DNA from: Streptomyces sp. NBC_00286
Lineage (GTDB): Bacteria; Actinomycetota; Actinomycetes; Streptomycetales; Streptomycetaceae
Direction: 5' to 3'
Assembly: GCF_036173125.1 (NCBI RefSeq)
Contig: NZ_CP108054.1
Span: 3,100,001 to 3,164,000 of the forward strand
Length of the DNA stretch: 64,000 nucleotides
A program made the translations under genes and the position numbers. Shown here one piece after another: positions 1-64,000 of the stretch (position 1 is the first letter of the stretch; every line of letters begins with the position of its first letter). The notes beneath the pieces were generated by a model. It worked only from the letters and a program-made list of their open reading frames with translations, did no database searches and was not told the origin of the DNA.

Positions 1-660
1 TACGAGAAGGGGTTCCCGGAATCACTCGATCTGCTGGTGCGCTGGCTGCGCGAACCCTCCGTCTCCAGCACCGGCGAGCGCTTCAACTTCCGTGAAGTCC
101 CGGTCGTACCAAGGCCGTCGGAGGATCTGACGGGCGCCGAGGGTCCGGAGGTCGTCGTCGCCTGCACCTCGCCGGCGAGCGTCCGGCTGGCCGCCGAGCG
201 CGGTCTGTCGATGCTGCTGGGGATGCATGTGGGCGACGAGGAGAAGGCGGAGATGGTCGCGCTGTGGCGTACGCACGCCAGGGCCGCGGGCCGCTCCCCC
301 GAGGAGATCGCGGGCGCGGCGCATGTCTCGGCCGGCATCACACAGATAGCGGACCGTCGTACGGACGCGGTCGAGACGCTCGTCAAGGCGATGCCGGGCT
401 GGCTGAAGCAGGGTCTTGAGGCCCATGTGACGGTGGACGGCCGCGCCCGCACGATGCGGGACCCGCTGGCGTACACCGAACTGCTCTGCGGTCTGCACCC
501 GGTGGGCCCGCCCCGGCTGTGCGCGGACCGGCTGGCGGCGACCTCGGAGCGTACGGGCATCACCCGCTTCGCGCTCCTGGTGGAGGGCTCGGGTGACCTG
601 GCGGCGACGGAGGAGAACGTACGGCGGCTGGGGGCGGAGGTGCTGCCACGGCTGCGGTGA
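1..660 (+). CDS. LLM-class flavin/F420-dependent oxidoreductase, 5' truncated by window edge
   Basis: The reading frame is open from base 1 and ends at the TGA at 658-660, so this is the C-terminal part (219 residues) of a longer protein. The segment is compatible with the luciferase-like monooxygenase superfamily: a loop with conserved PVVP, then a helix-rich region in which a VACTSPASVRLAAERGL stretch resembles the phosphate-binding part of the TIM barrel, and a C-terminal TERTGITRFALLVEGSGD strand. Members use FMN or F420 to oxidise small substrates; the substrate cannot be inferred. It converges on the gene at 812-1204, with a bidirectional terminator between them. Family assignment is moderate because the N-terminus is missing. 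Confidence 0.7.
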   Translation, partial: YEKGFPESLDLLVRWLREPSVSSTGERFNFREVPVVPRPSEDLTGAEGPEVVVACTSPASVRLAAERGLSMLLGMHVGDEEKAEMVALWRTHARAAGRSPEEIAGAAHVSAGITQIADRRTDAVETLVKAMPGWLKQGLEAHVTVDGRARTMRDPLAYTELLCGLHPVGPPRLCADRLAATSERTGITRFALLVEGSGDLAATEENVRRLGAEVLPRLR

Positions 661-745
661 GGAGTTGGCGCCGGGACGGGTACGGCTGTTGGTGTGCCCG
701 GCCGGTCGGCGGCGGGCGGGGTTCAATGCGCCCGCCTCGCGGGGA

Positions 746-795
746 GCTTGCCGCCCCGTGCAAAAAATGCACCTCCCGCGTACGGGGCGGCAAGC
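746..795. terminator. Bidirectional intrinsic terminator
   Basis: A perfect 14-bp inverted repeat (GCTTGCCGCCCCGT at 746-759 and its complement at 782-795) lies between two convergent genes. An inner GTGCA/TGCAC stem encloses an A-run. Position and symmetry fit a terminator serving both strands. Confidence 0.8.
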
Positions 796-811
796 CTGCG
801 GCGTCGCTGCC

Positions 812-1204
812 TCAGCAGTCCCGGAACTCCGGGGACTGGTTCAGCAGTTGGCTGCGCACCGAGGTGAAGCGGGCCAGCGTGTCGTCAACCGACGCGTCAA
901 GCGGGAACACCGCCACCCGATGGCAGTTCTGGAAGGCCAGCCGTACTCCGAAGTGCCGCTGCAGAGCGCCGCGTATCGCGTCACTCGCGAGCGCTCGCAG
1001 CAACTGGCCCCGTGCCTGCTCGTCCGGCGGCGGCGTCTGGTTGTCGGCGAAGTTTCCGCCGTCGACCTTCAGTTGGGCCACCAGGGAGCTGATCATCTCC
1101 CATGCGTAAGGCAGGGAAGTCCGGACGCAGTCGACGAATTCCGCTTCGTCGACCTCGCCTCGCTCGGCCTGTTCGAGTAGGGCCGGTGAGACGTCCAGCG
1201 ACAT
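812..1204 (-). CDS. Conserved hypothetical protein (130 aa)
   Basis: The gene starts at ATG 1204, preceded by GAGGAG at proper spacing; the open frame extends further upstream but the extra residues look non-coding. The protein begins MSLDVSPALLEQ, is helical and acidic, and has no signal peptide, membrane segment or catalytic motif I recognise. A central DNQTPPPDEQARGQLL stretch is typical of small Streptomyces proteins of unknown function found beside nucS. It is transcribed toward the flavin oxidoreductase and divergently from nucS, 280 bp away. No function is proposed. Confidence 0.65.
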   Translation of the reverse strand: MSLDVSPALLEQAERGEVDEAEFVDCVRTSLPYAWEMISSLVAQLKVDGGNFADNQTPPPDEQARGQLLRALASDAIRGALQRHFGVRLAFQNCHRVAVFPLDASVDDTLARFTSVRSQLLNQSPEFRDC

Positions 1205-1484
1205 GGGTTCTCCTCTCGCACCCCCTCCCGACAGAGGGGGTTGACGGACAGGGCGGGAGACCGCGACAACGGACAAGCTGACAACGGACACGCTGCGTAC
1301 GCGCACCACGACCTCCCGTTCATACGGTAGGCAACTGTTCTTGATCGCACCAGGACATCTGGAACACAGCAGGGCACCAATGCGCACACAACCGGCCACT
1401 TACGAACAGCATGTGCCATTGGCAAGAGGCGTTGACGATGGGCGAATCGCGTTCACCAGCGCCCGTCGAGTAGCGTTGCCGACC

Positions 1485-2156
1485 ATGCGTCTCGTCATTG
1501 CCCGCTGCTCCGTCGACTACGCCGGCCGGCTCACCGCCCATCTCCCGTCGGCACCCCGTCTGATCTTGGTGAAGGCGGACGGCAGCGTCTCGATTCATGC
1601 GGACGACCGGGCTTACAAGCCCCTCAACTGGATGTCTCCGCCCTGCACCTTGAAAGAGGGGGACGGGGACGAGAAGGGCGTCTGGACCGTCACCAACAAG
1701 GCGGGCGAGAAGCTCATCATCACGATGGAGGAAGTCCTCCACGACTCCTCACATGAACTCGGCGTGGACCCGGGCCTGATCAAGGATGGCGTGGAAGCAC
1801 ACCTCCAGGAACTGCTCGCCGACCGCATCGAGACCCTCGGCGAGGGCTATTCGCTGATCCGCCGCGAGTACATGACGGCCATCGGCCCGGTCGACATCCT
1901 CTGCCGGGACGCCGAGGGCCAGACCGTCGCCGTGGAGATCAAGCGCCGCGGCGAGATCGACGGTGTGGAGCAACTCACGCGCTATCTGGAGCTGTTGAAC
2001 CGCGACCCGCATCTCGCTCCGGTACGCGGCGTCTTCGCGGCACAGGAGATCAAGCCGCAGGCCCGCGTCCTCGCGACCGACCGCGGCATCGGCTGCACGG
2101 TCCTCGACTACGACGCGCTGCGGGGCATCGAGGACGACAAGCTGCGGCTGTTCTGA
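1485..2156 (+). CDS. nucS: Endonuclease NucS (mismatch-specific, non-canonical mismatch repair)
   Basis: NucS/EndoMS cuts both strands at mismatches and provides mismatch repair in actinobacteria, which lack MutS/MutL. The 223-residue length matches the family. An N-terminal beta-rich DNA-binding/dimerisation domain (about 1-110) is followed by a RecB-like PD-(D/E)XK nuclease domain: D137 in GPVDILC, then E151 and K153 in VAVEIKRRG. The protein ends in LRLF, resembling the sliding-clamp-binding tail of mycobacterial NucS. ATG 1485 was chosen over the upstream in-frame start at 1341 because the family begins [10 protein letters not shown] strong terminator follows at 2182-2228. Confidence 0.95.
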
Positions 2157-2181
2157 CGGCCGGGACGTTCCGAGGCTTACG

Positions 2182-2228
2182 ACGGCAGAGGGCCGGGTCC
2201 GCATGAAGCGGACCCGGCCCTCTGCCGT
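2182..2228. terminator. Bidirectional terminator after nucS
   Basis: A 21-bp perfect inverted repeat (2182-2202 with 2208-2228) has a 5-nt ATGAA loop. It lies between convergent nucS and the ATP-binding protein gene and should terminate both. Confidence 0.9.
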
Positions 2229-2286
2229 GACGTACAACTGCCGTGTCGTACGTGGCTGTCAGATCCCCGGCGTCAGATCCCCGGCG

Positions 2287-4866
2287 TCAGATCACCGTCG
2301 TCAGATCTCCGCCCGTCGGCTCGTCGCTCTCCGCCGGAGCGCTCGCGGTGGTCTCGGGCGGGCTGGACACCGGTGTGCTGGGCGCCGGGCCGCTGGCCGA
2401 GTTGTCCGGCGGCGTAGGGTCGTCCGGCGGTTCGACGGTCGGCGGAGTCGTCGGGTCGTCCGGCGGTGTCGGCGTCGGGTCGTCCGGCGGCGTCGGCGTC
2501 GGGTCGTCCGGCGGTGTCGGTGTGGGGTCGTCCGGTGGCGTCGGCTTCGGGTCGTCCGCCGGCGGCTTGCTCGTGGGCGGCTTCGACGGGGACTTGGTCG
2601 GGTCGTCCGGGTCCTTCGTCCCGGTCGGGTCGTCCTTCGACGGCTTCTTGCTCGGCGTCGGCGTCGGATCGTCCGCGGTGCCCACGATGCCGTCCTCGCC
2701 CGGGTCCGGTTCCGTCGGACGGCTCGTGGAGTCGGAGTCGTCGTCCTTCACCGGCTGCTCGGCGCCGAGCCCGCCGCCGTTCTCGCCCGGACTGGCCGAC
2801 GGGTTGACGCCGACCCTTTCCGAAGGCGGAGGGTTCTCGCCGTCCGACGTGGCGCCGAGCGTCACCACCGTGCCGAGCACGGCGACGAGGAGCGCGCCCG
2901 CGCCCGCGGCCACCAGATTGCGCTTGGTGCCGTTCACCAGCCGCTTGACGCCGCTGGGCCGGTGCGAAGCCGGAGGCCCGGTTCGACGCGTGATCACCGT
3001 TGTGAGCTGGGGTGGCGTGGGCGGCGAGGCCGACGCGAACGTAGCCGGTACGCCACCAGGGGGCGACGCCGACTCCTCGTACCGGGCGTCGGGCACCTCC
3101 TCGCCCGTCGTCGCCCCGAACCCGCCGGCCGGCGTGACACCCGTACGGTCGTCGACCAGCGCGAGGGCACGCCGACCGGCGGTGCTACCGCGCTTGTCGG
3201 CGACGGCGCCGCGCAGCCCGACGGAGGCCTCCAGCTCGGCGCGGGCCCGGTCGTACTGGCTGCTGCAGAGCGCCAGTATCCCCAACTCATGGTGGAAATA
3301 GGCCTCTTCGGAGACCTCACCGGCGACCCTGGCCACCTCGGCTCCAGCCCGGAGTGTGCGCTCCCACGAACCCCAGTCGAGGCTCGCGGCGAACGCGGGC
3401 GCGACCGCACGGGCCAGCGCTACGGCGACGCTCTCCTCCTCGCCCTCCACCGGCGGCTCGGCGACCGACACGAGCCCGGTGAGCGCCGCGAGCACGGCGT
3501 CCGCCTCAGCGGCGACCCGCTCCGGCGTGACCGAAGGATGCCCGGCCCACCAGGCGTAGTGCTGGGCGGCGGTCTGCGCCCGCTCATGCGCGTCGGAGGC
3601 GTACCCGTTGGCCGTCAGCTGGGTGTGCACGCCCGCCGCGAGCCGGTAGTGCGAGCCGACCGGCGTGACGAGCGCGCAGCCGACCAGCTCCGCGAGCGCC
3701 GCGTCCGCGTGCGTGTCCCCGACCAGCGCCGGCAGATGCGCCTGGTGCGGCACCTCGCCGCCCAGCGCGACGGCGAACCGCAGCGTGGCGCGCGCCGATT
3801 CACTGAGCCGGGAGGCCAGCAGCGCGGCGGGCGCGGCGCCGTCGGCGAGCGAGGGCAGCGGTACGTCGTGGAGGTCGTCGGCGTCGAAGGGCGCGTCCAC
3901 GGGCGCGTCCTCGTAGTAGCCGTACTCGTCGAAGGCGTTCGGGTCGGCGCGCAGTTGGTCGCGCTGCCGCAGCAGGGCGCCGGCCTGCACGAAGCGCAGC
4001 GGCCGCCCCTCGGACTCGAACCAGAGGTCGCCCGCCCAGTTCGCCTCGTCCTCGGTCAGTACGCGGCCCACGGCACGCTCGAGCAGTTCGAGCCCGCCGG
4101 CCCGGCCCAGGCCCCCGAGGAACACCTCTTCGAGGAGTGAGTCGGCGGACGGCGCGGCGACCTCGGGCGTCGCGGAGATCAGGAAGGCGCACTCGGGTGT
4201 CGCGTCGAGCAGCTCGTCGAGCGCGCCACCGCCGAACTCGATGTCGTCGAGCACGACGACCGCGCCGATCTCCCGGATGAGCGCGAGCAGTTCGTCCGGC
4301 TCCGGCCGGTACAGCGGCGCGCTGTAGACGGCCGCGAAGAGGTCGTGCAGCAGATCGCCGACGGTGCGGCGGTAGCCGCTGAGACGTACGACGCCGTCCG
4401 GTGCGAGATCCGCGCAGTCCTCGGCGACGGCGTCCAGAAGCGCCGTACGGCCCGATCCCGACGGCCCGGTGAGCCGTACGGAGCGCCCGCGCGCAAGCAG
4501 GCGTACGAGCCGCTCACGCTCCTCCTGCCGCTCCAGGAGCGGCATCCGGGGCAGCGAGTGCCCCGGTGGTACGGGCGGCCGCGAGGCGCGCGCCAGCTCG
4601 GCGCGCTCCGCGGGCGTGAACTTCACCGGTCTGCCCGGCCGCTCGCCCGGCGGGCAGAGCTCTATCTCGCTGCCGTCGACGGGATTGACGGTGAGCAGGA
4701 AGTCACCGGACACGAGCTGGACGGTGCGCGCCAGTGCCGGCGCGTTCTGGCTGTTTCCCGGTGCGAGCGCCTGCGTGAGCGGATCGCGCGGCGGACGTTG
4801 TCGAGGCGTCCGGACGTCGTCGTCACGGACGTGCTCTTCGGGTCCTCGGTTGTTCGTCGGGTCCAT
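2287..4866 (-). CDS. Membrane-anchored ATP-binding protein with Pro/Thr-rich tail (859 aa)
   Basis: The protein starts MDPTNNRGPE (ATG 4866). An N-terminal region (1-105) has low complexity. A STAND/AAA-like P-loop module follows: GPSGSGRT at about 134-141, in which the usual Lys is Arg, and a Walker B VVVLDD at about 203-208. A helical stretch resembling winged-helix and TPR regions runs to about 560. A single hydrophobic segment near residue 630 (LVAAGAGALLVAVLGTVVTL) precedes a tail rich in Asp-Pro-Thr with an octapeptide repeat DDPTPTPP, encoded by 24-bp DNA repeats near 2440-2540. The topology suggests a cytoplasmic NTPase domain with an extracellular wall-spanning tail. It sits in the SCO5387-like position next to nucS. 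Role unknown; ligand sensing or signalling is inference. Confidence 0.75.
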   Translation of the reverse strand: MDPTNNRGPEEHVRDDDVRTPRQRPPRDPLTQALAPGNSQNAPALARTVQLVSGDFLLTVNPVDGSEIELCPPGERPGRPVKFTPAERAELARASRPPVPPGHSLPRMPLLERQEERERLVRLLARGRSVRLTGPSGSGRTALLDAVAEDCADLAPDGVVRLSGYRRTVGDLLHDLFAAVYSAPLYRPEPDELLALIREIGAVVVLDDIEFGGGALDELLDATPECAFLISATPEVAAPSADSLLEEVFLGGLGRAGGLELLERAVGRVLTEDEANWAGDLWFESEGRPLRFVQAGALLRQRDQLRADPNAFDEYGYYEDAPVDAPFDADDLHDVPLPSLADGAAPAALLASRLSESARATLRFAVALGGEVPHQAHLPALVGDTHADAALAELVGCALVTPVGSHYRLAAGVHTQLTANGYASDAHERAQTAAQHYAWWAGHPSVTPERVAAEADAVLAALTGLVSVAEPPVEGEEESVAVALARAVAPAFAASLDWGSWERTLRAGAEVARVAGEVSEEAYFHHELGILALCSSQYDRARAELEASVGLRGAVADKRGSTAGRRALALVDDRTGVTPAGGFGATTGEEVPDARYEESASPPGGVPATFASASPPTPPQLTTVITRRTGPPASHRPSGVKRLVNGTKRNLVAAGAGALLVAVLGTVVTLGATSDGENPPPSERVGVNPSASPGENGGGLGAEQPVKDDDSDSTSRPTEPDPGEDGIVGTADDPTPTPSKKPSKDDPTGTKDPDDPTKSPSKPPTSKPPADDPKPTPPDDPTPTPPDDPTPTPPDDPTPTPPDDPTTPPTVEPPDDPTPPDNSASGPAPSTPVSSPPETTASAPAESDEPTGGDLTTVI

Positions 4867-5161
4867 AGGTCCAAGCCCCCCAAAAGCGTTGTGTGCCGAG
4901 CCCCCCGGCCTGCTGCACACTGCGCTGTCGCTTCTGGTCCGGTGCCCGCTTACGGGTTGGTGAGGGTATAGCGGGCAGCCGAACCCTAAACCTTCGCACA
5001 GTATCTACGAACAGACGGGGTACGGCGCCGTCCGAGACGTCACAGCTTCATGAGGATTGTGTTCGCTGTGCTTTTCATGCAGGAGACGGCGGTCCGGTTC
5101 CTTGCGAAAGCCGGTTCTCGAGTGAGCGGCGGTACGTTCCTTCTGGAGGCGGCGGTCCGGC

Positions 5162-5485
5162 TCATACCCGGGGCAGCGACTCGACTCCGATGCCGCCCTC
5201 GATCGCCAGGATCCGGTGCAGCCGGGTCGCCACCAACAGGCGTTGCATCTGCGGCGGAACGCCGCGCAGCACAAGCCTCCGGCCACACCTCCCCGCCCGT
5301 CGGTGGGCCCCCATGATGACACCGAGTCCGGTGGCGTCCCAGGAGTCCAGTTCTGACAGGTCGAGCACCAGGTCGCCGGCTCCGTCGTCGACGGCCGAGT
5401 GCAGGACCGTACGGGCGTCCGCCGCGCTGACGACGTCGAGGCGGCCCCCGACGGCCAGCTCGGCGTGGTCGCCCCTGATGTGCAT
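5162..5485 (-). CDS. STAS-domain anti-sigma factor antagonist (107 aa)
   Basis: This is a single STAS domain like SpoIIAA/RsbV. It has an N-terminal beta strand ELAVGGRLDVVSAADART, a VLDLSELDSWDATGLGVI core, and a C-terminal helix. The residue normally phosphorylated by the partner kinase is Thr here (DATGLG) rather than the more common Ser, which other antagonists also show. Such proteins release alternative sigma factors by binding the anti-sigma kinase. No kinase or sigma gene is adjacent, so the partner is encoded elsewhere. ATG 5485 gives the usual length of about 110 residues. Confidence 0.85.
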   Translation of the reverse strand: MHIRGDHAELAVGGRLDVVSAADARTVLHSAVDDGAGDLVLDLSELDSWDATGLGVIMGAHRRAGRCGRRLVLRGVPPQMQRLLVATRLHRILAIEGGIGVESLPRV

Positions 5486-5650
5486 ATGCGCTCCCCGAGA
5501 GTGCGTTTCGTGTTCAGCGTCTTTCGTGCTCTTCCGTGTCCTGTGTTTGTGCCAGGACTGACTGCCGTACCGGGGCAGAAGTTGCCGTCTGTAAGCGAAC
5601 CGATACCGAAACCACCCCGAAGGGTGATCACTGTAGGGGACGACAGAACG

Positions 5651-6499
5651 TCAGTAGGCGTAAAAGCCCTGCCCGCTCTTGCGTCCGATATCACCGGCGT
5701 CGACCATCCGGCGCATCAGTTCCGGAGGCGCGAACTTCTCGTCCTGCGTCTCCGTGTAGATGTTGCTCGTGGCGTGCAGCAGGATGTCCACGCCGGTCAG
5801 GTCGGCGGTGGCCAGCGGCCCCATCGCGTGACCGAAGCCCAGCTTGCAGGCGACGTCGATGTCCTCGGCGCTGGCCACGCCCGACTCGTACAGCTTCGCC
5901 GCCTCGACGACGAGCGCCGAGATGAGCCTCGTAGTGACGAAGCCGGCGACGTCACGGTTGACGACGATGCAGGTCTTGCCGACGGACTCCGCGAACTCCC
6001 GTGCGGTGGCGAGCGTTTCATCGCTCGTCTTGTAGCCCCGCACCAGCTCGCACAGCTGCATCATCGGGACCGGCGAGAAGAAGTGGACGCCGACGACCCG
6101 CTCCGGGCGCTCGGTGGCCGCCGCGATCTTGGTGATCGGGATGGCGGAGGTGTTGGACGCGAGGACGGCCTCGTCCCTCACCAGCTTGTCGAGCGCACGG
6201 AAGATCTCGTGCTTGACGTCCAGCTTCTCGAAGACGGCCTCGACGACGATGTCGGCGTCGGCGACCGCGTCGAGATCGGTGGTGGCGGTGATGCGCCCCA
6301 AGGCCTCCTCGGCCGCACCGGCGTCCAGCTTCCCCTTGCTCACGAACTTCTCGTACGAGGCCTTGATGCCGTCGGTGCCACGGGTCAGCGCCTCATCGGT
6401 GACGTCCCGTAGGACGACGTCCCAGCCGGCCTGTGCGGATACCTGGGCAATACCGGAACCCATCAGTCCGGCTCCGATGACGGCAAGCTTCCGCGCCAC
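5651..6499 (-). CDS. 3-hydroxybutyryl-CoA dehydrogenase
   Basis: This 282-residue protein reduces acetoacetyl-CoA or oxidises 3-hydroxybutyryl-CoA with NAD(P). A Rossmann fold opens the sequence with VIGAGLMGSGIAQV (about 7-20). The catalytic His lies in GVHFFSPVPMMQL, and Asn in an ASNTSAIPIT motif. The C-terminal helical dimerisation domain contains GFVTTRLISA and ends at a GQGFYAY motif common in this family. Full length. It is monocistronic, with a 165-bp gap to the STAS gene. In Streptomyces this enzyme feeds butyryl-CoA/ethylmalonyl-CoA metabolism. Confidence 0.93.
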   Translation of the reverse strand: MARKLAVIGAGLMGSGIAQVSAQAGWDVVLRDVTDEALTRGTDGIKASYEKFVSKGKLDAGAAEEALGRITATTDLDAVADADIVVEAVFEKLDVKHEIFRALDKLVRDEAVLASNTSAIPITKIAAATERPERVVGVHFFSPVPMMQLCELVRGYKTSDETLATAREFAESVGKTCIVVNRDVAGFVTTRLISALVVEAAKLYESGVASAEDIDVACKLGFGHAMGPLATADLTGVDILLHATSNIYTETQDEKFAPPELMRRMVDAGDIGRKSGQGFYAY

Positions 6500-6633
6500 A
6501 GTCCGACTCCCCTAACCCACTAACACGCTGCTTATATCTGCCTCTCCGGCGGACCTTAGCGCTCGTTAAGGGCTGTGTGACTAGTTAGTAATGCGCGTCA
6601 CGTCTCAATGGACGGACATCACACCGGGAGGGG

Positions 6634-7045
6634 TCATTCCGGCGCTCGTACGGCGTAGTTGAGGACCTTCTCGCTCAAAAGGTCCTCCATGTCGTCGAGG
6701 AGGGCGAGGGCTTCGCGGGACACCTCGGCGGGCTTCCGGCCCGCGACCGTCTCGCGGCCGATCAGGGCCATGAGCGTCGACTGCACCCAGCTGATCTGTC
6801 CCGCCATCAGGGTGGGCAGCGGGTCGTCGGGGGCCGCGGCCGTCTCCTCCCTGAGGGTCTGTTCGAGGTGCTCCAACGCCTCCTGCTGCACGCGCCACAG
6901 CCGGGCCTTGAGCGTGTCCGCCCCGTGGATGACGCGAAGGAAGTCTCCGTAGCCCTCGACGAGGCCCACCTTGGGCGAGACGGTCTCAACCTCCTCACGC
7001 AGTTCGCGCAGTACGGCGGCGGGCGCCTCCGGCGGCGGAACGGGA
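6634..7045 (-). pseudogene. TetR-family regulator, N-terminal DNA-binding domain missing
   Basis: The leftward frame from about 7045 to the stop at 6634 encodes the ligand-binding half of a TetR regulator: a PPEAPAAVLRELREEVET helix, then VEGYGDFLRVIHG, and a long C-terminal helical bundle ending YAVRAPE. The N-terminal helix-turn-helix of about 50-60 residues is absent. Upstream of 7045 the frame reads into sequence that is the end of a different gene on the opposite strand. The open frame continues through that DNA as an artefact of high GC. The remaining protein could not bind DNA as a normal TetR, so it is called a remnant. Confidence 0.7.
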
Positions 7046-7049
7046 TCAG

Positions 7050-7166
7050 GTGTCGGGGCGGAGCGCCCCGACCACCACGATGCTGTACGGCGTGCTCGTG
7101 GCCCTCTACTTCGCGGCACACGCCGTGACGGTGGGCACACGAGTGTTCCGGAAGGCCGGAGCGTAA
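7050..7166 (+). pseudogene. C-terminal fragment of a membrane transport protein
   Basis: The rightward frame ending at TAA 7164-7166 encodes a hydrophobic segment (YGVLVALYFAAHAVTV) followed by a short basic tail, RVFRKAGA. This looks like the last transmembrane helix and tail of a permease (ABC-2 or MFS type). No start or ribosome site precedes the hydrophobic segment convincingly, and the coding signal stops abruptly at the junction with the truncated TetR gene. An alternative is a small single-span membrane protein starting at ATG 7080 (28 residues). Confidence 0.4.
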
Positions 7167-7179
7167 CTAGGCTGGTCAC

Positions 7180-7752
7180 ATGGTCAATCTGACGCGCATC
7201 TACACCAGGACCGGCGACCAGGGCACCACCGCCCTCGGCGACATGAGCCGGGTCGCCAAGACCGATCTGCGGATCGCGGCGTACGCCGACGCCAACGAGG
7301 CGAACGCGGTGATCGGTACGGCGATCGCCCTCGGAGGGCTGCACGAGGAGATCGTCAAGGTCCTCACCCGCGTACAGAACGACCTGTTCGACGTGGGTGC
7401 GGACCTGTCGACGCCGGTCGTCGAGAACCCGGAGTTCCCGCCCCTCAGGGTCGAGCAGTTCTACATCGACAAACTGGAGGCGGACTGCGACCGATTCCTC
7501 GCCGAACTCGAAAAGCTCCGCTCCTTCATCCTCCCCGGCGGCACACCCGGCGCGGCACTGCTGCACCAGGCGTGCACGGTCGTACGGCGTGCGGAGCGCT
7601 CGACGTGGGCGGCTCTGGAGGTCCACGGGGACACCATGAACCCGCTCACCGCCACCTACCTCAACCGGCTGTCGGACCTCCTGTTCATCCTTGCCAGGTC
7701 GGCCAACAAGGAGGTCGGGGACGTGCTGTGGGTGCCGGGCGGGGAGCGCTGA
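7180..7752 (+). CDS. Cob(I)alamin adenosyltransferase, PduO type
   Basis: This enzyme transfers adenosyl from ATP to cob(I)alamin to make coenzyme B12. The 190-residue protein has the N-terminal ATP-binding signature YTRTGDQGTTALGD (about 6-20) and the conserved KTDLRIAAYADANEANA. The C-terminal helix motif contains RRAERSTWAAL and an NRLSDLLFILAR motif, both hallmarks of the PduO/MMAB family. ATG 7180 is the natural start, 14 bp after the relic membrane protein stop. It corresponds to the SCO5380 position. No cobalamin riboswitch is visible upstream. Confidence 0.93.
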   Translation: MVNLTRIYTRTGDQGTTALGDMSRVAKTDLRIAAYADANEANAVIGTAIALGGLHEEIVKVLTRVQNDLFDVGADLSTPVVENPEFPPLRVEQFYIDKLEADCDRFLAELEKLRSFILPGGTPGAALLHQACTVVRRAERSTWAALEVHGDTMNPLTATYLNRLSDLLFILARSANKEVGDVLWVPGGER

Positions 7753-7759
7753 GGCGCCC

Positions 7760-7957
7760 CTACCGGTTCCCTGCCGACGTGCGGGCCGTCTGGTAGAGGC
7801 CCGTCAGGACGAGCGCGCCCCCGACGCACATCATGACCACGCCGACCTTCGTCAGGGTGACGACCGGGGTCTCCACATCCCCGGTGAACAGCCACAGAGG
7901 CAGGCCGATCGCAAAGGTGACGATCCCCTCCAGCAGGTTCTTCGACGCCTGGCTCAT
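7760..7957 (-). CDS. Small membrane protein (65 aa), DUF5708-like
   Basis: This protein has two predicted transmembrane segments: EGIVTFAIGLPLWLFTG (about 9-26) and KVGVVMMCVGGALVLTGLY (about 37-56), with a short polar loop and a basic tail. The start overlaps the end of the upstream membrane-protein gene by 4 bp, so the pair is translationally coupled. Size and context fit the short Streptomyces family DUF5708, but that name is from memory of the family pattern. Function unknown. Confidence 0.7.
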   Translation of the reverse strand: MSQASKNLLEGIVTFAIGLPLWLFTGDVETPVVTLTKVGVVMMCVGGALVLTGLYQTARTSAGNR

Positions 7958-8541
7958 GACCGGGCACTCTCCTTCCTCGTCGTGAGCGGGTGCTCCTCCT
8001 CGGTAGCGGCGGGCGCCTTCCTCGGCCAGATCGTGTAGGACAGGGCGATCAGGCCGTAGATGCCGATTGCGCGCACCGCCACCCCCTGGAAGGCCCGCAG
8101 GGAGCTGACGTCGCCGGAGTCGCCGACGTACCAGACCGCGAGCTCAAGGAGCGCCAGAGCCACGGCGCCCCCGAACACCGCCCGCAGCCACAGCTTCGCC
8201 TCGTGGCGAGCGCGGGCACGGCCGTAGCGCGGCGGCTTCGTCGGGGGCGGGCCGCCGCCCAGGCGATGGGCCGCGTGGCCGTCGAGCCAGCGGATCGTGT
8301 AGTGGCCGAACGCCACCGTGTAGCCGATGTAGAGCGCCGCCAGGCCGTGCTCCCAGCTCGGCTCGGCGCCGTTCTTCAGGTCGATCGCCGTCGCGGCGAA
8401 CAGGACCAGCTCCAGCACCGGCTCGCACAGCAGCAGCACCACACTCGTACGGCGCCACTTCAGCAGGTAGCGGACGGACAGGCCCAGCGCCAGCAGCACC
8501 CAGAACCCGACCTCGCAGGCGATGATCAAGCCGACGATCAC
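7954..8541 (-). CDS. Integral membrane protein (195 aa), function unknown
   Basis: About five hydrophobic helices are visible. The N-terminus MIVGLIIACEVGFWVLLALG is a clear first span. A middle helix pair surrounds LYIGYTVAFGHYTIRW, a conserved motif in actinobacterial membrane proteins of unknown function. The last two helices precede a charged C-terminal tail. It is coupled to the downstream 65-aa membrane protein by a 4-bp overlap and is divergent from chiS, suggesting a two-gene unit of its own. Confidence 0.75.
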   Translation of the reverse strand: MIVGLIIACEVGFWVLLALGLSVRYLLKWRRTSVVLLLCEPVLELVLFAATAIDLKNGAEPSWEHGLAALYIGYTVAFGHYTIRWLDGHAAHRLGGGPPPTKPPRYGRARARHEAKLWLRAVFGGAVALALLELAVWYVGDSGDVSSLRAFQGVAVRAIGIYGLIALSYTIWPRKAPAATEEEHPLTTRKESARS

Positions 8542-8693
8542 GGCTCACTCCTTTCGGTCACCCCTCAAGGCTCCTGCCGGGAGGAGCGGCTTTCGTCGTC
8601 GCCGGTGACGAACTCGCGGTACATCGAAGGATGCAGTCCGGGACCCTCCGCGGGCATCACGCGGAGAGCGCCCGGCCCGTGTTGGATGGGGCC

Positions 8694-9932
8694 ATGGCCG
8701 TACGACTCCCCCGCCCGCACCGCTTCGACGTGTACGTCGCGTTGGCGGGCCTGCTCGGCGGGCTCGCACTGTGGGGCATCGGCGCGGCCACGCGGCCGCA
8801 CGACGAGCCGATCGTGCTCTGGCCGGGGCGCTGGGCGCTCCTGCTGCCGCTCGTCGTGATGGCCGGCTGCGAGCTGCTGCGGCGGATCGCCCCGCTCACG
8901 GCGCTGCTGATCGGCACAGCCGCCCTGACCGTCGACACGATGACTCAGGGCAACCTGATCACACTGCTGATGTTCACCGACCTCATGTACGCGGCCGTCC
9001 TGTACGGCCCGCCCGTGTGGGCCCGCCGCCTCCCGCGGATCACTGGACTGCTCGCCGCGGCCTCGTCGGTGGTGCCGTTCGCGGTGTGGCGCGTGCCGCT
9101 GGCGCTCCTGATCGGGCTGGCAGTCGGCATCTTTGCGTTCGGGCCCGCGTCCACAGGCCTGATCGTCCGCAACCACCGCGACGCCGCCGATGCCGCCCGG
9201 CTGCGCGCCGAACAGACCGCCCTGCTCGCCGAGATCGACCGCACCCAGGCGGTCACCGCCGAACGCGCCCGGATGGCAAGGGAGTTGCACGACATGGTGG
9301 CCAACCACCTGTCCGCCATCGCCATCCACTCCACGGCCGCGCTGTCCCTCGACGACGCGGACACGACGAAGCAGGCCCTCGGCATCATCCGGGTGAACAG
9401 CGTCGAGGGCCTGGCGGAGATGCGGCGGCTCATCGGGATCCTGCGGGATTCCAGTGGCGACACCGCGCCCTCGGCCGCGCCCACCCTCGACGGGCTCGGC
9501 GCACTCGTCGACACCGCCCGCGCCAACGGCCTCGACGTCACGCTCGACAGCATGCCCATGAAGCTCCCCGCGCCGGTCGAACTCGCCGCGTACCGCATCG
9601 TCCAGGAGTCCCTGACCAACGCCCTCAAGCACGCCTCCCCAGGCCGGGTCACCGTGACGCTCGCCCAGCAGGACGGCACCCTGAGCCTGCGGGTGACCAG
9701 CCCGTACGGGGACCGCGACGGCCCGAGCGCCCCCGGCTCGGGAGCCGGCCTCGTCGGCATGCAGGAGCGGGTCGCGCTGCTGGGCGGCACCTTCGAGGCC
9801 GGGCCCGAAAGCGCACCCGACGCGGACGCCTCGGGCAGCTCACACGACGCGCAGGGCTCGCACGGCTCACGCGGCGGCAAGATCTGGACCGTACACGCCA
9901 CCCTGCCGACCACCCTGGGAGGAACCGAATGA
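8694..9932 (+). CDS. chiS: Sensor histidine kinase of the chitinase two-component system
   Basis: This 412-residue protein has an N-terminal sensor with four to five membrane spans (about 10-160). A coiled linker and a HisKA_3 dimerisation domain follow, with the phospho-acceptor His in RMARELHDMVANHL. The HATPase_c domain carries the N-box (QESLTNALKHA) and G-box (GAGLVGMQERV). ATG 8694 is chosen because the preceding 21 in-frame codons lack a ribosome site and membrane character. Its stop overlaps the chiR start (ATGA), so both are cotranslated. In S. coelicolor the orthologous pair SCO5378-5377 is named chiS-chiR and lies beside chiC, exactly as here; symbols are by this synteny. Confidence 0.88.
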   Translation: MAVRLPRPHRFDVYVALAGLLGGLALWGIGAATRPHDEPIVLWPGRWALLLPLVVMAGCELLRRIAPLTALLIGTAALTVDTMTQGNLITLLMFTDLMYAAVLYGPPVWARRLPRITGLLAAASSVVPFAVWRVPLALLIGLAVGIFAFGPASTGLIVRNHRDAADAARLRAEQTALLAEIDRTQAVTAERARMARELHDMVANHLSAIAIHSTAALSLDDADTTKQALGIIRVNSVEGLAEMRRLIGILRDSSGDTAPSAAPTLDGLGALVDTARANGLDVTLDSMPMKLPAPVELAAYRIVQESLTNALKHASPGRVTVTLAQQDGTLSLRVTSPYGDRDGPSAPGSGAGLVGMQERVALLGGTFEAGPESAPDADASGSSHDAQGSHGSRGGKIWTVHATLPTTLGGTE

Positions 9933-10570
9933 TCCGCGTGCTCGTCGCCGAGGACCAGTCCGCCGTACGCGCCGGGCTCGTCCTCATCCTGCGCAGCGCG
10001 CCCGATATCGAGGTGGCCGGCGAGGCGGCGGACGGCGAGGAAGCGGTCGCCCTGGCGCGGGAGTTGAGGCCGGACCTCGTCCTGATGGATGTCCAGATGC
10101 CCCGCCTCGACGGCGTCTCGGCCACCCGTCAGGTCGTCGACGAGGGCCTCGCCGACGTGCTCGTGCTGACGACCTTCGACCTCGACGAGTACGTCTTTGG
10201 CGCCCTGCGGGCCGGTGCCTCCGGCTTTCTGCTGAAGAACACCGAGGCGCAGGCTCTCATCGAAGCGGTCCGCACGGTCGCGCGCGGCGAGGGCCTGATC
10301 GCGCCCGCGGTCACGCGGCGCCTGATCGCCGAGTTCGCCGCGAAGCCCGTACGGGGTCCAGGGCCCGACCCGGCGGTCCTGGAATCCCTCACCCGCCGTG
10401 AACGCGAGGTGCTGTCCTGCCTCGGCGACGGGCTGTCCAACGCCGAGATCGCGGACCGGCTGGCGATGGCCGAGGCGACCGTGAAGACCCACGTCAGCCG
10501 GCTCCTCGGCAAGCTCGAACTGCGCAGCCGGGTGCAGGCCGCCGTACTGGCACAGGAGTTGGGCGTCTGA
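9929..10570 (+). CDS. chiR: LuxR/NarL-type response regulator of the chitinase system
   Basis: The receiver domain (1-120) shows the acidic pair in VAEDQ, the phosphorylated Asp in LVLMDVQMPRLDG, a Thr in VLVLTTFDLDEYVFGAL and the conserved Lys in GFLLKNT. The C-terminal LuxR helix-turn-helix begins SLTRREREVLSCLGDGLSNAEIA and ends near VKTHVSRLLGKLELRSRVQA. Total 213 residues, typical of NarL/FixJ proteins. The start codon overlaps the chiS stop by 4 bp. Its likely target is the chitinase promoter 40-80 bp downstream, which carries direct repeats. Confidence 0.9.
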   Translation: MIRVLVAEDQSAVRAGLVLILRSAPDIEVAGEAADGEEAVALARELRPDLVLMDVQMPRLDGVSATRQVVDEGLADVLVLTTFDLDEYVFGALRAGASGFLLKNTEAQALIEAVRTVARGEGLIAPAVTRRLIAEFAAKPVRGPGPDPAVLESLTRREREVLSCLGDGLSNAEIADRLAMAEATVKTHVSRLLGKLELRSRVQAAVLAQELGV

Positions 10571-10612
10571 CTCCAGGGATGGGCACCCGGGGGCGGCATG
10601 CCCGAGTAACAC

Positions 10613-10654
10613 TGGTCCAGACCTATTGACCGATGGTCCAGACCTTTCTATTCT
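10613..10654 (+). promoter_or_regulatory. Chitinase promoter with paired 12-bp direct repeats
   Basis: Two exact copies of TGGTCCAGACCT lie at 10613-10624 and 10634-10645, 21 bp apart (two helical turns). Between and after them are a -35 TTGACC (10626-10631) and a -10 TATTCT (10649-10654) with a 17-bp spacer. The same repeat arrangement around the -35 is established for Streptomyces chitinase promoters such as chi63. The repeats also resemble the DasR operator core. Confidence 0.88.
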
Positions 10655-10702
10655 CGCGGCACTGCGTTCACGCATGCACCAACAACCTCAAGGAGGCGCA
10701 GC

Positions 10703-11962
10703 ATGCGCTTCAGACACAGAGCCGCGGCAGGGTTCGCCACCCTGCTGCTGCCGCTCGCCGGCCTGGTCGGCCTCGCGAGCCCCGCCCAGCCCGCGACCAC
10801 CACGTCCGCCATCTCCGCCTCGAACGGTGTGGTCGCTCCCGGTCCCAGCGCCAAGGTCAAACTCGGCTACTTCATCCAGTGGGGCATCTACGGCCGCAAC
10901 TACAACGTCAAGAACCTCGTTACCTCCGGCTCCGCCGAGAAGGTCACCCACATCAACTACGCCTTCGGCAACGTCGTCGACGGCAAGTGCGCGATCGGCG
11001 ACTCGTGGGCCGACTACGAGAAGCCGTTCACCGCGGACCAGTCGGTCAACGGCCAGGACGACACCGCGGATCAGCCTCTGAAGGGCAACTTCAACCAGCT
11101 GCGCCAGCTGAAGGCCAAGTACCCGGACATCAAGATCCTCTGGTCCTTCGGCGGCTGGACCTGGTCCGGCGGCTTCACGGAAGCGGCCAAGAACCCGGCG
11201 GCCTTCGCCCAGTCCTGCTACGACCTGGTCGAGGACCCGCGCTGGGCCGATGTCTTCGACGGCATCGACCTGGACTGGGAGTACCCGAACGCCTGCGGCT
11301 TGACCTGCGACACCAGCGGCGCCACGGCCATCAAGGACATGATGAAGGCCATGCGCGCCGAGTTCGGCTCGCAGAACCTGGTCACCGCGGCCGTCACCGC
11401 TGACGCCTCCGACGGCGGCAAGATCGAAGCGGCCGAGTACGCGGGCGCCGCGAAGTACCTCAACTGGTACAACGTGATGACCTACGATTTCTTCGGCGCC
11501 TGGGCCGCGAACGGCCCGACCGCACCGCACTCCCCGCTCACCTCGTACAAGGGCATCCCGGCGAAGGGCTTCAACTCGGCCGCCGCGATCGCCAAGTACA
11601 AGAAAGCGGGCGTACCGGCGAACAAGCTGCTGCTCGGCATCGGCTTCTACGGCCGCGGCTGGACCGGCGTCACCCAGGACGCACCGGGCGGCACGGCCAC
11701 CGGGCCCGCGGCGGGGACCTGGGAGGCGGGCTTCGAGGACTACAAGGTCCTCGAGGCGTCCTGCCCGGCCACCGGCACGATCGCCGGAACCGCATACGCG
11801 CACTGCGGCAGCGACTGGTGGTCCTACGACACCCCGGCGACGGTCCTCGGGAAGATGAACTGGGCCAAGAAGCAGGGCCTGGGCGGGGCGTTCTTCTGGG
11901 AGTTCAGCGGTGACACCAGCAACGGCGAGCTGGTGAAGGCCATCGACAGCGGCCTCAAGTAA
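10703..11962 (+). CDS. chiC: Secreted GH18 chitinase
   Basis: This is a 419-residue endochitinase acting on chitin outside the cell. A signal peptide spans about 1-31 (two Arg, hydrophobic core, SPAQPA end). The mature enzyme is a single GH18 barrel: a strand motif LWSFGGWTWS (SxGG) and the catalytic DxxDxDxE motif in FDGIDLDWEYP, with the acid/base at E193. A later NVMTYDFFGAW supplies the substrate-binding Met-Tyr-Asp. No chitin-binding or fibronectin domain is present. An AAGGAGG ribosome site precedes ATG 10703. The promoter repeats and adjacent ChiS/ChiR indicate chitin-inducible, glucose-repressed control. The symbol follows synteny with SCO5376. Confidence 0.92.
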   Translation: MRFRHRAAAGFATLLLPLAGLVGLASPAQPATTTSAISASNGVVAPGPSAKVKLGYFIQWGIYGRNYNVKNLVTSGSAEKVTHINYAFGNVVDGKCAIGDSWADYEKPFTADQSVNGQDDTADQPLKGNFNQLRQLKAKYPDIKILWSFGGWTWSGGFTEAAKNPAAFAQSCYDLVEDPRWADVFDGIDLDWEYPNACGLTCDTSGATAIKDMMKAMRAEFGSQNLVTAAVTADASDGGKIEAAEYAGAAKYLNWYNVMTYDFFGAWAANGPTAPHSPLTSYKGIPAKGFNSAAAIAKYKKAGVPANKLLLGIGFYGRGWTGVTQDAPGGTATGPAAGTWEAGFEDYKVLEASCPATGTIAGTAYAHCGSDWWSYDTPATVLGKMNWAKKQGLGGAFFWEFSGDTSNGELVKAIDSGLK

Positions 11963-11977
11963 CTGCTGGGCCACGTT

Positions 11978-12010
11978 GAGGTCCCCCAGGACTTCCTCCG
12001 GGGGGACCTC
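11978..12010. terminator. Terminator downstream of the chitinase gene
   Basis: A 10-bp stem GAGGTCCCCC (11978-11987) pairs with GGGGGACCTC (12001-12010). It lies between the chitinase stop and the converging IPT/TIG gene. Confidence 0.75.
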
Positions 12011-12038
12011 ACGCGCGGTTCGCGAAACTCGCGGCTCA

Positions 12039-13574
12039 TCAGATACCGGGCGCGGCGACTCGCGTGTACGTCAAGCCGTTGCTGGTGCCGGCGGGTGTGG
12101 TCACCGTGACGGAGACCGGCCCGGCGGTGCCTGCCGGCACGACGGTGGTGATCTGCGTCGGGGAGACCACGGTGAACGACGCGGGGACGGCGTCGAACTG
12201 GACACCGGTGGTGGTCGCGAAATTGTCGCCGGTCAGCGTGACGACCGTGGCGGTGTGCGCCGGTCCCTGGTCAGGCGCGAGGGAGACCAGCACGGGGGCA
12301 TCCAGGAAGACGTAGTCGACGGGGTTGCTGGTGCCGCCGGGGGTGGTCACCGTGATCTGTGTGACACCGGGGGCATGGCTCGGGGTCACCGCGGTGATTT
12401 GCGTGGCCGAGTCGACCGTGAACGAGGCCGCCTCCGTCCCATCGAACAGCACCGCCGTCGCACCGAGAAGGCTGCTGCCGCTGAACGTGACGGTGGTGCC
12501 GCCCGCGGTGGGTCCGGAGGGAGGGGCCGGCGTGGCCAGCGAGGGCGACTCGGCGTAGAAGAAGAACGCGTTCGGGTCGTCCGGGTTACTGACGCCGCTG
12601 GGGCTGGTCACCGTGACCGCCGCTGCGCCGGCCACGTGGGCGGGGGACACCGCGGTGATCTGGGTGCTGCTGACGACGGTGAACGAGGCCGCCGCCACCC
12701 CGCCGAACAGCACCGCCGTCGCACCGGAGAAGCCCGTACCCGTCAGCGTCACCGTCGTCCCTCCGGAGACCGGGCCCTGAGACGGCGACAGGCCGGTGAC
12801 GGAAGGTGCCGCGAGGTAGGTGAAGGCAAGGGCGTTGCTGGTGCCACCCGGAGTGGTCACCGTGACGTTGACCGGGCCGGATGCGTGGGCCGGACTGACA
12901 GCGGTGATCTGGGTGCTGCTGACGACGGTGAACGAGGCCGCCGCCACCCCGCCGAACAGCACCGCCGTCGCACCGGAGAGGTTCGAGCCCGTCAGCGTCA
13001 CCGTCGTCCCTCCGGAGACCGGGCCCTGAGACGGCGACAGGCCGGTGACGGAAGGTGCCGCGAGGTAGGTGAAGGCAAGGGCGTTGCTGGTGCCACCCGG
13101 AGTGGTCACCGTGACGTTGACCGGGCCGGATGCGTGGGCCGGACTGACAGCGGTGATCTGGGTGCTGCTGACGACGGTGAACGAGGCCGCCGCCACCCCG
13201 CCGAACAGCACCGCCGTCGCACCGGAGAGGTTCGAGCCCGTCAGCGTCACCGTGGTCCCTCCGGAGGACGAGCCCTGAGACGGCGTAAGGTCCGTGAGGG
13301 AGGGAGCCGGGCTGCCATAGGTGAACGGCACGAACTGGGTGCTGGTGCCCTGGGTCGTGGTGACGGTGACGTTCACGGTGCCGGTGCCCGAGGGAGTCAC
13401 CGCCGTGAGCTTGGGAACGCCATTGACGGTGGTCACGGTGAACGACGGGGAGGGCTTGGTTCCGAACCGGACGCTTGTCACGTTGGTGAAGCCGGTTCCG
13501 TTCACGGTGACGGTGGTACCACCCGCGGCCGGCCCCTCGTTGGGACTGACCGAAGTGACGACAGGGGCAGCCAT
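12039..13574 (-). CDS. IPT/TIG-repeat protein with six immunoglobulin-like domains (511 aa)
   Basis: The protein is built entirely from about six IPT/TIG domains of roughly 83 residues. Each opens with a PSQGP.SGGTTVTLTG motif and closes with VTVTTPGGTSNALAFTY. It starts directly with MAAPVVTSVSPNEGP; there is no signal peptide, TAT motif, sortase motif or membrane span. The start at ATG 13574 has a good GGAG site 7 bp upstream. Repeats two and three are almost identical at DNA level (249-bp period), showing recent duplication. IPT domains usually mediate binding or act as spacers in surface or phage-tail proteins. How this one would leave the cell, if it does, is unclear. Confidence 0.8.
   Translation of the reverse strand: MAAPVVTSVSPNEGPAAGGTTVTVNGTGFTNVTSVRFGTKPSPSFTVTTVNGVPKLTAVTPSGTGTVNVTVTTTQGTSTQFVPFTYGSPAPSLTDLTPSQGSSSGGTTVTLTGSNLSGATAVLFGGVAAASFTVVSSTQITAVSPAHASGPVNVTVTTPGGTSNALAFTYLAAPSVTGLSPSQGPVSGGTTVTLTGSNLSGATAVLFGGVAAASFTVVSSTQITAVSPAHASGPVNVTVTTPGGTSNALAFTYLAAPSVTGLSPSQGPVSGGTTVTLTGTGFSGATAVLFGGVAAASFTVVSSTQITAVSPAHVAGAAAVTVTSPSGVSNPDDPNAFFFYAESPSLATPAPPSGPTAGGTTVTFSGSSLLGATAVLFDGTEAASFTVDSATQITAVTPSHAPGVTQITVTTPGGTSNPVDYVFLDAPVLVSLAPDQGPAHTATVVTLTGDNFATTTGVQFDAVPASFTVVSPTQITTVVPAGTAGPVSVTVTTPAGTSNGLTYTRVAAPGI
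12781..13278. repeat. Near-perfect 249-bp tandem repeat inside the IPT/TIG gene
   Basis: Copy 1 is 12781-13029 and copy 2 is 13030-13278; they differ at only a few positions. The unit is exactly one 83-residue IPT domain, so copy-number change keeps frame. A third, diverged copy lies at 12571-12780. Confidence 0.9.
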
Positions 13575-13724
13575 GGCTGTACTCCTTCACGCAGGACTGG
13601 GGGGTCGACACCCGTGCGACCGCGTCGGGGCGTGGCCTCAGGGTTGAGCCCCGTCCGGGCGGAGGGGGGACTGCCGCCCGGACGGGGGTTCATCGCCTCC
13701 GTGATACGGAGGCGATCGGACCGG

Positions 13725-14471
13725 CTAGATGCCGGGGCCTGCGACGTAGGTGAAGCCGGCGACGGCGGTCGCCGATCCGGCGGGGTTGGTCACGACCACG
13801 TCGACCGCTCCCGCGACCCCAGGCGGAGTGACCACGGACAGCGTGGTCGCGTTGATCACCGAGAACGGCGCCGTGGTGCCGCCGAAGGTGACCGAGTCCG
13901 TGCTGTCCAGGTTGGTGCCGGTGATGGTCACCGCCGTGCCCCCAGAGGTCGGACCCGACGTCGGGCTGATGGTCCCGATCGTGGGGGTGTCGACGTAGGT
14001 GTAGCTGAGGCCGTTGTTGGTGCCGCCTGCGGTGGTGACGCTCACCGCCACCGGCCCGGCCGCCGCGCCCGCCGGAACCGTGACACTGAGCGAGCTGTCG
14101 CTGGTCACCGTCGGAGTGGCGGTCACCCCGCCGAAGGACACACTGGTGGCCGTCGACAGGCCGGTGCCGTTGATGGCGATGGTGTTGCCGCCGGCCAGCG
14201 GCCCGGAGGTGGCGCCCAGGGACGACTTGAACGGGGCGCCGACGTAGAAGTACGACAGCGGGTTGCTGGTCCCGCCCGGGGTGGTCACCGTGACGCCGAC
14301 CGTGCCGGTTCCCGAGGGAGAGACGGCGGTGACCTGGGTCGGGGAGACGTTGGTGACGCTCGTGGCAGGCTTGCTGCCGAACGTCACCGCGCTGGTGTCG
14401 GACAGGTTCGTGCCCGTGATGGTCACCGGGGTCCCGCCCCCGGTGGAACCCTGATTCGGAGAGATTGGCAT
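13725..14471 (-). CDS. IPT/TIG-repeat protein with three domains (248 aa)
   Basis: Three IPT/TIG domains follow one another directly from the initiator: MPISPNQGSTGGGTPVTITG begins domain 1. Domain 2 begins near SSLGATSGPLAGG, and domain 3 near TISPTSGPTSGG. ATG 14471 has a GAGGAG site 8 bp upstream; the longer frame upstream has no domain character. As in the neighbouring 511-aa paralogue there is no export signal. Both proteins end in the same AGPGI or AAPGI pentapeptide, showing common origin. The 150-bp spacing between the two genes allows one transcript. Function unknown; a binding or structural role is inference. Confidence 0.78.
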   Translation of the reverse strand: MPISPNQGSTGGGTPVTITGTNLSDTSAVTFGSKPATSVTNVSPTQVTAVSPSGTGTVGVTVTTPGGTSNPLSYFYVGAPFKSSLGATSGPLAGGNTIAINGTGLSTATSVSFGGVTATPTVTSDSSLSVTVPAGAAAGPVAVSVTTAGGTNNGLSYTYVDTPTIGTISPTSGPTSGGTAVTITGTNLDSTDSVTFGGTTAPFSVINATTLSVVTPPGVAGAVDVVVTNPAGSATAVAGFTYVAGPGI

Positions 14472-14718
14472 GCGGACGCTCCTCGCTCGTTGATGGGGAC
14501 ATGCGAGGAACCGGCAGGAATGGCCAGCCATCGACTGCCACGTCGCAGGAGTGGGACCGCCGCCAACAGGCACGCACGTACGCCCTGCTCAACTCCGCCG
14601 ATGCGGCAAGCGCCGATCAGCAGTGCGGCCACGCCCGGGTGAACGAACCGACACAGGCGCCCCCGCACACCCAGCCGGGCGCGCAGCAGCCTTCGCCATC
14701 TCCCCCTGGGCAAGGAAA

Positions 14719-14779
14719 AACCGGCGAGCGCTGCCTGTCCGAACGTTCCCCCGGCTCGGGGATGGGCAGCCCGCCGGTT
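14719..14779 (-). terminator. Hairpin with U-tract, terminator or leader structure
   Basis: Read leftward, AACCGGCG (14772-14779) pairs with CGCCGGTT (14719-14726), and inner GGGCAGC-type arms add a second stem. The closing arm is followed by a short T-run, as in an intrinsic terminator. It lies about 250 bp upstream of the IPT gene start, so it may be a leader attenuator or simply a second terminator for the beta-helix gene. Confidence 0.4.
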
Positions 14780-14900
14780 CACACTCTTAGTGACCCATAC
14801 ATCCAATCGAGTGACAAGACATCACCTATCCAGTCACCCAAAAGGAGTAACCCTTGCCTTTGGCCGCTTTCACTACATCTCATCTCTTTTCTGTCGAACC

Positions 14901-14939
14901 GGTCGGCCAAGCCCGGGCACCCCTGGCGCTTGGCCGACC
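14901..14939. terminator. Terminator of the beta-helix protein gene
   Basis: A perfect 12-bp stem GGTCGGCCAAGC (14901-14912) pairs with 14928-14939, just past the stop codon of the leftward gene ending at 14945. Confidence 0.85.
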
Positions 14940-14944
14940 AGTCG

Positions 14945-16054
14945 TTACTGCGTGCAGCCGGGGACGTCTCCGGACGGTGCGCAGTTGTCAGGCGTGTTCT
15001 GGACGACGGGCGCTCCGGTCAGGACGACCGAGCCGCCGACGCGGAAGATCCCACCGCCCTGGCCGCCCGCGTGGTTGCTGAAGACCCTGCCGCCGACAAG
15101 AACGGAAGTACCGGCCTGGTGGTAGAGGCCGCCACCGTCGATTTTGCTGACGTTGTAGTCCACGGTGGTGTTCCGCAGTCGCAGGGTGCTGCCGAGGCCG
15201 AGGTTGGCGATGCCTCCGCCGTACGTGGCGGCCTCGTTCCCCGTCACGCGGCCGCCGTTGAGGGTGAGGGGACCGAACGCTGTGATGATGCCGCCGCCTT
15301 CGAAGTTCTCGGTTCTGTTGCCCCGGACCGTTGTACCGCCGAGGACCGTGGTGCCGAAGGTGGCCAGTCCACCGCCGGTGGACGCCGCCGTGTTGCTCTG
15401 GATGGATCCCCCTTGCACAGTCAGCCGGGCGGAGTCACCCACGTGAATGCCGCCACCGTCGCCCGCAGTGTTGCCGTCGTCGGCCCTGTTGTCCGACACG
15501 ATGCTGCCGGCAAGTCTCGCGGTGGCACCGGACACGACCGCGATCCCGCCGCCGAGGACGGAAGCGGTGTTGCCGGTGATCCGGCTCGCGACCAGGCGGA
15601 GCGTCCCTTCGGTGAGGATGCCGCCGCCGACCGTGCCGGAACCCCCGGTCGCGCTGCCGCCCGACACGGTGATCCCGTTGAGGGTGAGGGATCCCTGCTG
15701 AGCGACTTCGGCGATACGGAACGCCGTGGCCGACTGACGGGTGATGGTTGCTCGACTACCAGTGATGGTGATTTGCCCCGTGATGATCGGCAGCCCGGTG
15801 GCGCCGTTGGTGCCGTCCGGAACGGCCGGAGCAGTCAGCTCGTAGCTGCATCCCGACGAGAGCACGATGGTGCCCCGCCCACGAGTGTTCGCCTCGTTCA
15901 CCTGCTTGATCAACTCGGCGACGTCCTCGCACGGCACCGGTAGCCTCTGACGCGCGGGCAGGGACTTGGCAGTGGCCGGTATGGCGATACCGGCCACGGA
16001 TACGCTCAGCAGTACAGCCACGGCTAGGGCACGAGCCTTCTTCAAGGTCAGCAC
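14945..16054 (-). CDS. Secreted right-handed beta-helix repeat protein (369 aa)
   Basis: A Sec signal peptide (1-29, positively charged start, hydrophobic AVAVLLSVSVAGIAI, cleavage near ATA-KS) precedes repeated motifs typical of parallel beta-helices of the pectate-lyase/polymorphic-membrane-protein type. Recurrent GGGI and GG.. turns and TGNTA/SNTA coils occur roughly every 25 residues from about 120 to 350. Two Cys near the N-terminus (CEDV, GCSY) and two at the C-terminus (NCAP, GCTQ) probably form disulfides in the mature protein. There is no wall-sorting motif. Catalytic residues for polysaccharide lyase activity are not evident, so substrate and role are unknown. Confidence 0.82.
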   Translation of the reverse strand: MLTLKKARALAVAVLLSVSVAGIAIPATAKSLPARQRLPVPCEDVAELIKQVNEANTRGRGTIVLSSGCSYELTAPAVPDGTNGATGLPIITGQITITGSRATITRQSATAFRIAEVAQQGSLTLNGITVSGGSATGGSGTVGGGILTEGTLRLVASRITGNTASVLGGGIAVVSGATARLAGSIVSDNRADDGNTAGDGGGIHVGDSARLTVQGGSIQSNTAASTGGGLATFGTTVLGGTTVRGNRTENFEGGGIITAFGPLTLNGGRVTGNEAATYGGGIANLGLGSTLRLRNTTVDYNVSKIDGGGLYHQAGTSVLVGGRVFSNHAGGQGGGIFRVGGSVVLTGAPVVQNTPDNCAPSGDVPGCTQ

Positions 16055-16673
16055 TGGTTCTCCCGTCGTCGTTGTGGTTCAACTTGATCGGGAGAATCGG
16101 TCGTTGGCACCCAGTGAGATCTGGACGGGTGAAGGAGTACGCCGATGTGACCCAGCAACGCGACGAGCAGGTGGTTCGTCGACTGCCGCGTCGCCAAAGC
16201 CTCCACGGAACGCCAACTCGCCTGCCGCAGCGACTACTTGACCCTTCGCACCGGCACACAGTGGGAGGGGTTCGTACTGGGGGGAGCCGGTACGCCTCAG
16301 CGACAGGAAGCCGCGAGAGCGCTGGACCATTCGAGTGACATATTCAACAACCCCCCACGACTACCGGGGCGAGCGTGGATTCTGGAATGGATCTGGCCGG
16401 TGGGCCGCCCATTCTCACCGGGGGATGCGGCAGTCGGACCACCTGCGGCTTTTCTGCAGAAGCACGGGTTACAGCGCCGACATACCGCGATGGGCACCCC
16501 CGGTGCAGAAACTGGATCCCGATCAGCCGGCGCCGTGCGCGGCGCCGGCTGATTCGGCGGCCGGGTCACACCAGCCCGCCCCTCGCCTCACACTCCGACA
16601 TGCCAAGCAACTCTCACTGACGCAAAACTGCAAACGTGGCGAGGTTCTCACCCACGATTGCGCTGCCGATCTT
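16055..16673. other. Intergenic region between DUF2550 and beta-helix genes
   Basis: This 619-bp stretch has open frames in several registers, but none has a convincing start, ribosome site or homologous motif. It contains one strong hairpin (16522-16553). Promoter elements of the leftward beta-helix gene should lie at its left edge. Confidence 0.5.
16522..16553. terminator. Hairpin terminator in intergenic region
   Basis: ATCAGCCGGCGCC (16522-16534) pairs with 16541-16553 around a 6-nt loop. The stem is 13 bp and perfect. It lies about 120 bp beyond the stop of the leftward DUF2550 gene. Confidence 0.75.
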
Positions 16674-17120
16674 CTAAGCCACATTGACTCGTTGCCCCGG
16701 TGGAGCCGCCTCCAGCCACGCGAGAAAGCCGGTCAGCGCGTCCTCGCTCATCGCCAGTTCGAGGCGCGTACCCCGGTGGAGACAAGCGAGCACGATCGCG
16801 TCGGAGAGCAGCGCCAGCTCCTCCTCGCCCTCGGGGGCGCGGCGGCCGGCCACCTCGATGGCCGAGCGTTCCAGGATGCGGCGCGGGCGAGGAGCGTACG
16901 AGAAGACGCGGAACCATTCGATGCGGTCGCCGTTGTAGCGGGCGATTCCATAGCCCCAGCCTTTGCCGCTGGTGTCGCTCTTCTCGGGGGTGTTCCAGCG
17001 GAGGCTGCAGTCGAAGGTGCCGCCGGAGCGCTGGATCAGTCTGCGGCGCACACCGAAGACGAAGAGTCCGGCCGCCGCCAGCAGGACCACCAAGCCGCAC
17101 ACAGTCAGAGCGAGGACCAT
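16674..17120 (-). CDS. DUF2550 membrane protein (148 aa)
   Basis: A single N-terminal membrane span (VLALTVCGLVVLLAAAGLFVFG) is followed by a basic RRRLIQR stop-transfer and a soluble PH-like domain with conserved GGTFDCSLRW, GWGYGIARY and WFRVFS segments. This is the DUF2550 family, found downstream of atpC throughout actinobacteria. ATG 17120 is preferred over the GTG two codons upstream because the GAGGAGG site is 9 bp from the ATG but only 3 bp from the GTG. A terminator separates it from atpC, so it is probably expressed by readthrough or its own promoter. Function unknown. Confidence 0.88.
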   Translation of the reverse strand: MVLALTVCGLVVLLAAAGLFVFGVRRRLIQRSGGTFDCSLRWNTPEKSDTSGKGWGYGIARYNGDRIEWFRVFSYAPRPRRILERSAIEVAGRRAPEGEEELALLSDAIVLACLHRGTRLELAMSEDALTGFLAWLEAAPPGQRVNVA

Positions 17121-17178
17121 CGACACCGACCTCCTCGTCTCCTAGGTAACGGAAAGGGAAAAAGCACCCGCATTGCCG

Positions 17179-17224
17179 CAGCCGCGGCCCGGTCCGGAGA
17201 AGGCTCCGGTCCTGGCCGCGGCTG
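17179..17224. terminator. Terminator at the end of the ATP synthase operon
   Basis: CAGCCGCGGCC (17179-17189) pairs with GGCCGCGGCTG (17214-17224), with an additional inner CCGGAG/CTCCGG stem. It sits 26 bp beyond the atpC stop. Confidence 0.85.
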
Positions 17225-17249
17225 AGTCAAGTCCTGTGGCGCGCTGGTT

Positions 17250-17624
17250 TCAGCGTGCCGCCACCGCTCGCAGTCGGACGTCCGCGCGACGCTCGGCGGA
17301 CGCGTCCGCGTCCGACTTCGCGCGCTCGAGCGCCCGCTCCGCACGCTGGACATCGATCTCGTCCGACAACTCGGCGATCTCGGCCAGCAGCGACAGCTTG
17401 TTGTCCGCGTACGAGATGAAACCGCCGTGCACCGCAGCGACGACCGTTCCACCTTCACTCGTACGGATGGTCACCGGGCCCGACTCCAGCACACCGAGCA
17501 GCGGCTGGTGACCGGGCATGACGCCGATGTCGCCGGACGTGGTGCGCGCGACGACCAGGGTGGCCTCGCCGGACCAGACACTGCGGTCCGCGGCGACGAG
17601 CTCGACATGCAGCTCAGCAGCCAA
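17250..17624 (-). CDS. atpC: F1 ATP synthase subunit epsilon
   Basis: This 124-residue central-stalk subunit couples rotation to catalysis and inhibits ATP hydrolysis. The N-terminal beta-sandwich contains the family signature GDIGVMPGHQPLLGVL. The C-terminal helical hairpin begins near EIDVQRAERALERAK and is short, as usual in actinobacteria. It is the last gene of the operon, separated from atpD by a 193-bp gap that contains palindromes. That spacing is unusual because most other neighbours in the operon overlap or nearly so. Confidence 0.95.
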   Translation of the reverse strand: MAAELHVELVAADRSVWSGEATLVVARTTSGDIGVMPGHQPLLGVLESGPVTIRTSEGGTVVAAVHGGFISYADNKLSLLAEIAELSDEIDVQRAERALERAKSDADASAERRADVRLRAVAAR

Positions 17625-17727
17625 GGTGGGCTCCTCGGGTCACCACCCGGTGCTTGGTACCGGGTGTTGGCTCATAAGTCTAGTAGGGCTCCGAGCGCCG
17701 AAGTGCTCGGGCCCACCCCGCCTCTCG

Positions 17728-17803
17728 GCTGGGGGTGCGGGGGTCGCCCCCCGCAATGACGCAGCGGCGTGAGTGAGGGGGCGGGACGCGCCCGCCCCCT
17801 CAC
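17728..17803. repeat. Two GC-rich palindromes between atpD and atpC
   Basis: A REP-like palindrome with core GGGGGTCGCCCCCC (about 17737-17754) is followed by a 13-bp hairpin: GTGAGGGGGCGGG at 17773-17785 pairs with 17791-17803 around ACGCG. The second hairpin begins 15 bp after the atpD stop and could attenuate transcription into atpC or stabilise the upstream mRNA. Confidence 0.8.
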
Positions 17804-17817
17804 CGAGAACACCAGGT

Positions 17818-20171
<2,354 letters not shown>

Positions 20172-20191
20172 GAGTCAGGTCCCTTCCGTCG

Positions 20192-21784
20192 TCACTTGCC
20201 CGCAGCGGCAGGGGTGTCCTCGCCGAGCAGCTTGCCGTCCGAGGTCTCGAACTGCTTCTTGAACTCCGCGACGGCGTCACTCATGGCCGTGATCGTGTCG
20301 TCCGACATCTTGCCGCCCTCCTTGATGGAGGTCAGCAGGCCCTGCTCCTTGCGGTGCAGGTACTCGAGCAGCTCCTTCTCGAAGCGGCGGATGTCGGCGA
20401 CCGGCACCTCGTCCATCCTGCCGGTGGTGCCGGCCCAGATGGAGACGACCTGGTCCTCGGTGGCCATCGGCTGGTACTGCGGCTGCTTGAGCAGCTCGAC
20501 CATGCGCTGACCGCGCTCCAGCTGCGCCTTCGACGCGGAGTCCAGGTCGGAACCGAAGGCTGCGAAGGCCTCCAGCTCACGGAACTGGGCGAGGTCGACG
20601 CGGAGCCGCCCGGAGACCTGGCGGATCGCCTTGTGCTGGGCGGAGCCACCGACTCGGGAGACGGAGATACCGACGTTCAGCGCGGGGCGCTGACCGGCGT
20701 TGAACAGGTCCGACTCCAGGAAGCACTGGCCGTCGGTGATGGAGATGACGTTGGTCGGGATGAACGCCGAGACGTCGTTGGCCTTCGTCTCGACGATCGG
20801 CAGACCGGTCATCGAGCCCGAGCCCATGTCGTCGGAGAGCTTCGCGCAGCGCTCCAGCAGACGGGAGTGCAGGTAGAAGACGTCACCGGGGTAGGCCTCG
20901 CGCCCCGGCGGACGGCGCAGCAGCAGGGACACGGCGCGGTAGGCGTCGGCCTGCTTCGAGAGGTCGTCGAAGACGATGAGGACGTGCTTGCCCTCGTACA
21001 TCCACTGCTGGCCGATGGCCGAACCGGTGTACGGCGCCAGGTACTTGAAGCCGGCCGGGTCGGACGCCGGGGCGGCGACGATGGTCGTGTACTCCAGGGC
21101 GCCGGCCTCTTCGAGGGCACCACGCACGGAGGCGATGGTCGAGCCCTTCTGACCGATGGCGACGTAGATGCAGCGGACCTGCTTCTTCGGGTCGCCCGTG
21201 CGCCAGTTGTCGCGCTGGTTGATGATCGTGTCGACGGCCAGCGCGGTCTTGCCGGTCTGCCGGTCACCGATGATCAGCTGACGCTGGCCACGGCCGATCG
21301 GGGTCATCGTGTCGACGGCCTTGTAGCCGGTCTCCATCGGCTCGTGCACCGACTTACGGACCATGACGCCCGGGGCCTGCAGCTCCAGGGCGCGGCGGCC
21401 TGACGTCTCGATCTCGCCGAGGCCGTCGATCGGGGCGCCGAGCGGGTCGACGACGCGGCCGAGGTAGCCCTCGCCCACGGCGACCGACAGGACCTCGCCG
21501 GTACGGCTGACCGGCTGGCCCTCCTCGATGCCGTTGAACTCACCGAGGACAACGCAGCCGATCTCGCGCTCTTCGAGGTTGAGCGCGAGGCCGAGGGTGC
21601 CGTCCTCGAACTTCAGCAGTTCGTTGGCCATGGCCGAGGGCAGGCCCTCGACCTTCGCGATGCCGTCGCCGGCAAGGGTGACCGTACCGACCTCCTCGCG
21701 CGAGGCCGCGTCCGGCTTGTACGCCTGGACAAAGTTCTCCAGCGCGTCCCGGATCTCCTCCGGCCGGATCGTGAGCTCCGCCAT
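20192..21784 (-). CDS. atpA: F1 ATP synthase subunit alpha
   Basis: This is the non-catalytic nucleotide-binding subunit, 530 residues. The start [11 protein letters not shown] at ATG 21784 follows an AAGGAG site and is preferred over the in-frame extension upstream. The N-terminal beta-barrel is followed by the P-loop [13 protein letters not shown], a [11 protein letters not shown] strand and the [20 protein letters not shown] segment that contacts beta. The C-terminal helical domain ends with a short acidic tail. The 147-bp gap to atpH contains a REP-like palindrome. Confidence 0.98.
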
Positions 21785-21832
21785 CTGGGTTCCCTGCTCT
21801 CCTTGTTGGGCCCGAAGTTTCAACTTGGGGGT

Positions 21833-21849
21833 CTGGGGGCGACCCCCAG
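21833..21849. repeat. REP-like palindrome between atpH and atpA
   Basis: CTGGGGGCGACCCCCAG is a perfect palindrome with a one-base centre. It is preceded by TTGGGGGT. Similar sequences occur at 17737, 31101 and 32778 in this window, marking a dispersed family of GC-rich elements. Confidence 0.7.
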
Positions 21850-21931
21850 GAATCCTCTGCACGGCCCAACCAGGGCCGTAGTACTGCCTGTCTTCGTACG
21901 TGCGTGTATTGGTACGTGTATTGAGTTGCTG

Positions 21932-22753
21932 TCAGCCCGCCATGCGGCGAGTGGCGTCCTCGAGCCGGTCCGCGATGGAGCCGTTGATGACCTCGTCGCC
22001 CACCTGCACCCGGATCCCTCCGACGACCTCGGGGTCGACGTCGAGGTTGAGGTGCATCGGACGCCCGTAGAGCTTCGCGAGGGCGGCACCCAGGCGCCGC
22101 TTCTGCGGATCGCTCAGCGGGACCGCCGAGGTGACGATGGCGACCATGCGGTCTCGGCGCTCGGCAGCGAGCTTGGACAGGGACTCGAGTCCCGCCTCCA
22201 GGCTACGTCCCCGCGGCGCGGTCACAAGGCGCGTGACCAACCGCTCGGTCCCGGCCTTGGCCCGGCCGCCGAGCAGGCTGCGCAGCAGCTCGGTCTTGGC
22301 GGCGGTGCCGGCGGCGCGGTTCGTCAGCGCGGCACGCAGCTCGGTGTTGGAGGAGACGATCCGGCCGAACCGGAACAGCTCGTCCTCCACCTCGTCGAGT
22401 GTGCCCGCCCGCTGGGCCGCGGTGAGGTCGGCCGTGTTGGCCAGTTCCTCGATCGCGTCCACCAGGTTGCGCGGCTGCGACCAGCGGGAGCGCACCATGC
22501 CGGACACCAGGTCGACGGTGGTCCCGCCGACCTGGCCGCCGAACAGCCGTCCGGCCAGCTCGGCCTTCGCCTCGCCGGGCTGCGCCGGGTCGGTGAGGAC
22601 CCGACGCAGGCTGATCTCGCGGTCGAGCAGCGCGGTGACGGCGGCCAGCTCGTCGGCGAGCGCGAGCGCGTCCACGGACGTGTTGTCCGTCAGCGCGTCG
22701 AGACGCTCACGTGCGGCAGCGGTCGCCTCGCGGCTCGCTCCGTGCGCTGTCAT
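21932..22753 (-). CDS. atpH: F1 ATP synthase subunit delta
   Basis: This is a peripheral-stalk subunit of 273 residues, about 90 longer than the E. coli protein, as is usual in actinobacteria, where an N-terminal extension precedes the OSCP/delta domain. The C-terminal domain has the conserved MVAIVTSAVPLSDPQKRRL strand and the VGGIRVQVGDEVINGSI motif diagnostic of delta. Its start overlaps the atpF stop in ATGA, so both are coupled. Confidence 0.95.
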   Translation of the reverse strand: MTAHGASREATAAARERLDALTDNTSVDALALADELAAVTALLDREISLRRVLTDPAQPGEAKAELAGRLFGGQVGGTTVDLVSGMVRSRWSQPRNLVDAIEELANTADLTAAQRAGTLDEVEDELFRFGRIVSSNTELRAALTNRAAGTAAKTELLRSLLGGRAKAGTERLVTRLVTAPRGRSLEAGLESLSKLAAERRDRMVAIVTSAVPLSDPQKRRLGAALAKLYGRPMHLNLDVDPEVVGGIRVQVGDEVINGSIADRLEDATRRMAG

Positions 22754-23298
22754 CGAGCCGCCTCGGCCTTCTCCTCGAGCTCGTCGAGGAAGCGGTCGAT
22801 GGTGCGGCTCTGCCGGGCGTGGTCCTCGAGGGACTCGCCCACGAGCTTGCCGGCCAGGTCGGTGGCGAGCTTGCCCACGTCCTGACGCAGCGCGGAGGCA
22901 GCAGCCTTGCGGTCGGCCTCGATCTGGGTGTGACCGGCGGCGATGATTTCCTCACGCTGCCGCTGGCCTTCCGCGCGCATCTCGGCGATGAGCGTGGCGC
23001 CCTGCTCCTGCGCCTCCTGGCGCAGCCGCGCGGCCTCGTGCCGGGCCTCGGCGAGCTGAGCCTTGTACTGCTCCAGCACGCTCTGGGCCTCGGTCTTCAT
23101 GGCGTCGGCCTCTTCGATGCCGCCTTCGATCGCCGCGCGGCGCTCTTCCAGAACCTTGTTGATGTTCGGGAGGAGCTTCTTCCAGAAGAAGAAGAACACG
23201 ATGGCGAAGGCGATGGTGCCGACGAGCAGCTCGGGACCGGGAGGCATAAGCGGGTTCTGCTTATCCTCGGTCGCCAGCTGTACCAGGTTGGCGATCAC
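22750..23298 (-). CDS. atpF: Fo ATP synthase subunit b
   Basis: This 182-residue peripheral-stalk subunit has one membrane span (LLVGTIAFAIVFFFFWKKLL, about 25-44) and then a long charged coiled coil with heptads from about 45 to 182. Residue spacing such as VLEERRAAIEGGIEEADAMK is typical. A 4-bp overlap with atpH and a 45-bp gap after atpE fit the conserved operon. Only one b gene is present, as normal for Streptomyces. Confidence 0.96.
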   Translation of the reverse strand: MIANLVQLATEDKQNPLMPPGPELLVGTIAFAIVFFFFWKKLLPNINKVLEERRAAIEGGIEEADAMKTEAQSVLEQYKAQLAEARHEAARLRQEAQEQGATLIAEMRAEGQRQREEIIAAGHTQIEADRKAAASALRQDVGKLATDLAGKLVGESLEDHARQSRTIDRFLDELEEKAEAAR

Positions 23299-23342
23299 AT
23301 CAGTGCCTTTCCTTGAAAGGTTTCGATCGTCAGAGCGTCGGC

Positions 23343-23651
<309 letters not shown>

Positions 23652-24470
23652 TCAGTGGTGCTCGGCGATAGCGCCCTGGATGTACGTGCAGGCGAGGAGT
23701 ACGAAGACGTACGCCTGGACGGCCTGCACGAAAAGCTCGAAACCGATCATGGCGATGGTCATCACGAAGGAGACACCGGCCGCCGGAATCAACCAGCTGT
23801 TCAGCAGGTACCACGAGGCCACGGTGAACATGACCAGCATCAGGTGGCCGGCGAACATGTTGGCGAACAGTCGCACCGCGTGCGTGAAGGGGCGGACCAG
23901 CAGGTTCGAGAAGAACTCGATGAACATCACGAGCGGCAGGACGGCGCCCAGCGACTTGTCGTAGCCGGTGACGTTCTTGAAGAAGCCGACGAAGCCGTGC
24001 CGCTTGAAGGTCAGCGAGACCCAGACGATCCAGACGATGCCGGCCAGCACGAACGGGAACGAGATGATCGACGAGACCGGGAACTGGGCCAGCGGGATCA
24101 CGGACCAGATGTTCATGATCCAGATGAAGAAGAACAGCGAGACCATCAAGGGGACGTACTTCTCGCCCTCCTTCTTGCCGAGGGTCTCGTACACGATGCT
24201 GCGGCGCACGAAGTCGTACCCGGCCTCGCCGACCATCTGCAGCTTGCCTGGGACCACCTTGGCATTGCCGAAAGCAGCGTAGAAGAAGGTGATGACGAGC
24301 CCGGTGGTGATGAGGGCGAGCAGCATCACCTTGTTGAACTCGAACCCCCCGACCGTGGCGATCGGCTTGAAGAGGAACGAGTGCAGGCCCGGAGCCGGGA
24401 AGCCGCAGCCGTTGTCGGACATGATCCGACAGCTCCAGTCAAAGGCGAGCTGGGTCTGTTCAGCACTCAC
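23652..24470 (-). CDS. atpB: Fo ATP synthase subunit a
   Basis: This is the proton-channel subunit, 272 residues, with five to six membrane helices. The essential Arg lies in RPFTHAVRLFANMFAGH, and the last helix contains the FELFVQAVQAYVFVLL motif. GTG 24470 (VSAEQTQLAF) is chosen because AAGGAG ends 6 bp upstream and the protein then begins as in other Streptomyces; the frame is open 12 codons further. The C-terminus AEHH is typical for the genus. Confidence 0.95.
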   Translation of the reverse strand: MSAEQTQLAFDWSCRIMSDNGCGFPAPGLHSFLFKPIATVGGFEFNKVMLLALITTGLVITFFYAAFGNAKVVPGKLQMVGEAGYDFVRRSIVYETLGKKEGEKYVPLMVSLFFFIWIMNIWSVIPLAQFPVSSIISFPFVLAGIVWIVWVSLTFKRHGFVGFFKNVTGYDKSLGAVLPLVMFIEFFSNLLVRPFTHAVRLFANMFAGHLMLVMFTVASWYLLNSWLIPAAGVSFVMTIAMIGFELFVQAVQAYVFVLLACTYIQGAIAEHH

Positions 24471-24695
24471 CACGGGCTCCTTCGGCGTGACGCATAGGTA
24501 CGGCAACCTCGTTGTGTCGGCGCGGCACGCAGCCGCGGTTCGGCACTGGACTGGTCTTACGGATGTGGGGGCGGCTGTGGGGCATTGAGCCTCGCGCTAG
24601 AGCAGGCGTCAGCTCGGATGCCCGCGCCCGCGATGCCGCAGTTGGCACCGGACGATAGCAGGAGGTCTTACGTGCGCTTATCCCGGCCCTACCTC

Positions 24696-25133
24696 TCACG
24701 ACGAGTGCCCTGTCTTCTCGGGCTTGTCGCCCTTCGAGGACTCGGGTTCGACGTAGAGGATCTTGGCCTTCATCTGGGCCCAGGCCTGGGCGCCGATCCA
24801 CGCGAGCGTGCCGGCGACCAGCGTGAACGCAAAGGCCTTGGGGTGGAACAGGGTCGTGTCCTTGAACGCGGCGACGAACATGAACAGCAGCAGAATCTGT
24901 GCCGTGTAGAGCATCAGACCCATGGCCTGGAAAAGATGCGGAAGCGATTTGGCGGTGCGCTGCAGAACGTAGAGCCCGAGCCCCATGAAGAGGATCACGA
25001 CCAGCGTCGCGACGACCGCCCCAACCGCCCCCTTGCCCCCGACGACCACCCCACTGACGACGGCAGCAATAGCGCCAACGCCAGCCGTGGGCACGGCGGC
25101 CTGAAGGAGAATCCGGGCGTCATTGGACGGCAT
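24696..25133 (-). CDS. atpI: ATP synthase protein I (assembly factor)
   Basis: This 145-residue, four-helix membrane protein is the first gene of the operon and assists c-ring assembly or ion supply in other bacteria. The helices cover about 8-30, 35-57, 70-95 and 98-118, with a charged C-terminal tail (PESSKGDKPEKTG). It is 225 bp upstream of atpB, and the operon promoter should lie in the gap 25134-25391. The weakly conserved sequence is assigned by position and topology. Confidence 0.85.
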   Translation of the reverse strand: MPSNDARILLQAAVPTAGVGAIAAVVSGVVVGGKGAVGAVVATLVVILFMGLGLYVLQRTAKSLPHLFQAMGLMLYTAQILLLFMFVAAFKDTTLFHPKAFAFTLVAGTLAWIGAQAWAQMKAKILYVEPESSKGDKPEKTGHSS

Positions 25134-25391
25134 GGCGGCAGCTCCGCTTACTAAGGGGGCAGGGTGTCGTCATGGACGAGCGTAGTCCCGGGTGGGGAGG
25201 GAACCTCACGCCAATGGGCCGTCGCACTGCGGCCCTTCGGCTCATCCCCGAGTCTCGTGAACCGTATCACAAACTATTTGATGAGGTCTTTACCTGGCTG
25301 GTGTGCTCGGCGTCACACATGAGAGTGAACCCGCCCGTCTGTGCACGTACGCCGCCGAGTTTGTCTGGTATAGGGGCGGTTTGCGAAATCG

Positions 25392-26801
25392 TCAGCGAGA
25401 CGATCCGGCCTTACGTCCGTCAAGGGCATGCGGACGATGCCCGAGAGCCGTCGCTCCGTTGACCCCAGAGACGCCCGCGGTGACTGGCGTGCGCCGTTCC
25501 TCACCAGTCCCAGCGGCCTCCCCGGCCTCCCCGGCCTCACTGGGCGCGCTGCCGGTCGAGGCGCCGGCGGCACCCGCGTACGCGACCGCAGGCGCCCCTT
25601 GCACGGCCTCCGCCGTCTCCTCGGCCACCGGCCCGCGACGGCGGTAGCGCGGCGGTACGAAGCGCTCGGCCCAGGCCGGTGTACGCGGCGTGAAGCGCGG
25701 CAGCAGAAGCAGCACCAGGCCGATCGCGCTGAGGAACACGACGCCGAGCACGATCCACATGGACGCCGAGTTCACCGAGTACGCGAGGGCGCCGAAGGCG
25801 ATCAGGGCCGACCAGAAGTACATGATGAGCACGGCCCTGCTGTGCGAGTGCCCGATCTCCAGCAGGCGGTGGTGCAGATGCCCGCGGTCGGCGGCGAACG
25901 GGGACTGGCCGCGCCAGGTCCGCCGCACGATGGCGAGCACCAGGTCGGCGGCCGGTACGGCGATGATCGTCAGCGGCAGCAGCAGCGGGATGTAGACCGG
26001 CACCGTCTGGTGCACGGCCTCCCTCTCGGACCCGGCGAACAGGTTCATCGCGTCGGGGTCGACCTGCCCGGTGATGGAGATGGCGCCGGCCGCGAGCACC
26101 AGGCCGATGAGCATCGAGCCCGAGTCGCCCATGAAGATGCGCGCCGGGTGCATGTTGTGCGGCAAGAAGCCGATGCACATGCCCATGAGGATCGCGGAGA
26201 ACAGGGTCGCGGGGGCCGCGGACTCGAGCCCGTATCCGTACCAGATGCGGTAGGCGTACATGAAGAACGCCGCGGAGGCGATGCACACCATGCCTGCGGC
26301 CAGGCCGTCGAGGCCGTCGACGAAGTTCACGGCGTTGATGGTGATGACGACGAGTGCGACGGTCAGCAGCGTGCCCTGCCACTGGGTCAGCGAGACCGAG
26401 CCGACGCCCGGCACCGGCAGCCAGAGGATGGTCAGGCCCTGCATCACCATGACACCGGCGGCGATCATCTGGCCGCCGAGCTTGATCAGGGCATCGATCT
26501 CGAACTTGTCGTCCAGGACGCCGATCAGCCAGATCAGCGCGGCCCCGGAGAGCAGGGCGCGCGGCTCGTTCGAGTTCTCGTAGACCTCGCTGAGGTTGGT
26601 CAGATGGTCGGCGACCAGCAGGCCCGCGCAGAGCCCGAAGAACATCGCGATGCCGCCGAGCCGGGGCGTGGGTTCCCGGTGCACGTCACGTGCCCGGATC
26701 TCCGGCATCGCTCCGGCCACGATCGCGAACTTCCGCACCGGCCCGGTCAGCAGGTACGTCACCGCGGCCGTGACGAGGAGCGTCAGGAGGTATTCACGCA
26801 C
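25392..26801 (-). CDS. Undecaprenyl-phosphate glycosyl-1-phosphate transferase (WecA/TagO family)
   Basis: This integral membrane enzyme transfers HexNAc-1-phosphate from a UDP-sugar to undecaprenyl phosphate, the first step in wall glycopolymer synthesis. About eleven helices are visible. Motifs include the nucleotide/Mg site GVLDDKFEI, the NAVNFVDGLDGLAAGM motif, and FMGDSGSMLIG; these identify the MraY/WecA superfamily, WecA branch. A Pro/Ala-rich C-terminal tail of about 70 residues follows the last helix. GTG 26801 has a GGGGA site upstream. It lies between glyA and the atp operon, as in S. coelicolor SCO5365. Confidence 0.93.
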   Translation of the reverse strand: MREYLLTLLVTAAVTYLLTGPVRKFAIVAGAMPEIRARDVHREPTPRLGGIAMFFGLCAGLLVADHLTNLSEVYENSNEPRALLSGAALIWLIGVLDDKFEIDALIKLGGQMIAAGVMVMQGLTILWLPVPGVGSVSLTQWQGTLLTVALVVITINAVNFVDGLDGLAAGMVCIASAAFFMYAYRIWYGYGLESAAPATLFSAILMGMCIGFLPHNMHPARIFMGDSGSMLIGLVLAAGAISITGQVDPDAMNLFAGSEREAVHQTVPVYIPLLLPLTIIAVPAADLVLAIVRRTWRGQSPFAADRGHLHHRLLEIGHSHSRAVLIMYFWSALIAFGALAYSVNSASMWIVLGVVFLSAIGLVLLLLPRFTPRTPAWAERFVPPRYRRRGPVAEETAEAVQGAPAVAYAGAAGASTGSAPSEAGEAGEAAGTGEERRTPVTAGVSGVNGATALGHRPHALDGRKAGSSR

Positions 26802-26931
26802 AGGCAGTCCCCACAGGTCTCGCTGGCCATCTCAGCCCCACACCCTAGCTTTCGGCGCATACGGTTGGGAGCTTCCGGGTAGAGCAGATGGTTGCACGCG
26901 ATGCTGTGTGCGGGTTTGCGCCTACCCACCT

Positions 26932-28182
26932 CTAGTCCGGATAGGGCGGAAATCTTCCGGTCAGGTCCCGCACTTCTTCACGCACAAGCCGCCCGGCCGG
27001 TTCCTCGCGCAGCGCCCGCCCGAGCAGTACGGCGATCCGAGCCATCTCGGCCTCGCCCATGCCCTGCGTGGTCACGGCGGCCGTGCCCAGGCGCAGTCCG
27101 CGCACGTCCGGGTGGGGCAGCGCGCAGGTGTCGAGGACCAGACCGGCGGCGGCCAGCCGGCCGCGGGCGGTGCGGCCGTCCACGCCGAGGGGGGCGGGGT
27201 CGAGGGTCAGCAGGTGGGTGTCGGTGCCGCCCGTGGTGACGGCGAGGCCCTCGGCGGTCAGACCCGCCGCGAGCGCCCGGGCGTTGGCGACCACCTGATG
27301 GGCGTACGCCGTGAAGGCCGGCGTCGCCGCCTCGCCGAACGCGACGGCCTTGGCGGCGATGGTGTGCATCTGGGCGCCGCCCTGGGTGAACGGGAACACC
27401 GCCCGGTCGACGCGCTCGGCCAACTCCGCGCCGCACAGCAGCATTCCGCCGCGCGGGCCGCGCAGCACCTTGTGCGTGGTGGCGCAGACGACGTCGGCGT
27501 ACGGCACGGGGCTGGGCGCCGCTCCCCCGGCGACGAGGCCGATGGGGTGGGCGGCGTCGGCGATGAGATAGGCGCCCACCTCGTCGGCTACGGCTCTGAA
27601 GGCGGCGTAGTCGATGTGCCGCGGGTAGGAGATGGAGCCGCACACGATGGCTTTCGGGCGGTGGGTACGGGCGAGCGCGTGCACCTGCTCGTAGTCGATG
27701 AGCCCGCTCTCCGGGTCGACTCCGTAGCCGACGAAGTCGAACCAGCGGCCGGAGAAGTTGGCGGGCGAGCCGTGGGTGAGGTGGCCGCCGTGCGGGAGGC
27801 CGAGGGCGAGGACGGTGTCGCCGGGGCGCAGCAGGGCGGCGTATGCGGCGAGTACGGCCGAACTCCCGGAGTGGGACTGCACGTTGGCGTGTTCGGCGCC
27901 GAAGAGGGTCTTGGCGCGCTCGACGGCGAGGCGTTCGGCTACGTCGACGAGTTCGCAGCCGCCGTGGTGGCGGGCGCCGGGGTAGCCCTCGGCGTACTTG
28001 TTCGCGAGCGGTGAGCCGAGGGCGGCCAGCACGGCGGGCGAGGTGAAGTTCTCGGCGGCGATCAGCTGAAGCGTCGTCGACTGCCGGTCCAGTTCCCCGA
28101 TGAGGAGTTCGGCCAGCTCGGGATCCTGCCGAGCGAGCACATCGGCAGGCAGCAGGCCGTCAAGCGTGTGTGCGACCACCAT
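26932..28182 (-). CDS. glyA: Serine hydroxymethyltransferase
   Basis: This 416-residue PLP enzyme interconverts serine and glycine with tetrahydrofolate. The sequence shows LQLIAAENFTSPAVLAALGS, the pyridoxal Asp in LIADAAHPIGLVAGG and the Schiff-base Lys in ATTHKVLRGPRGG. The family usually has TTTTHKTLRGPR, so this is a slightly divergent branch. Another SHMT elsewhere in the genome is likely. ATG 28182 is preceded by GGAG. It is transcribed in the same direction as the phosphatase and Sua5 genes but separated from them by repeats. Confidence 0.9.
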   Translation of the reverse strand: MVVAHTLDGLLPADVLARQDPELAELLIGELDRQSTTLQLIAAENFTSPAVLAALGSPLANKYAEGYPGARHHGGCELVDVAERLAVERAKTLFGAEHANVQSHSGSSAVLAAYAALLRPGDTVLALGLPHGGHLTHGSPANFSGRWFDFVGYGVDPESGLIDYEQVHALARTHRPKAIVCGSISYPRHIDYAAFRAVADEVGAYLIADAAHPIGLVAGGAAPSPVPYADVVCATTHKVLRGPRGGMLLCGAELAERVDRAVFPFTQGGAQMHTIAAKAVAFGEAATPAFTAYAHQVVANARALAAGLTAEGLAVTTGGTDTHLLTLDPAPLGVDGRTARGRLAAAGLVLDTCALPHPDVRGLRLGTAAVTTQGMGEAEMARIAVLLGRALREEPAGRLVREEVRDLTGRFPPYPD

Positions 28183-28306
28183 GGTGGACTCCGGACCGGC
28201 AACCCCCTGCGGGGCGGCCTGATATCGGCGGGAAGTAAGTCCAATGTAGAACCGCGTCCCCTGCTGTGCCCGTTGTTACGCCCGACCCGGGGACCCCCAG
28301 GAGCGG

Positions 28307-28827
28307 TCAGGTGCGGGCCGGCACACCCGTCAGCGCCGTCACCACCGGATCGATGGCCTGCTGAAGCCCCCTCCCCCACGCGCCGCGCGCATTGCTCGGC
28401 CCTGGCTGGCCTCCCAAGCTTCGCGCCGCTGCGCCGCTGCGACATCAGTCGCTCCGCGACGGGCCGTCCGTCGGAGGTCGTCCCGCTACCAGGTCAAGTG
28501 CGAGCCGGCACACCCGTCAATGCCGTCACCACAGGATCAATGGCCTGCTGAATCTCGTCCCCCACCGAGCGGAAAAACGGCAACGGCGCCCCATACGGGT
28601 CGTACACCTCGTCCGCCTCCACCGTCGGCGCCAGCAGCCACCCGCGTAGAGCCGCCGCGGCGCGGACCAGGGCCCTTGCGCGAGCGACCACACCGTCCTC
28701 CAAGGGAGGCAGGGTCGCCGGGGCACCATCCCAAACGCGCCGCTCGCATTGCTCGGCCCTGGCGGGCCTCCCAAGCTTCGCGCCGCTGCGCCTGCCTCCG
28801 GCCGTCGGAGGTGGTCCCGCGGCCGGG
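28307..28827. repeat. Tandem decayed copies of the phosphatase 3' end with intervening repeats
   Basis: Copy A (28307-28365) reproduces the last 19 codons and copy B (28494-28722) the last 75 or so codons of the gene whose intact end is 28828-29056. Copies B and C are almost identical over 229 bp and are offset by 334 bp. Between copies lie spacers that share a GCATTGCTCGGCCCTGG core (28381-28434 and 28738-28791) and a common GTCGGAGGT end. Copy B is an open 69-codon frame but has no upstream half, so it is not a working gene. Confidence 0.85.
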
Positions 28828-29523
28828 TCAAGTGCGGGCCGGCACTCCCGTCAACGCCGTCACCACAGGATCGATCGCCTGCTGAATCTCGTCCCCCACC
28901 GAGCGGAAAAACGGCAACGGCGCCCCATACGGGTCGTACACCTCGTCCGCCTCCACCGTCGGCGCCAGCAGCCACCCGCGTAGAGCCGCCGCGGCGCGGA
29001 CCAGGGCCCTTGCGCGAGCGACCACACCGTCCTCCAGGGGAGGCAGGGTCGCCGGGTCTATGGCCTTCACCAGGCGGGTGAACTCCTTGAGGGTGAAGGT
29101 GCGCAGGCCCGCCGAGTGGCCCATGGAGATGACCTGGGCACGGTGGTCGCGGGTGGCCGTCAGGACCAGGTCCGCTCGGATGACGTGCTCGTCCAGGAGT
29201 TCCCGGCCCACGAAGCCGGAGGCGTCCGCGCCGAAGTCGGCGAGGACCGCTTCCGCGTTGGCCTCCATGGGGGCGCCCTCGTGCCCCCAGGTGCCGGCGC
29301 TCTCCACGATCAGACCGCCCCTGGGGGTCCCCCCGGCGAAGCCAGGGGGAGGGTCGCCGAGGCGGTCCGCCAGGGCATGGCGGGTCAGCCGCTCGGTGAT
29401 CGGCGAGCGGCATACGTTGCCGGTGCTGACGTGGAGGATGCGGAAGGTGTCCCGGGGTAGCCCTGTGAAGGTCCCCGTATCGTCCCCGTTGCCTATGCCA
29501 CGCCCCGCGTCAGGGGCCGTCAA
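28828..29523 (-). CDS. Low-molecular-weight protein-tyrosine phosphatase homologue, nucleophile Cys replaced by Ser
   Basis: The 231-residue protein has the LMW-PTP fold pattern: strand ILHV, P-loop STGNVCRSPITE (about 33-44), strand VESAGT, helix regions, and the general-acid motif YDPYG near residue 195. The family consensus P-loop is C-x-G-N-x-C-R-S; here the first position, the nucleophile, is Ser33, while the second Cys38 and Arg39 are kept. It should therefore be catalytically weak or dead unless Cys38 substitutes. TTG 29523 is the only available start; it overlaps the sua5 stop and has GAGGTGG upstream. It is in the SCO5363 position. Its 3' end is duplicated downstream. Confidence 0.85.
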   Translation of the reverse strand: MTAPDAGRGIGNGDDTGTFTGLPRDTFRILHVSTGNVCRSPITERLTRHALADRLGDPPPGFAGGTPRGGLIVESAGTWGHEGAPMEANAEAVLADFGADASGFVGRELLDEHVIRADLVLTATRDHRAQVISMGHSAGLRTFTLKEFTRLVKAIDPATLPPLEDGVVARARALVRAAAALRGWLLAPTVEADEVYDPYGAPLPFFRSVGDEIQQAIDPVVTALTGVPART

Positions 29524-30167
29524 TTCGCCACCTCGAGGTCGGGTACCACCTTGCGCAGCTCCTCGGCGGACAGCGCACCCGCACGCAGCAGAACCGGCAC
29601 CTTGCCCGTGACGTCGACGATCGAGGAGGGCACGTTGCCGGGCGTGGGCCCGCCGTCCAGGTAGACCGAGACGGAGTCGCCGAGCATCTCCTGGGCGGCG
29701 TCACAGTCCTCCGGCGCCGGATGGCCGGTCAGATTCGCCGAGGACACGGCCATGGGACCGACCTCGGTCAGCAGCTCGATGGCGACCGGGTGCAGCGGCA
29801 TGCGCACGGCGACGGTGCCACGGGTGTCCCCCAAGTCCCACTGGAGGGACGGCTGGTGCTTGGCGACCAGGGTCAGCGCACCCGGCCAGAACGCGTCGAC
29901 GAGCTCCCACGCCATCTCGGAGAAGTCCGTGACAAGGCCGTGCAGCGTGTTCGGGGAACCGATGAGAACAGGCGTGGGCATATTGCGCCCACGGCCCTTG
30001 GCCTGCAGCAGATCGGACACGCCTTCCGAGCTGAACGCGTCGGCGCCGATGCCGTACACGGTGTCCGTGGGCAGCACCACGAGTTCGCCCCGGCGTACGG
30101 CGGACGCGGCCTCGCGCAGCCCCGTAGAGCGGTCGGTCGCGTCGTTGGTGTCGTATCGCCGTGCCAT
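29520..30167 (-). CDS. L-threonylcarbamoyladenylate synthase (Sua5/YrdC/YwlC)
   Basis: This enzyme makes threonylcarbamoyl-AMP from Thr, bicarbonate and ATP for t6A37 modification of ANN-decoding tRNAs. The 215-residue protein has the YrdC-fold signatures LVVLPTDTVYGIGADAF, an RGRNMPTPVLIG loop with the KGR.. basic site, FWPGALTLVA, and AVRMPLHP, then MAVSSANLTGHPAP. No extra C-terminal Sua5 domain is present. ATG 30167 is preceded by GGAGGCTC. Its stop is fused to the TTG start of the phosphatase homologue, so the two are coupled. Confidence 0.93.
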   Translation of the reverse strand: MARRYDTNDATDRSTGLREAASAVRRGELVVLPTDTVYGIGADAFSSEGVSDLLQAKGRGRNMPTPVLIGSPNTLHGLVTDFSEMAWELVDAFWPGALTLVAKHQPSLQWDLGDTRGTVAVRMPLHPVAIELLTEVGPMAVSSANLTGHPAPEDCDAAQEMLGDSVSVYLDGGPTPGNVPSSIVDVTGKVPVLLRAGALSAEELRKVVPDLEVAN

Positions 30168-30247
30168 TTAGGGAGCCTCCTCGTACACGTACTGCTGGCT
30201 TGAAGTCTTCGAACAAGGCGTGCCGAACGCAATGCCGCGCGCCGAGT

Positions 30248-31129
30248 TCACGGCATCGCCCTGCGGGCGGTGGCGAACCGCGGCCGGTTGTTGAGGTCGG
30301 GGTGGTCGGCGGCGTCGGCCCAGCCCCGCTCCTCGGTGAAGATCCACGGCACCTGCCCGCCCTGGGTGTCGGCGTGCTCGATGACGACGACGCCGCCCGG
30401 CCGCAGCAGCCGGTGGGCGGTGCGCTCGAGGCCGCGGATCAGGTCGAGTCCGTCCTCGCCCGAGAACAGGGCGAGTTGAGGATCGTAGTCCCGTGCCTCG
30501 GGCTGTACGTACTCCCATTCCGTCAGCGGGATGTACGGCGGGTTGGAGATGACGAGGTCCACCTGCCCGTCGAGGTCGGGGAAGGCGTACAGGGCGTCGC
30601 CCTGGCGCAATTCGACCCTGGATCCCTCGACGTTCTTACGGGCCCACTGGAGCGCGTCCTCGGACAGCTCCACGGCGTGCACGCGGGAGCGCGGCACCTC
30701 CTGCGCCAGGGCGAGCGCGATCGCTCCGGAACCCGTGCACAGGTCGACGATGAGCGGTTCGACGACGTCCATCGCGCGTACGGCGTCTATGGCCCAGCCG
30801 ACGACGGACTCGGTCTCCGGGCGGGGCACGAACACCCCTGGCCCCACCTGGAGTTCGGTGTACCGGAAGAAGGCCCGCCCGGTGATGTGCTGGAGCGGCT
30901 CGCGGGCCTCGCGGCGGGCGATGACCTCCCAGTAGCGGGCGTCGAAGTCGGCGTCCTTGACCGAGTGCAGTTGGCCCCGCTTCACGCCGTGCACGAAGGC
31001 GGCGAGCTCCTCCGCGTCATTGCGTGGCGAGGGCACGCCGGCATCGGCGAGTCGCTGGGTGGCCTGGGCCACTTCCGCGAGCAGCACGCTGCGGGGGTTC
31101 GGGGGTCGCCCCCCAAAATGTTGCTGCAC
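30248..31129 (-). CDS. prmC: Release factor glutamine N5-methyltransferase
   Basis: PrmC methylates the Gln of the GGQ loop in release factors, fitting its place just after prfA. The 293-residue protein has the N-terminal helical domain, the VPRPETESVV segment, SAM motif IVDLCTGSGAIALAL and the catalytic LVISNPPYIP. GTG 31129 has GGAGG 6 bp upstream. Residues 2-13 (QQHFGGRPPNPR) are encoded by a GC-rich REP-like palindrome (31101-31113), whereas the conserved protein begins around VLLAEVAQATQRL. The element therefore seems to have inserted in frame just after the start. An alternative start is GTG 31087, which lacks a ribosome site. Confidence 0.92.
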   Translation of the reverse strand: MQQHFGGRPPNPRSVLLAEVAQATQRLADAGVPSPRNDAEELAAFVHGVKRGQLHSVKDADFDARYWEVIARREAREPLQHITGRAFFRYTELQVGPGVFVPRPETESVVGWAIDAVRAMDVVEPLIVDLCTGSGAIALALAQEVPRSRVHAVELSEDALQWARKNVEGSRVELRQGDALYAFPDLDGQVDLVISNPPYIPLTEWEYVQPEARDYDPQLALFSGEDGLDLIRGLERTAHRLLRPGGVVVIEHADTQGGQVPWIFTEERGWADAADHPDLNNRPRFATARRAMP

Positions 31130-31184
31130 GCTGGTCCTCCGGGGCTGAGCTGTTGTTCTGTCGCTACGAGGCGCTGGGCGGCCG

Positions 31185-32261
31185 TTACGCTGCGGCGAGC
31201 TTCGCGGCCGAGTCCGCGTCCACGCAGGCCTGGATCACCGCGTCGAGGTCGCCGTCGAGCACCTGGTCCAAGTTGTACGCCTTGAAGCCGACGCGGTGGT
31301 CCGAGATGCGGTTCTCCGGATAGTTGTACGTTCGGATCTTCTCGGAGCGGTCGACGGTACGGACCTGGCTGCGCCGGGCGTCGGCCGCTTCCTTCTCCGC
31401 TTCCTCCTGGGCCGCCGCGAGAAGCCTGGAGCGCAGGATACGCATCGCCTGCTCCTTGTTCTGCAACTGGCTCTTCTCGTTCTGGCAGGAGGCGACGACT
31501 CCGGTGGGAATGTGCGTGATGCGCACCGCGGAGTCGGTGGTGTTGACGGACTGGCCGCCGGGGCCGGAGGAGCGGTAGACGTCGATCCGCAGGTCGTTGG
31601 GGTTGATCTCGACGTCGATGTCCTCGGCCTCGGGGGTCACGAGGACACCGGCCGCGGAGGTGTGGATCCGGCCCTGGGACTCGGTCGCGGGCACCCGCTG
31701 CACCCGGTGCACCCCGCCCTCGTACTTCAGCCGGGCCCAGACGCCCTGACCGGGCTCGGTGGCGCCCTGGCCGCCCTTGGTCTTCACCGCGACCTGGACG
31801 TCCTTGTAGCCGCCGAGCTCGGACTCGGTGACGTCGATGATCTCGGTCTTCCAGCCGACGCGCTCCGCGTACCGCAGATACATGCGCAGCAGGTCGCCCG
31901 CGAACAGCGCGGACTCGTCGCCGCCGGCGCCGGCCTTGATCTCGAGGATGACGTCCTTGTCGTCGCTGGGGTCGCGCGGGACGAGCAGCAGCCGCAGCTT
32001 CTCGGTGAGCTCCTCGCGATGCTTCTCCAGCTCCTTGACCTCGGCCGCGAACTCCGGGTCGTCGGCGCCGAGTTCGCGGGCCGTCTCGATGTCGTCGCCG
32101 GTCTGCTTCCAGGAGCGGTACGTCGCGATGATCGGGGTCAGCTCGTGGTAGCGCTTGTTGAGCCTGCGCGCGTTCGCCTGGTCCGCGTGCACCGACGGGT
32201 CGGAAAGCCTTTTCTCAAGATCGGCATGCTCGCCGATCAGTTCCTCGACCGCCTCGAACAT
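31185..32261 (-). CDS. prfA: Peptide chain release factor 1
   Basis: RF1 terminates translation at UAA and UAG. The 358-residue protein starts [22 protein letters not shown] 32261 is preferred to the TTG four codons upstream because GGAG precedes it at 6 bp. The codon-recognition region with a PxT-type tripeptide falls in the middle ([15 protein letters not shown]). The catalytic loop is [16 protein letters not shown], the target of PrmC encoded downstream. The gene order rpmE-prfA-prmC-sua5 is conserved in actinobacteria. Confidence 0.96.
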
Positions 32262-32306
32262 CTCCCGCTCCAATGACGTACGAATTTAAGGGGCTGCACC
32301 ATGCAA

Positions 32307-32353
32307 AGCGCCGGTCCCGAAGTCCCCTTGCGGGGACAACGAGGACCGGCGCT
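32307..32353. terminator. Terminator after rpmE
   Basis: AGCGCCGGTCC (32307-32317) pairs with GGACCGGCGCT (32343-32353), enclosing a second hairpin GTCCCC/GGGGAC. It lies between the rpmE stop and prfA, both leftward, so prfA probably has its own promoter in or beside this gap. Confidence 0.8.
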
Positions 32354-32362
32354 GTGAGGTCG

Positions 32363-32584
32363 CTACTTCTTGGCAGCGGCAGCCTTGCCGAAGCGGGCCT
32401 CGAAGCGGGCCACACGGCCACCGGTGTCGAGGATCTTCTGCTTGCCCGTGTAGAAGGGGTGGCACTCGGAGCAGACCTCAGCGCGGATGGAACCGCTCTG
32501 GATCGTGCTGCGGGTGGTGAACGACGCGCCGCAGGTGCAGCTGACCTGCGTCTCGACGTACTCGGGGTGGATGTCGCGCTTCAA
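32363..32584 (-). CDS. rpmE: 50S ribosomal protein L31 (zinc-binding type)
   Basis: The 73-residue protein reads [11 protein letters not shown] and carries the zinc-type Cys pattern CTC near residue 17 and CSEC near residue 38 ([15 protein letters not shown]), the hallmark of the C+ L31 class. The start is TTG 32584, in an AGGAG-acacc-TTG context; no ATG or GTG is available at the right place. The first codon after it is AAG, matching Met-Lys in the family. It is alone between the LCP gene and prfA. C+ L31 usually coexists with a zinc-free, Zur-regulated paralogue elsewhere. Confidence 0.95.
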
Positions 32585-32726
32585 GGTGTCTCCTAGTTTC
32601 GGGAGGGCACCGGGTCGCTGCCGCGGGGTGCGGAGCGTGAACCGGGGCCGACGTACCAGTCTGCCATCGACTGGCGTCATCCCCCAAAACAGGGGGCGGG
32701 GCGCTTCTATTCCAGGCTGGCATCCA

Positions 32727-32850
32727 GCAGCCCGTCCGGCGATTGAGGACGAGGCCGTTCAGGCCGATGGGGTCTGGGGGCGTAGCCCTCAGCGGGGTGC
32801 AGGGGCGGAGCCCCTGGTTACGGGAAGGGGCGGGGTGGGGGAAAGTCAGC
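32727..32850. repeat. Dispersed Streptomyces intergenic repeat
   Basis: This 124-bp element has the recognisable order CAGCCCGTCCGGCGATTGAG, then a GAGGCCGTTCAGGCC palindrome, a TGGGGTCTGGGGGCG block and AAGGGGCGGGG. Sequences of this pattern occur many times between genes in Streptomyces chromosomes. It separates the LCP gene from rpmE and probably forms a terminator-like fold. Confidence 0.7.
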
Positions 32851-32851
32851 C

Positions 32852-33985
32852 TTAGCCGACGACGCCCTTCGCGGTGCCCGTTGCCGTGTCCTCGGTCGCC
32901 GCCTTCGGGATCGGGCGGTCGTTCTTCAGGGCCTTCCAGACCATGTCGGCCTTCGACTTGAGCATGAGGACCCGATTCCCGTCGGCCGGGTCGTACTGGA
33001 CCGGCATCGTCACCATGGTCATGTTCGAGGAGCTGATGCCCTTGAGCCCGTTGGCGAACGACGCCAGGTCCTGGACCGACTCCAGGTCGGAGTCGGTGGT
33101 CACGGTGTTCGTCGCAGTGTCGGCGAGATCCCACAGCTTCTTCGGGCTGGTCAGTACGCCGATCTCCTTGACCTGCTCGACCAGCGCCTTGATGAACGCC
33201 TGCTGGAGCTGGATACGGCCGAGGTCGGAGCCGTCACCGACGCCGTGCCGGGTGCGGACCAGCCCGAGGGCCTGCTCACCGGTGAGCTGATGGGTACCGG
33301 CCTTGAGGTCCAGGTGGCTGTCCGGGTCCGAGATGTCCTTGTTCGTAGTGACCTTGACGCCGCCGAGGTCGTCGATGAGCTTCTGGAAGCCGCTGAAGTC
33401 GACCTCCATGTAGTGGTCCATGCGGATGCTGGTCATCGACTCGACGGTCTTCACCGCGCAGGCGGCGCCGCCGGTGGAGTACGCGGAGTTGAACATCGCG
33501 CCAGACGAGCCCTCATGGGTCTTGCCCTCGGTGTCGGTGCACTCGGGCCGCTCTATGAGGGTGTCGCGGGGTATGGAGACCACGCTGGCCTTCTTGTGGC
33601 CCTTGTAGACGTGCACGATCATCGCCGTGTCCGCACGGGCAGAACCGTCGTCGGCACCGCCGCCCAGCTTCTTGTTGCTGCCGGCGCGGCTGTCGGAGCC
33701 GAGTACGAGGATGTCCTGCGAGCCGTTGTCGACGTCCAGGGGCCGGTCGGTGCCGAGGGCTTGGTTGATGTCGACGCTGTCGAGGTTGTTGTTCAGCCTG
33801 AAGTACATGTAGCCGAGTCCGGTACCGCCGAGGACCACGACGCCCGCCGCGACCCAGGCCGTGACGAAGAGGGCCTTGCCGCGCGTGCTGCGCGGCTTGC
33901 GGCGGCGGCCCTTGGCGCGGCGGCGCGGGCCGCCGGGGCCAGAGGCATCCGGGTTGCCGGAATCAGGCGTGCTCTCGGCAGACAT
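32852..33985 (-). CDS. LytR-CpsA-Psr (LCP) family protein
   Basis: LCP enzymes transfer wall glycopolymers from undecaprenyl-diphosphate carriers to peptidoglycan. The 377-residue protein has a basic cytoplasmic N-terminus, a membrane anchor (about 39-60, LFVTAWVAAGVVVLGGTGLG) and an extracellular LCP domain with DILVLGSDSR, the Arg-Asp motif VVSIPRDT, a DLGGVKV segment and GEQALGLVRTRH. All diphosphate-binding Arg/Asp positions appear intact. A glycan-priming transferase of the same pathway class is encoded at 25.4 kb. Confidence 0.93.
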   Translation of the reverse strand: MSAESTPDSGNPDASGPGGPRRRAKGRRRKPRSTRGKALFVTAWVAAGVVVLGGTGLGYMYFRLNNNLDSVDINQALGTDRPLDVDNGSQDILVLGSDSRAGSNKKLGGGADDGSARADTAMIVHVYKGHKKASVVSIPRDTLIERPECTDTEGKTHEGSSGAMFNSAYSTGGAACAVKTVESMTSIRMDHYMEVDFSGFQKLIDDLGGVKVTTNKDISDPDSHLDLKAGTHQLTGEQALGLVRTRHGVGDGSDLGRIQLQQAFIKALVEQVKEIGVLTSPKKLWDLADTATNTVTTDSDLESVQDLASFANGLKGISSSNMTMVTMPVQYDPADGNRVLMLKSKADMVWKALKNDRPIPKAATEDTATGTAKGVVG

Positions 33986-34394
33986 GTGCTCCTCAGTCCT
34001 CGTCCGGTCGGTTACCCCCTGTGTGCAGGGTCAGGCATGGCACGTCAGTCATGACTGGTATGTCAGGACCCGTCACGTCAGACGTTGAAACCGAAAAAAG
34101 GGTTGCACAACGCACTGCGACCACTCTGTGGGCGAATGTGAGCAACCGGTGACCTACGAGGACGAAGTTCGCCCGCTCACCTGCGATTTCAGGCCAAGTC
34201 TGCGTCCTGTTCACGGCGGGTGGCGATCTTCACAGGTGTGGCGAAGGTCTCGCGCCGGGAGCCTTCAGGGCCGTACAGCCGGGAGACTTCAGGGCCAGCC
34301 CTGCCAGCACCTGCTCATGCCCTGCGCAAAAAGGGGCTGCCCCCGTCACGTTCGTGACGGGGGCAGCCCCTCGAGCGATCAGAAAACGCCGGCG
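33986..34394. other. Intergenic region between rho and the LCP gene
   Basis: No gene is seen in 409 bp. It holds the rho terminator (34333-34370) and must hold the promoter of the leftward LCP gene. The stretch 34000-34130 is relatively AT-rich for this genome, as expected for a promoter, but no -35/-10 pair was clear enough to call. Confidence 0.5.
34333..34370. terminator. Terminator of rho
   Basis: An 18-bp perfect stem starts GGGGCTGCCCCCG (34333-34350 with 34353-34370), capped by a CACGTTCGTG tip of the stable UUCG-like class. It sits 25 bp past the rho stop. Confidence 0.9.
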
Positions 34395-36446
34395 TCAGTC
34401 GTTGCCGTTGCCCGGCATAGGCGTCGTCTTCTGGATCTGGAGCAGGAACTCCGCGTTCGACTTCGTCTGCTTCATCTTGTCCAGGAGCAGCTCGATCGCC
34501 TGCTGCTGGTCGAGCGCGTGCAGCACCCGGCGCAGCTTCCAGACGATGCCCAACTCGTCGCTGCCGAGCAGGATTTCTTCCTTACGGGTGCTGGACGCGT
34601 CCACGTCCACCGCCGGGAAGATGCGCTTGTCGGAGAGCTTCCGGTCGAGCTTGAGCTCCATGTTGCCGGTGCCCTTGAACTCCTCGAAGATCACCTCGTC
34701 CATCCGCGAGCCGGTCTCGACGAGCGCGGTGGCCAGGATGGTCAGCGAGCCACCGTCCTCGATGTTGCGCGCGGCACCGAAGAAGCGCTTCGGCGGGTAC
34801 AGCGCGGTCGAGTCGACACCACCGGACAGGATGCGGCCGGAGGCGGGGGCGGCGAGGTTGTACGCACGGCCCAGACGCGTGATCGAGTCGAGCAGTACGA
34901 CCACGTCGTGGCCCAGCTCCACCAGGCGCTTGGCGCGCTCGATGGCCAGCTCCGCGACCGTGGTGTGGTCCTCGGCCGGGCGGTCGAAGGTCGAGGAGAT
35001 GACCTCGCCCTTGACCGACCGCTGCATGTCGGTGACCTCTTCCGGACGCTCGTCGACCAGGACGACCATCAGGTGGCACTCGGGGCTGTTGACCGTGATC
35101 GCGTTGGCGATCGCCTGCAGGATCATGGTCTTGCCGGTCTTCGGCGGGGCCACGATCAGACCGCGCTGGCCCTTGCCGATCGGCGCGACCAGGTCGATGA
35201 TCCGCGTCGTCAGCACCGCCGGGTCGGTCTCCAGACGGATCCGGTCCTGCGGGTAGAGCGGCGTCAGCTTGTTGAACTCCGGGCGGCCACGGCCGAGTTC
35301 GGGCGCCATGCCGTTGACGGAGTCGAGCCGGACCAGCGCGTTGAACTTCTCGCGGCGCTCGCCCTCCTTCGGCTGCCGGACCGCGCCGGTGACGTGGTCG
35401 CCCTTGCGCAGACCGTTCTTGCGGACCTGGGCGAGGGAGACGTACACGTCGTTCGGACCGGGCAGGTAGCCGGACGTACGGATGAACGCGTAGTTGTCGA
35501 GGATGTCCAGGATGCCCGCGACGGGGATCAGGACATCGTCCTCGGCGACCTGCGGCTCGGCGATCTCGTCGCGGCCACGGCGGCCACGGCGGTCCCGGTA
35601 ACGACCGCGACGGCCGCGACGGCCGCCCTCGAAGTCGTCCCCGTCCTCGTCGGCCCGCTGCTGGCGGTCCTGGCGGCCGCCGCCCTGCTGCTGGCCACGC
35701 TGCTGGTTGCCGCCGCCCTGCTGGTCGTCACCCTTGCCGCGGCCGCGGTCCCGGTCCCGACCGCCTCGGTCGCCCCGGTCGCCCCGGTCGCGGTCACGGT
35801 TGCCCCGGTCACGGCCCTGGCGGCCCTGGCGGCCCTCGCCACCCTGGTCACCGGAGTCGGCCCGGGCCTCGCCCTGGGGCTGGGCCTGAGCGGGAGCCTC
35901 GGTCTTCGGCTCGCTCTTCGCCTCGGCGGTGACCGTCTCGGGGCTGCCCGCATCGGCGGTGGCCCGACGACGCCGACGCTCGGCCGGAGCATCGTCACTG
36001 GCGGGCTGACCGGGAATCTCGATCTGCTGCTGGGCCACGGCCTTTTCAGCCTTCTCGGCCTTGTCTGCCTTGCCCGCGCTGTCGGCCTTCTTCTCGCTCT
36101 TCTCGGCGGGCGCTGCGGAGTCGTCCCCCGTACGAGCCTTCGAGGTGGCCCGGCGCTTCGGCTTGGTCTCGGTGGCTGCCTCGGCGGTCTTCGCCGGGGC
36201 GCCCCCTCCTGCCTGCGCCTCCTTGATGACCTCGATCAGCTGGCTCTTGCGCATACGCGCGGTGCCCCTGATGCCGAGGCCGGATGCGACCTGCTGCAGC
36301 TCGGCCAGCACCATGCCCTCAAGGCCACTGCCGCGGCGCCGACGGGAGCCTGAAGCACCGGTGGCAGGCGCGGCGGAGGCGTCCGTGGCGGGCGCGGCAG
36401 CGGTCTCCTCGACACGTGCGCCCATCAGATCGGTGGTGTCGCTCAC
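34395..36446 (-). CDS. rho: Transcription termination factor Rho
   Basis: This 683-residue RNA-dependent hexameric helicase is longer than E. coli Rho because of an N-terminal actinobacterial insertion (about 90-290) rich in Arg, Gly, Asp and Gln ([14 protein letters not shown] runs). An N-terminal SAP-like segment with [20 protein letters not shown] precedes it. The cold-shock-like RNA-binding domain includes [19 protein letters not shown]. The ATPase core has [14 protein letters not shown] and [15 protein letters not shown] Walker B, and the Q- and R-loops. The start is GTG 36446 ([11 protein letters not shown]), with AAGGA upstream. Known Streptomyces Rho proteins start the same way. Confidence 0.96.
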
Positions 36447-36832
36447 GAAGGGTCCTTCCCTGGAGCGGACGTCGGCCTGTCTGGCTCGGCGACCGGTTGT
36501 GCTGTCCGGCTTCGGTCCTGTGATGTGGACCGTGCCGGGGCGGTGGTCCGCCAAAGAGGCGGAGGGCATATCTGGTGATGGCGTTTCCGGGTGCCGTGAC
36601 ACTGAGGTGCGGTGTCGGCCGGCTCGGTCACGCCGGTTCCGGAGCGTGCTCAGGACTGCTCAGCGCATAGCGTCCAATGCGTTGCACAAAGCAGTTTGGG
36701 AGGCTCCCGGAAAGAGGTCTGTCCCGGACGGGGACACGAAGCACCTCGCCATGGTGGGGTCGGGTGCAGACTTGAGATTAACACTACCGGATCCAACAAA
36801 CATTCCCCCTCTCCAAATCCGGCAACCGTGTG
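36447..36832. other. Region upstream of rho
   Basis: This 386-bp gap between thrB and rho has no supported gene. The part nearest thrB (about 36775-36830) is AT-rich, so the leftward rho promoter is probably there, giving an mRNA leader of about 300 bases. Long leaders are common at rho because of autoregulation, but no specific element was recognised. Confidence 0.45.
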
Positions 36833-37750
36833 TCAGGTGGCAAGCGGCAGCACGCTCGCTCCCTGGGCATCGAGGCTCAGCCGGTTGGCCGCCCAGCCCT
36901 CGCCGGCCAGGCGGGAGACCTTGTCGGCGGTGGCTTCGTCGGCCAGTGCGAGCACGGTGGGGCCCGCGCCGGAGATCACGGCGGGGATTCCGTCGGCCCG
37001 CAGCCGCTCCACCAGGGCGGCGCTCTCCGGCATGGCCGGAGCCCGGTACTCCTGGTGCAGTCGGTCCTCGGTGGCGGGCAGCAGCAGCTCGGGGCGCCTG
37101 GTGAGGGCCTCTACGAGCAGGGCCGCACGGCCCGCGTTGGCGGCGGCGTCGACGTGCGGCACGGTGCGCGGCAGCAGTCCGCGGGCGGTCTCGGTGAGGA
37201 CGGGCTTTCCGGGTACGAAAACCACCGGAACGATGGATTCGGCGGGATCCATCCTGATGGCGCGCGCAGCGCCGCTCTCCATCCAGGACAGCGTGAAACC
37301 GCCGAGCAGGCAGGCCGCGACGTTGTCGGGGTGGCCCTCGATCTCGGTGGCGAGCTCGAGAAGCGCCTCGTCGTCGAGCTTCGCATCGCCGCCTATGGTC
37401 ACGGCGCGCGCGGTGACGATGCCCGCGCAGATCGCGGCGGACGAGGAGCCGAGGCCACGGCCGTGCGGGATGCGGTTCGCGCAGACGATTTCGAGTCCGC
37501 GCGGCTGTCCGCCCAGCAGATCGAAGGCGGTACGGAGGGAACGTACAAGAAGGTGAGTCTCGTCACGCGGGAGTGTCTCGCTGCCCTCACCTGCGATGTC
37601 GATGTGCAGTCCGGAGTCGGCCACCCGGACGACCACGTCGTCGTAGAGCCCCAGCGACAGGCCGAGGGCGTCGAAGCCCGGGCCGAGGTTGGCGCTGGTG
37701 GCGGGGACGCGCACCCGGACGGCGGCGGCGCGGAACGCTGGACCGGCCAT
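36833..37750 (-). CDS. thrB: Homoserine kinase
   Basis: This GHMP-family kinase phosphorylates homoserine in threonine synthesis. The 305-residue protein has the substrate motif VPATSANLGPGFDALGLSLG, the GHMP ATP motif IPHGRGLGSSSAAICAG and the C-terminal motif ISGAGPTVLALAD. It is the last gene of the hom-thrC-thrB unit, 263 bp downstream of thrC, and may therefore have a separate promoter. ATG 37750 is the natural start. Confidence 0.95.
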   Translation of the reverse strand: MAGPAFRAAAVRVRVPATSANLGPGFDALGLSLGLYDDVVVRVADSGLHIDIAGEGSETLPRDETHLLVRSLRTAFDLLGGQPRGLEIVCANRIPHGRGLGSSSAAICAGIVTARAVTIGGDAKLDDEALLELATEIEGHPDNVAACLLGGFTLSWMESGAARAIRMDPAESIVPVVFVPGKPVLTETARGLLPRTVPHVDAAANAGRAALLVEALTRRPELLLPATEDRLHQEYRAPAMPESAALVERLRADGIPAVISGAGPTVLALADEATADKVSRLAGEGWAANRLSLDAQGASVLPLAT

Positions 37751-38013
37751 CGCTCGATGACTCTCCTTGAGCTTGAGCTGCGAGATTGTCGAGATGTGTC
37801 GAAATCCTGCGAGACGAACGGAAGATCACGGAAGACCCGGCGGCCGCAGAGACGGCGCGGCACCGCGGCATATGCGGCGGGCGGGTTACGTACAGCCTAT
37901 CGAAGGAAGGTTCCGTGGCGACATAGGGCGCACGGGAGGCGCACGATGCGTGTCGTAAGCCCCTTGTGCACCCCCTGTCAGGATTTGCAGGCCGGCGAAG
38001 CCGAGCGCCGCGC

Positions 38014-39072
38014 TTACGCGAGGCCCAGGCGCTCCGCCGCCGTTGCCGCGTCCACCGGGACCGTGACGGGCTGCGGGGCGCCCGCGACGGCCCAGTCCGG
38101 GTCCTTGAGGCCGTTTCCGGTCACCGTGCAGACGATGCGCTGGCCCAGGTCGACCTTGCCCTGCTCGGCGGCCTTCAGCAGGCCGGCGACGGACGCGGCG
38201 GAGGCGGGCTCGACGAAGACGCCCTCCTGGGAGGCCAACAGCCGGTAGGCGCGCAGAATCTCACGGTCCGTCACTTCGTCGATGAAACCGCCGGATTCGT
38301 CCCGCGCGGCCAGCGCGAGCTTCCATGAGGCCGGGTTGCCGATACGGATTGCCGTGGCGATGGTCGACGGATCCTTGACGACCTCTCCGCGCACGATCGG
38401 AGCGGAACCGGAGGCCTGGAAACCCCACATTCGAGGGGTTTGCTGCGCGACTCCGTCGGCCGCGTACTCCGTGTAGCCCTTCCAATAGGCCGTGATATTG
38501 CCCGCGTTACCCACCGGCAGGACGTGAATGTCGGGTGCGTCACCCAGCATGTCCACGATTTCGAACGCGGCTGTCTTCTGGCCCTCGATACGCACCGGGT
38601 TGACTGAATTCACCAGCGCCACGGGGTAGTTGTCGGACAGATTGCGCGCGAGCGTGAGGCAGTCGTCGAAGTTCCCGTCGACCTGGAGGATCTTCGCGCC
38701 GTGCACGAGTGCCTGGCCCATCTTGCCGAGCGCGATCTTGCCCTGCGGGACGAGCACGGCGGAGACCATTCCGGCCCGTACGGCATACGCGGCGGCGGAA
38801 GCCGACGTGTTCCCCGTCGAGGCACAGATGACGGCCTTCGCGCCCTCTTCCTTGGCCCGGGTGATGGCCATGGTCATCCCGCGGTCCTTGAAGGACCCGG
38901 TGGGGTTCGCGCCCTCGACCTTGAGGTGAACCTCACAGCCCGTGCGCTCGGAGAGCACCTGCGCGGGCACGAGCGGCGTACCGCCCTCACGGAGCGTCAC
39001 GACCGGTGTGCTGTCGGATACCGGCAGCCGGTCCCGGTACTCCTCGATGATTCCGCGCCATTGGTGGGTCAT
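38014..39072 (-). CDS. thrC: Threonine synthase
   Basis: This PLP enzyme converts O-phosphohomoserine to threonine. The 352-residue protein is the short actinobacterial type. The lysine that binds PLP is in [14 protein letters not shown], and the phosphate-binding loop is [15 protein letters not shown]. The C-terminal [14 protein letters not shown] is typical. Its start is only 6 bp after the hom stop, so the two are in one operon. Confidence 0.96.
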
Positions 39073-39078
39073 TGCTGG

Positions 39079-40371
39079 TTACTCTCCTTCAACCCGCATG
39101 ATGCTGGCGACACCCCGCACGGTGTCGAGGTTGCGCAGCGCCTCGACGGTCCCGTTCAGGGAGGCGTCGGACGCGTGGTGGGTGACGACGACCAGAGAAG
39201 CCTCGCCGTCCTTGCCCTGCTGGCGAACCGTATCGATCGAAACGCCGTGCTCGGCGAAAACGGTCGCGACCTGGGCGAGAACACCCGGTTTGTCCGCCAC
39301 ATCGAGACTGATGTGGTATCGCGTGACGACCTCGCCCATCGGCGAGACGGGCAGCTGGGTGTACGCGGAGGCGCCGGGTCCGGTGGCGCCGTTGATCCGG
39401 TTGCGGCAGACGGCCACGAGGTCACCGAGGACCGCGGAGGCGGTCGGCGCACCGCCCGCGCCGGGACCGTAGAACATCAGCTGCCCCGCGGCGTCCGACT
39501 CGACGAACACGGCGTTGTACGCGCCGCGCACGGAGGCGAGCGGGTGGGCCAGCGGAATCATCGCGGGGTGCACGCGCGCGGTGACGGATTCCCCGTCGGC
39601 GGCCCGCTCGCAGATGGCGAGCAGCTTGATGGTGCAGCCCATCCCCTTCGCGGAGGCGAAGTCGGCGGCGGTGACCTCGGTCATGCCCTCGCGGTACACG
39701 TCGTCGAGCCGCACGCGCGTGTGGAAGGCGATTCCGGCGAGGATCGCGGCCTTGGCGGCGGCGTCGAAGCCTTCGACGTCCGCGGTGGGATCGGCTTCCG
39801 CGTACCCGAGCGCGGAGGCCTCGTCGAGGGCCTCCTGGTAGCCGGCGCCCGTCGAATCCATCTTGTCGAGGATGAAGTTGGTGGTGCCGTTGACGATGCC
39901 GAGCACGCGGTTGACCTTGTCGCCGGCGAGGGACTCGCGCAGCGGCCGGATCAGCGGGATGGCACCGGCGACGGCCGCCTCGTAATAGAGGTCCTTGTTC
40001 TGCTCCTCGGCGATGGCGTGCAGGCCCGCGCCGTCCTGGGCGAGCAGCGCCTTGTTCGCGGAGACGACGGAGGCGCCGTGCTCGAAGGCGGTGGTGATGA
40101 GGGAGCGGGCGGGCTCGATACCGCCGATGAGCTCGACGACCACGTCGATGTCCCCCCGTTTGACGAGGGCGGTGGCGTCGGTGGTGATGAGCTCGGCCGG
40201 GATGCCCACCCGCACCTTGTCGGGCCGCCGGACGGCGACGCCCGCCAGCTCGACGGGGGCTCCGATACGGGCGGCGAGGTCGTCGGCGTGCGTCGTCATG
40301 ATGCGCGCCACCTCTGAGCCGACAACACCACAGCCCAGCAGCGCCACCTTCAGCGGACGCGTACGCATCAT
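39079..40371 (-). CDS. hom: Homoserine dehydrogenase
   Basis: This enzyme reduces aspartate semialdehyde to homoserine. The 430-residue protein has an N-terminal Rossmann motif VALLGCGVVGSEVARI, the catalytic and dimerisation region with GTTNFILDKM and LGYAEADPTADVEG, and a C-terminal ACT domain (about 350-430, SLDVADKPGVLAQVATVF). The ACT domain implies feedback inhibition by threonine. It heads the hom-thrC pair and follows lysA in the same direction. Confidence 0.96.
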   Translation of the reverse strand: MMRTRPLKVALLGCGVVGSEVARIMTTHADDLAARIGAPVELAGVAVRRPDKVRVGIPAELITTDATALVKRGDIDVVVELIGGIEPARSLITTAFEHGASVVSANKALLAQDGAGLHAIAEEQNKDLYYEAAVAGAIPLIRPLRESLAGDKVNRVLGIVNGTTNFILDKMDSTGAGYQEALDEASALGYAEADPTADVEGFDAAAKAAILAGIAFHTRVRLDDVYREGMTEVTAADFASAKGMGCTIKLLAICERAADGESVTARVHPAMIPLAHPLASVRGAYNAVFVESDAAGQLMFYGPGAGGAPTASAVLGDLVAVCRNRINGATGPGASAYTQLPVSPMGEVVTRYHISLDVADKPGVLAQVATVFAEHGVSIDTVRQQGKDGEASLVVVTHHASDASLNGTVEALRNLDTVRGVASIMRVEGE

Positions 40372-40549
40372 CCGACCTCGTTTCCTCTTACCGTCACGGT
40401 GGATCCAGTCTCACTCACCGGACGGGACTTTCTATGCCATGTCCGGATCGTGAGATGTCTATTTCATTTCTCCGGCGGCCGACCACAGGAGATCTTCCGC
40501 CGGTTGTCTGCGTACGTCAGCGGGTCATCCGGCTGCGTACGTCAGTGGC

Positions 40550-41941
40550 TCATCCGACATCGAGGCGCAGCAGGTCCTCCTCCGTCTCCCGGCGCACGAT
40601 CACCCGGGCCTCGCCGTCCCGGACCGCGACGACGGGCGGACGCAGCGCGTGGTTGTAGTTGCTGGCCATGGAGCGGCAGTACGCCCCTGTGGCCGGCACG
40701 GCGATGAGGTCGCCGGGCGCGAGATCGGCGGGCAGGAAGGCGTCGCGTACGACGATGTCGCCGCTCTCGCAGTGCTTGCCGACGACGCGTACGAGCATGG
40801 GTTCGGCGTCGCTCACACGGGAGACGAGGGAGACGGTGTACTCGGCGTCGTACAGCGCGGTGCGGATGTTGTCCGACATGCCGCCGTCCACGGAGACGTA
40901 CGTACGCAGTCCGTCGAGCGGCTTGATGGTGCCGACCTCGTACAGGGTGAAGGCGGTCGGGCCGACGATGGCGCGCCCCGGCTCGACGGAGATGCGGGGG
41001 GTGCGGAGCTTCGCGGACTCGCACTCGCGCGTGACGATCTCGTGCAGCGCCTTGGCGATCTCGTGGGGCTCGCTCGGGTCGTCCTCGCTGGTGTAGGCGA
41101 TGCCGAGGCCGCCGCCGAGGTCGATCTCGGGCAGCTCGACGCCGTGCTCGTCGCGGATCTCGGCGAGCAGCTTGACCACCCGGCGCGCGGCGACCTCGAA
41201 ACCGGCCATGTCGAAGATCTGCGAGCCGATGTGGCTGTGAATCCCGATGAGTTCGAGCCCGTCGAGGGCGAGGGCCCGTCGTACGGCCTCGGCGGCCTGC
41301 CCGTCCGCGAGCCCGATGCCGAACTTCTGGTCCTCGTGGGCCGTGGCGATGAACTCGTGCGTGTGCGCCTCGACGCCGACCGTCACCCGGATCTGCACGC
41401 GCTGCCGCTTGCCGAGCGATTCGGCGATGTGCGCGACACGGACGATCTCCTGGAAGGAGTCGAGGACGATGCGCCCTACGCCGCTGCTGATGGCCTCGGT
41501 GATTTCCGCGGTGGACTTGTTGTTGCCGTGGAAGGCGATGCGCTCGGCCGGCATACCGGCGGACAGGGCCGTGGCGAGTTCGCCCGCGGAGCAGACGTCG
41601 AGGTTGAGCCCCTCCTCGTGCAGCCAGCGCACGACGGCGCGCGACAGGAACGCCTTGCCGGCGTAGAAGACATCGGCGTCGTCCCCGAAGGCGGTGCGCC
41701 AGGCGCGCGCCCGCGCACGGAAGTCGGCCTCGTCGATGAAGTACGCGGGCGTACCGAACTCCTCGGCGAGCTTCTTCACGTCGATGCTGCCCACGCTGAC
41801 GACCCCGTCGGTCGTACGGGTCACGGTCTGCGCCCAGACCTTCGAATCCAGGGCGTTGAGATCGGTGGGCGGCGCGGTGTAGTGCCCCTCGGGCAGAACA
41901 TCGGCGTGACGGGGCCCGGCGGGATGTGCGGAACGGCTCAT
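40550..41941 (-). CDS. lysA: Diaminopimelate decarboxylase
   Basis: This PLP enzyme makes lysine from meso-diaminopimelate. The 463-residue protein has the alanine-racemase-like barrel with PLP Lys in FYAGKAFLSRAVVRW, GGGLGIAYTSED, an SVEPGRAIVGPTAFT phosphate region and the CESGD motif (GKHCESGDIVVRDAFL) with the catalytic Cys. The C-terminal GAYCRSMASNYNHALRPP is conserved. It lies 22 bp downstream of nrtL. Confidence 0.95.
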   Translation of the reverse strand: MSRSAHPAGPRHADVLPEGHYTAPPTDLNALDSKVWAQTVTRTTDGVVSVGSIDVKKLAEEFGTPAYFIDEADFRARARAWRTAFGDDADVFYAGKAFLSRAVVRWLHEEGLNLDVCSAGELATALSAGMPAERIAFHGNNKSTAEITEAISSGVGRIVLDSFQEIVRVAHIAESLGKRQRVQIRVTVGVEAHTHEFIATAHEDQKFGIGLADGQAAEAVRRALALDGLELIGIHSHIGSQIFDMAGFEVAARRVVKLLAEIRDEHGVELPEIDLGGGLGIAYTSEDDPSEPHEIAKALHEIVTRECESAKLRTPRISVEPGRAIVGPTAFTLYEVGTIKPLDGLRTYVSVDGGMSDNIRTALYDAEYTVSLVSRVSDAEPMLVRVVGKHCESGDIVVRDAFLPADLAPGDLIAVPATGAYCRSMASNYNHALRPPVVAVRDGEARVIVRRETEEDLLRLDVG

Positions 41942-41963
41942 GACTTGTCTTTCTTCGGCTCTC

Positions 41964-43268
41964 TCAGAGGTGTTCGGGTGCGTCGATGCCGAGCAGGGTC
42001 AGGCCGCCGGCCAGCACCGTCCCGGCGGCTTCGGCAAGCGCCAGCCGGGCCCGGTGGGCGGCCGAGGGTTTCTCGTCACCGAGGGGGAGGACGCGGGTGA
42101 CCTCCTGGTAGCGGAGGAAGGCGTCGGCGATGACGACGAGGTGGCGGGCCAGGTGGTCGGGGGCGCGGCGGGTGGCTGCGGTGGCGAGGGCCGGGGGGTA
42201 GTCGGCGAGGGCGGTGAGGAGGGGGGGTGGGCCCGCGTGATCGGGGTGGTACGAGTTGTTGGGGTGGTGCGAGTTGTTGGGGTGGTGCGAGTTGTTGGGG
42301 TGGTGCGGGTTGGTGGGGTGTTCTGGGCGTTCTGGGCGTTCTGGGCGTACGTCGCTGGGGGCGCTGCCGAAGCCCAGGTCAGCGGCGTTGCGGCTGAGGG
42401 CTCGGGCGCGGGCGTGCGCGTAACGGACCCGGAAGAGGGGGTTGGTCTCGCGCTGCACGAGGTGGTCGGCGGTGATACGGGGCCGGTCGTGGGGAGCGGG
42501 GTGGAGAAGGGCCCAGCGGGCGGCGTCGGGGCCTAGGAGGGTGGGGTCGTTGGGGGCGGGTGTGGGGCGGAGGGTTATGTCGAGGGGGGCGGGGGCTTCG
42601 AATGCCGGTGCCGGGCGGAGGGTCACGTCGAGAGGGGCGGGAGCGCCGGGTCGGCTGGGGGTGTCGACGGTCACGGCGAGGGGGGCGGGGGCTTCGAATG
42701 CCGGTGCCGGGCGGAGGGTCACGTCGACGGGGGCGGGAGCGCCGGGTCGGCTGGGGGTGTCGACGGTCACTCCGAGGGGTTCGGCCCGTGCGGGGTCCGG
42801 CTCGGCCTCGCAGGACGTGTGGACGAGGGCGCCCTGTGAGCGGAGGATGCGGGCGAGCACCTGCCCAGTGACCGCTGCCCGCACCTCGCAGGGGTGGTGC
42901 AATCGCACGACCTGCCCGCTCGGCTCCTCGGCGTGCCCGTACCGATGGCCGCGCCGCAAGATGTCCCTGACCAGGGCCTCCGCTCCACCGTCGAGCGTGA
43001 TGTTGAGGAAGCCGGGCCCGGTGATCTCGACGCTTGCGACGCCCTCGGCCTCGGTGATGAGCGGCCGCAGGATCTCGGCGACGTGACGCGGCGGACGCCC
43101 GGCGGGCCGGGCCAGCTGCAGGGCGACATTCGTGGCGTAGTCCCCACACCCTCCGGGCCCCGGCGGCGCCACCACGGCCCGCGCGGGCACGGCCACACTG
43201 AGCTCACCGGCGTCCACGGCACGGCGCACGGCGCACAGGACGGTACGGGAGAGCTCGACGGGGGTCAC
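41964..43268 (-). CDS. nrtL: ArgS-related anticodon-binding protein NrtL
   Basis: The 434-residue protein resembles arginyl-tRNA synthetase at both ends but lacks the catalytic HIGH/KMSKS core: an N-terminal additional domain (GDYATNVALQLARPAGRPPR, ASVEITGPGFLNITL) and a C-terminal DALR domain with RVRYAHARARALSRNAADLG. The middle contains two imperfect repeats of VDTPSRPGAPAP and DVTLRPAPAFEAPAPL. A second low-complexity stretch has RPE triplets and HHPNNS hexapeptides near the DALR domain. GTG 43268 gives the usual start VTPVELSRT. This family lies next to lysA in Streptomyces; function is not established. Confidence 0.88.
   Translation of the reverse strand: MTPVELSRTVLCAVRRAVDAGELSVAVPARAVVAPPGPGGCGDYATNVALQLARPAGRPPRHVAEILRPLITEAEGVASVEITGPGFLNITLDGGAEALVRDILRRGHRYGHAEEPSGQVVRLHHPCEVRAAVTGQVLARILRSQGALVHTSCEAEPDPARAEPLGVTVDTPSRPGAPAPVDVTLRPAPAFEAPAPLAVTVDTPSRPGAPAPLDVTLRPAPAFEAPAPLDITLRPTPAPNDPTLLGPDAARWALLHPAPHDRPRITADHLVQRETNPLFRVRYAHARARALSRNAADLGFGSAPSDVRPERPERPEHPTNPHHPNNSHHPNNSHHPNNSYHPDHAGPPPLLTALADYPPALATAATRRAPDHLARHLVVIADAFLRYQEVTRVLPLGDEKPSAAHRARLALAEAAGTVLAGGLTLLGIDAPEHL
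42241..42350. repeat. Coding microsatellites in nrtL
   Basis: An 18-bp unit of the form GGGGTGGTGCGAGTTGTT is repeated about four times (about 42243-42315), coding HHPNNS. It is followed by a 9-bp unit GTTCTGGGC repeated three times (about 42320-42348), coding RPE. Both keep reading frame. Confidence 0.85.
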
Positions 43269-43435
43269 GGGGACAAGCGTATGGGAGGAGGGGGGTGGGC
43301 AAGCGAGCTGATTTGGGGAGGGTCCGGGATGTGGACGGGAGACGTGGAGGGCACTGGTCCAGGGCGTCAGCGTACGAATTCTTGGAGCGCCGACCCGCCG
43401 GGGCTGGACCGTCACCCCTCCCTCTCACTTCCCCC

Positions 43436-43918
43436 TCAACCGCCGGCGCGCCCCGCACGCTCCGCGCGCTCGGTCCCGCCGGTGGGTCCCGAAGGCCCGA
43501 GCGGACTCCCGAGGGACGCTCCACCACCTTGCCGCCCACCCCCTCGCCGCTCCATCAACTGCCGTACGACTTGGACGAGTTCGGCAGGCTCGAAGGGCTT
43601 GGCCAGAAAGGCGTCCACCCCCACATCGAGCCCACTCTCGACCTCGTACTGCGAACAGGCGCTCACGACGGCGAGGGGCAGATTCCGGGTCCGCGGATCG
43701 GCACGGAGCCGGGAGGCGGTGCGCAGCCCGTCGAGCCTGGGCATCACCACGTCGAGGGTGACGACATCGGGCCGCACGTGATGAACGACATCCAGACACT
43801 CGGCACCGTCAGCCGCGGTCACGACCTCGAAGCCCTCCAGCTCGAGGTTGACCCTGATCAACTGCCGGATGACCTTGTTGTCGTCCACAACAAGCACCCG
43901 ACCCGACGCGCCTGGCAC
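43436..43918 (-). CDS. Single receiver-domain response regulator (160 aa)
   Basis: This is a CheY-like receiver of about 120 residues with VLVVDDNKVIRQLI, the phospho-Asp in VVTLDVVMPRLDGL, a Ser in AVVSACS, and Lys in AFLAKPFEPAEL. A disordered Gly/Ser/Pro-rich tail of about 40 residues ends it; no DNA-binding output domain is present. The start is GTG 43918. The orthologue is next to the tRNA-Arg gene in S. coelicolor. The partner kinase is not nearby. Confidence 0.9.
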   Translation of the reverse strand: MPGASGRVLVVDDNKVIRQLIRVNLELEGFEVVTAADGAECLDVVHHVRPDVVTLDVVMPRLDGLRTASRLRADPRTRNLPLAVVSACSQYEVESGLDVGVDAFLAKPFEPAELVQVVRQLMERRGGGRQGGGASLGSPLGPSGPTGGTERAERAGRAGG

Positions 43919-44072
43919 AACTCGAGACTAGGTCCGCACCCCCGCCCGCGTCCGGCTTTTCCCCACTTCCACCCCGCCCGCGACCCCGCACCCCCACCCC
44001 AAAACCGGTTCCTGTACCCCCCGAAAGAGCTGGTAGGGTTCTACCCGTCGCCGCACACACCGCGCCCGACAC

Positions 44073-44144
44073 GCCCCCGTAGCTCAGGGGATAGAGCAAC
44101 GGCCTCCGGAGCCGTGTGCGCAGGTTCGAATCCTGCCGGGGGCA
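44073..44144 (+). tRNA. tRNA-Arg (anticodon CCG)
   Basis: Acceptor GCCCCCG pairs with CGGGGGC, with discriminator A at 44144. The D arm is GCTC-AGGGGATA-GAGC and the anticodon arm ACGGC-CTCCGGA-GCCGT, giving anticodon CCG. The variable loop has 4 nt, and the T arm is GCAGG-TTCGAAT-CCTGC. CCA is not encoded. The 3' portion from the anticodon loop on is duplicated at 58680, marking it as the integration site of the element. Confidence 0.95.
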
Positions 44145-44145
44145 C
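44103..44145 (+). other. attL core (tRNA-Arg 3' half)
   Basis: These 43 bp are identical to 58680-58722. They run from the anticodon loop through the tRNA 3' end plus one base. The tRNA gene is left intact by integration. Confidence 0.93.
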
Positions 44146-44161
44146 CCTTTCTGAGGTGCCT

Positions 44162-44203
44162 AAAGACCCCGTGACCAGCGAGTTCGCTGTGTGCGGGGTC
44201 TTT
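44162..44203 (+). terminator. Terminator supplied by the element downstream of tRNA-Arg
   Basis: AAAGACCCCG (44162-44171) pairs with CGGGGTCTTT (44194-44203). It lies on the element side of attL and so replaces the chromosomal tRNA terminator displaced to 58774. A near-identical copy exists at 63612-63743. Confidence 0.8.
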
Positions 44204-44252
44204 GCGTGTGTGCAGCCGTATGCAGCCCTGAGCGGCCCTGTGTCGGCGCCCG

Positions 44253-44270
44253 TGGACTATTCGTGGACAG
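44253..44270 (+). promoter_or_regulatory. Candidate arm-type integrase site (left)
   Basis: TGGACTATTCGTGGACAG lies 108 bp inside attL. Sixteen of 18 bases match the site at 58601-58618 inside attR, in the same orientation. Internal TGGAC repeats and the symmetric placement suggest integrase arm binding. Confidence 0.55.
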
Positions 44271-44376
44271 GATCTTGAGGCATCTACCCTGGTCAGCCCC
44301 AGGAACGGCGAAGGCCCCCGGACGAATCCAGGGGCCTGAAGCCTAGCTCGGCTCACACGCTACTCACGCGCGGTCG

Positions 44377-45750
44377 TCACTCGTACTCGCGCAACAGCTC
44401 CTCGATCTTGCGGTTGGCGATCTCCTGTCGTCCGTCGATGCACTTCGCGTAGCGGCTCAGCAGGACCTCGACGCTGTTCCCCGCACGCTCGGCAACCTCG
44501 GTCGCGTCGACGCCGGAGTTGAGCCAGGTCGACAGCGCCGAGTGCCGCAGGTCGTACGGGCGGGCAGCGAGCGGCGAGGCGAAAACGGCCGGCGGGAGTG
44601 CCAGTGCGCGAGCCTCCTGCCAGACGCGGTAGTACGTCGACGAGCCGACCACTCCCCCGCGCTCGTTGGTAAACAGCCGCCCGTCCTGCGCAGCGCCGAA
44701 GGTGTCGAGGTGGTCCCGGAGGATCGCCACGAGCTGGGGCGGGATCGGTACGGGCCGGACCTCTTCGACGGGCCGGTTCTTGAGCCCGCGGTCATCGTGC
44801 GTCTCTCCCGAGTCGGTCCATCGCTTGCCGACACTGGGGCGAGTGCGGTTCAGCAGAGCGGTTCCCCAACCCGTTTCCGGCAGCTTCAGGTCCGCCTCTT
44901 TGAGGCCGACAGCCTCAGCCGGGCGAAAGGCGCCGTAATACATGCAGGCGAACAGCCCGACGAGTCGACGGCCACGCGCACGGCCATATCCACCAACGTA
45001 CGAGATCGCAGTCAGCAGAGCGCAAGCCTGTTCGGGGTTGGCCACGACTCGGGGATCTACTTCCTTGACCACCTTCGGTTTCTTCCAGCGAACCGCAGTG
45101 ATCGGATTCTCTTTGAACTCACCGAGATCCACCGCATAGTGCATCGCGTTGACCAGCGTCCGCCGCTTGCGCCGTACGGTTTCCGCCGCAGCCGCCGTTC
45201 CGTCGAGCTTGAGTTTCAGGGAGTCGAGAACGGCGCGGCCGAGTGCTGCATCAGTGAGGTCCGAGAGCGGACGCGACGCCTTGGCCACCCAGTGCAGCGT
45301 GTTCGCGATCTCTGTCGGCAACTCGCGGTCATCAGGGCCGGGGAGGACAAAGGCCCAGTTGCGAAGCGCCTTCCTGAGCAGATTGTCGGCTGGCCGTCCG
45401 GGACGGTCGTCGAGGAGAGCCACCGTGACAGCGGTCAACGCCTCGTTGATCCCGTCGCGTGTGTTTGGTGCAGCGTGCGGCCACTTCATGGCGAGGTACT
45501 TCAGCGCGAACGCGTACCACGTCATGGAGGGCGCCTTTTCGACCATCGAGTCAGGCAGCCCAGTCGCCGTGTCGAATTCCTCGCCATCGCGCATTGCACG
45601 GAGCAGCTTGGAACGGTAGTTGTCGGCAAGTCCCTTGGTGCGGAATTGCTCGGAGCACACGTTCCCGGCAACGATCCACCTGACGTCATAGGACGGTTTC
45701 TTGGTGTTCCTCTTCCGAACGCCCCAGACCTTTACGTCGAGTGACTTCAT
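44377..45750 (-). CDS. int: Tyrosine site-specific integrase of the AICE
   Basis: This 457-residue recombinase inserts the element at tRNA-Arg. An N-terminal arm-binding/SAM-like region (1-215) precedes the catalytic domain. Active-site residues are Arg276 (GAFRPAEA), Arg402 with His403 (YDLRHS) and nucleophile Tyr434 (LLSRYAKC). The first His of the HxxR box is Tyr399 and the later His/Trp is Asn425 (AGNSVE); both changes also occur in related Streptomyces integrases. ATG 45750 overlaps the xis stop by 4 bp and has GAGGG upstream. It is next to attL, as expected. Confidence 0.93.
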   Translation of the reverse strand: MKSLDVKVWGVRKRNTKKPSYDVRWIVAGNVCSEQFRTKGLADNYRSKLLRAMRDGEEFDTATGLPDSMVEKAPSMTWYAFALKYLAMKWPHAAPNTRDGINEALTAVTVALLDDRPGRPADNLLRKALRNWAFVLPGPDDRELPTEIANTLHWVAKASRPLSDLTDAALGRAVLDSLKLKLDGTAAAAETVRRKRRTLVNAMHYAVDLGEFKENPITAVRWKKPKVVKEVDPRVVANPEQACALLTAISYVGGYGRARGRRLVGLFACMYYGAFRPAEAVGLKEADLKLPETGWGTALLNRTRPSVGKRWTDSGETHDDRGLKNRPVEEVRPVPIPPQLVAILRDHLDTFGAAQDGRLFTNERGGVVGSSTYYRVWQEARALALPPAVFASPLAARPYDLRHSALSTWLNSGVDATEVAERAGNSVEVLLSRYAKCIDGRQEIANRKIEELLREYE

Positions 45751-45935
45751 GCCGCTGCCCTCTCTCGGCTGTTCAGCCACGCCATGAAGTCGCTCCGCCA
45801 CACCCGCAGTTCACCATTGGGCAGCTTGAAAGCCTGAGGAGCCTGCCCCAATTCGCGCCAGCGATAGAAGGTCCGTCGTGAGACTCCCTTGAGCTCAGCA
45901 AGGATTTCCGGAACGGTCATCAGCTCGTCTTTCAC
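45747..45935 (-). CDS. xis: Excisionase (AlpA/MerR-like HTH)
   Basis: This 62-residue winged-helix protein has TVPEILAELKGVSRRTFYRW (recognition helix region) and ELRVWRSDFMAWL. It is the typical Xis between repSA and int in pSAM2-like elements. The start overlaps the repSA stop and its stop overlaps the int start, each by 4 bp, so all three are cotranslated. It directs Int toward excision. Confidence 0.9.
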   Translation of the reverse strand: MKDELMTVPEILAELKGVSRRTFYRWRELGQAPQAFKLPNGELRVWRSDFMAWLNSRERAAA

Positions 45936-47323
45936 GCCGGTTCTCCTTCCAAGGTGAGTTCGTCACGTAGGGCTTCGCGGGCGGTTTCGCGGTTGAGCTG
46001 GAGATCGCGGGCAATGGACGCCGCGAGAGCGGATTCGCCGGGGGTGTGGCCGTGTCCTGCGTACTGCCAGGAGGTGAGCACGAGCACGGTGTCCGGCTCG
46101 GTGCCGTCGAGGCCGAGCGTTTGGCGTTCCTGGCCGGCGCGGTAGTCGGCTCGGGTCTGCCGGAGCGCGCCGAGGGTGGTGGAGTAGCGGCGGGACTTGG
46201 AGGAAAAGTGCCCGCGAAAGCCCAGCATGTGAGCCCAAGCACGTAGCCGCCGGTCCGGGTAGAGCGGTTCGAGGTCAAAGCAGGCGTCGATGAGCCGGCG
46301 GGCATGGTCGGGCACGCCGAGCAAGACGGCCGCCTCCCGGTTGCCGATCGGCCGGTCGAGAGTACCGGTGTTCTCGGCGGCTTTGGTGGCGTACTTGGCG
46401 ACGTAGGAGGCCACCGCCTGCTCCGTGAGGTCGGAGCCGTCGCCGAACGCCTTCACCGGCCGGATGTCGAGCTGAGCGCCCCACTGGAAGGTACGAGCCG
46501 GCTCGTCACCGGCAGCGGGCACGGACACCGAGGCGTACCGGTGCACCGCAGCGGCTCGGATCGCATCGGTGAGGAGTTCCACGGTGGCCCAGGACGGCGG
46601 CGGATCGTCGGGGCCGTCCGGTCCGTCGAGGCGGATCACGGCGTGGAAGTGGACCGCGCCGCGCTTTTGGAACTCGGCGACCTTGCCGTACGAGACCCGT
46701 GCGGTGTCGGCGAGTTCGCGTTGGGTGATGCCGGCCCGTGCGGCGATCTCCCGGCGCAGCCGCTTGACGAAGCGGTGCCACAGGTCCCCGGCGTGGTTGT
46801 TGAACAGCACCGCGCCCGCGTAGTCGTAGGTGGCCGGGTCGAGCGCGGTGCCGAGGGCGGGATCGTCCTCCGCATGCCGGGCGCCGCAGCGGCAGGGGCG
46901 GTTGCCGGGCCGGTTGTGGACCGGACCGAACGAGGGGGCGGTGAAGGTGGCGAAGACGCGGGGACGCTCCCGCACGGTGGCCGGGATCTCGTAACGGTCG
47001 TCGCCGGCGAGTCCGGCCCGGATGAGGTGGTAGGTGTCCCCGGCGTACGTCCAGGCGCAGGCCGGACAGCGGGACGCGCGGCGGTTGCCGCAGGCGATGC
47101 GCAGCCGGCCGCCCGGCTCGTGCTCGGTGCTGTAGCGGTGCAGCGTCTCACCGGTCGTCTTGTCCTTGGTGAGGGTCCAGCCGGTGAGGTGGATGGGGTC
47201 GGCGCAGCCGCCGGTGCGCTTGATCTGGTCTTGCCAGCGGTCGAAGCCCGGAGTCCCGGCCACCCGCAGCATGTCGGCGAGGGTGTCCGGGGCCAGGCCC
47301 GCGATAGTGGCGGTGTCGGTCAC
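45932..47323 (-). CDS. repSA: Rolling-circle replication initiator RepSA
   Basis: This 463-residue initiator has an N-terminal zinc-binding part (CPAC at 86-89; CRCG at 144-147). The HUH nuclease motif HFHAVIRLDG is at about 225-234, with candidate nucleophile tyrosines in SYVAKYATKAAE (Y307/Y311). GTG 47323 follows GGAGGTGG and overlaps the methyltransferase stop. The longer upstream frame is antisense noise. RepSA nicks the double-strand origin after excision and is essential for AICE replication. Confidence 0.9.
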   Translation of the reverse strand: MTDTATIAGLAPDTLADMLRVAGTPGFDRWQDQIKRTGGCADPIHLTGWTLTKDKTTGETLHRYSTEHEPGGRLRIACGNRRASRCPACAWTYAGDTYHLIRAGLAGDDRYEIPATVRERPRVFATFTAPSFGPVHNRPGNRPCRCGARHAEDDPALGTALDPATYDYAGAVLFNNHAGDLWHRFVKRLRREIAARAGITQRELADTARVSYGKVAEFQKRGAVHFHAVIRLDGPDGPDDPPPSWATVELLTDAIRAAAVHRYASVSVPAAGDEPARTFQWGAQLDIRPVKAFGDGSDLTEQAVASYVAKYATKAAENTGTLDRPIGNREAAVLLGVPDHARRLIDACFDLEPLYPDRRLRAWAHMLGFRGHFSSKSRRYSTTLGALRQTRADYRAGQERQTLGLDGTEPDTVLVLTSWQYAGHGHTPGESALAASIARDLQLNRETAREALRDELTLEGEPA

Positions 47324-47976
47324 GCGGCCACCTCCAAACGGGAGGTAAGAAAGGCTCGGCCAAGGTGCTCGGTGTAGGCCGGGGGGATGCACTCGCGGAT
47401 GCCGTCGCGGTTCATCCACGGCACGCCCATCACGGTGCGGGCGAGGGGGACGCCGGAGAAGTTGCCGATGAACTGGCCGTAGTGGCCGGGCGGGACGGGG
47501 CGGCCCATCTTGGCCTGCGGTGCGGTGTGCCGCAGGTGGCGGGGCTGGACGAAGGCGAAGCCGCCGCCGGTCTCGAAGTAGCGGTGCCGGTAGGTGGCCA
47601 GACCGAACATGCCGCCGCACAGCAGCACCGGTGTACGGAGCTTGGGCAGCGCGCCCCGGACGTTTTCGATGACGAAGGGTCGTCCGGTCGCTTCCAGCGC
47701 GGCGCGGGTCGGGCCGATCAGGTCGGGGTGGGTGTTGCCCTGGAGTCGCTGGCAGTCGCTGTCGAACTGGCAGGGCGGTGAGGCGTGGATGAAGTCGAAT
47801 TTGGCGCCGTGTTCGCGGACGTAGTCGATCGCGTCGGCCTGGATGAACCGGAACGGGTAGCGGGGCTGCGGGGCGAGGTCGATGCCGGTGACGTCGAATC
47901 CGGCGTCGGCGTAGCCCTTGCCGGCACCGCCCTGGCAGCAGAACAGATCCAGGACGCTGAGACGGACATCAGACAC
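47320..47976 (-). CDS. Small C5-cytosine-type DNA methyltransferase (218 aa)
   Basis: Cytosine-C5 methyltransferase motifs are recognisable: SAM motif LDLFCCQGGAGKGYADAGF, the catalytic Pro-Cys loop ASPPCQ, the ENV motif in PFVIENVRG, a YRHRYFE motif VIII, and a C-terminal GNFSG followed by IPPAYTE. At 218 residues it is about half normal length; the target-recognition region is nearly absent. Similar short enzymes occur in phages and AICEs. It may protect element DNA from host restriction or mark replicating copies. It is tightly coupled to repSA and to the small Cys-rich gene upstream (8-bp overlap). Confidence 0.85.
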   Translation of the reverse strand: MSDVRLSVLDLFCCQGGAGKGYADAGFDVTGIDLAPQPRYPFRFIQADAIDYVREHGAKFDFIHASPPCQFDSDCQRLQGNTHPDLIGPTRAALEATGRPFVIENVRGALPKLRTPVLLCGGMFGLATYRHRYFETGGGFAFVQPRHLRHTAPQAKMGRPVPPGHYGQFIGNFSGVPLARTVMGVPWMNRDGIRECIPPAYTEHLGRAFLTSRLEVAA

Positions 47977-48163
47977 GGGCCACCTCCCGCACGCGGGCCG
48001 GGCGGACGGTGCCGGTGCCGTGGCAGGTGGTGCAGTGCACGGTGATGGTGTGCAGGTGGCCGTGCTGGTCGCGTCCGCCGGAGGTGACGGCGGCGGTGGC
48101 GAAGCCGTCGCAGTTGGGGCAGGTCCGTGCCGGGGCAGCCAGGACAGGGGCGCAGTCAGACAT
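47969..48163 (-). CDS. Small zinc-ribbon-like protein (64 aa)
   Basis: ATG 48163 begins MSDCAPVL. Two CxxC pairs, CPNCDG and CTTCHGTGTV, resemble DnaJ-type zinc repeats. It overlaps the methyltransferase start by 8 bp. Similar short Cys-rich proteins of unknown role are common in Streptomyces AICEs; a nucleic-acid or protein-binding role is inferred only. Confidence 0.65.
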   Translation of the reverse strand: MSDCAPVLAAPARTCPNCDGFATAAVTSGGRDQHGHLHTITVHCTTCHGTGTVRPARVREVARV

Positions 48164-48253
48164 GATGGAGGTTCCTTCCGGTTCAGTGGGATCGGGCAGG
48201 GACGGCACCCGGAGCGGCGGAAGTTTGGCGACCGAGGCCGCTCCGGGGGCCGG

Positions 48254-48589
48254 TCAGCGTCGCTTCGCGTCGGTGGTGATCAGGGAGCGGATGACCAGGG
48301 CGCAGATAGCGAGCGAGGCGCCGGTGATGGCCACGGCCAGCAACATGGAGACCAGAACCGCGCCGACGACCAGGACCACGGCGACACCGGCACCGGCCAC
48401 CGCCACGACGCCGCCGGGCGTGAGCTGAACGGCGGGCCGGGACGGCTCCGGGGCCGCGGGGGCCGGGATGTGGTGCGAGCAGCCGCAAGGGGCCGACGCT
48501 CCGGGGTGGTGCTCGATGGCGGTCGGGGTGACCACCGGCACAACCTGAGCGGTCGGGGTGGGGTTGACCGGGATACGGGGCTGGAACAT
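48254..48589 (-). CDS. Membrane protein of the spread (Spd) gene group (111 aa)
   Basis: The N-terminal half is Pro/His-rich and contains CGCSHH. The C-terminal half has two membrane segments, GGVVAVAGAGVAVVLVVGAVLV and AVAITGASLAICALVIRSLI, with almost no loop. Small membrane proteins in this place in AICEs belong to the Spd group that helps the element spread within the recipient mycelium. The family name cannot be fixed from sequence alone. Confidence 0.65.
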   Translation of the reverse strand: MFQPRIPVNPTPTAQVVPVVTPTAIEHHPGASAPCGCSHHIPAPAAPEPSRPAVQLTPGGVVAVAGAGVAVVLVVGAVLVSMLLAVAITGASLAICALVIRSLITTDAKRR

Positions 48590-48614
48590 GGGCTGAACTC
48601 CCTTCTGTGTGGGG

Positions 48615-48770
48615 TTACTTGGTGGCGGTGTCGATGGCCGGGGCCAGGAAGCTGTCAGCCAGCAGGTAGCCGCCGATCAGCAGGACGACGACGAGCCAGA
48701 GCGGCGGGCGGACGAGCTTGATGCCGACCAGGCCGACGCAGGCGATGAAGAACCACAGCGGCACGGACAT
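48615..48770 (-). CDS. Very small membrane protein, SpdC-like (51 aa)
   Basis: The frame starts MSVPLWFFIACVGLVGIKLV and ends AIDTATK. Two hydrophobic segments are separated by RPPLW. It is tightly packed between neighbours on the same strand, with a GGAG upstream. The composition is coding-like at third positions. It fits the Spd membrane proteins of conjugative Streptomyces elements. Confidence 0.65.
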   Translation of the reverse strand: MSVPLWFFIACVGLVGIKLVRPPLWLVVVLLIGGYLLADSFLAPAIDTATK

Positions 48771-48784
48771 GACCTGATCTCCCA

Positions 48785-48976
48785 TCAGCGGACCGGGCAG
48801 CGGTGGCCCTGGGCGGCGATCATGGCGGGGCTGACGTCGTCGTACTCGGCGCCCCAGCCGCAGTTCTCGGCGGCGCAGGCGGCGACGTATTTGATCTGTC
48901 CCTGGCGTCCGTGGGCGGTGCCGACGGTGACCTTGCCGACGCGGTGCAACTCGCGCCAGATCTGGTAAAGGCCCAT
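48785..48976 (-). CDS. Mobile element transfer protein-like, Cys-rich (63 aa)
   Basis: ATG 48976 (MGLYQIWRELHRVG) has AAGGAG upstream. A CaaenCGW pair and a C-terminal HRC form a possible zinc site. The pattern (short beta strands, TAHGRQGQIKYVAAC, terminal GHRCPVR) resembles proteins annotated as mobile element transfer protein in Streptomyces. The gap to the SpdC-like gene is 14 bp. Confidence 0.7.
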   Translation of the reverse strand: MGLYQIWRELHRVGKVTVGTAHGRQGQIKYVAACAAENCGWGAEYDDVSPAMIAAQGHRCPVR

Positions 48977-48996
48977 GGGTGGTGCTCCTTTCGGAA

Positions 48997-49659
48997 TCAG
49001 GTGAGCTGAGCTGCGATGGCGTCTGCCATCGAGGCGGGCACGCCGAGACGGGCGCGCAGGGTGTCGGTGTCGATGTGGGATCCGGTGCGGGCGTGGTGGT
49101 CGTCGGCGACCTTGCGGGCGTGCGCGACCAGCGCGGCCGGAACCGGCGGAACCGGCTCGGGATCGGCGGCGGGCAGAGCCGGGACGTCCTCGGCGGCGGT
49201 CAGCGGTGCGGCTTGCGGCTCGGGGGGAGGGTCCGGCTCGATGTCGGGTGCGGGGCTCGGAGCGTTGGGCGTCGGCGGTGTCGGCGTCCATGCACCGGTC
49301 GTGGGCGAGTGGGCCAGCAGCGTGCCGCCGAGGAAGGCCAGCGCGGGCCAGCCGGCGACGCCGAACCGCAGCCAGGCCGGGGGGTGTTCGAGGTCGAGAA
49401 ATCCGGCGGTGGCGACGTTCGCGCCGAGCGAAGCGACCAGGGCGATCAGGAACCAGCACCAGGCCAGCCGGGACGGGCCATCCGAGCGCAGCCGACGCCA
49501 TGCGGCGACCAAGAGCAGGTCAACGCTGATCGGGTAGGCCCAGGCCTTCCAGCCGTCTTGCCCGGCGGCGGCGGCCAGGTCGTGCAGGTGGGCGAAGGAC
49601 AGGGCCCCGGCAATCACGGCCTGTACGAGCACGGCGTCCGGGCGGATCGAGCGGGTCAT
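48997..49659 (-). CDS. DUF2637 membrane protein, SpdB-like (220 aa)
   Basis: ATG 49659 has GAAGGAGG upstream. The N-terminal DUF2637 domain has four membrane helices, with motifs ALSFAHLHDLAAAAGQ and AWAYPISVDLLLVAAWRRL. A Pro-rich linker (about 130-165) is followed by a small helical C-terminal domain (ARKVADDHHARTGSHIDTDT), probably DNA binding. DUF2637 proteins are constant parts of pSAM2-like elements and of the spd group. They probably act in intramycelial spread at septal membranes. Confidence 0.8.
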   Translation of the reverse strand: MTRSIRPDAVLVQAVIAGALSFAHLHDLAAAAGQDGWKAWAYPISVDLLLVAAWRRLRSDGPSRLAWCWFLIALVASLGANVATAGFLDLEHPPAWLRFGVAGWPALAFLGGTLLAHSPTTGAWTPTPPTPNAPSPAPDIEPDPPPEPQAAPLTAAEDVPALPAADPEPVPPVPAALVAHARKVADDHHARTGSHIDTDTLRARLGVPASMADAIAAQLT

Positions 49660-49736
49660 GTCCTCACCTCCTTCAGGGGTGTTGGGCCAGGGGCGGGGCG
49701 GGGAGCGGTGTCCGGCCGCCCGGCCCCTGGTGGGGT

Positions 49737-49910
49737 TCAGTCGGTGGCTTCGCCGGAGCCGAAGCAGGCGAGGCAAATGCCGGCCTGTTGGCCGACGACG
49801 CGTTGCTTGCGGCCGACGCGGACCGTGCGGGTGACTTCGCCGGTGCCGTTGCACGGCTCGCACTTCTTCGGCGCCGGGGGCTTGCGGGCGGGACGCTTGC
49901 GAACGGCCAT
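49737..49910 (-). CDS. Small zinc-ribbon-like protein (57 aa)
   Basis: A basic N-terminus (MAVRKRPARKPPAPKK) is followed by two CxxC pairs, CEPCNGTGE and CLACFGSGE, again DnaJ-zinc-like. The reading frame is closely packed with the next gene (2 bp apart). Role unknown. Confidence 0.65.
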   Translation of the reverse strand: MAVRKRPARKPPAPKKCEPCNGTGEVTRTVRVGRKQRVVGQQAGICLACFGSGEATD

Positions 49911-49912
49911 GG

Positions 49913-50113
49913 TCACCACCCCTGGCCGGGGTACTCGGGGCCCTCGTCGGGGCCGGGCGGGACGAGGCCGGGCGGCGGCTCCGGCAGCGAGGTGGCCAGA
50001 GCGCCGCCGACCACGTCCGCGAAGTCCTGATCGGCGCCGGGGCATTCGGCGTACAGGACCACAGAGCCGAGCATCACTACGGTGCGGTGGAAGTCCTCGC
50101 AGTGCTCACACAT
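49913..50113 (-). CDS. Small Cys-containing protein (66 aa)
   Basis: The protein begins MCEHCEDFHRTVVML, with a CxxC pair and a third Cys in AECPGAD, and ends in a Pro/Gly-rich tail. ATG 50113 is chosen; GTG 50122, three codons upstream, is also possible. It overlaps the end of the next upstream gene, indicating coupling. No function known. Confidence 0.55.
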   Translation of the reverse strand: MCEHCEDFHRTVVMLGSVVLYAECPGADQDFADVVGGALATSLPEPPPGLVPPGPDEGPEYPGQGW

Positions 50114-50585
50114 GCCGCTCACCGGCCTCGGGGCGACCGTTGGCGGTGGCGATGGCCGTCAGCACCCGGTCGAGGTTGGTGGCGTCCAGACTGCTGAGCG
50201 CGTCACCGAGGCGCACCGGGACACTGCTGTCTGCCAGCGAAGCGGCGATGGCCAGGATGCCCAGTTCACTGCCGGAGGCGGCCAACTGCGCGCCGTTCGC
50301 GGCTTCGGCGAGCGCGGCCCAGTCGAGGTCGTACACCTCACTCGTCTCGGCATCGGTCGCCATCAGGTCTTCGCGCTCGGCGAGGCGGGGCAGCCAGACC
50401 CCGTGCGCGGTGAGCAGCTCGACTGCGGCCGTCCGGTGCGGGCTGCCCTCTGCGGTCTCCCTCAGGACGGCTTCCAGTTCGTCTGCGGTCCAACTGCCTG
50501 CGTCGTCGTACCAGGGGCAGTCGCGTTCGTCGTGGTCGATGCCGGTCTCTTCGCCGTTGGTGTCGCCGCAGTGTTCGCAGAACAT
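50106..50585 (-). CDS. Conserved AICE protein with N-terminal CxxC (159 aa)
   Basis: ATG 50585 (MFCEHCGDTNGEE) has a GGAG-like site. The first 30 residues carry CEHC and a third Cys (ERDCPWYD). The remainder is helical, with GSWTADELEAVLRETAEGS and a C-terminal ANLDRVLTAIA-type helix. The longer upstream frame is not coding. Its position just downstream of traSA suggests coexpression with transfer genes. Function unknown. Confidence 0.65.
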   Translation of the reverse strand: MFCEHCGDTNGEETGIDHDERDCPWYDDAGSWTADELEAVLRETAEGSPHRTAAVELLTAHGVWLPRLAEREDLMATDAETSEVYDLDWAALAEAANGAQLAASGSELGILAIAASLADSSVPVRLGDALSSLDATNLDRVLTAIATANGRPEAGERHV

Positions 50586-50667
50586 CGCGGTCTCCTTCCG
50601 GTTTCGGGCATGGCTCGGGTAGGGACGTGGCGCGAGGCGGTCACGCCGACCGGTGAGCGGGGATGGT

Positions 50668-52005
50668 TCAGGCGGCTTCGGCCACCGCAGGCGCCTCGAC
50701 GGGCGCGAGATCAACCACCGGCCTGAAGCGGGCCAACTCCGGCAGTTCTGGGGTCAGGTGCGCGTACCGGTTGCAGGCGGACACGGCTTGCCGCATAGAG
50801 GTGTGCGGGGTGCGGATGCGGGTCCATTCACCGGTGGAGTAGCCGACCACGGCCATGCCCCGGCGCGTGTTGGGGATCTGGGTAGCGGCGAACACCGCGT
50901 GCGGGGAGATGTCCCCGAAGGCCATCTTGGCGGTGGACTCGTCGTTGACGCGGTGCACGGTCCGACCGGTCAACTGGGCGCGCAGCATGGTGATGCCGTC
51001 GCCGAGTTCGGAGCCGAAGCGCTGCCCGTAGAGGTCCAGGAAGATGCCGGCCGCGCGGCCGAGCTGGGCGAGGCGGATCAGGGCGGTGATGATCCGGTCC
51101 CGGCGCGGATCGTTCCGCTTGCTGCTCATGGCGAGTTCGGCGATCTCGTCGATCGTGACCACGATCGGCACCGGGCGCAGCGCTTCGGGCAGGTCCCAGA
51201 TGTTCGCGGCGATCTCCGCATCCGGGGTGTCCGCGCTGATCCGCTGCTCACGGCGAATCACGTCGTAGATGCCCGCCATCCTCGACACGAGCGCTTCGAG
51301 GAGATCGGCCGCATCGTCGGGGTTGTCGGCCAGCGCGGACAGCCGACGGGCGAACGGGCTCAGTTCGATCGTCTTGCAGTCGATGCCGACCAGCGCCACG
51401 CGTTGTGCGGCCAGTTCTTTGATCACGGTGCGCTGGAAGACGGACTTGCCGGACTGGGTGGCGCCGACCGTCACCGAGTGCGGCACCTCCCGGTAGTCGC
51501 GGTAGTGGACGCTGCCGTCCTCCACCAGCGCGACCGGGATGCGCAGCAGGCCACGGCCGGTCTTGGCGGGCATCTGGACGTGCTTGAGCACGTCGTAGCC
51601 GGTCAGGGTGATCTCGATGACGCCCGGTTTGATCTCGCGTGAGGTGACCTGGTGGACGGCGAAGGAGTGGCGCAGCCGGTCGGCGGCGGCGGAGAACTCG
51701 AACGCGTCCTGGCCGGGCCACATCTTGATCCGCAGCCGGACCCCGGTCCGTGTCGGCTTGATCCACAGCAGTCGGGGCACCCGCTGCTGCGGAGCCGGCC
51801 GCTTGGACCAGCGGGCCAGTGCCAGCCGCCACCGGGAGGCCGGAACGGTCAGGTGGCAGGCGTCCATCACGGCCGCATACCGCAGCCGTATGCGCAGGAC
51901 GGAGAACGCGATGCCGAAGGTCAGCCAGTACCAGGCGGGGCGGCGCCACTTCAGCAGCAGTGCCAGCCCGGCCACGATCGCCAGCGCGATCAGTACTCGC
52001 GTCAT
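50668..52005 (-). CDS. traSA: FtsK/SpoIIIE-type DNA translocase TraSA
   Basis: This single protein pumps double-stranded DNA between hyphae in pSAM2-like transfer. The 445-residue protein has a short N-terminal membrane part (two spans within 1-40), then the FtsK ATPase: Walker A VGATQSGKSVF (181-188) and Walker B IVVTIDEIAELAM (281-288). Further motifs are a QRFGSELGDGITMLRAQLTGR segment and a C-terminal tail. ATG 52005 overlaps the SCO3933-like stop region. The symbol is by homology with pSAM2. Expression is probably repressed by the divergent GntR regulator. Confidence 0.9.
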   Translation of the reverse strand: MTRVLIALAIVAGLALLLKWRRPAWYWLTFGIAFSVLRIRLRYAAVMDACHLTVPASRWRLALARWSKRPAPQQRVPRLLWIKPTRTGVRLRIKMWPGQDAFEFSAAADRLRHSFAVHQVTSREIKPGVIEITLTGYDVLKHVQMPAKTGRGLLRIPVALVEDGSVHYRDYREVPHSVTVGATQSGKSVFQRTVIKELAAQRVALVGIDCKTIELSPFARRLSALADNPDDAADLLEALVSRMAGIYDVIRREQRISADTPDAEIAANIWDLPEALRPVPIVVTIDEIAELAMSSKRNDPRRDRIITALIRLAQLGRAAGIFLDLYGQRFGSELGDGITMLRAQLTGRTVHRVNDESTAKMAFGDISPHAVFAATQIPNTRRGMAVVGYSTGEWTRIRTPHTSMRQAVSACNRYAHLTPELPELARFRPVVDLAPVEAPAVAEAA

Positions 52006-52007
52006 GA

Positions 52008-52364
52008 TCAGGCCGCCTTCGGCTTCGATGCGCCGGCCGCGAGCGAGGTGACCGCGACCGCGCGGAAGCTGATGCCGTGCCGCTTCTGGCCGTTGAACTC
52101 GTTCTCCCACGGCCGGGCGATCAGCCCGGTGAGCGCCACCGGGGTACCCATCTCCAGCTCACCGGAGATGTCCGGCTCGGCGACCGTGATGGTCACGACC
52201 TCGGCGTTGCCGTTCATCACGAACAGCACGTCGACGGTCATCAGCTTCGGTCCGTTGTCGCCATCGGTGGCGATCACGCCGTTGCGCTTGTCACGCATCT
52301 TGACCTGCGGAGGCTGGGCGACCATCAGGGTCGCGCCGTTCGTGTCGACGGGGATCTGACGCAT
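52008..52364 (-). CDS. SCO3933-family regulatory protein (Pra-like position, 118 aa)
   Basis: The protein is beta-rich, with an OB-like pattern: VDVLFVMNGNAEVVTITVAEP, GELEMGTPVALTGLIARPWEN and a C-terminal ISFRAVAVTSL. Proteins of this type lie between the GntR gene and traSA in AICEs. In pSAM2 the corresponding Pra activates rep, xis and int. It is the first gene of the leftward operon, with GntR operator-like palindromes in its promoter. Activator or single-strand-binding roles are both possible. Confidence 0.7.
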   Translation of the reverse strand: MRQIPVDTNGATLMVAQPPQVKMRDKRNGVIATDGDNGPKLMTVDVLFVMNGNAEVVTITVAEPDISGELEMGTPVALTGLIARPWENEFNGQKRHGISFRAVAVTSLAAGASKPKAA

Positions 52365-52389
52365 GAGTTCACTCCTCGATCAGATGACT

Positions 52390-52455
52390 TGACGTACTTA
52401 GTACGTCAGTTTGGAGAGTCCAGAATGCACATGTCCTACTTAGTGTGTCAAGTAG
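52390..52455. promoter_or_regulatory. Palindromic operators between the transfer operon and the GntR gene
   Basis: TGACGTAC-TTA-GTACGTCA (52390-52408) is a perfect 8-3-8 palindrome. A second, weaker one, CTACTT-N8-AAGTAG, lies at 52436-52455 and contains a related TTAGTGTGTCA half. Both sit in the divergent promoter region, as KorSA operators do in pSAM2. Confidence 0.75.
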
Positions 52456-52517
52456 TTGGTCTCGACTCCTGTCGACACCTTGTGATGCACTAGGTGCGAC
52501 AACTGGGGAGAAGGGTT

Positions 52518-52883
52518 ATGGCCGAGTTCACCGGACGCGCGGCGTACTTGCAGATCGCCGACGAGATCAAGCAACGGATCCACGATGGGAAGTTGTCCCC
52601 TGGAGACAAGATCCCGTCAGAGGCGACCTTGATGACGGATCACAGCGTCTCCCGCACCGTCGCCCGGCAAGCGATCTCGCGACTCCGTGAGGACGGTTAC
52701 GTGATATCCCACCAGGGCAAGGGCAGCTTCGTCGCCGTGCCGTCGGAAGACCGCGAGCGGCGAAGCCCCGAGTTCACGCAGATCACGGAGCACCTGGACG
52801 AAGTCCTCCGGGACGTCCGGAAGTTGACGGCTCGGATGGATCAACTTGAGGAGCTTGTGCGTCAGCAGGGGCCAAAGTCCTAG
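52518..52883 (+). CDS. GntR-family transcriptional repressor, KorSA-like (121 aa)
   Basis: ATG 52518 (MAEFTGRAAYLQIADEIKQR) has GGGGAGAAGG upstream. The winged helix-turn-helix (1-75) reads KLSPGDKIPSEATLM and SVSRTVARQAISRLREDGYV, the GntR signature, then GKGSFVAVPS. The short C-terminus (about 80-121) is a helical coil without a UTRA ligand domain. KorSA of pSAM2 is the same kind of protein and represses pra and thereby transfer and replication. The symbol is not assigned because identity was not measured. Confidence 0.85.
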   Translation: MAEFTGRAAYLQIADEIKQRIHDGKLSPGDKIPSEATLMTDHSVSRTVARQAISRLREDGYVISHQGKGSFVAVPSEDRERRSPEFTQITEHLDEVLRDVRKLTARMDQLEELVRQQGPKS

Positions 52884-52980
52884 AGATCGCGTTGACGCGA
52901 CGTTCAAGGTCGGCCACCTCCCTCCCAACTCCCCTGATCCGCTGGACCAGTTCCAGCCGTTCTTCCGGGGTCAGTGCCAT
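52783..52980 (-). CDS. Possible small protein antisense to the GntR gene end (65 aa)
   Basis: ATG 52980 has AAGGGGG upstream. The first 36 residues (MALTPEERLELVQRIRGVGR, then EVADLERRVNAIS) look like a real amphipathic helix and lie mainly outside the GntR gene. The last 30 overlap it antisense. It may be a genuine short element protein or a chance frame. Confidence 0.4.
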   Translation of the reverse strand: MALTPEERLELVQRIRGVGREVADLERRVNAISRTLAPADAQAPQVDPSEPSTSGRPGGLRPGAP

Positions 52981-53109
52981 CGTTGGCCCCCTTCGTCGCA
53001 AGCTCGGACTGACAACCCCTCGGGTGTCAGCAACGCTAGGTCCGGTTCGCAACGACACCCCGGAAAATTCTTCCGGGGTCCTCAGAAGAGGCAGGGGGAC
53101 GCTCTTCCC

Positions 53110-54339
53110 ATGCGAGGAATGACAACGAACCTGACGATCGGCGAGCGAGTCGCTTGGTACCGCCGACGGCGCGGAATCTCCCAAGAAGTTCTGGCCGGCA
53201 GGATCGGCCGTACGGTCGACTGGCTGAGCAAGGCCGAGAACAACCGCTTGGAGCTGGACCGACTGTCGGTCATCAAGTCCCTGGCGGACGCCCTGGACGT
53301 GTCCCTTGGCGATCTGCTTGCCGAACCGACGCTCATGGACTGGACGCCCGACAGCGGCACGCGCACCGTACCCGCCCTGCGATCAGCGCTTATGAACTAC
53401 CGGCAGCTCACTCCGTTGTTGGGCGTGCCGACCGAGGGCGAGCCGACGCCGCTCGGTGAACTGCGTACGAACGTGATCGAGGTCTGGGAGGCGTACCAAG
53501 ACTCCCGGTTCGGCTTCGCGACCCACCGCCTGCCTCTTCTTCTGACGGATGCGCTCATCGCGGCGCAGTCGTACGACGGCCAAGAGCAGGAGACAGCCCA
53601 TGATCTCACCGCCCTGACCTACCAGGGCGCGGCCATGGTGCTCACCAAGCTCGGCGAAACTGACCTTGCATGGATCGCTGCCGACCGTGGACTTAACTCG
53701 GCTCAGCAGACGGGGAATCCGGTCGTGACCGGGTCTCTGTTCCGATCAGTCGCTCACTGCCTGCTCTCCAACGGCCGGTTCGGTGCAGCCGTCCAACTCG
53801 TCAGCGACGCAGCCGACTACCTTCGTCCCCAGCTCGACCGAGTAGACGTGTCGCCGGGGTTCCTGTCGATCTACGGAACGCTCTTCCTCACCGGATCGAT
53901 GGCCGCCGCCCGCGCCGATGATCGCGCAGCTACCCGAGACTTCCTCGACCAGGCCGATCGCGTCGCCCAGCAGCTCGGCGCTGACGCCAATCACATGTGG
54001 ACCGCATTCGGGCCGACCAACGTCGCAATCCACCGCGTCGCCACGGCTGCCGAGCTGGGAGACGTGCAAGTCGCGATGGATCTCGGACCGGAGATCGACA
54101 CCAGCGGTCTACCGACCGAGCGTCGTACACGGCACAACATCGAAGTAGCCCGCGCGCTGAGCCTCAGCAACCGCACAGACGACGCGCTCGCCACGCTGCT
54201 CGAAGCCGAGAGCTGGGCCCCTGAACAGGTGCGCAGCCACTATCTCGCCCGTGAACTGGTCCTGACATGGGTGCGGAACCAGCGGGGCCGGCCAAGCCCG
54301 AGTCTTGCCGACCTGGCCCAGCGCTTGCACGTCGTATGA
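53110..54339 (+). CDS. XRE-family transcriptional regulator (409 aa)
   Basis: The N-terminal helix-turn-helix (about 8-68) reads TIGERVAWYRRRRGISQEVL, then RTVDWLSKAENNR and a KSLADALDVSLGDLL tail. The rest is a TPR-like helical array (about 90-409), as in Streptomyces regulators that accompany KorSA and Nudix genes in AICEs. ATG 53110 is used; ATG 53119 is possible but has no spacing for a ribosome site. It is followed after 19 bp by the Nudix gene, so they probably form one unit. Confidence 0.85.
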   Translation: MRGMTTNLTIGERVAWYRRRRGISQEVLAGRIGRTVDWLSKAENNRLELDRLSVIKSLADALDVSLGDLLAEPTLMDWTPDSGTRTVPALRSALMNYRQLTPLLGVPTEGEPTPLGELRTNVIEVWEAYQDSRFGFATHRLPLLLTDALIAAQSYDGQEQETAHDLTALTYQGAAMVLTKLGETDLAWIAADRGLNSAQQTGNPVVTGSLFRSVAHCLLSNGRFGAAVQLVSDAADYLRPQLDRVDVSPGFLSIYGTLFLTGSMAAARADDRAATRDFLDQADRVAQQLGADANHMWTAFGPTNVAIHRVATAAELGDVQVAMDLGPEIDTSGLPTERRTRHNIEVARALSLSNRTDDALATLLEAESWAPEQVRSHYLARELVLTWVRNQRGRPSPSLADLAQRLHVV

Positions 54340-54358
54340 CGTAGGTACGCTCGACTGC

Positions 54359-54844
54359 ATGGCAGCCAACGAGCACGAAGCGAAGATGGCGCATCCGCGT
54401 GTGGCCGCGGGTGCGCTCTTCTTTGATCAGGCCGGACGCGTCCTCATGGTCGAGCCGTCCTACAAGGACTACTGGGACATCCCCGGCGGGTACGTGGAGA
54501 CAGGCGAGTCCCCGTTGCAAGCTGCCGCGCGCGAGGTGCGCGAAGAGCTGGGGATCACTCCACGTCTGGGCCGACTCCTTGCCGTCGACTGGGCCCCGAA
54601 CAGAAGCGAAGGCGACAAGATCCTGTACCTCTTCGAGGGGAGCCGGCTCACGCCCGAGGACTTGGCCAGGATCACCCTCCAACCGGACGAGCTGACGAGC
54701 TTCGCGTTCCTCGCGCCCGCAGAGATCAACGAGCGCACCATCCCGCGACTTGCCCGACGCATCCATGCGGCGATCGATGCCCGCACGGCCGCAGCTCCGG
54801 TCTATCTCGAACACGGCCAGACGCCTGATCCGGCTGCCGCATAG
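54359..54844 (+). CDS. Nudix hydrolase, Pif-like (161 aa)
   Basis: The Nudix box GGYVETGESPLQAAAREVRE is followed by ELGI; the GX5EX7REUXEEXGU pattern is complete with catalytic Glu residues present. ATG 54359 begins MAANEHEAKMAHPRVAAGAL. In pSAM2 the Nudix protein Pif gives donor immunity by blocking transfer between cells that already carry the element. The gene here holds the corresponding place near the GntR repressor. Its own substrate is unknown. Confidence 0.82.
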   Translation: MAANEHEAKMAHPRVAAGALFFDQAGRVLMVEPSYKDYWDIPGGYVETGESPLQAAAREVREELGITPRLGRLLAVDWAPNRSEGDKILYLFEGSRLTPEDLARITLQPDELTSFAFLAPAEINERTIPRLARRIHAAIDARTAAAPVYLEHGQTPDPAAA

Positions 54845-55685
54845 AGCACGCGGTCAGACTTTCCCTACTTCATCAAGGCTCGCTGCGCTCGCTCATCCGG
54901 CGGCCGACGGCGCTTGTCGATCATCGCCAACCCGGCCGCCGCGGACTCCGCCCAAGCGCATCAACGGCCGCTCGCGGCCAGCATGCCGCCGCCACCACGA
55001 CCGGCCTCGGGAGGGGAAAGATCCAACCGCAGTTAGACCTCAGCGCCCCGCTTCCGGGGCCACCACGCACCCCTTTCCACCCGGTTGCCTAACACCGTTA
55101 GGTCGGATCAAACCGAGGGCCGCGCCAAGCGCGGCGGCGCCGGTCGGTCGCCGCCGCGCCGCCTCCATGTCTTCGCCACCGGCGCACGTCACCGCCCGCC
55201 CGTCGCCGCACGCAGCGGCCACATTCCAACACGGGCACGGGGACGAACGGTGATCCCCAACGGTGCAGGCCACAGATGCTTTGTGTTACCGAAAGAGGCC
55301 GGATCATGGTGGCGGCGGCATGCGGGCCAACGCTGCCAGATGCGCGGGCGTTCATACGGCCCGCTGATCCCACACCAGGCCACCGGCCGGCGAGCGCGAC
55401 CATGAGAGGGGGAGAAACCCCGTCGTGGCTGGGGCGGTCGGCTCCACGACTTTAGCCAGCCACTTTGGCGCGAGCCTCGAAGATCATGGCCCCAACGTCG
55501 TGCTTTAACGGGCAGGTCCACAGACTGCCCGACTCGCCGGAAGCTTAAGGGGCCATGATCACTCGCGCCAAAGCAGCTCCCGGCCAAAGTCGCTCCACCG
55601 ACCGGGGGTCATGCCAGGGCTCGTTGGGGGAAAGAGATGGAGCGATTCCCTGAACGGCCATCCAACGCCAGCCAAATGAAGTCCA
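54845..55685. other. ORF-poor, strongly palindromic region of the AICE (candidate origin or transfer locus)
   Basis: No supported gene lies in these 841 bp. There are many inverted repeats: CCTAAC-ACC-GTTAGG near 55087-55101, GC-rich GGCGGC/GCCGCC stems near 55130-55165, and a large cruciform at 55464-55572. The site divides the regulatory genes from the cargo genes. A double- or single-strand replication origin, or the clt site used by TraSA, would be expected somewhere in the element; this is the main non-coding candidate. Confidence 0.5.
55464..55572. repeat. Large imperfect inverted repeat with inner hairpin
   Basis: The outer arms TTTGGCGCGAG (55464-55474) and GATCATGGCCCC (55482-55493) pair with GGGGCCATGATC (55549-55560) and CTCGCGCCAAA (55562-55572). 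An inner GGGCAG/CTGCCC hairpin sits at about 55510-55530. Together they would form a branched cruciform of about 110 bp. Confidence 0.85.
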
Positions 55686-57596
55686 TTAAGCGTACCGCCT
55701 TGCCCAACCCGATGCGTCATGTCTTACTCGATCGGACACGTCAAGCAGCGTCCTTGCCACTCTGGCCTTCGAGGCATCTTCTATCAAGTCAGTTTCCGTC
55801 AAGCGAGCCGCCAACTCGCTAAAAAATTCCTGAGCCCTAGGTATCAAGTCAAGCAACAACGCGAAGTCATCGTGGCCTACAAACGAAGTATCGAGATCCC
55901 GGAGAAGCAGATCCAAGTTGCCGTATATCTCTTCGGCAATCTCGGGCGGAAGGTTTGACGATCCCACGACAGCTCGAACCCGCTTGCAGCCCTTGATTAG
56001 GGATTCTGCGGCTTCAAACCCTGCGCTACCACGGAGTACTGGAGAGCCCGCGCGGCTACGACGCTGGGATATAAATCGTTCACCCACAATAGTAGGACGA
56101 TAGGGGTGCAGATCAGCGGCAGAGACAGATCGCAGAGCTTCTCGGAAGCAGGGATGTAGCACCAAATTTGTCTCGTGCGGCTCGATGCGATCAGGATCCT
56201 CATATGAGTAGACAATGGCACCCCTGCGTCGAACTCCTATAAACCCTACCGCGTAAAGCACGTCCAGGATTCCATCGACGGTAAGTGCACTGCTAAACTG
56301 CGGATAACGTCCGACAAATGAAGCTTGCATGGCCTCAAAGCGACTCGCGAGGGTCCTTCGAGAGAATAGATAGCCCGTGTTTTGAAAAAGGACAAAAAGA
56401 TCCCCAAGGAAAGGATAGTTGACCAGGTATTCATTAACTAGGTCCGCTATTTTCCAATTGGAATACTGCGTCGTCGCCTCTATTATGTCAGAACTTTCAA
56501 TTATCCGGTTCCCATTCTTTTCTGCGGTGTCGCGGCAAAGGTTGCAGAATTGGATGAGGTCCCTAGGCCTCATGAGGGTGCGCGCAATCACATATTTGTC
56601 CGACTTAGCCTTACCGACGCGCTCACTGAAGACAGCCCTCCACAGGTCATCATGCGTGACTTCCCTGCTCAACGAGGCAGTCGCACGAGCGCGAACGAGC
56701 TCCAAGAGTCGAGCTGGCGTCCAATCGATACGCATCTCGTCCCCGCGAAACTTATCCCGATCGCCGAACTGCAAGAAGTCGTAGATGTCGGTGCGAAGAA
56801 ATACTGCGCAGCGGACTTGGGGAAACGCACGCGACACATGCTTAGCTGCCTGTAGAAGGCCCACTACCAGCGCATCGGAATCCTCGTCGTTAGACCAAAC
56901 CTTCTCGATCTGATCAATAAGCAGCACTATTGGTGGGTGCCCATCCGGACACTGCAACTCATCCAAGGCAATCTTGATGTTTTCCTCCAGTACATCAAGC
57001 TGGCCAGACGCTCGAACACCTTCAGGCGGCGCACCCCCAGGTGTCGGCTGATCATTTACCCCAACCTTCACGCCAAATGCTTCTAGCGAAAGTGAAGAGC
57101 TCAGCTTCTTGATTACTTTCCAAAATTTTTCATGAAAGTTCAAGTCATCTGCTTCGCCGTTTTCGAGAAGAAACTTCCTTACGGCAGCCACGGATGAAGG
57201 CTGTGACTCGCTATGCGCATCCCGGGCGTGAGCTACAACATATTTCGCTGTCTGCACGGCGAGTATGTAGCGCCAGACCAATTCCTTTGCCAGAGGTGAA
57301 CGTATTCCAGGCAGCTCAAAGCGCCTGAGCTCATCAGCGGATATTTCATCTGGAGTGACCAGGCAGGCATGGAAGGGGAGATTTTGGTCGCATGCTAGGG
57401 TCACGCAGATGGCACTCTTGCCAGAGCCCTTTCTGCCAATAATGAGCATCTTTCTGCCGTCAAGGACGGCTTTATAGGCGGCAGTCTCCAAGAAGCCTGC
57501 TTTCAGCAGTCCTCCGGCAGCAATGTCAGATTCGGCGTCGTCCTTGCCAAAGTAAAGGCTGGCAAGTGGGAAGGCTTGGTCGCTACTCATCGTCAT
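55686..57596 (-). CDS. P-loop ATPase, Sll1717-type, low-GC cargo gene (636 aa)
   Basis: The N-terminus has LYFGKDDAESD, then the Walker A IIGRKGSGKSAICVTLA (54-61), and Walker B PPIVLLIDQIEKVW (about 223-231). A sensor-like VFLRTDIYDFLQF follows near 265-280, then winged-helix-like helices (350-470). The C-terminal region (500-636) has no known motif. The opening FGK.DAE.D plus GRKGSGKS pattern matches the Sll1717 P-loop ATPase family, whose role is unknown but which often lies in defence or mobile contexts. GC and codon use are much lower than in all neighbours, indicating recent acquisition. Start ATG 57596 or 57590. Genes at this spot in AICEs are usually cargo. Confidence 0.8.
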   Translation of the reverse strand: MTMSSDQAFPLASLYFGKDDAESDIAAGGLLKAGFLETAAYKAVLDGRKMLIIGRKGSGKSAICVTLACDQNLPFHACLVTPDEISADELRRFELPGIRSPLAKELVWRYILAVQTAKYVVAHARDAHSESQPSSVAAVRKFLLENGEADDLNFHEKFWKVIKKLSSSLSLEAFGVKVGVNDQPTPGGAPPEGVRASGQLDVLEENIKIALDELQCPDGHPPIVLLIDQIEKVWSNDEDSDALVVGLLQAAKHVSRAFPQVRCAVFLRTDIYDFLQFGDRDKFRGDEMRIDWTPARLLELVRARATASLSREVTHDDLWRAVFSERVGKAKSDKYVIARTLMRPRDLIQFCNLCRDTAEKNGNRIIESSDIIEATTQYSNWKIADLVNEYLVNYPFLGDLFVLFQNTGYLFSRRTLASRFEAMQASFVGRYPQFSSALTVDGILDVLYAVGFIGVRRRGAIVYSYEDPDRIEPHETNLVLHPCFREALRSVSAADLHPYRPTIVGERFISQRRSRAGSPVLRGSAGFEAAESLIKGCKRVRAVVGSSNLPPEIAEEIYGNLDLLLRDLDTSFVGHDDFALLLDLIPRAQEFFSELAARLTETDLIEDASKARVARTLLDVSDRVRHDASGWARRYA

Positions 57597-57775
57597 CGCC
57601 CGCTTCTGATGTAGCGCATCCTGAACCCTTGGGGCCCCTCTTACGACGCTACATCTGAGGCCATAGCTGCGCACGCTGGAACACGTATGAGTGGGCCGTA
57701 GTACAGCCCACAGCAGTCGCGCCGCCTAGTTGGCACCCGGGTCGATATACATCAAGCCCGCTAGGTGCTCGGGCA

Positions 57776-58390
57776 CTACGCAGATCGCCTAGCATCAGGG
57801 AGTTCAAGCGGCTCATGGTGATGCCACAGTATGTGGCGGTCACCGCGGCGCAGCTCTGCGTCTCCCCACTCAAGACGCATAACCCCTGTAGCCATGGCAC
57901 ACGCGTACGCCAGGAGCACCAAGCCGACGTCCGGGTCGAGTTGGCTTAAGTCCTTGTGGAACTCCTGTTCTTGCAGGGCCTCAAGCCCAAGATCCAATTC
58001 ACCTTGAAGGGGCTCTGGACCATGACGGCGGATCAGATCGGCCCGGAGGCCCACCGCGCGTCGAAGGCGAGCCACCGTGACCGGTACGTCTCGTTTGGCG
58101 TAGCGGATCGGGTACAACACCTGGCCGGCAACAACCATCACCGTGCGGGCTTGCAGACGTACCGCCGTAGCGCCTGGAAGGCCAGCGAGCCCAACTGCCA
58201 ACTCCTCGTACTGGGAAGCGTGAAGACCGTGTCCGTACGCTTCCAGAGTCTGCGTACCCACTCCCCGGTGGCCGTCCCGTGCCCGTTCGTGCGCCCTGAC
58301 AATGCACTCTGGGATCAGCTTCGACAACGGGGGAGCCAACTCACCAAAGACGCTGTGCGACCATGACACGTTTGTGCTGCGCTCCGCCAT
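57776..58390 (-). CDS. Conserved hypothetical protein next to the ATPase (204 aa)
   Basis: ATG 58390 (MAERSTNVSWSHSVFGEL) follows AGGGGG. Notable segments are IPECIVRAHERARDGH, VGTQTLEAYGHGLHASQY and RLQARTVMVVAGQVLYPIRY, then PEPLQGELDLGLEAL. It is soluble and mixed alpha/beta. It reads in the same direction as the ATPase gene and is 180 bp upstream of it. GC is moderate (between ATPase and host). No family function is known to me; it might be the effector or partner of the ATPase. Confidence 0.65.
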   Translation of the reverse strand: MAERSTNVSWSHSVFGELAPPLSKLIPECIVRAHERARDGHRGVGTQTLEAYGHGLHASQYEELAVGLAGLPGATAVRLQARTVMVVAGQVLYPIRYAKRDVPVTVARLRRAVGLRADLIRRHGPEPLQGELDLGLEALQEQEFHKDLSQLDPDVGLVLLAYACAMATGVMRLEWGDAELRRGDRHILWHHHEPLELPDARRSA

Positions 58391-58600
58391 CCCGTTCCCC
58401 CTCGCACTCATGGCACTGTCAGAGGCAACTACGAACACCGAAGATGACGCGCAGTGAGGCTCGCCGCAAGGGCGCACAGCGGGCGCTCCGGGCGCAGGTC
58501 ACCAACAACAGCAAGGTTGAGCCATCAACGTCAGATCTGGCACGCTTCCGTCGGTGCCGCATCGAACCTGGTGAGGGCCTTGAACGGGGTCTCCAGACTC

Positions 58601-58618
58601 TGGACTATTTATGGACAG
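58601..58618 (+). promoter_or_regulatory. Candidate arm-type integrase site (right)
   Basis: TGGACTATTTATGGACAG lies 62 bp inside attR, matching 16 of 18 bases at 44253-44270 in the same orientation. Confidence 0.55.
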
Positions 58619-58679
58619 ATCCCCGACAAGTTGACGCGATAGAGCCTCTGACCAGCACGTTAGCCGCGAGGTGAAGCGC

Positions 58680-58722
58680 CCTCCGGAGCCGTGTGCGCAG
58701 GTTCGAATCCTGCCGGGGGCAC
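58680..58722 (+). other. attR core
   Basis: This is an identical 43-bp copy of the tRNA-Arg 3' half. It lacks the 5' half and is not a functional tRNA. It marks the right end of the AICE. Confidence 0.93.
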
Positions 58723-58773
58723 TCGCCTGCGCGGCATAATTGCAGGTCAGTGCGCTTTTTGGAGTAACTCGAC

Positions 58774-58813
58774 AGCTGAGGGTCAGTCAGGTTTTCCTGG
58801 CTGACCCTCAGCT
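58774..58813. terminator. Hairpin beyond attR, likely original tRNA terminator
   Basis: AGCTGAGGGTCAG (58774-58786) pairs with CTGACCCTCAGCT (58801-58813). Before integration this would have followed the tRNA gene by about 50 bp. Confidence 0.75.
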
Positions 58814-59124
58814 GTTCCGCTTTTGCGCAGGTCGGGGCCGGTCCGGTTTTCCGCGCAGGTGGGTGCCCCGGGGGTGCCCAGGACATGGGAACGCTGCTTT
58901 CGCGCGTCTTGGCGCGCTGATTTATGCGCTCGGACCCGAGGGCGGGGCGGTGACTCTGTGTTGCCGTCTGGTTCCTTGTTGCGCTCCTCGCAGCTGTGGT
59001 GCGTGTACAGCCACGCGAGGACCTCGCGAATGGCTTCACCCTGCCTCATCGCCAGCCGCTCACCTTCGGGCCCATCCACAACGACGTACTCGATGACGAC
59101 CTTGGGCGGTTCTCTGCGACTCAC
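58783..59124 (-). CDS. Hypothetical protein (113 aa)
   Basis: From GTG 59124 the first 45 residues are coding-like (PKVVIEYVVVDGPEGERLAM, then RQGEAIREVLAWLYTHHS). The remaining part is low-complexity and basic and runs into the hairpin at 58774-58813. Short proteins with this beginning occur in Streptomyces accessory DNA. The 3' part may be a decayed or replaced end. Confidence 0.5.
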   Translation of the reverse strand: MSRREPPKVVIEYVVVDGPEGERLAMRQGEAIREVLAWLYTHHSCEERNKEPDGNTESPPRPRVRAHKSARQDARKQRSHVLGTPGAPTCAENRTGPDLRKSGTAEGQPGKPD

Positions 59125-59891
59125 TCTTCATACTCTGCACCGTGGCGCTGCCCGCTCGGTCGGGGCGTGCCGTGCGGCACGCCCCGAGGTGGGCGTCGGC
59201 GAGGTCTGCGCTGATCTGCCCGAGCCAGCCGTCGGAGTCGTCGACACTCTCTACCGCCTCGGCCAGCAGCCGCATCGCCTCCCGCGCCAGGGTGATCGCG
59301 TCGGCGACCCGGCCCGAGCCGGTCAGCGCGCCGATCGCGGACACTGCCTGCCTCGCCTGGTCGGCGTAGGCGCGGGCGTCGGCGTACTCGACATACTCGT
59401 ATTGCGCGAAGGGGCCGGTGTCGAACAGATCACGGATACGGGACCGAACCGCGGTGAGGTCCCCGCGAGCGCTCGCGGCCCGCAGCTCCAGGCGGCGCCG
59501 CAACTGCCGGTCCTCGTCGAGCTGTTCCCGCAGCGGGCGAGCAACTCGGCCTTGGACAGGGCGGACAGCCCTCGAGATCCTGCGCGCGTTCCCGGGCCGC
59601 CTTCCGCTGCCGCGGCAGGCTCTCCCGCTGGGCGAGCACCGTCAGGCCGAGAGCGACCAGGTGCTTGCAGAAGTTGCCTTCCATGCCGTATGGGCAGTCG
59701 CACTCGCCGGACAGCCCGCCGGGCCCGTCCAGGGTCAGCTCCACCTCGTACCGCTGGGTGCCGTGGACGCTCGCGGTGACCCAGCCGTCACCCACCTCGA
59801 CCCCCGACACCGCGTCGAGATACCCGAGGCCGCGTTCGAAGGAACGGGCACCGGCCAGCGTCTTGAGGTTCGCCTCGGTGAGGCCGCGCAT
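59060..59891 (-). pseudogene. SWIM zinc-finger protein, frameshifted and 3' truncated
   Basis: From ATG 59891 the protein reads MRGLTEANLKTLAG and includes the SWIM finger CDCPYGMEGNFCKH (CxCx-n-CxH). Around 59560-59590 the reading frame is lost: a segment LSALSKAELLAR is in a second frame, and RRRLELRAASARGDL in a third. The downstream domain then continues (SDGWLGQISADLADAHLGAC) but stops at about 59160, where family members go on for over 100 residues. Two frameshifts plus a missing end indicate a dead gene, though the frameshifts could be sequencing errors. Confidence 0.75.
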
Positions 59892-60343
59892 GATTCTTAT
59901 CCGCCCTGCTGTGGTTGTGCAGTTGATACTCCGCCAGCCTAGGGAGCCCGAGAGCGCGAGCCGACAACTTCGGTGGGTTTGACCTCCAACTCGACCGGTG
60001 CCAGGGATCGTCGGCGGGTCACACTCCCCTCCCCGGGTCTCATGGAGTTCACGGTCCTCGGCTGCCACCCCGAAGACGGTGACTCCCCGAGGCTCTGGCT
60101 CTCGCAGTCCGCCGGCTCCGTCAGGCGCCCGGTCTGCCGGATGCGGTGGGACTGCCGCCGCCACCGCACCTCGTCCCCCGGTCTGTGACCTGCTCCGGCC
60201 GGAGCCCATGCGGAGCGGCGACACCGTCAGCGAGATGAATCCGCAGGAGTGCCCACCCGAAGCGTTACACTCACGGCCGCACATAGGTAAGGTTCAGACA
60301 TACGGAATCAGTTAGGGTTGGCCTAAACGGATTTGGAGAAGCC
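59892..60343. other. Intergenic region upstream of the ATPase gene
   Basis: This 452-bp gap lies between divergent genes. No supported gene is seen. Its right end has the ATPase promoter area, including a short inverted repeat TTAGG-N5-CCTAA (60312-60326), possibly an operator. Confidence 0.4.
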
Positions 60344-61861
60344 ATGGGTGTACTGCTGGGCAAACCGGAGCGGCTGCTGGACCGTGATCATGAATGGGCG
60401 CTGCTCAACGACTTCCTCGCCGATCCAGCCACCGAGCTGCGACTGGCCATCGTCTCGGGGCGCCGGAGAAACGGGAAGTCGTTCCTGCTGGAGGCACTCA
60501 CAGAAGCAGTGGGCGGGCTGTATCTGACCGCCGTGCAGGAGGAAGGCCGGGTGCCCGCGCTGCACCGGTTCACCGAGGCGATCGCCGCGCACGCGGGAGT
60601 GCGGCCCGGGGCGATGCGGCTGGACGACTGGCGGGATGTGCTCACCGCCGCGCTGGAGGTGGTGAACCGGGCGCCGGGGACACCGCTGATCGTCATCGAC
60701 GAACTGCCGTACCTGCTCCAGCACTCCCCGGAGATCCCCGGGTTCCTGCAACTGCTGTACGACCAGTCGCAGTCCGGCAAGGCGCCCGGCGGTCGCATCG
60801 TGCTGTGCGGCTCGGCGATGAGCGTGATGTCCGAGCTGCTGTCCGGCACCAAGCCACTGCGCGGCCGGGCCGTACTGGACCTGCGCCTGCCGGCCTTCGA
60901 CTACCGCACCGCCCGCACCCACTGGGGGATCGAGGACCCAGCGGTGGCGCTGCAGGTCGACGCCGTGCTGGGCGGCGCCCCCGGCTACCGGCCGCTGGCT
61001 GCTGGGCCGGTGCCGCAGAGCGAGGTGGAGTTCCCTCCCTGGGTCGAACGCACTCTGCTGGACCCGGGGCGGGCCCTGTACTCGCGCGTGGAGGCGGAGT
61101 ACCTGCTGCGCGAGGATCCGCGGATCACCCACCGCACGCTGTACTACGACGTGCTGTCCGCCGTGGCCCGGGGCGCCTCGACCCCGGCGAAGGTCGGCTC
61201 GATGCTGGAGCGCTCCCGCTCCGCCATGGTCGCCCCGCTGGAGGTGCTCGAGTCCACCGGCTACGTCCGCAAGGAACAGGACCTGCTCAAGGCACGGCAC
61301 CCGGTCATCAGCGTCGCGGACCCGGTGATCCGCTTCAACCAGCTGATCACACTGCCCATGGTAGATCTGGTGGAACGTCGGCGCGGAGCCCAGGTGTGGC
61401 AATCGTCCCGGCCGACGTACCACTCGAAGATCCTCGGCCCGCACTTCGAGGAGACCGCACGCGAGTGGACCCGCTCCTTCGCCATCGACGAGACGGGACT
61501 GTCGCTCGGCGCGGTGGGCACGGCGGAGATCGCCGACCCTGCCGCCCGGACCAAGCACGAGGTCGACCTGCTCGCCCTGGCCCCCGGCGAGCGCCCGCAA
61601 AACCCGCGGGCCGCCATCACCCTGATCGGCGAGGCCAAAGCCACCATCCAGCCCCGTGGGCTCAAGGACCTCGAGCGCCTCGAACACATCCGGGTCCTCC
61701 TCGCCGACCAGGGGCACCGGCCCGATGACGCGACCCTCGCCCTGTTCTCCCTGCACGGCTTCCATCCCGACGTCATCGACGCCGCCGGGCGCCGCCGCGA
61801 TGTCCTCCTGGTCGACATCGGCGGGCTGTACGGCAACGGACCCATCCGCGGCCTGAGTTGA
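60344..61861 (+). CDS. ATP-binding protein of the archaeal-ATPase/DUF234 family (505 aa)
   Basis: ATG 60344 has GGAG 6 bp upstream. The N-terminal ATPase has Walker A IVSGRRRNGKSFLLEAL (about 37-46) and Walker B TPLIVIDELPYLLQ (about 108-118), then IVLCGSAMSVMSELLSG, the Arg-rich sensor region. A winged helix (about 280-330, STPAKVGSMLERSRSAM) follows. The C-terminal DUF234 part ends in a nuclease-like region with HEVDLLAL and ITLIGEAKATIQ (D..E.K pattern, PD-(D/E)XK-like). These proteins are common, widespread orphans in actinobacteria; roles in defence or repair have been suggested but not established. Confidence 0.85.
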   Translation: MGVLLGKPERLLDRDHEWALLNDFLADPATELRLAIVSGRRRNGKSFLLEALTEAVGGLYLTAVQEEGRVPALHRFTEAIAAHAGVRPGAMRLDDWRDVLTAALEVVNRAPGTPLIVIDELPYLLQHSPEIPGFLQLLYDQSQSGKAPGGRIVLCGSAMSVMSELLSGTKPLRGRAVLDLRLPAFDYRTARTHWGIEDPAVALQVDAVLGGAPGYRPLAAGPVPQSEVEFPPWVERTLLDPGRALYSRVEAEYLLREDPRITHRTLYYDVLSAVARGASTPAKVGSMLERSRSAMVAPLEVLESTGYVRKEQDLLKARHPVISVADPVIRFNQLITLPMVDLVERRRGAQVWQSSRPTYHSKILGPHFEETAREWTRSFAIDETGLSLGAVGTAEIADPAARTKHEVDLLALAPGERPQNPRAAITLIGEAKATIQPRGLKDLERLEHIRVLLADQGHRPDDATLALFSLHGFHPDVIDAAGRRRDVLLVDIGGLYGNGPIRGLS

Positions 61862-62480
61862 CCTGCGCCAGGGCCGCCTGATCATCTACTGCCGGGTGGC
61901 CTGGATGTTTACCAGATCAAAAATTCGATGCTGAAGAAGCCGCCAAACGTTGAAGCGGAACGTCGACCGCAGAGCTCCCACTGCGGATCCAGCACGGTGG
62001 CGGTCCATCCGGCACGCCCCGAACGACCGGCTCCGTTGTGTACACACGAGCCACTCAGTCCATGACAGTGGTCCTCCCCCACAAGTTGCTCTCCACTTCA
62101 CGTGCCGGATCGTCGCTTGGGCAGGCATCGTCCCGATGCCCAATGCGATCACCGCCGGGATCGTTCCACGCCGCGTCGGACGCCGTGAACCAGCCCACCA
62201 GGCCACCACCAGCAGATCAATGGTCATCGGGGACAGCGTCCGCACGCGCTCCAGCATCCCGTCGAAGCTCGTCACGCCATCACCGTATGGGCCGGACCAA
62301 ACCCGTGCGTACGACAGCGGGAGTAGCGGCGCGAAGCGTTCCCCGAGGAACTGGCGGCCGCCCGCCATTCGCCCGGACAAAGCACTCCTTCCCCCGCGCC
62401 GCTCACAGGCCGTCAGGGCACTGACGGCAAATGGGTCGCGGGTGGTGGTCACGGCCGGCAGCGGCAGCACGACCACGCAG
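61862..62480. other. Unresolved region, possible gene remnant
   Basis: The leftward frame 61886-62476 contains a stretch FDGMLERVRTLSPMTIDLL that looks like the start of a membrane sensor protein, with a hydrophobic stretch after it. The following residues do not stay coding-like, so it may be a frameshifted remnant. No complete gene can be supported. Confidence 0.35.
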
Positions 62481-62617
62481 GCCTGGAGCTGGACCTCGCA
62501 GACGCGGTGAATGTGGCCCTGGCCGAGGAGTACGAGACGGACGCGGTGCTCAGGCTGGACCGCGTGACTTCCGCGCCATGCTGCCTATGACCGGGCACAA
62601 GGACGATCTGCAGCGGG
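62480..62617 (+). pseudogene. PIN-domain (VapC-like) toxin, 3' remnant with frameshift
   Basis: One frame reads LELDLADAVNVALAEEYETD and then AVLRLDR, where the PIN domain's late Asp pair and strand are expected. A one-base shift at about 62560 is then needed to continue as RDFRAMLPMTGHK. The 5' part of the gene, with the first catalytic Asp, is missing. No antitoxin gene is seen next to it. Confidence 0.6.
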
Positions 62618-62793
62618 AAGGATTTGAGTGGCGGCAGCGCGCGTGGCATCAAGTCCCCTGGGGCGCCCTGGAGTTCACCTGTTCGGGTGATCGCTTCATG
62701 TTCGGGGGACAGCTGACGGAAAGGCTGGAAAGGTGCCAACCCGGCAGGGCGTACGGCTAGGGGCATGCAAGTACTGGAGCACCAGGGGCGGAA

Positions 62794-63354
62794 GTGGCGA
62801 AACGCAGGCTCAGCGCGCAGAAGCAGGCGGACCGCGCATTGTGTCCCGTGCAGGTCTCGCACCTGCTCGGCTTGAAGGTCCACGACGTCGCCCGGGCGAT
62901 GCGCACCCACGGTGTCACACAGCCACTGACGGCGGCGCATGCCCGGCAATGGCGGCAAGAACCAGGAAGCGCTCCGGAATGGCTGACCCCACTCTTCACC
63001 GAGGTGGCCGTACGTGCGGCGCAGCTGCAGGTCAGGAGGGAGCGCGGTGCCCTGGAGCAGGAGCACCTCCTGCTGCTCCTGCGGGACACGGTCGAGCGGC
63101 GGCTGCTCTCCGGAGAGCCGATCCCCTCGGGCTACGATGCCGAGCTGATCGCCGAGGACATCGCGTTCCGGGCATCGAAGGAACTGGTGCGGTGCTGCGG
63201 GCCGCTGTGCGGCGGCCCGGCGGCCGAGATGCTTCTCCCCGTCGAACTGGCGGCGCTGCGCTGGGCCGACGTCGATCCCGACAATCACGACACTTGGGTG
63301 GTCCATCGCGGCGACTGCCCCGACGTGGCCGACGAGCCGTTTCCCTGGGGCTGA
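62794..63354 (+). CDS. Hypothetical protein (186 aa)
   Basis: GTG 62794 has AGGGGCGG upstream. The coding character is good. A basic start (MAKRRLSAQKQADRALCPVQ) leads to a helix-turn-helix-like VSHLLGLKVHDVARAMRTHG. A middle helical region (AQLQVRRERGALEQEHLLLL) and a Cys pair (VRCCGPLCGG) follow, then a LRWADVDPDNHDTWVVHRGD end. I do not recognise the family. It could be a nucleic-acid-binding accessory protein. Confidence 0.6.
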   Translation: MAKRRLSAQKQADRALCPVQVSHLLGLKVHDVARAMRTHGVTQPLTAAHARQWRQEPGSAPEWLTPLFTEVAVRAAQLQVRRERGALEQEHLLLLLRDTVERRLLSGEPIPSGYDAELIAEDIAFRASKELVRCCGPLCGGPAAEMLLPVELAALRWADVDPDNHDTWVVHRGDCPDVADEPFPWG

Positions 63355-63611
63355 GCCACCCCAGCACGGATTCGACGGGCGGGCAGTCGGTTCGCCACCT
63401 GCTCCGGCCCGGTGTGCCACCGGCGACCGCACCTACCGCACGTGCAGTTCGCCCGTCGCCAGCACTCGGTTGATGAATGATTCAAGCCCCCCGGGGACTC
63501 GCACCTGCGACCTGGCCTCAACGGCTACCGGTTCAACCGGACAACGGTGTGGATCACCAACTGCCCGCCCCCGACCGGCGGCTTCCCTCGTTCCCATGTC
63601 CCGTGTCCCCC

Positions 63612-63743
63612 GCCGGGGGCACCCTGTATGAGGTGCCCAAAGACCCCGTGACCAGCGCGTTCGCTGTGTGCGGGGTCTTTGCGTGTGTGGAGTCGTATGT
63701 AGCGCTGAGCGGCTCTGTGTCGGCGTCCGTGGACTATTCGTGA
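63612..63743 (+). repeat. Second copy of the attL flank (relic att site)
   Basis: GCCGGGGGCACCC (the tRNA-Arg 3' end) and the following 119 bp match 44136-44267 with about 90 percent identity by eye. The match includes the AAAGACCCC/GGGGTCTTT terminator and most of the arm site (GTGGACTATTCGTG). It has no integrase gene beside it and abuts the broken trkH. Confidence 0.85.
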
Positions 63744-64000
63744 TACGGGGTTCGCGATGTTGATCGGGCCCACGCGGCCGATCAACATCAAGGCGATGAT
63801 GGTGAGTTGGCCCGTCGCGGGAAGGTCGGCGGTGATGCCGGTGCTCAGGCCGACCGTGCCGAAGGCGGAGACGGCCTCGAGCAGGGCCGCCTCGGCCAGC
63901 ACCGCGGTGACGACGAGGAGTACCAGCGTGCCCGACATGACGAGACCCACGCCCATCAGCGCCACGGCCAGCGCCTGACGCAGCGTCGCTGAGGAGGTCC
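63744..64000 (-). pseudogene. TrkH-family potassium uptake protein, C-terminus replaced
   Basis: The leftward frame enters from beyond the window edge. It has TLRQALAVAL, EAVSAFGTVGLSTGITADLP (the last filter-loop repeat) and ALMLIGRVGPINIA. TrkH proteins continue with a final basic tail after GRVGPIT; here the sequence runs into the relic att copy and reads on to a stop at 63525. About 25-30 native residues are therefore missing. It may still be functional, but the junction is abnormal. Confidence 0.75.

Follow-up and report, generated by a model that had tools for sequence, protein, structure and literature searches.

A Sll1717-family ATPase in a cargo slot of a Streptomyces AICE as a candidate defense gene

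The window analyzed here, a 64,000-nucleotide part of the 9.85-Mb chromosome of Streptomyces sp. NBC_00286, contains an AICE of the pSAM2 type whose attR end carries an intact gene for an ATPase of the Sll1717 family. It is plausible that this ATPase is a defense gene. The reading that we tentatively prefer is that it is solitary, horizontally acquired cargo of an AICE slot, most likely a single-gene system for defense or exclusion directed against phages or competing mobile elements; the adjacent 204-aa protein would then be a separate passenger. The basis for this reading is an intact AAA+/P-loop core, a predicted winged helix and C-terminal bundle, a foreign composition, the slot, the kinship of the gene, and a distant homology to the anti-phage protein DS-41. 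Should the ATPase turn out to be protective, a widespread and uncharacterized NCBI ATPase family would gain a tested function.

The AICE and its cargo slot

The element (Table 1) has a tyrosine integrase, RepSA, an FtsK-like Tra protein, and att repeats at a tRNA, as pSAM2-type AICEs do; the RepSA model scored above its cut-off, and the integrase and Tra models scored below theirs. Regulators and a putative NUDIX gene lie beside the cargo. The NUDIX product is possibly a Pif-like conjugal-immunity factor, a role described for Pif in PMC3218068. Rfam at gathering thresholds returned nothing beyond the tRNA, and a scan for sigma-70 promoters and terminators gave results no better than those from shuffles.

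Table 1. Features of the AICE in the window
Feature	Position	Strand	Evidence
attL copy of the 46-bp repeat, tRNA-Arg (CCG) 3' end	44100..44145	+	tRNA and repeat search
AICE tyrosine integrase	44377..45801	-	Pfam Phage_integrase E=2e-4 and XerC E=1e-7, both under cut-off
RepSA replication initiator (AICE core)	45932..47620	-	NF041486, 852.5 bits, cut-off 700
FtsK-like transfer protein (AICE core)	50668..52110	-	weak EccC, FtsK and TraB matches, all under cut-off
Putative NUDIX hydrolase	54305..54844	+	ORF; named from motif by eye
Conserved noncoding imperfect palindrome, 188 bp, inner edge of cargo slot	55416..55603	+	recurrence and DNA fold
Cargo slot with the ATPase and 204-aa genes only	55604..58645 (end approximate)		similarity breaks versus sister regions
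Sll1717-family P-loop (AAA+) ATPase, 636 aa, intact	55686..57596	-	ORF, NCBIfam, database copy, alignment, model, GC
204-aa conserved protein without Pfam family	57776..58390	-	ORF, database homologs
attR copy of the 46-bp repeat	58677..58722	+	repeat search, 98% identity between copies flanking the AICE

The integrase was matched at E<=1e-80 in 241 of 392 Streptomyces genomes. Around the better integrase matches we collected 40 sister regions of 19.9 kb (one of 5.2 kb), a sample that skipped several matches near contig ends. Gene sets resembling that of the window AICE are present in these regions: integrase identity ranges from 64 to 96%, a RepSA-like gene occurs in 38 of the 40, the FtsK-like gene has counterparts in most, and the putative NUDIX gene has counterparts in some. 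A tblastn search found no copy of the ATPase or of the 204-aa protein in these 40 regions. DNA similarity to the window extends through a noncoding palindrome to ~55603 in 19 of the 40 regions (match of at least 100 bp), stopping exactly at 55603 in 13. It returns at 58644-58649 in four (L235, L237, L243, and L247) and elsewhere only at the att repeat. The segment between these breaks, bounded by the conserved hairpin and attR, thus behaves as exchangeable cargo, in line with an earlier first-pass annotation that had placed the two genes as cargo at the variable, attR-proximal end of the AICE.

To what extent do the sister elements carry defense genes in this position? The distal att site was located in 17 of the 40 regions, and the slots of the other 23 may be partly covered, since no distal site was found there. 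Restriction/modification or PADLOC-type genes lie in the slots of at least 11 of the 17 elements, a minimum because the slot proteins were not all scanned singly; the count becomes 9 of 17 if two slots with HATPase-type proteins, whose N-terminal parts match PADLOC restriction models (L235, E=8e-37; L236, E=1e-8), are excluded. Among the other nine, L237 carries an SMC-like ATPase with LmuB matches plus a DNA methyltransferase; L238 has SacI-type restriction-modification, and L246 is assigned to that type from 62% and 82% identity to L238; L243 combines a DNA methyltransferase and a Fic protein; in L255 a type IIG restriction-methyltransferase is accompanied by a PLD/SNF2 helicase, and in L259 an HmaB-like methyltransferase by a helicase; L261 contains McrBC; L267 has a NaeI-type restriction enzyme and a cytosine methyltransferase; and L270 has a type II/III-like methyltransferase. 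A Fic protein occupies the slot of L250 and a protein kinase that of L269. No restriction or PADLOC-type gene was recognized in the slots of L249, L251, L271, and L272, the last two being scanned in batch only and otherwise judged by eye.

Scanned as a batch, all 77 slot proteins of at least 140 aa together matched 214 PADLOC families, and a control batch of 55 proteins from just outside the att sites matched 46, one protein per family, with restriction enzymes of types III and IV and kinase models among them. Batch scans do not tell which or how many proteins match, and since the outer flanks also match PADLOC, we claim no measured enrichment; position in the slot, read against a control that is not clean, supports defense-type cargo. 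Passages in PMC9513070 already describe AICE cargo with phage-resistance, restriction-modification, or abortive-infection genes, so that the setting is known and the uncharacterized part is the cargo itself. The window element resembles that precedent in element type and in the genes carried in sister slots, and differs from it in that its own cargo is an uncharacterized ATPase. A bounded slot of this kind also offers a way to gather more candidates, from the contents between the conserved hairpin and attR in elements of this integrase family.

The palindrome that borders the slot on its inner side folds as DNA with a z of -4.3 (55400-55640), and among 21 copies, 10 of 52 predicted hairpin pairs are kept with changes on both sides. 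Three further copies occur in the same genome, and there are matches on 10 plasmid records. We take this hairpin to be a candidate single-strand origin (sso/sti-like) of rolling-circle AICEs. The sso of pIJ101 is described in PMC4170104. At ~4.14 Mb in this genome, a second hairpin copy is followed by a low-GC (0.54) ORF of 1120 aa (L295, 9359-12721 of that locus), with its called start inside the hairpin, which again suggests cargo next to the hairpin.

The ATPase and its distant defense homologs

The ATPase most likely starts at the ATG at 57596, which gives 636 aa as in the database copy P0003; an alternative ORF with a GTG start is 662 aa long, longer than most homologs among the matches listed. 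NCBIfam model ATPase_Sll1717 (NF047389) matches it at 360.6 bits against a cut-off of 75, over positions 1-454 of 454. The core is thus covered in full, and the C terminus extends ~145 residues beyond the end of the model. We found no tested function for this family, and no paper bearing the name Sll1717 in the literature searched. The first-pass annotation had described two leftward genes, the ATPase gene with intact Walker motifs and a GC content clearly below that of its surroundings. Both ORFs are intact on the minus strand; the ATPase ORF retains both Walker A (GRKGSGKS) and the Walker B region (LLIDQ), which are conserved in the alignment; and its GC content of 0.53 (0.55 at third codon positions) is the lowest among the 40 genes of at least 200 aa called in the window (median, 0.70), with the integrase, Rep, and Tra genes at 0.65-0.71. 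Gene calls, those in the surveyed loci included, rest on GC per codon position, a crude method that at 60 aa missed the 204-aa gene of the window.

A structural model (pLDDT, 89.9; pTM, 0.88; alignment of 54 sequences) predicts an AAA+ core, a winged-helix-like region, and a C-terminal bundle of four helices at residues 525-635. A winged-helix-like middle region had also been noted in the first-pass annotation. The C-terminal ~130 residues had been described as motif-free, and no known motif is indeed seen there; the last ~110, however, are confidently predicted helices and so are structured. HEPN-type effectors have a conserved Rx4-6H motif; none was seen by eye in the C-terminal columns of 27 aligned rows, and an effector of this type is not supported. 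In structure comparisons the model comes closest to Cdc6/Orc1, the archaeal ATPase Sso1545, CED-4, and TnsC, and generic AAA+ ATPases follow at a short distance. The similarity to ORC/Cdc6, STAND (CED-4), and TnsC proteins comes with 11-14% identity and leaves the bundle outside the matched range. A PDB sequence search with the ATPase family returned no match at E<=0.01, and a search of viral structures returned one at E<=0.001, which was unnamed.

PADLOC and NCBIfam do provide distant matches to defense families. The model of the anti-phage family DS-41 (NF053860) is matched by 47 of the 54 close relatives of the ATPase at E<=1e-3, the best at 7e-12. By sequence, the ATPase is a distant homolog of DS-41 over part of its core; at 24.1 bits against a cut-off of 370 it falls outside the family, and the match stops before the helical bundle. 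DS-41 is listed among validated anti-phage systems, with relatives in Halobacteria, in the DefensePredictor study (PMC13092281). The PADLOC candidate PDC-M28C likewise matches residues 249-352 of the ORF (E=6e-9), a partial match only, and is matched by 52 of the 54 relatives at E<=1e-3; no paper bearing the name PDC-M28 was found in the literature searched.

We infer a mechanism in which the winged-helix and C-terminal parts would bind a cue of the invading element, ATP binding would drive oligomerization by analogy with ORC/STAND ATPases, and the assembled ATPase would block either the invader or the host cell. A more specific version is doubtful: that the protein represents a new type of single-gene anti-invader system, in which a Sll1717 ATPase of the long form, combining an ORC/STAND-like core with a four-helix C-terminal sensor or effector, spreads solo between phyla and sits here in an AICE defense-exchange slot by the replication hairpin.

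Relatives of the ATPase and alternative explanations

No Streptomyces homolog closer than 49% was found in 392 genomes of the genus or 395 genomes of relatives (overlapping sets); a protein search gave three Streptomyces homologs at 51-53% among the matches listed. In a FastTree phylogeny of 85 rows, midpoint rooted, with long branches flagged and with five unresolved or truncated rows omitted (L122, L170, L172, L173, and L176), the window ATPase clusters with three Streptomyces proteins and a metagenomic one (74% identity). This cluster belongs to a 17-row set (support, 97) with members from Pseudofrankia, Defluviicoccus, Pseudoduganella, Sphingomonadales, Acidobacteria, and cyanobacteria. 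In all eight named loci of this set the ATPase gene is lower in GC than its own locus, as it also is in many loci outside the set. Judged by eye, most neighbors within the set are ordinary genes, although the contexts of L106 and L130 look mobile, and among these relatives from several phyla no recurrent partner was seen by eye, save a kinase in two (L127 and L133).

Kinases are at the center of the alternative that comes next in likelihood, which we regard as unlikely: that the protein is a regulatory or signaling ATPase, linked to kinases in its relatives and here an orphan acting on host signaling. We surveyed the named ATPase loci (the best 80 of 88, representing 77 distinct loci) with up to 10 kb per side, some being cut by contig ends. 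In 28 of these 77, a gene bearing the kinase motif HRDxKPxN is no more than two called genes away from the ATPase, and in 13 of the 28 it follows directly downstream on the same strand; the two cyanobacterial members of the 17-row set, L127 and L133, have an adjoining kinase. With kinase labels assigned by hand, however, most kinase cases map to the opposite side of the tree, outside the 17-row set. Many of the kinase loci share one conserved chromosomal neighborhood, with argS and lysS by eye, and so are not independent. In addition, no kinase was seen in the window AICE, either by family matches or by eye, and kinases occur in defense systems too.

The kinase loci have features of their own. 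At L109, L113, L115, L124, L143, and others, a chromosomal Streptomyces Sll1717 ATPase is followed immediately by a Ser/Thr kinase gene in the same orientation; these kinases often have a long C-terminal extension of coiled-coil appearance by eye. In a second layout, a ~600-aa protein and an opposite-strand kinase lie upstream of the ATPase. A ~600-aa protein nearby is common to 11 of the named ATPase loci (best 80 of 88). A chromosomal Sll1717 ATPase together with a Ser/Thr kinase may possibly form a module.

We also considered whether the window ATPase occupies a tRNA/argS hotspot and rejected this. Among argS-lysS marker proteins, taken from the neighborhood of many Streptomyces relatives and named by eye, one matched the window, outside the AICE (50 residues, 34% identity, E=7e-6), and a tRNA was present in 4 of the 77 named loci (best 80 of 88).

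More distant relatives of the ATPase were found in 280 plasmid records, 3 phage records, and 14 viral-contig loci. Among the plasmid matches, H2-H14 and H16-H20 are distant Sll1717-like genes at ~24% identity, several of them with the annotation HypX; the plasmids are enterobacterial and mostly 104-124 kb long. A relative at the same 24% identity is present in two phage records from Klebsiella of 109.6 kb (H24 and H25), and some of those plasmids may therefore be phage-plasmids.

Two further explanations are both improbable. In one, the ATPase would aid maintenance, replication, or DNA handling of the AICE as a DNA-bound ATPase of the ORC/TnsC kind, as might be suspected from the presence of ORC/Cdc6 and TnsC among its best structural neighbors and from a slot that adjoins the candidate replication hairpin. 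Yet RepSA and an FtsK-like protein are already present, and the failure to find the ATPase in the 40 sister regions argues against a core function. The other, to the same degree, would make it a neutral or decaying passenger, AICE cargo being often pseudogenized; PMC9513070 reports that about half of AICE cargo genes are short and probable pseudogenes. The ATPase ORF, against this, is full length and has the conserved motifs.

The 204-aa neighbor

The preferred reading of the ATPase as a single-gene system also differs from the first-pass annotation, which had proposed the two genes as a candidate defense module of a sensor ATPase and a small partner. The defense part of that proposal agrees with the slot contents of the sister elements and with the distant DS-41 kinship; the two-gene pairing is not supported. 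Pairing of the two genes is not conserved across genomes: in the named ATPase loci (best 80 of 88), neither the 204-aa family nor RepSA was found near the ATPase in any of 77 by tblastn at E<=1e-5. The two families are both present in 6 of 198 genomes (window genome excluded) against 3.6 expected (Fisher p=0.21), which is the level of chance; individually, the Sll1717 family is above its cut-off in 19 of 199 Streptomyces genomes and the 204-aa family is present in 41 of 199. The annotation had itself suggested a survey of co-occurrence and named a missing association as grounds for rejection; the result bears on the pair, not on the ATPase alone.

That the two genes nevertheless form one defense or exclusion module is very improbable: they are adjacent on the same strand and jointly fill the slot, but their GC contents differ (0.53 versus 0.626), which together with the 179-bp gap leaves an operon unsupported, and the sole relative near an ATPase, at L082 among 20 further ATPase regions, is ~30% identical and ~10.7 kb away. 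Adjacency within such a slot is weak evidence of functional pairing.

The 204-aa ORF is real, as 218 database proteins match it at E<=1e-3, the best ones over their full length; among the matches listed, the homologs are mostly from Streptomyces and Kitasatospora. Of the 41 genomes with the family, 17 (window included) have a full-length match of at least 56% identity. A RepSA- or Tra-like gene lies near the family in 7 of 20 fetched loci (L061, L063, L071, L073, L075, L078, and L079) and a tRNA in 8 of 20, so that the family seems to travel with integrative elements as an independent passenger. Pfam over 36 rows of the family gave three weak families only, and a PDB sequence search found nothing. 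PD-(D/E)XK nucleases have a catalytic D...(D/E)xK in adjacent strands. An active nuclease of this type was not supported, as the invariant acidic residues in the 36 rows are E62 and D184 only and the predicted strands at 82-98 are without one. At L061, L062, and L063, the 204-aa gene adjoins an oppositely oriented gene of 312-322 aa, whose product resembles by eye a protein in the slot of one sister element (L251:12353-13381).
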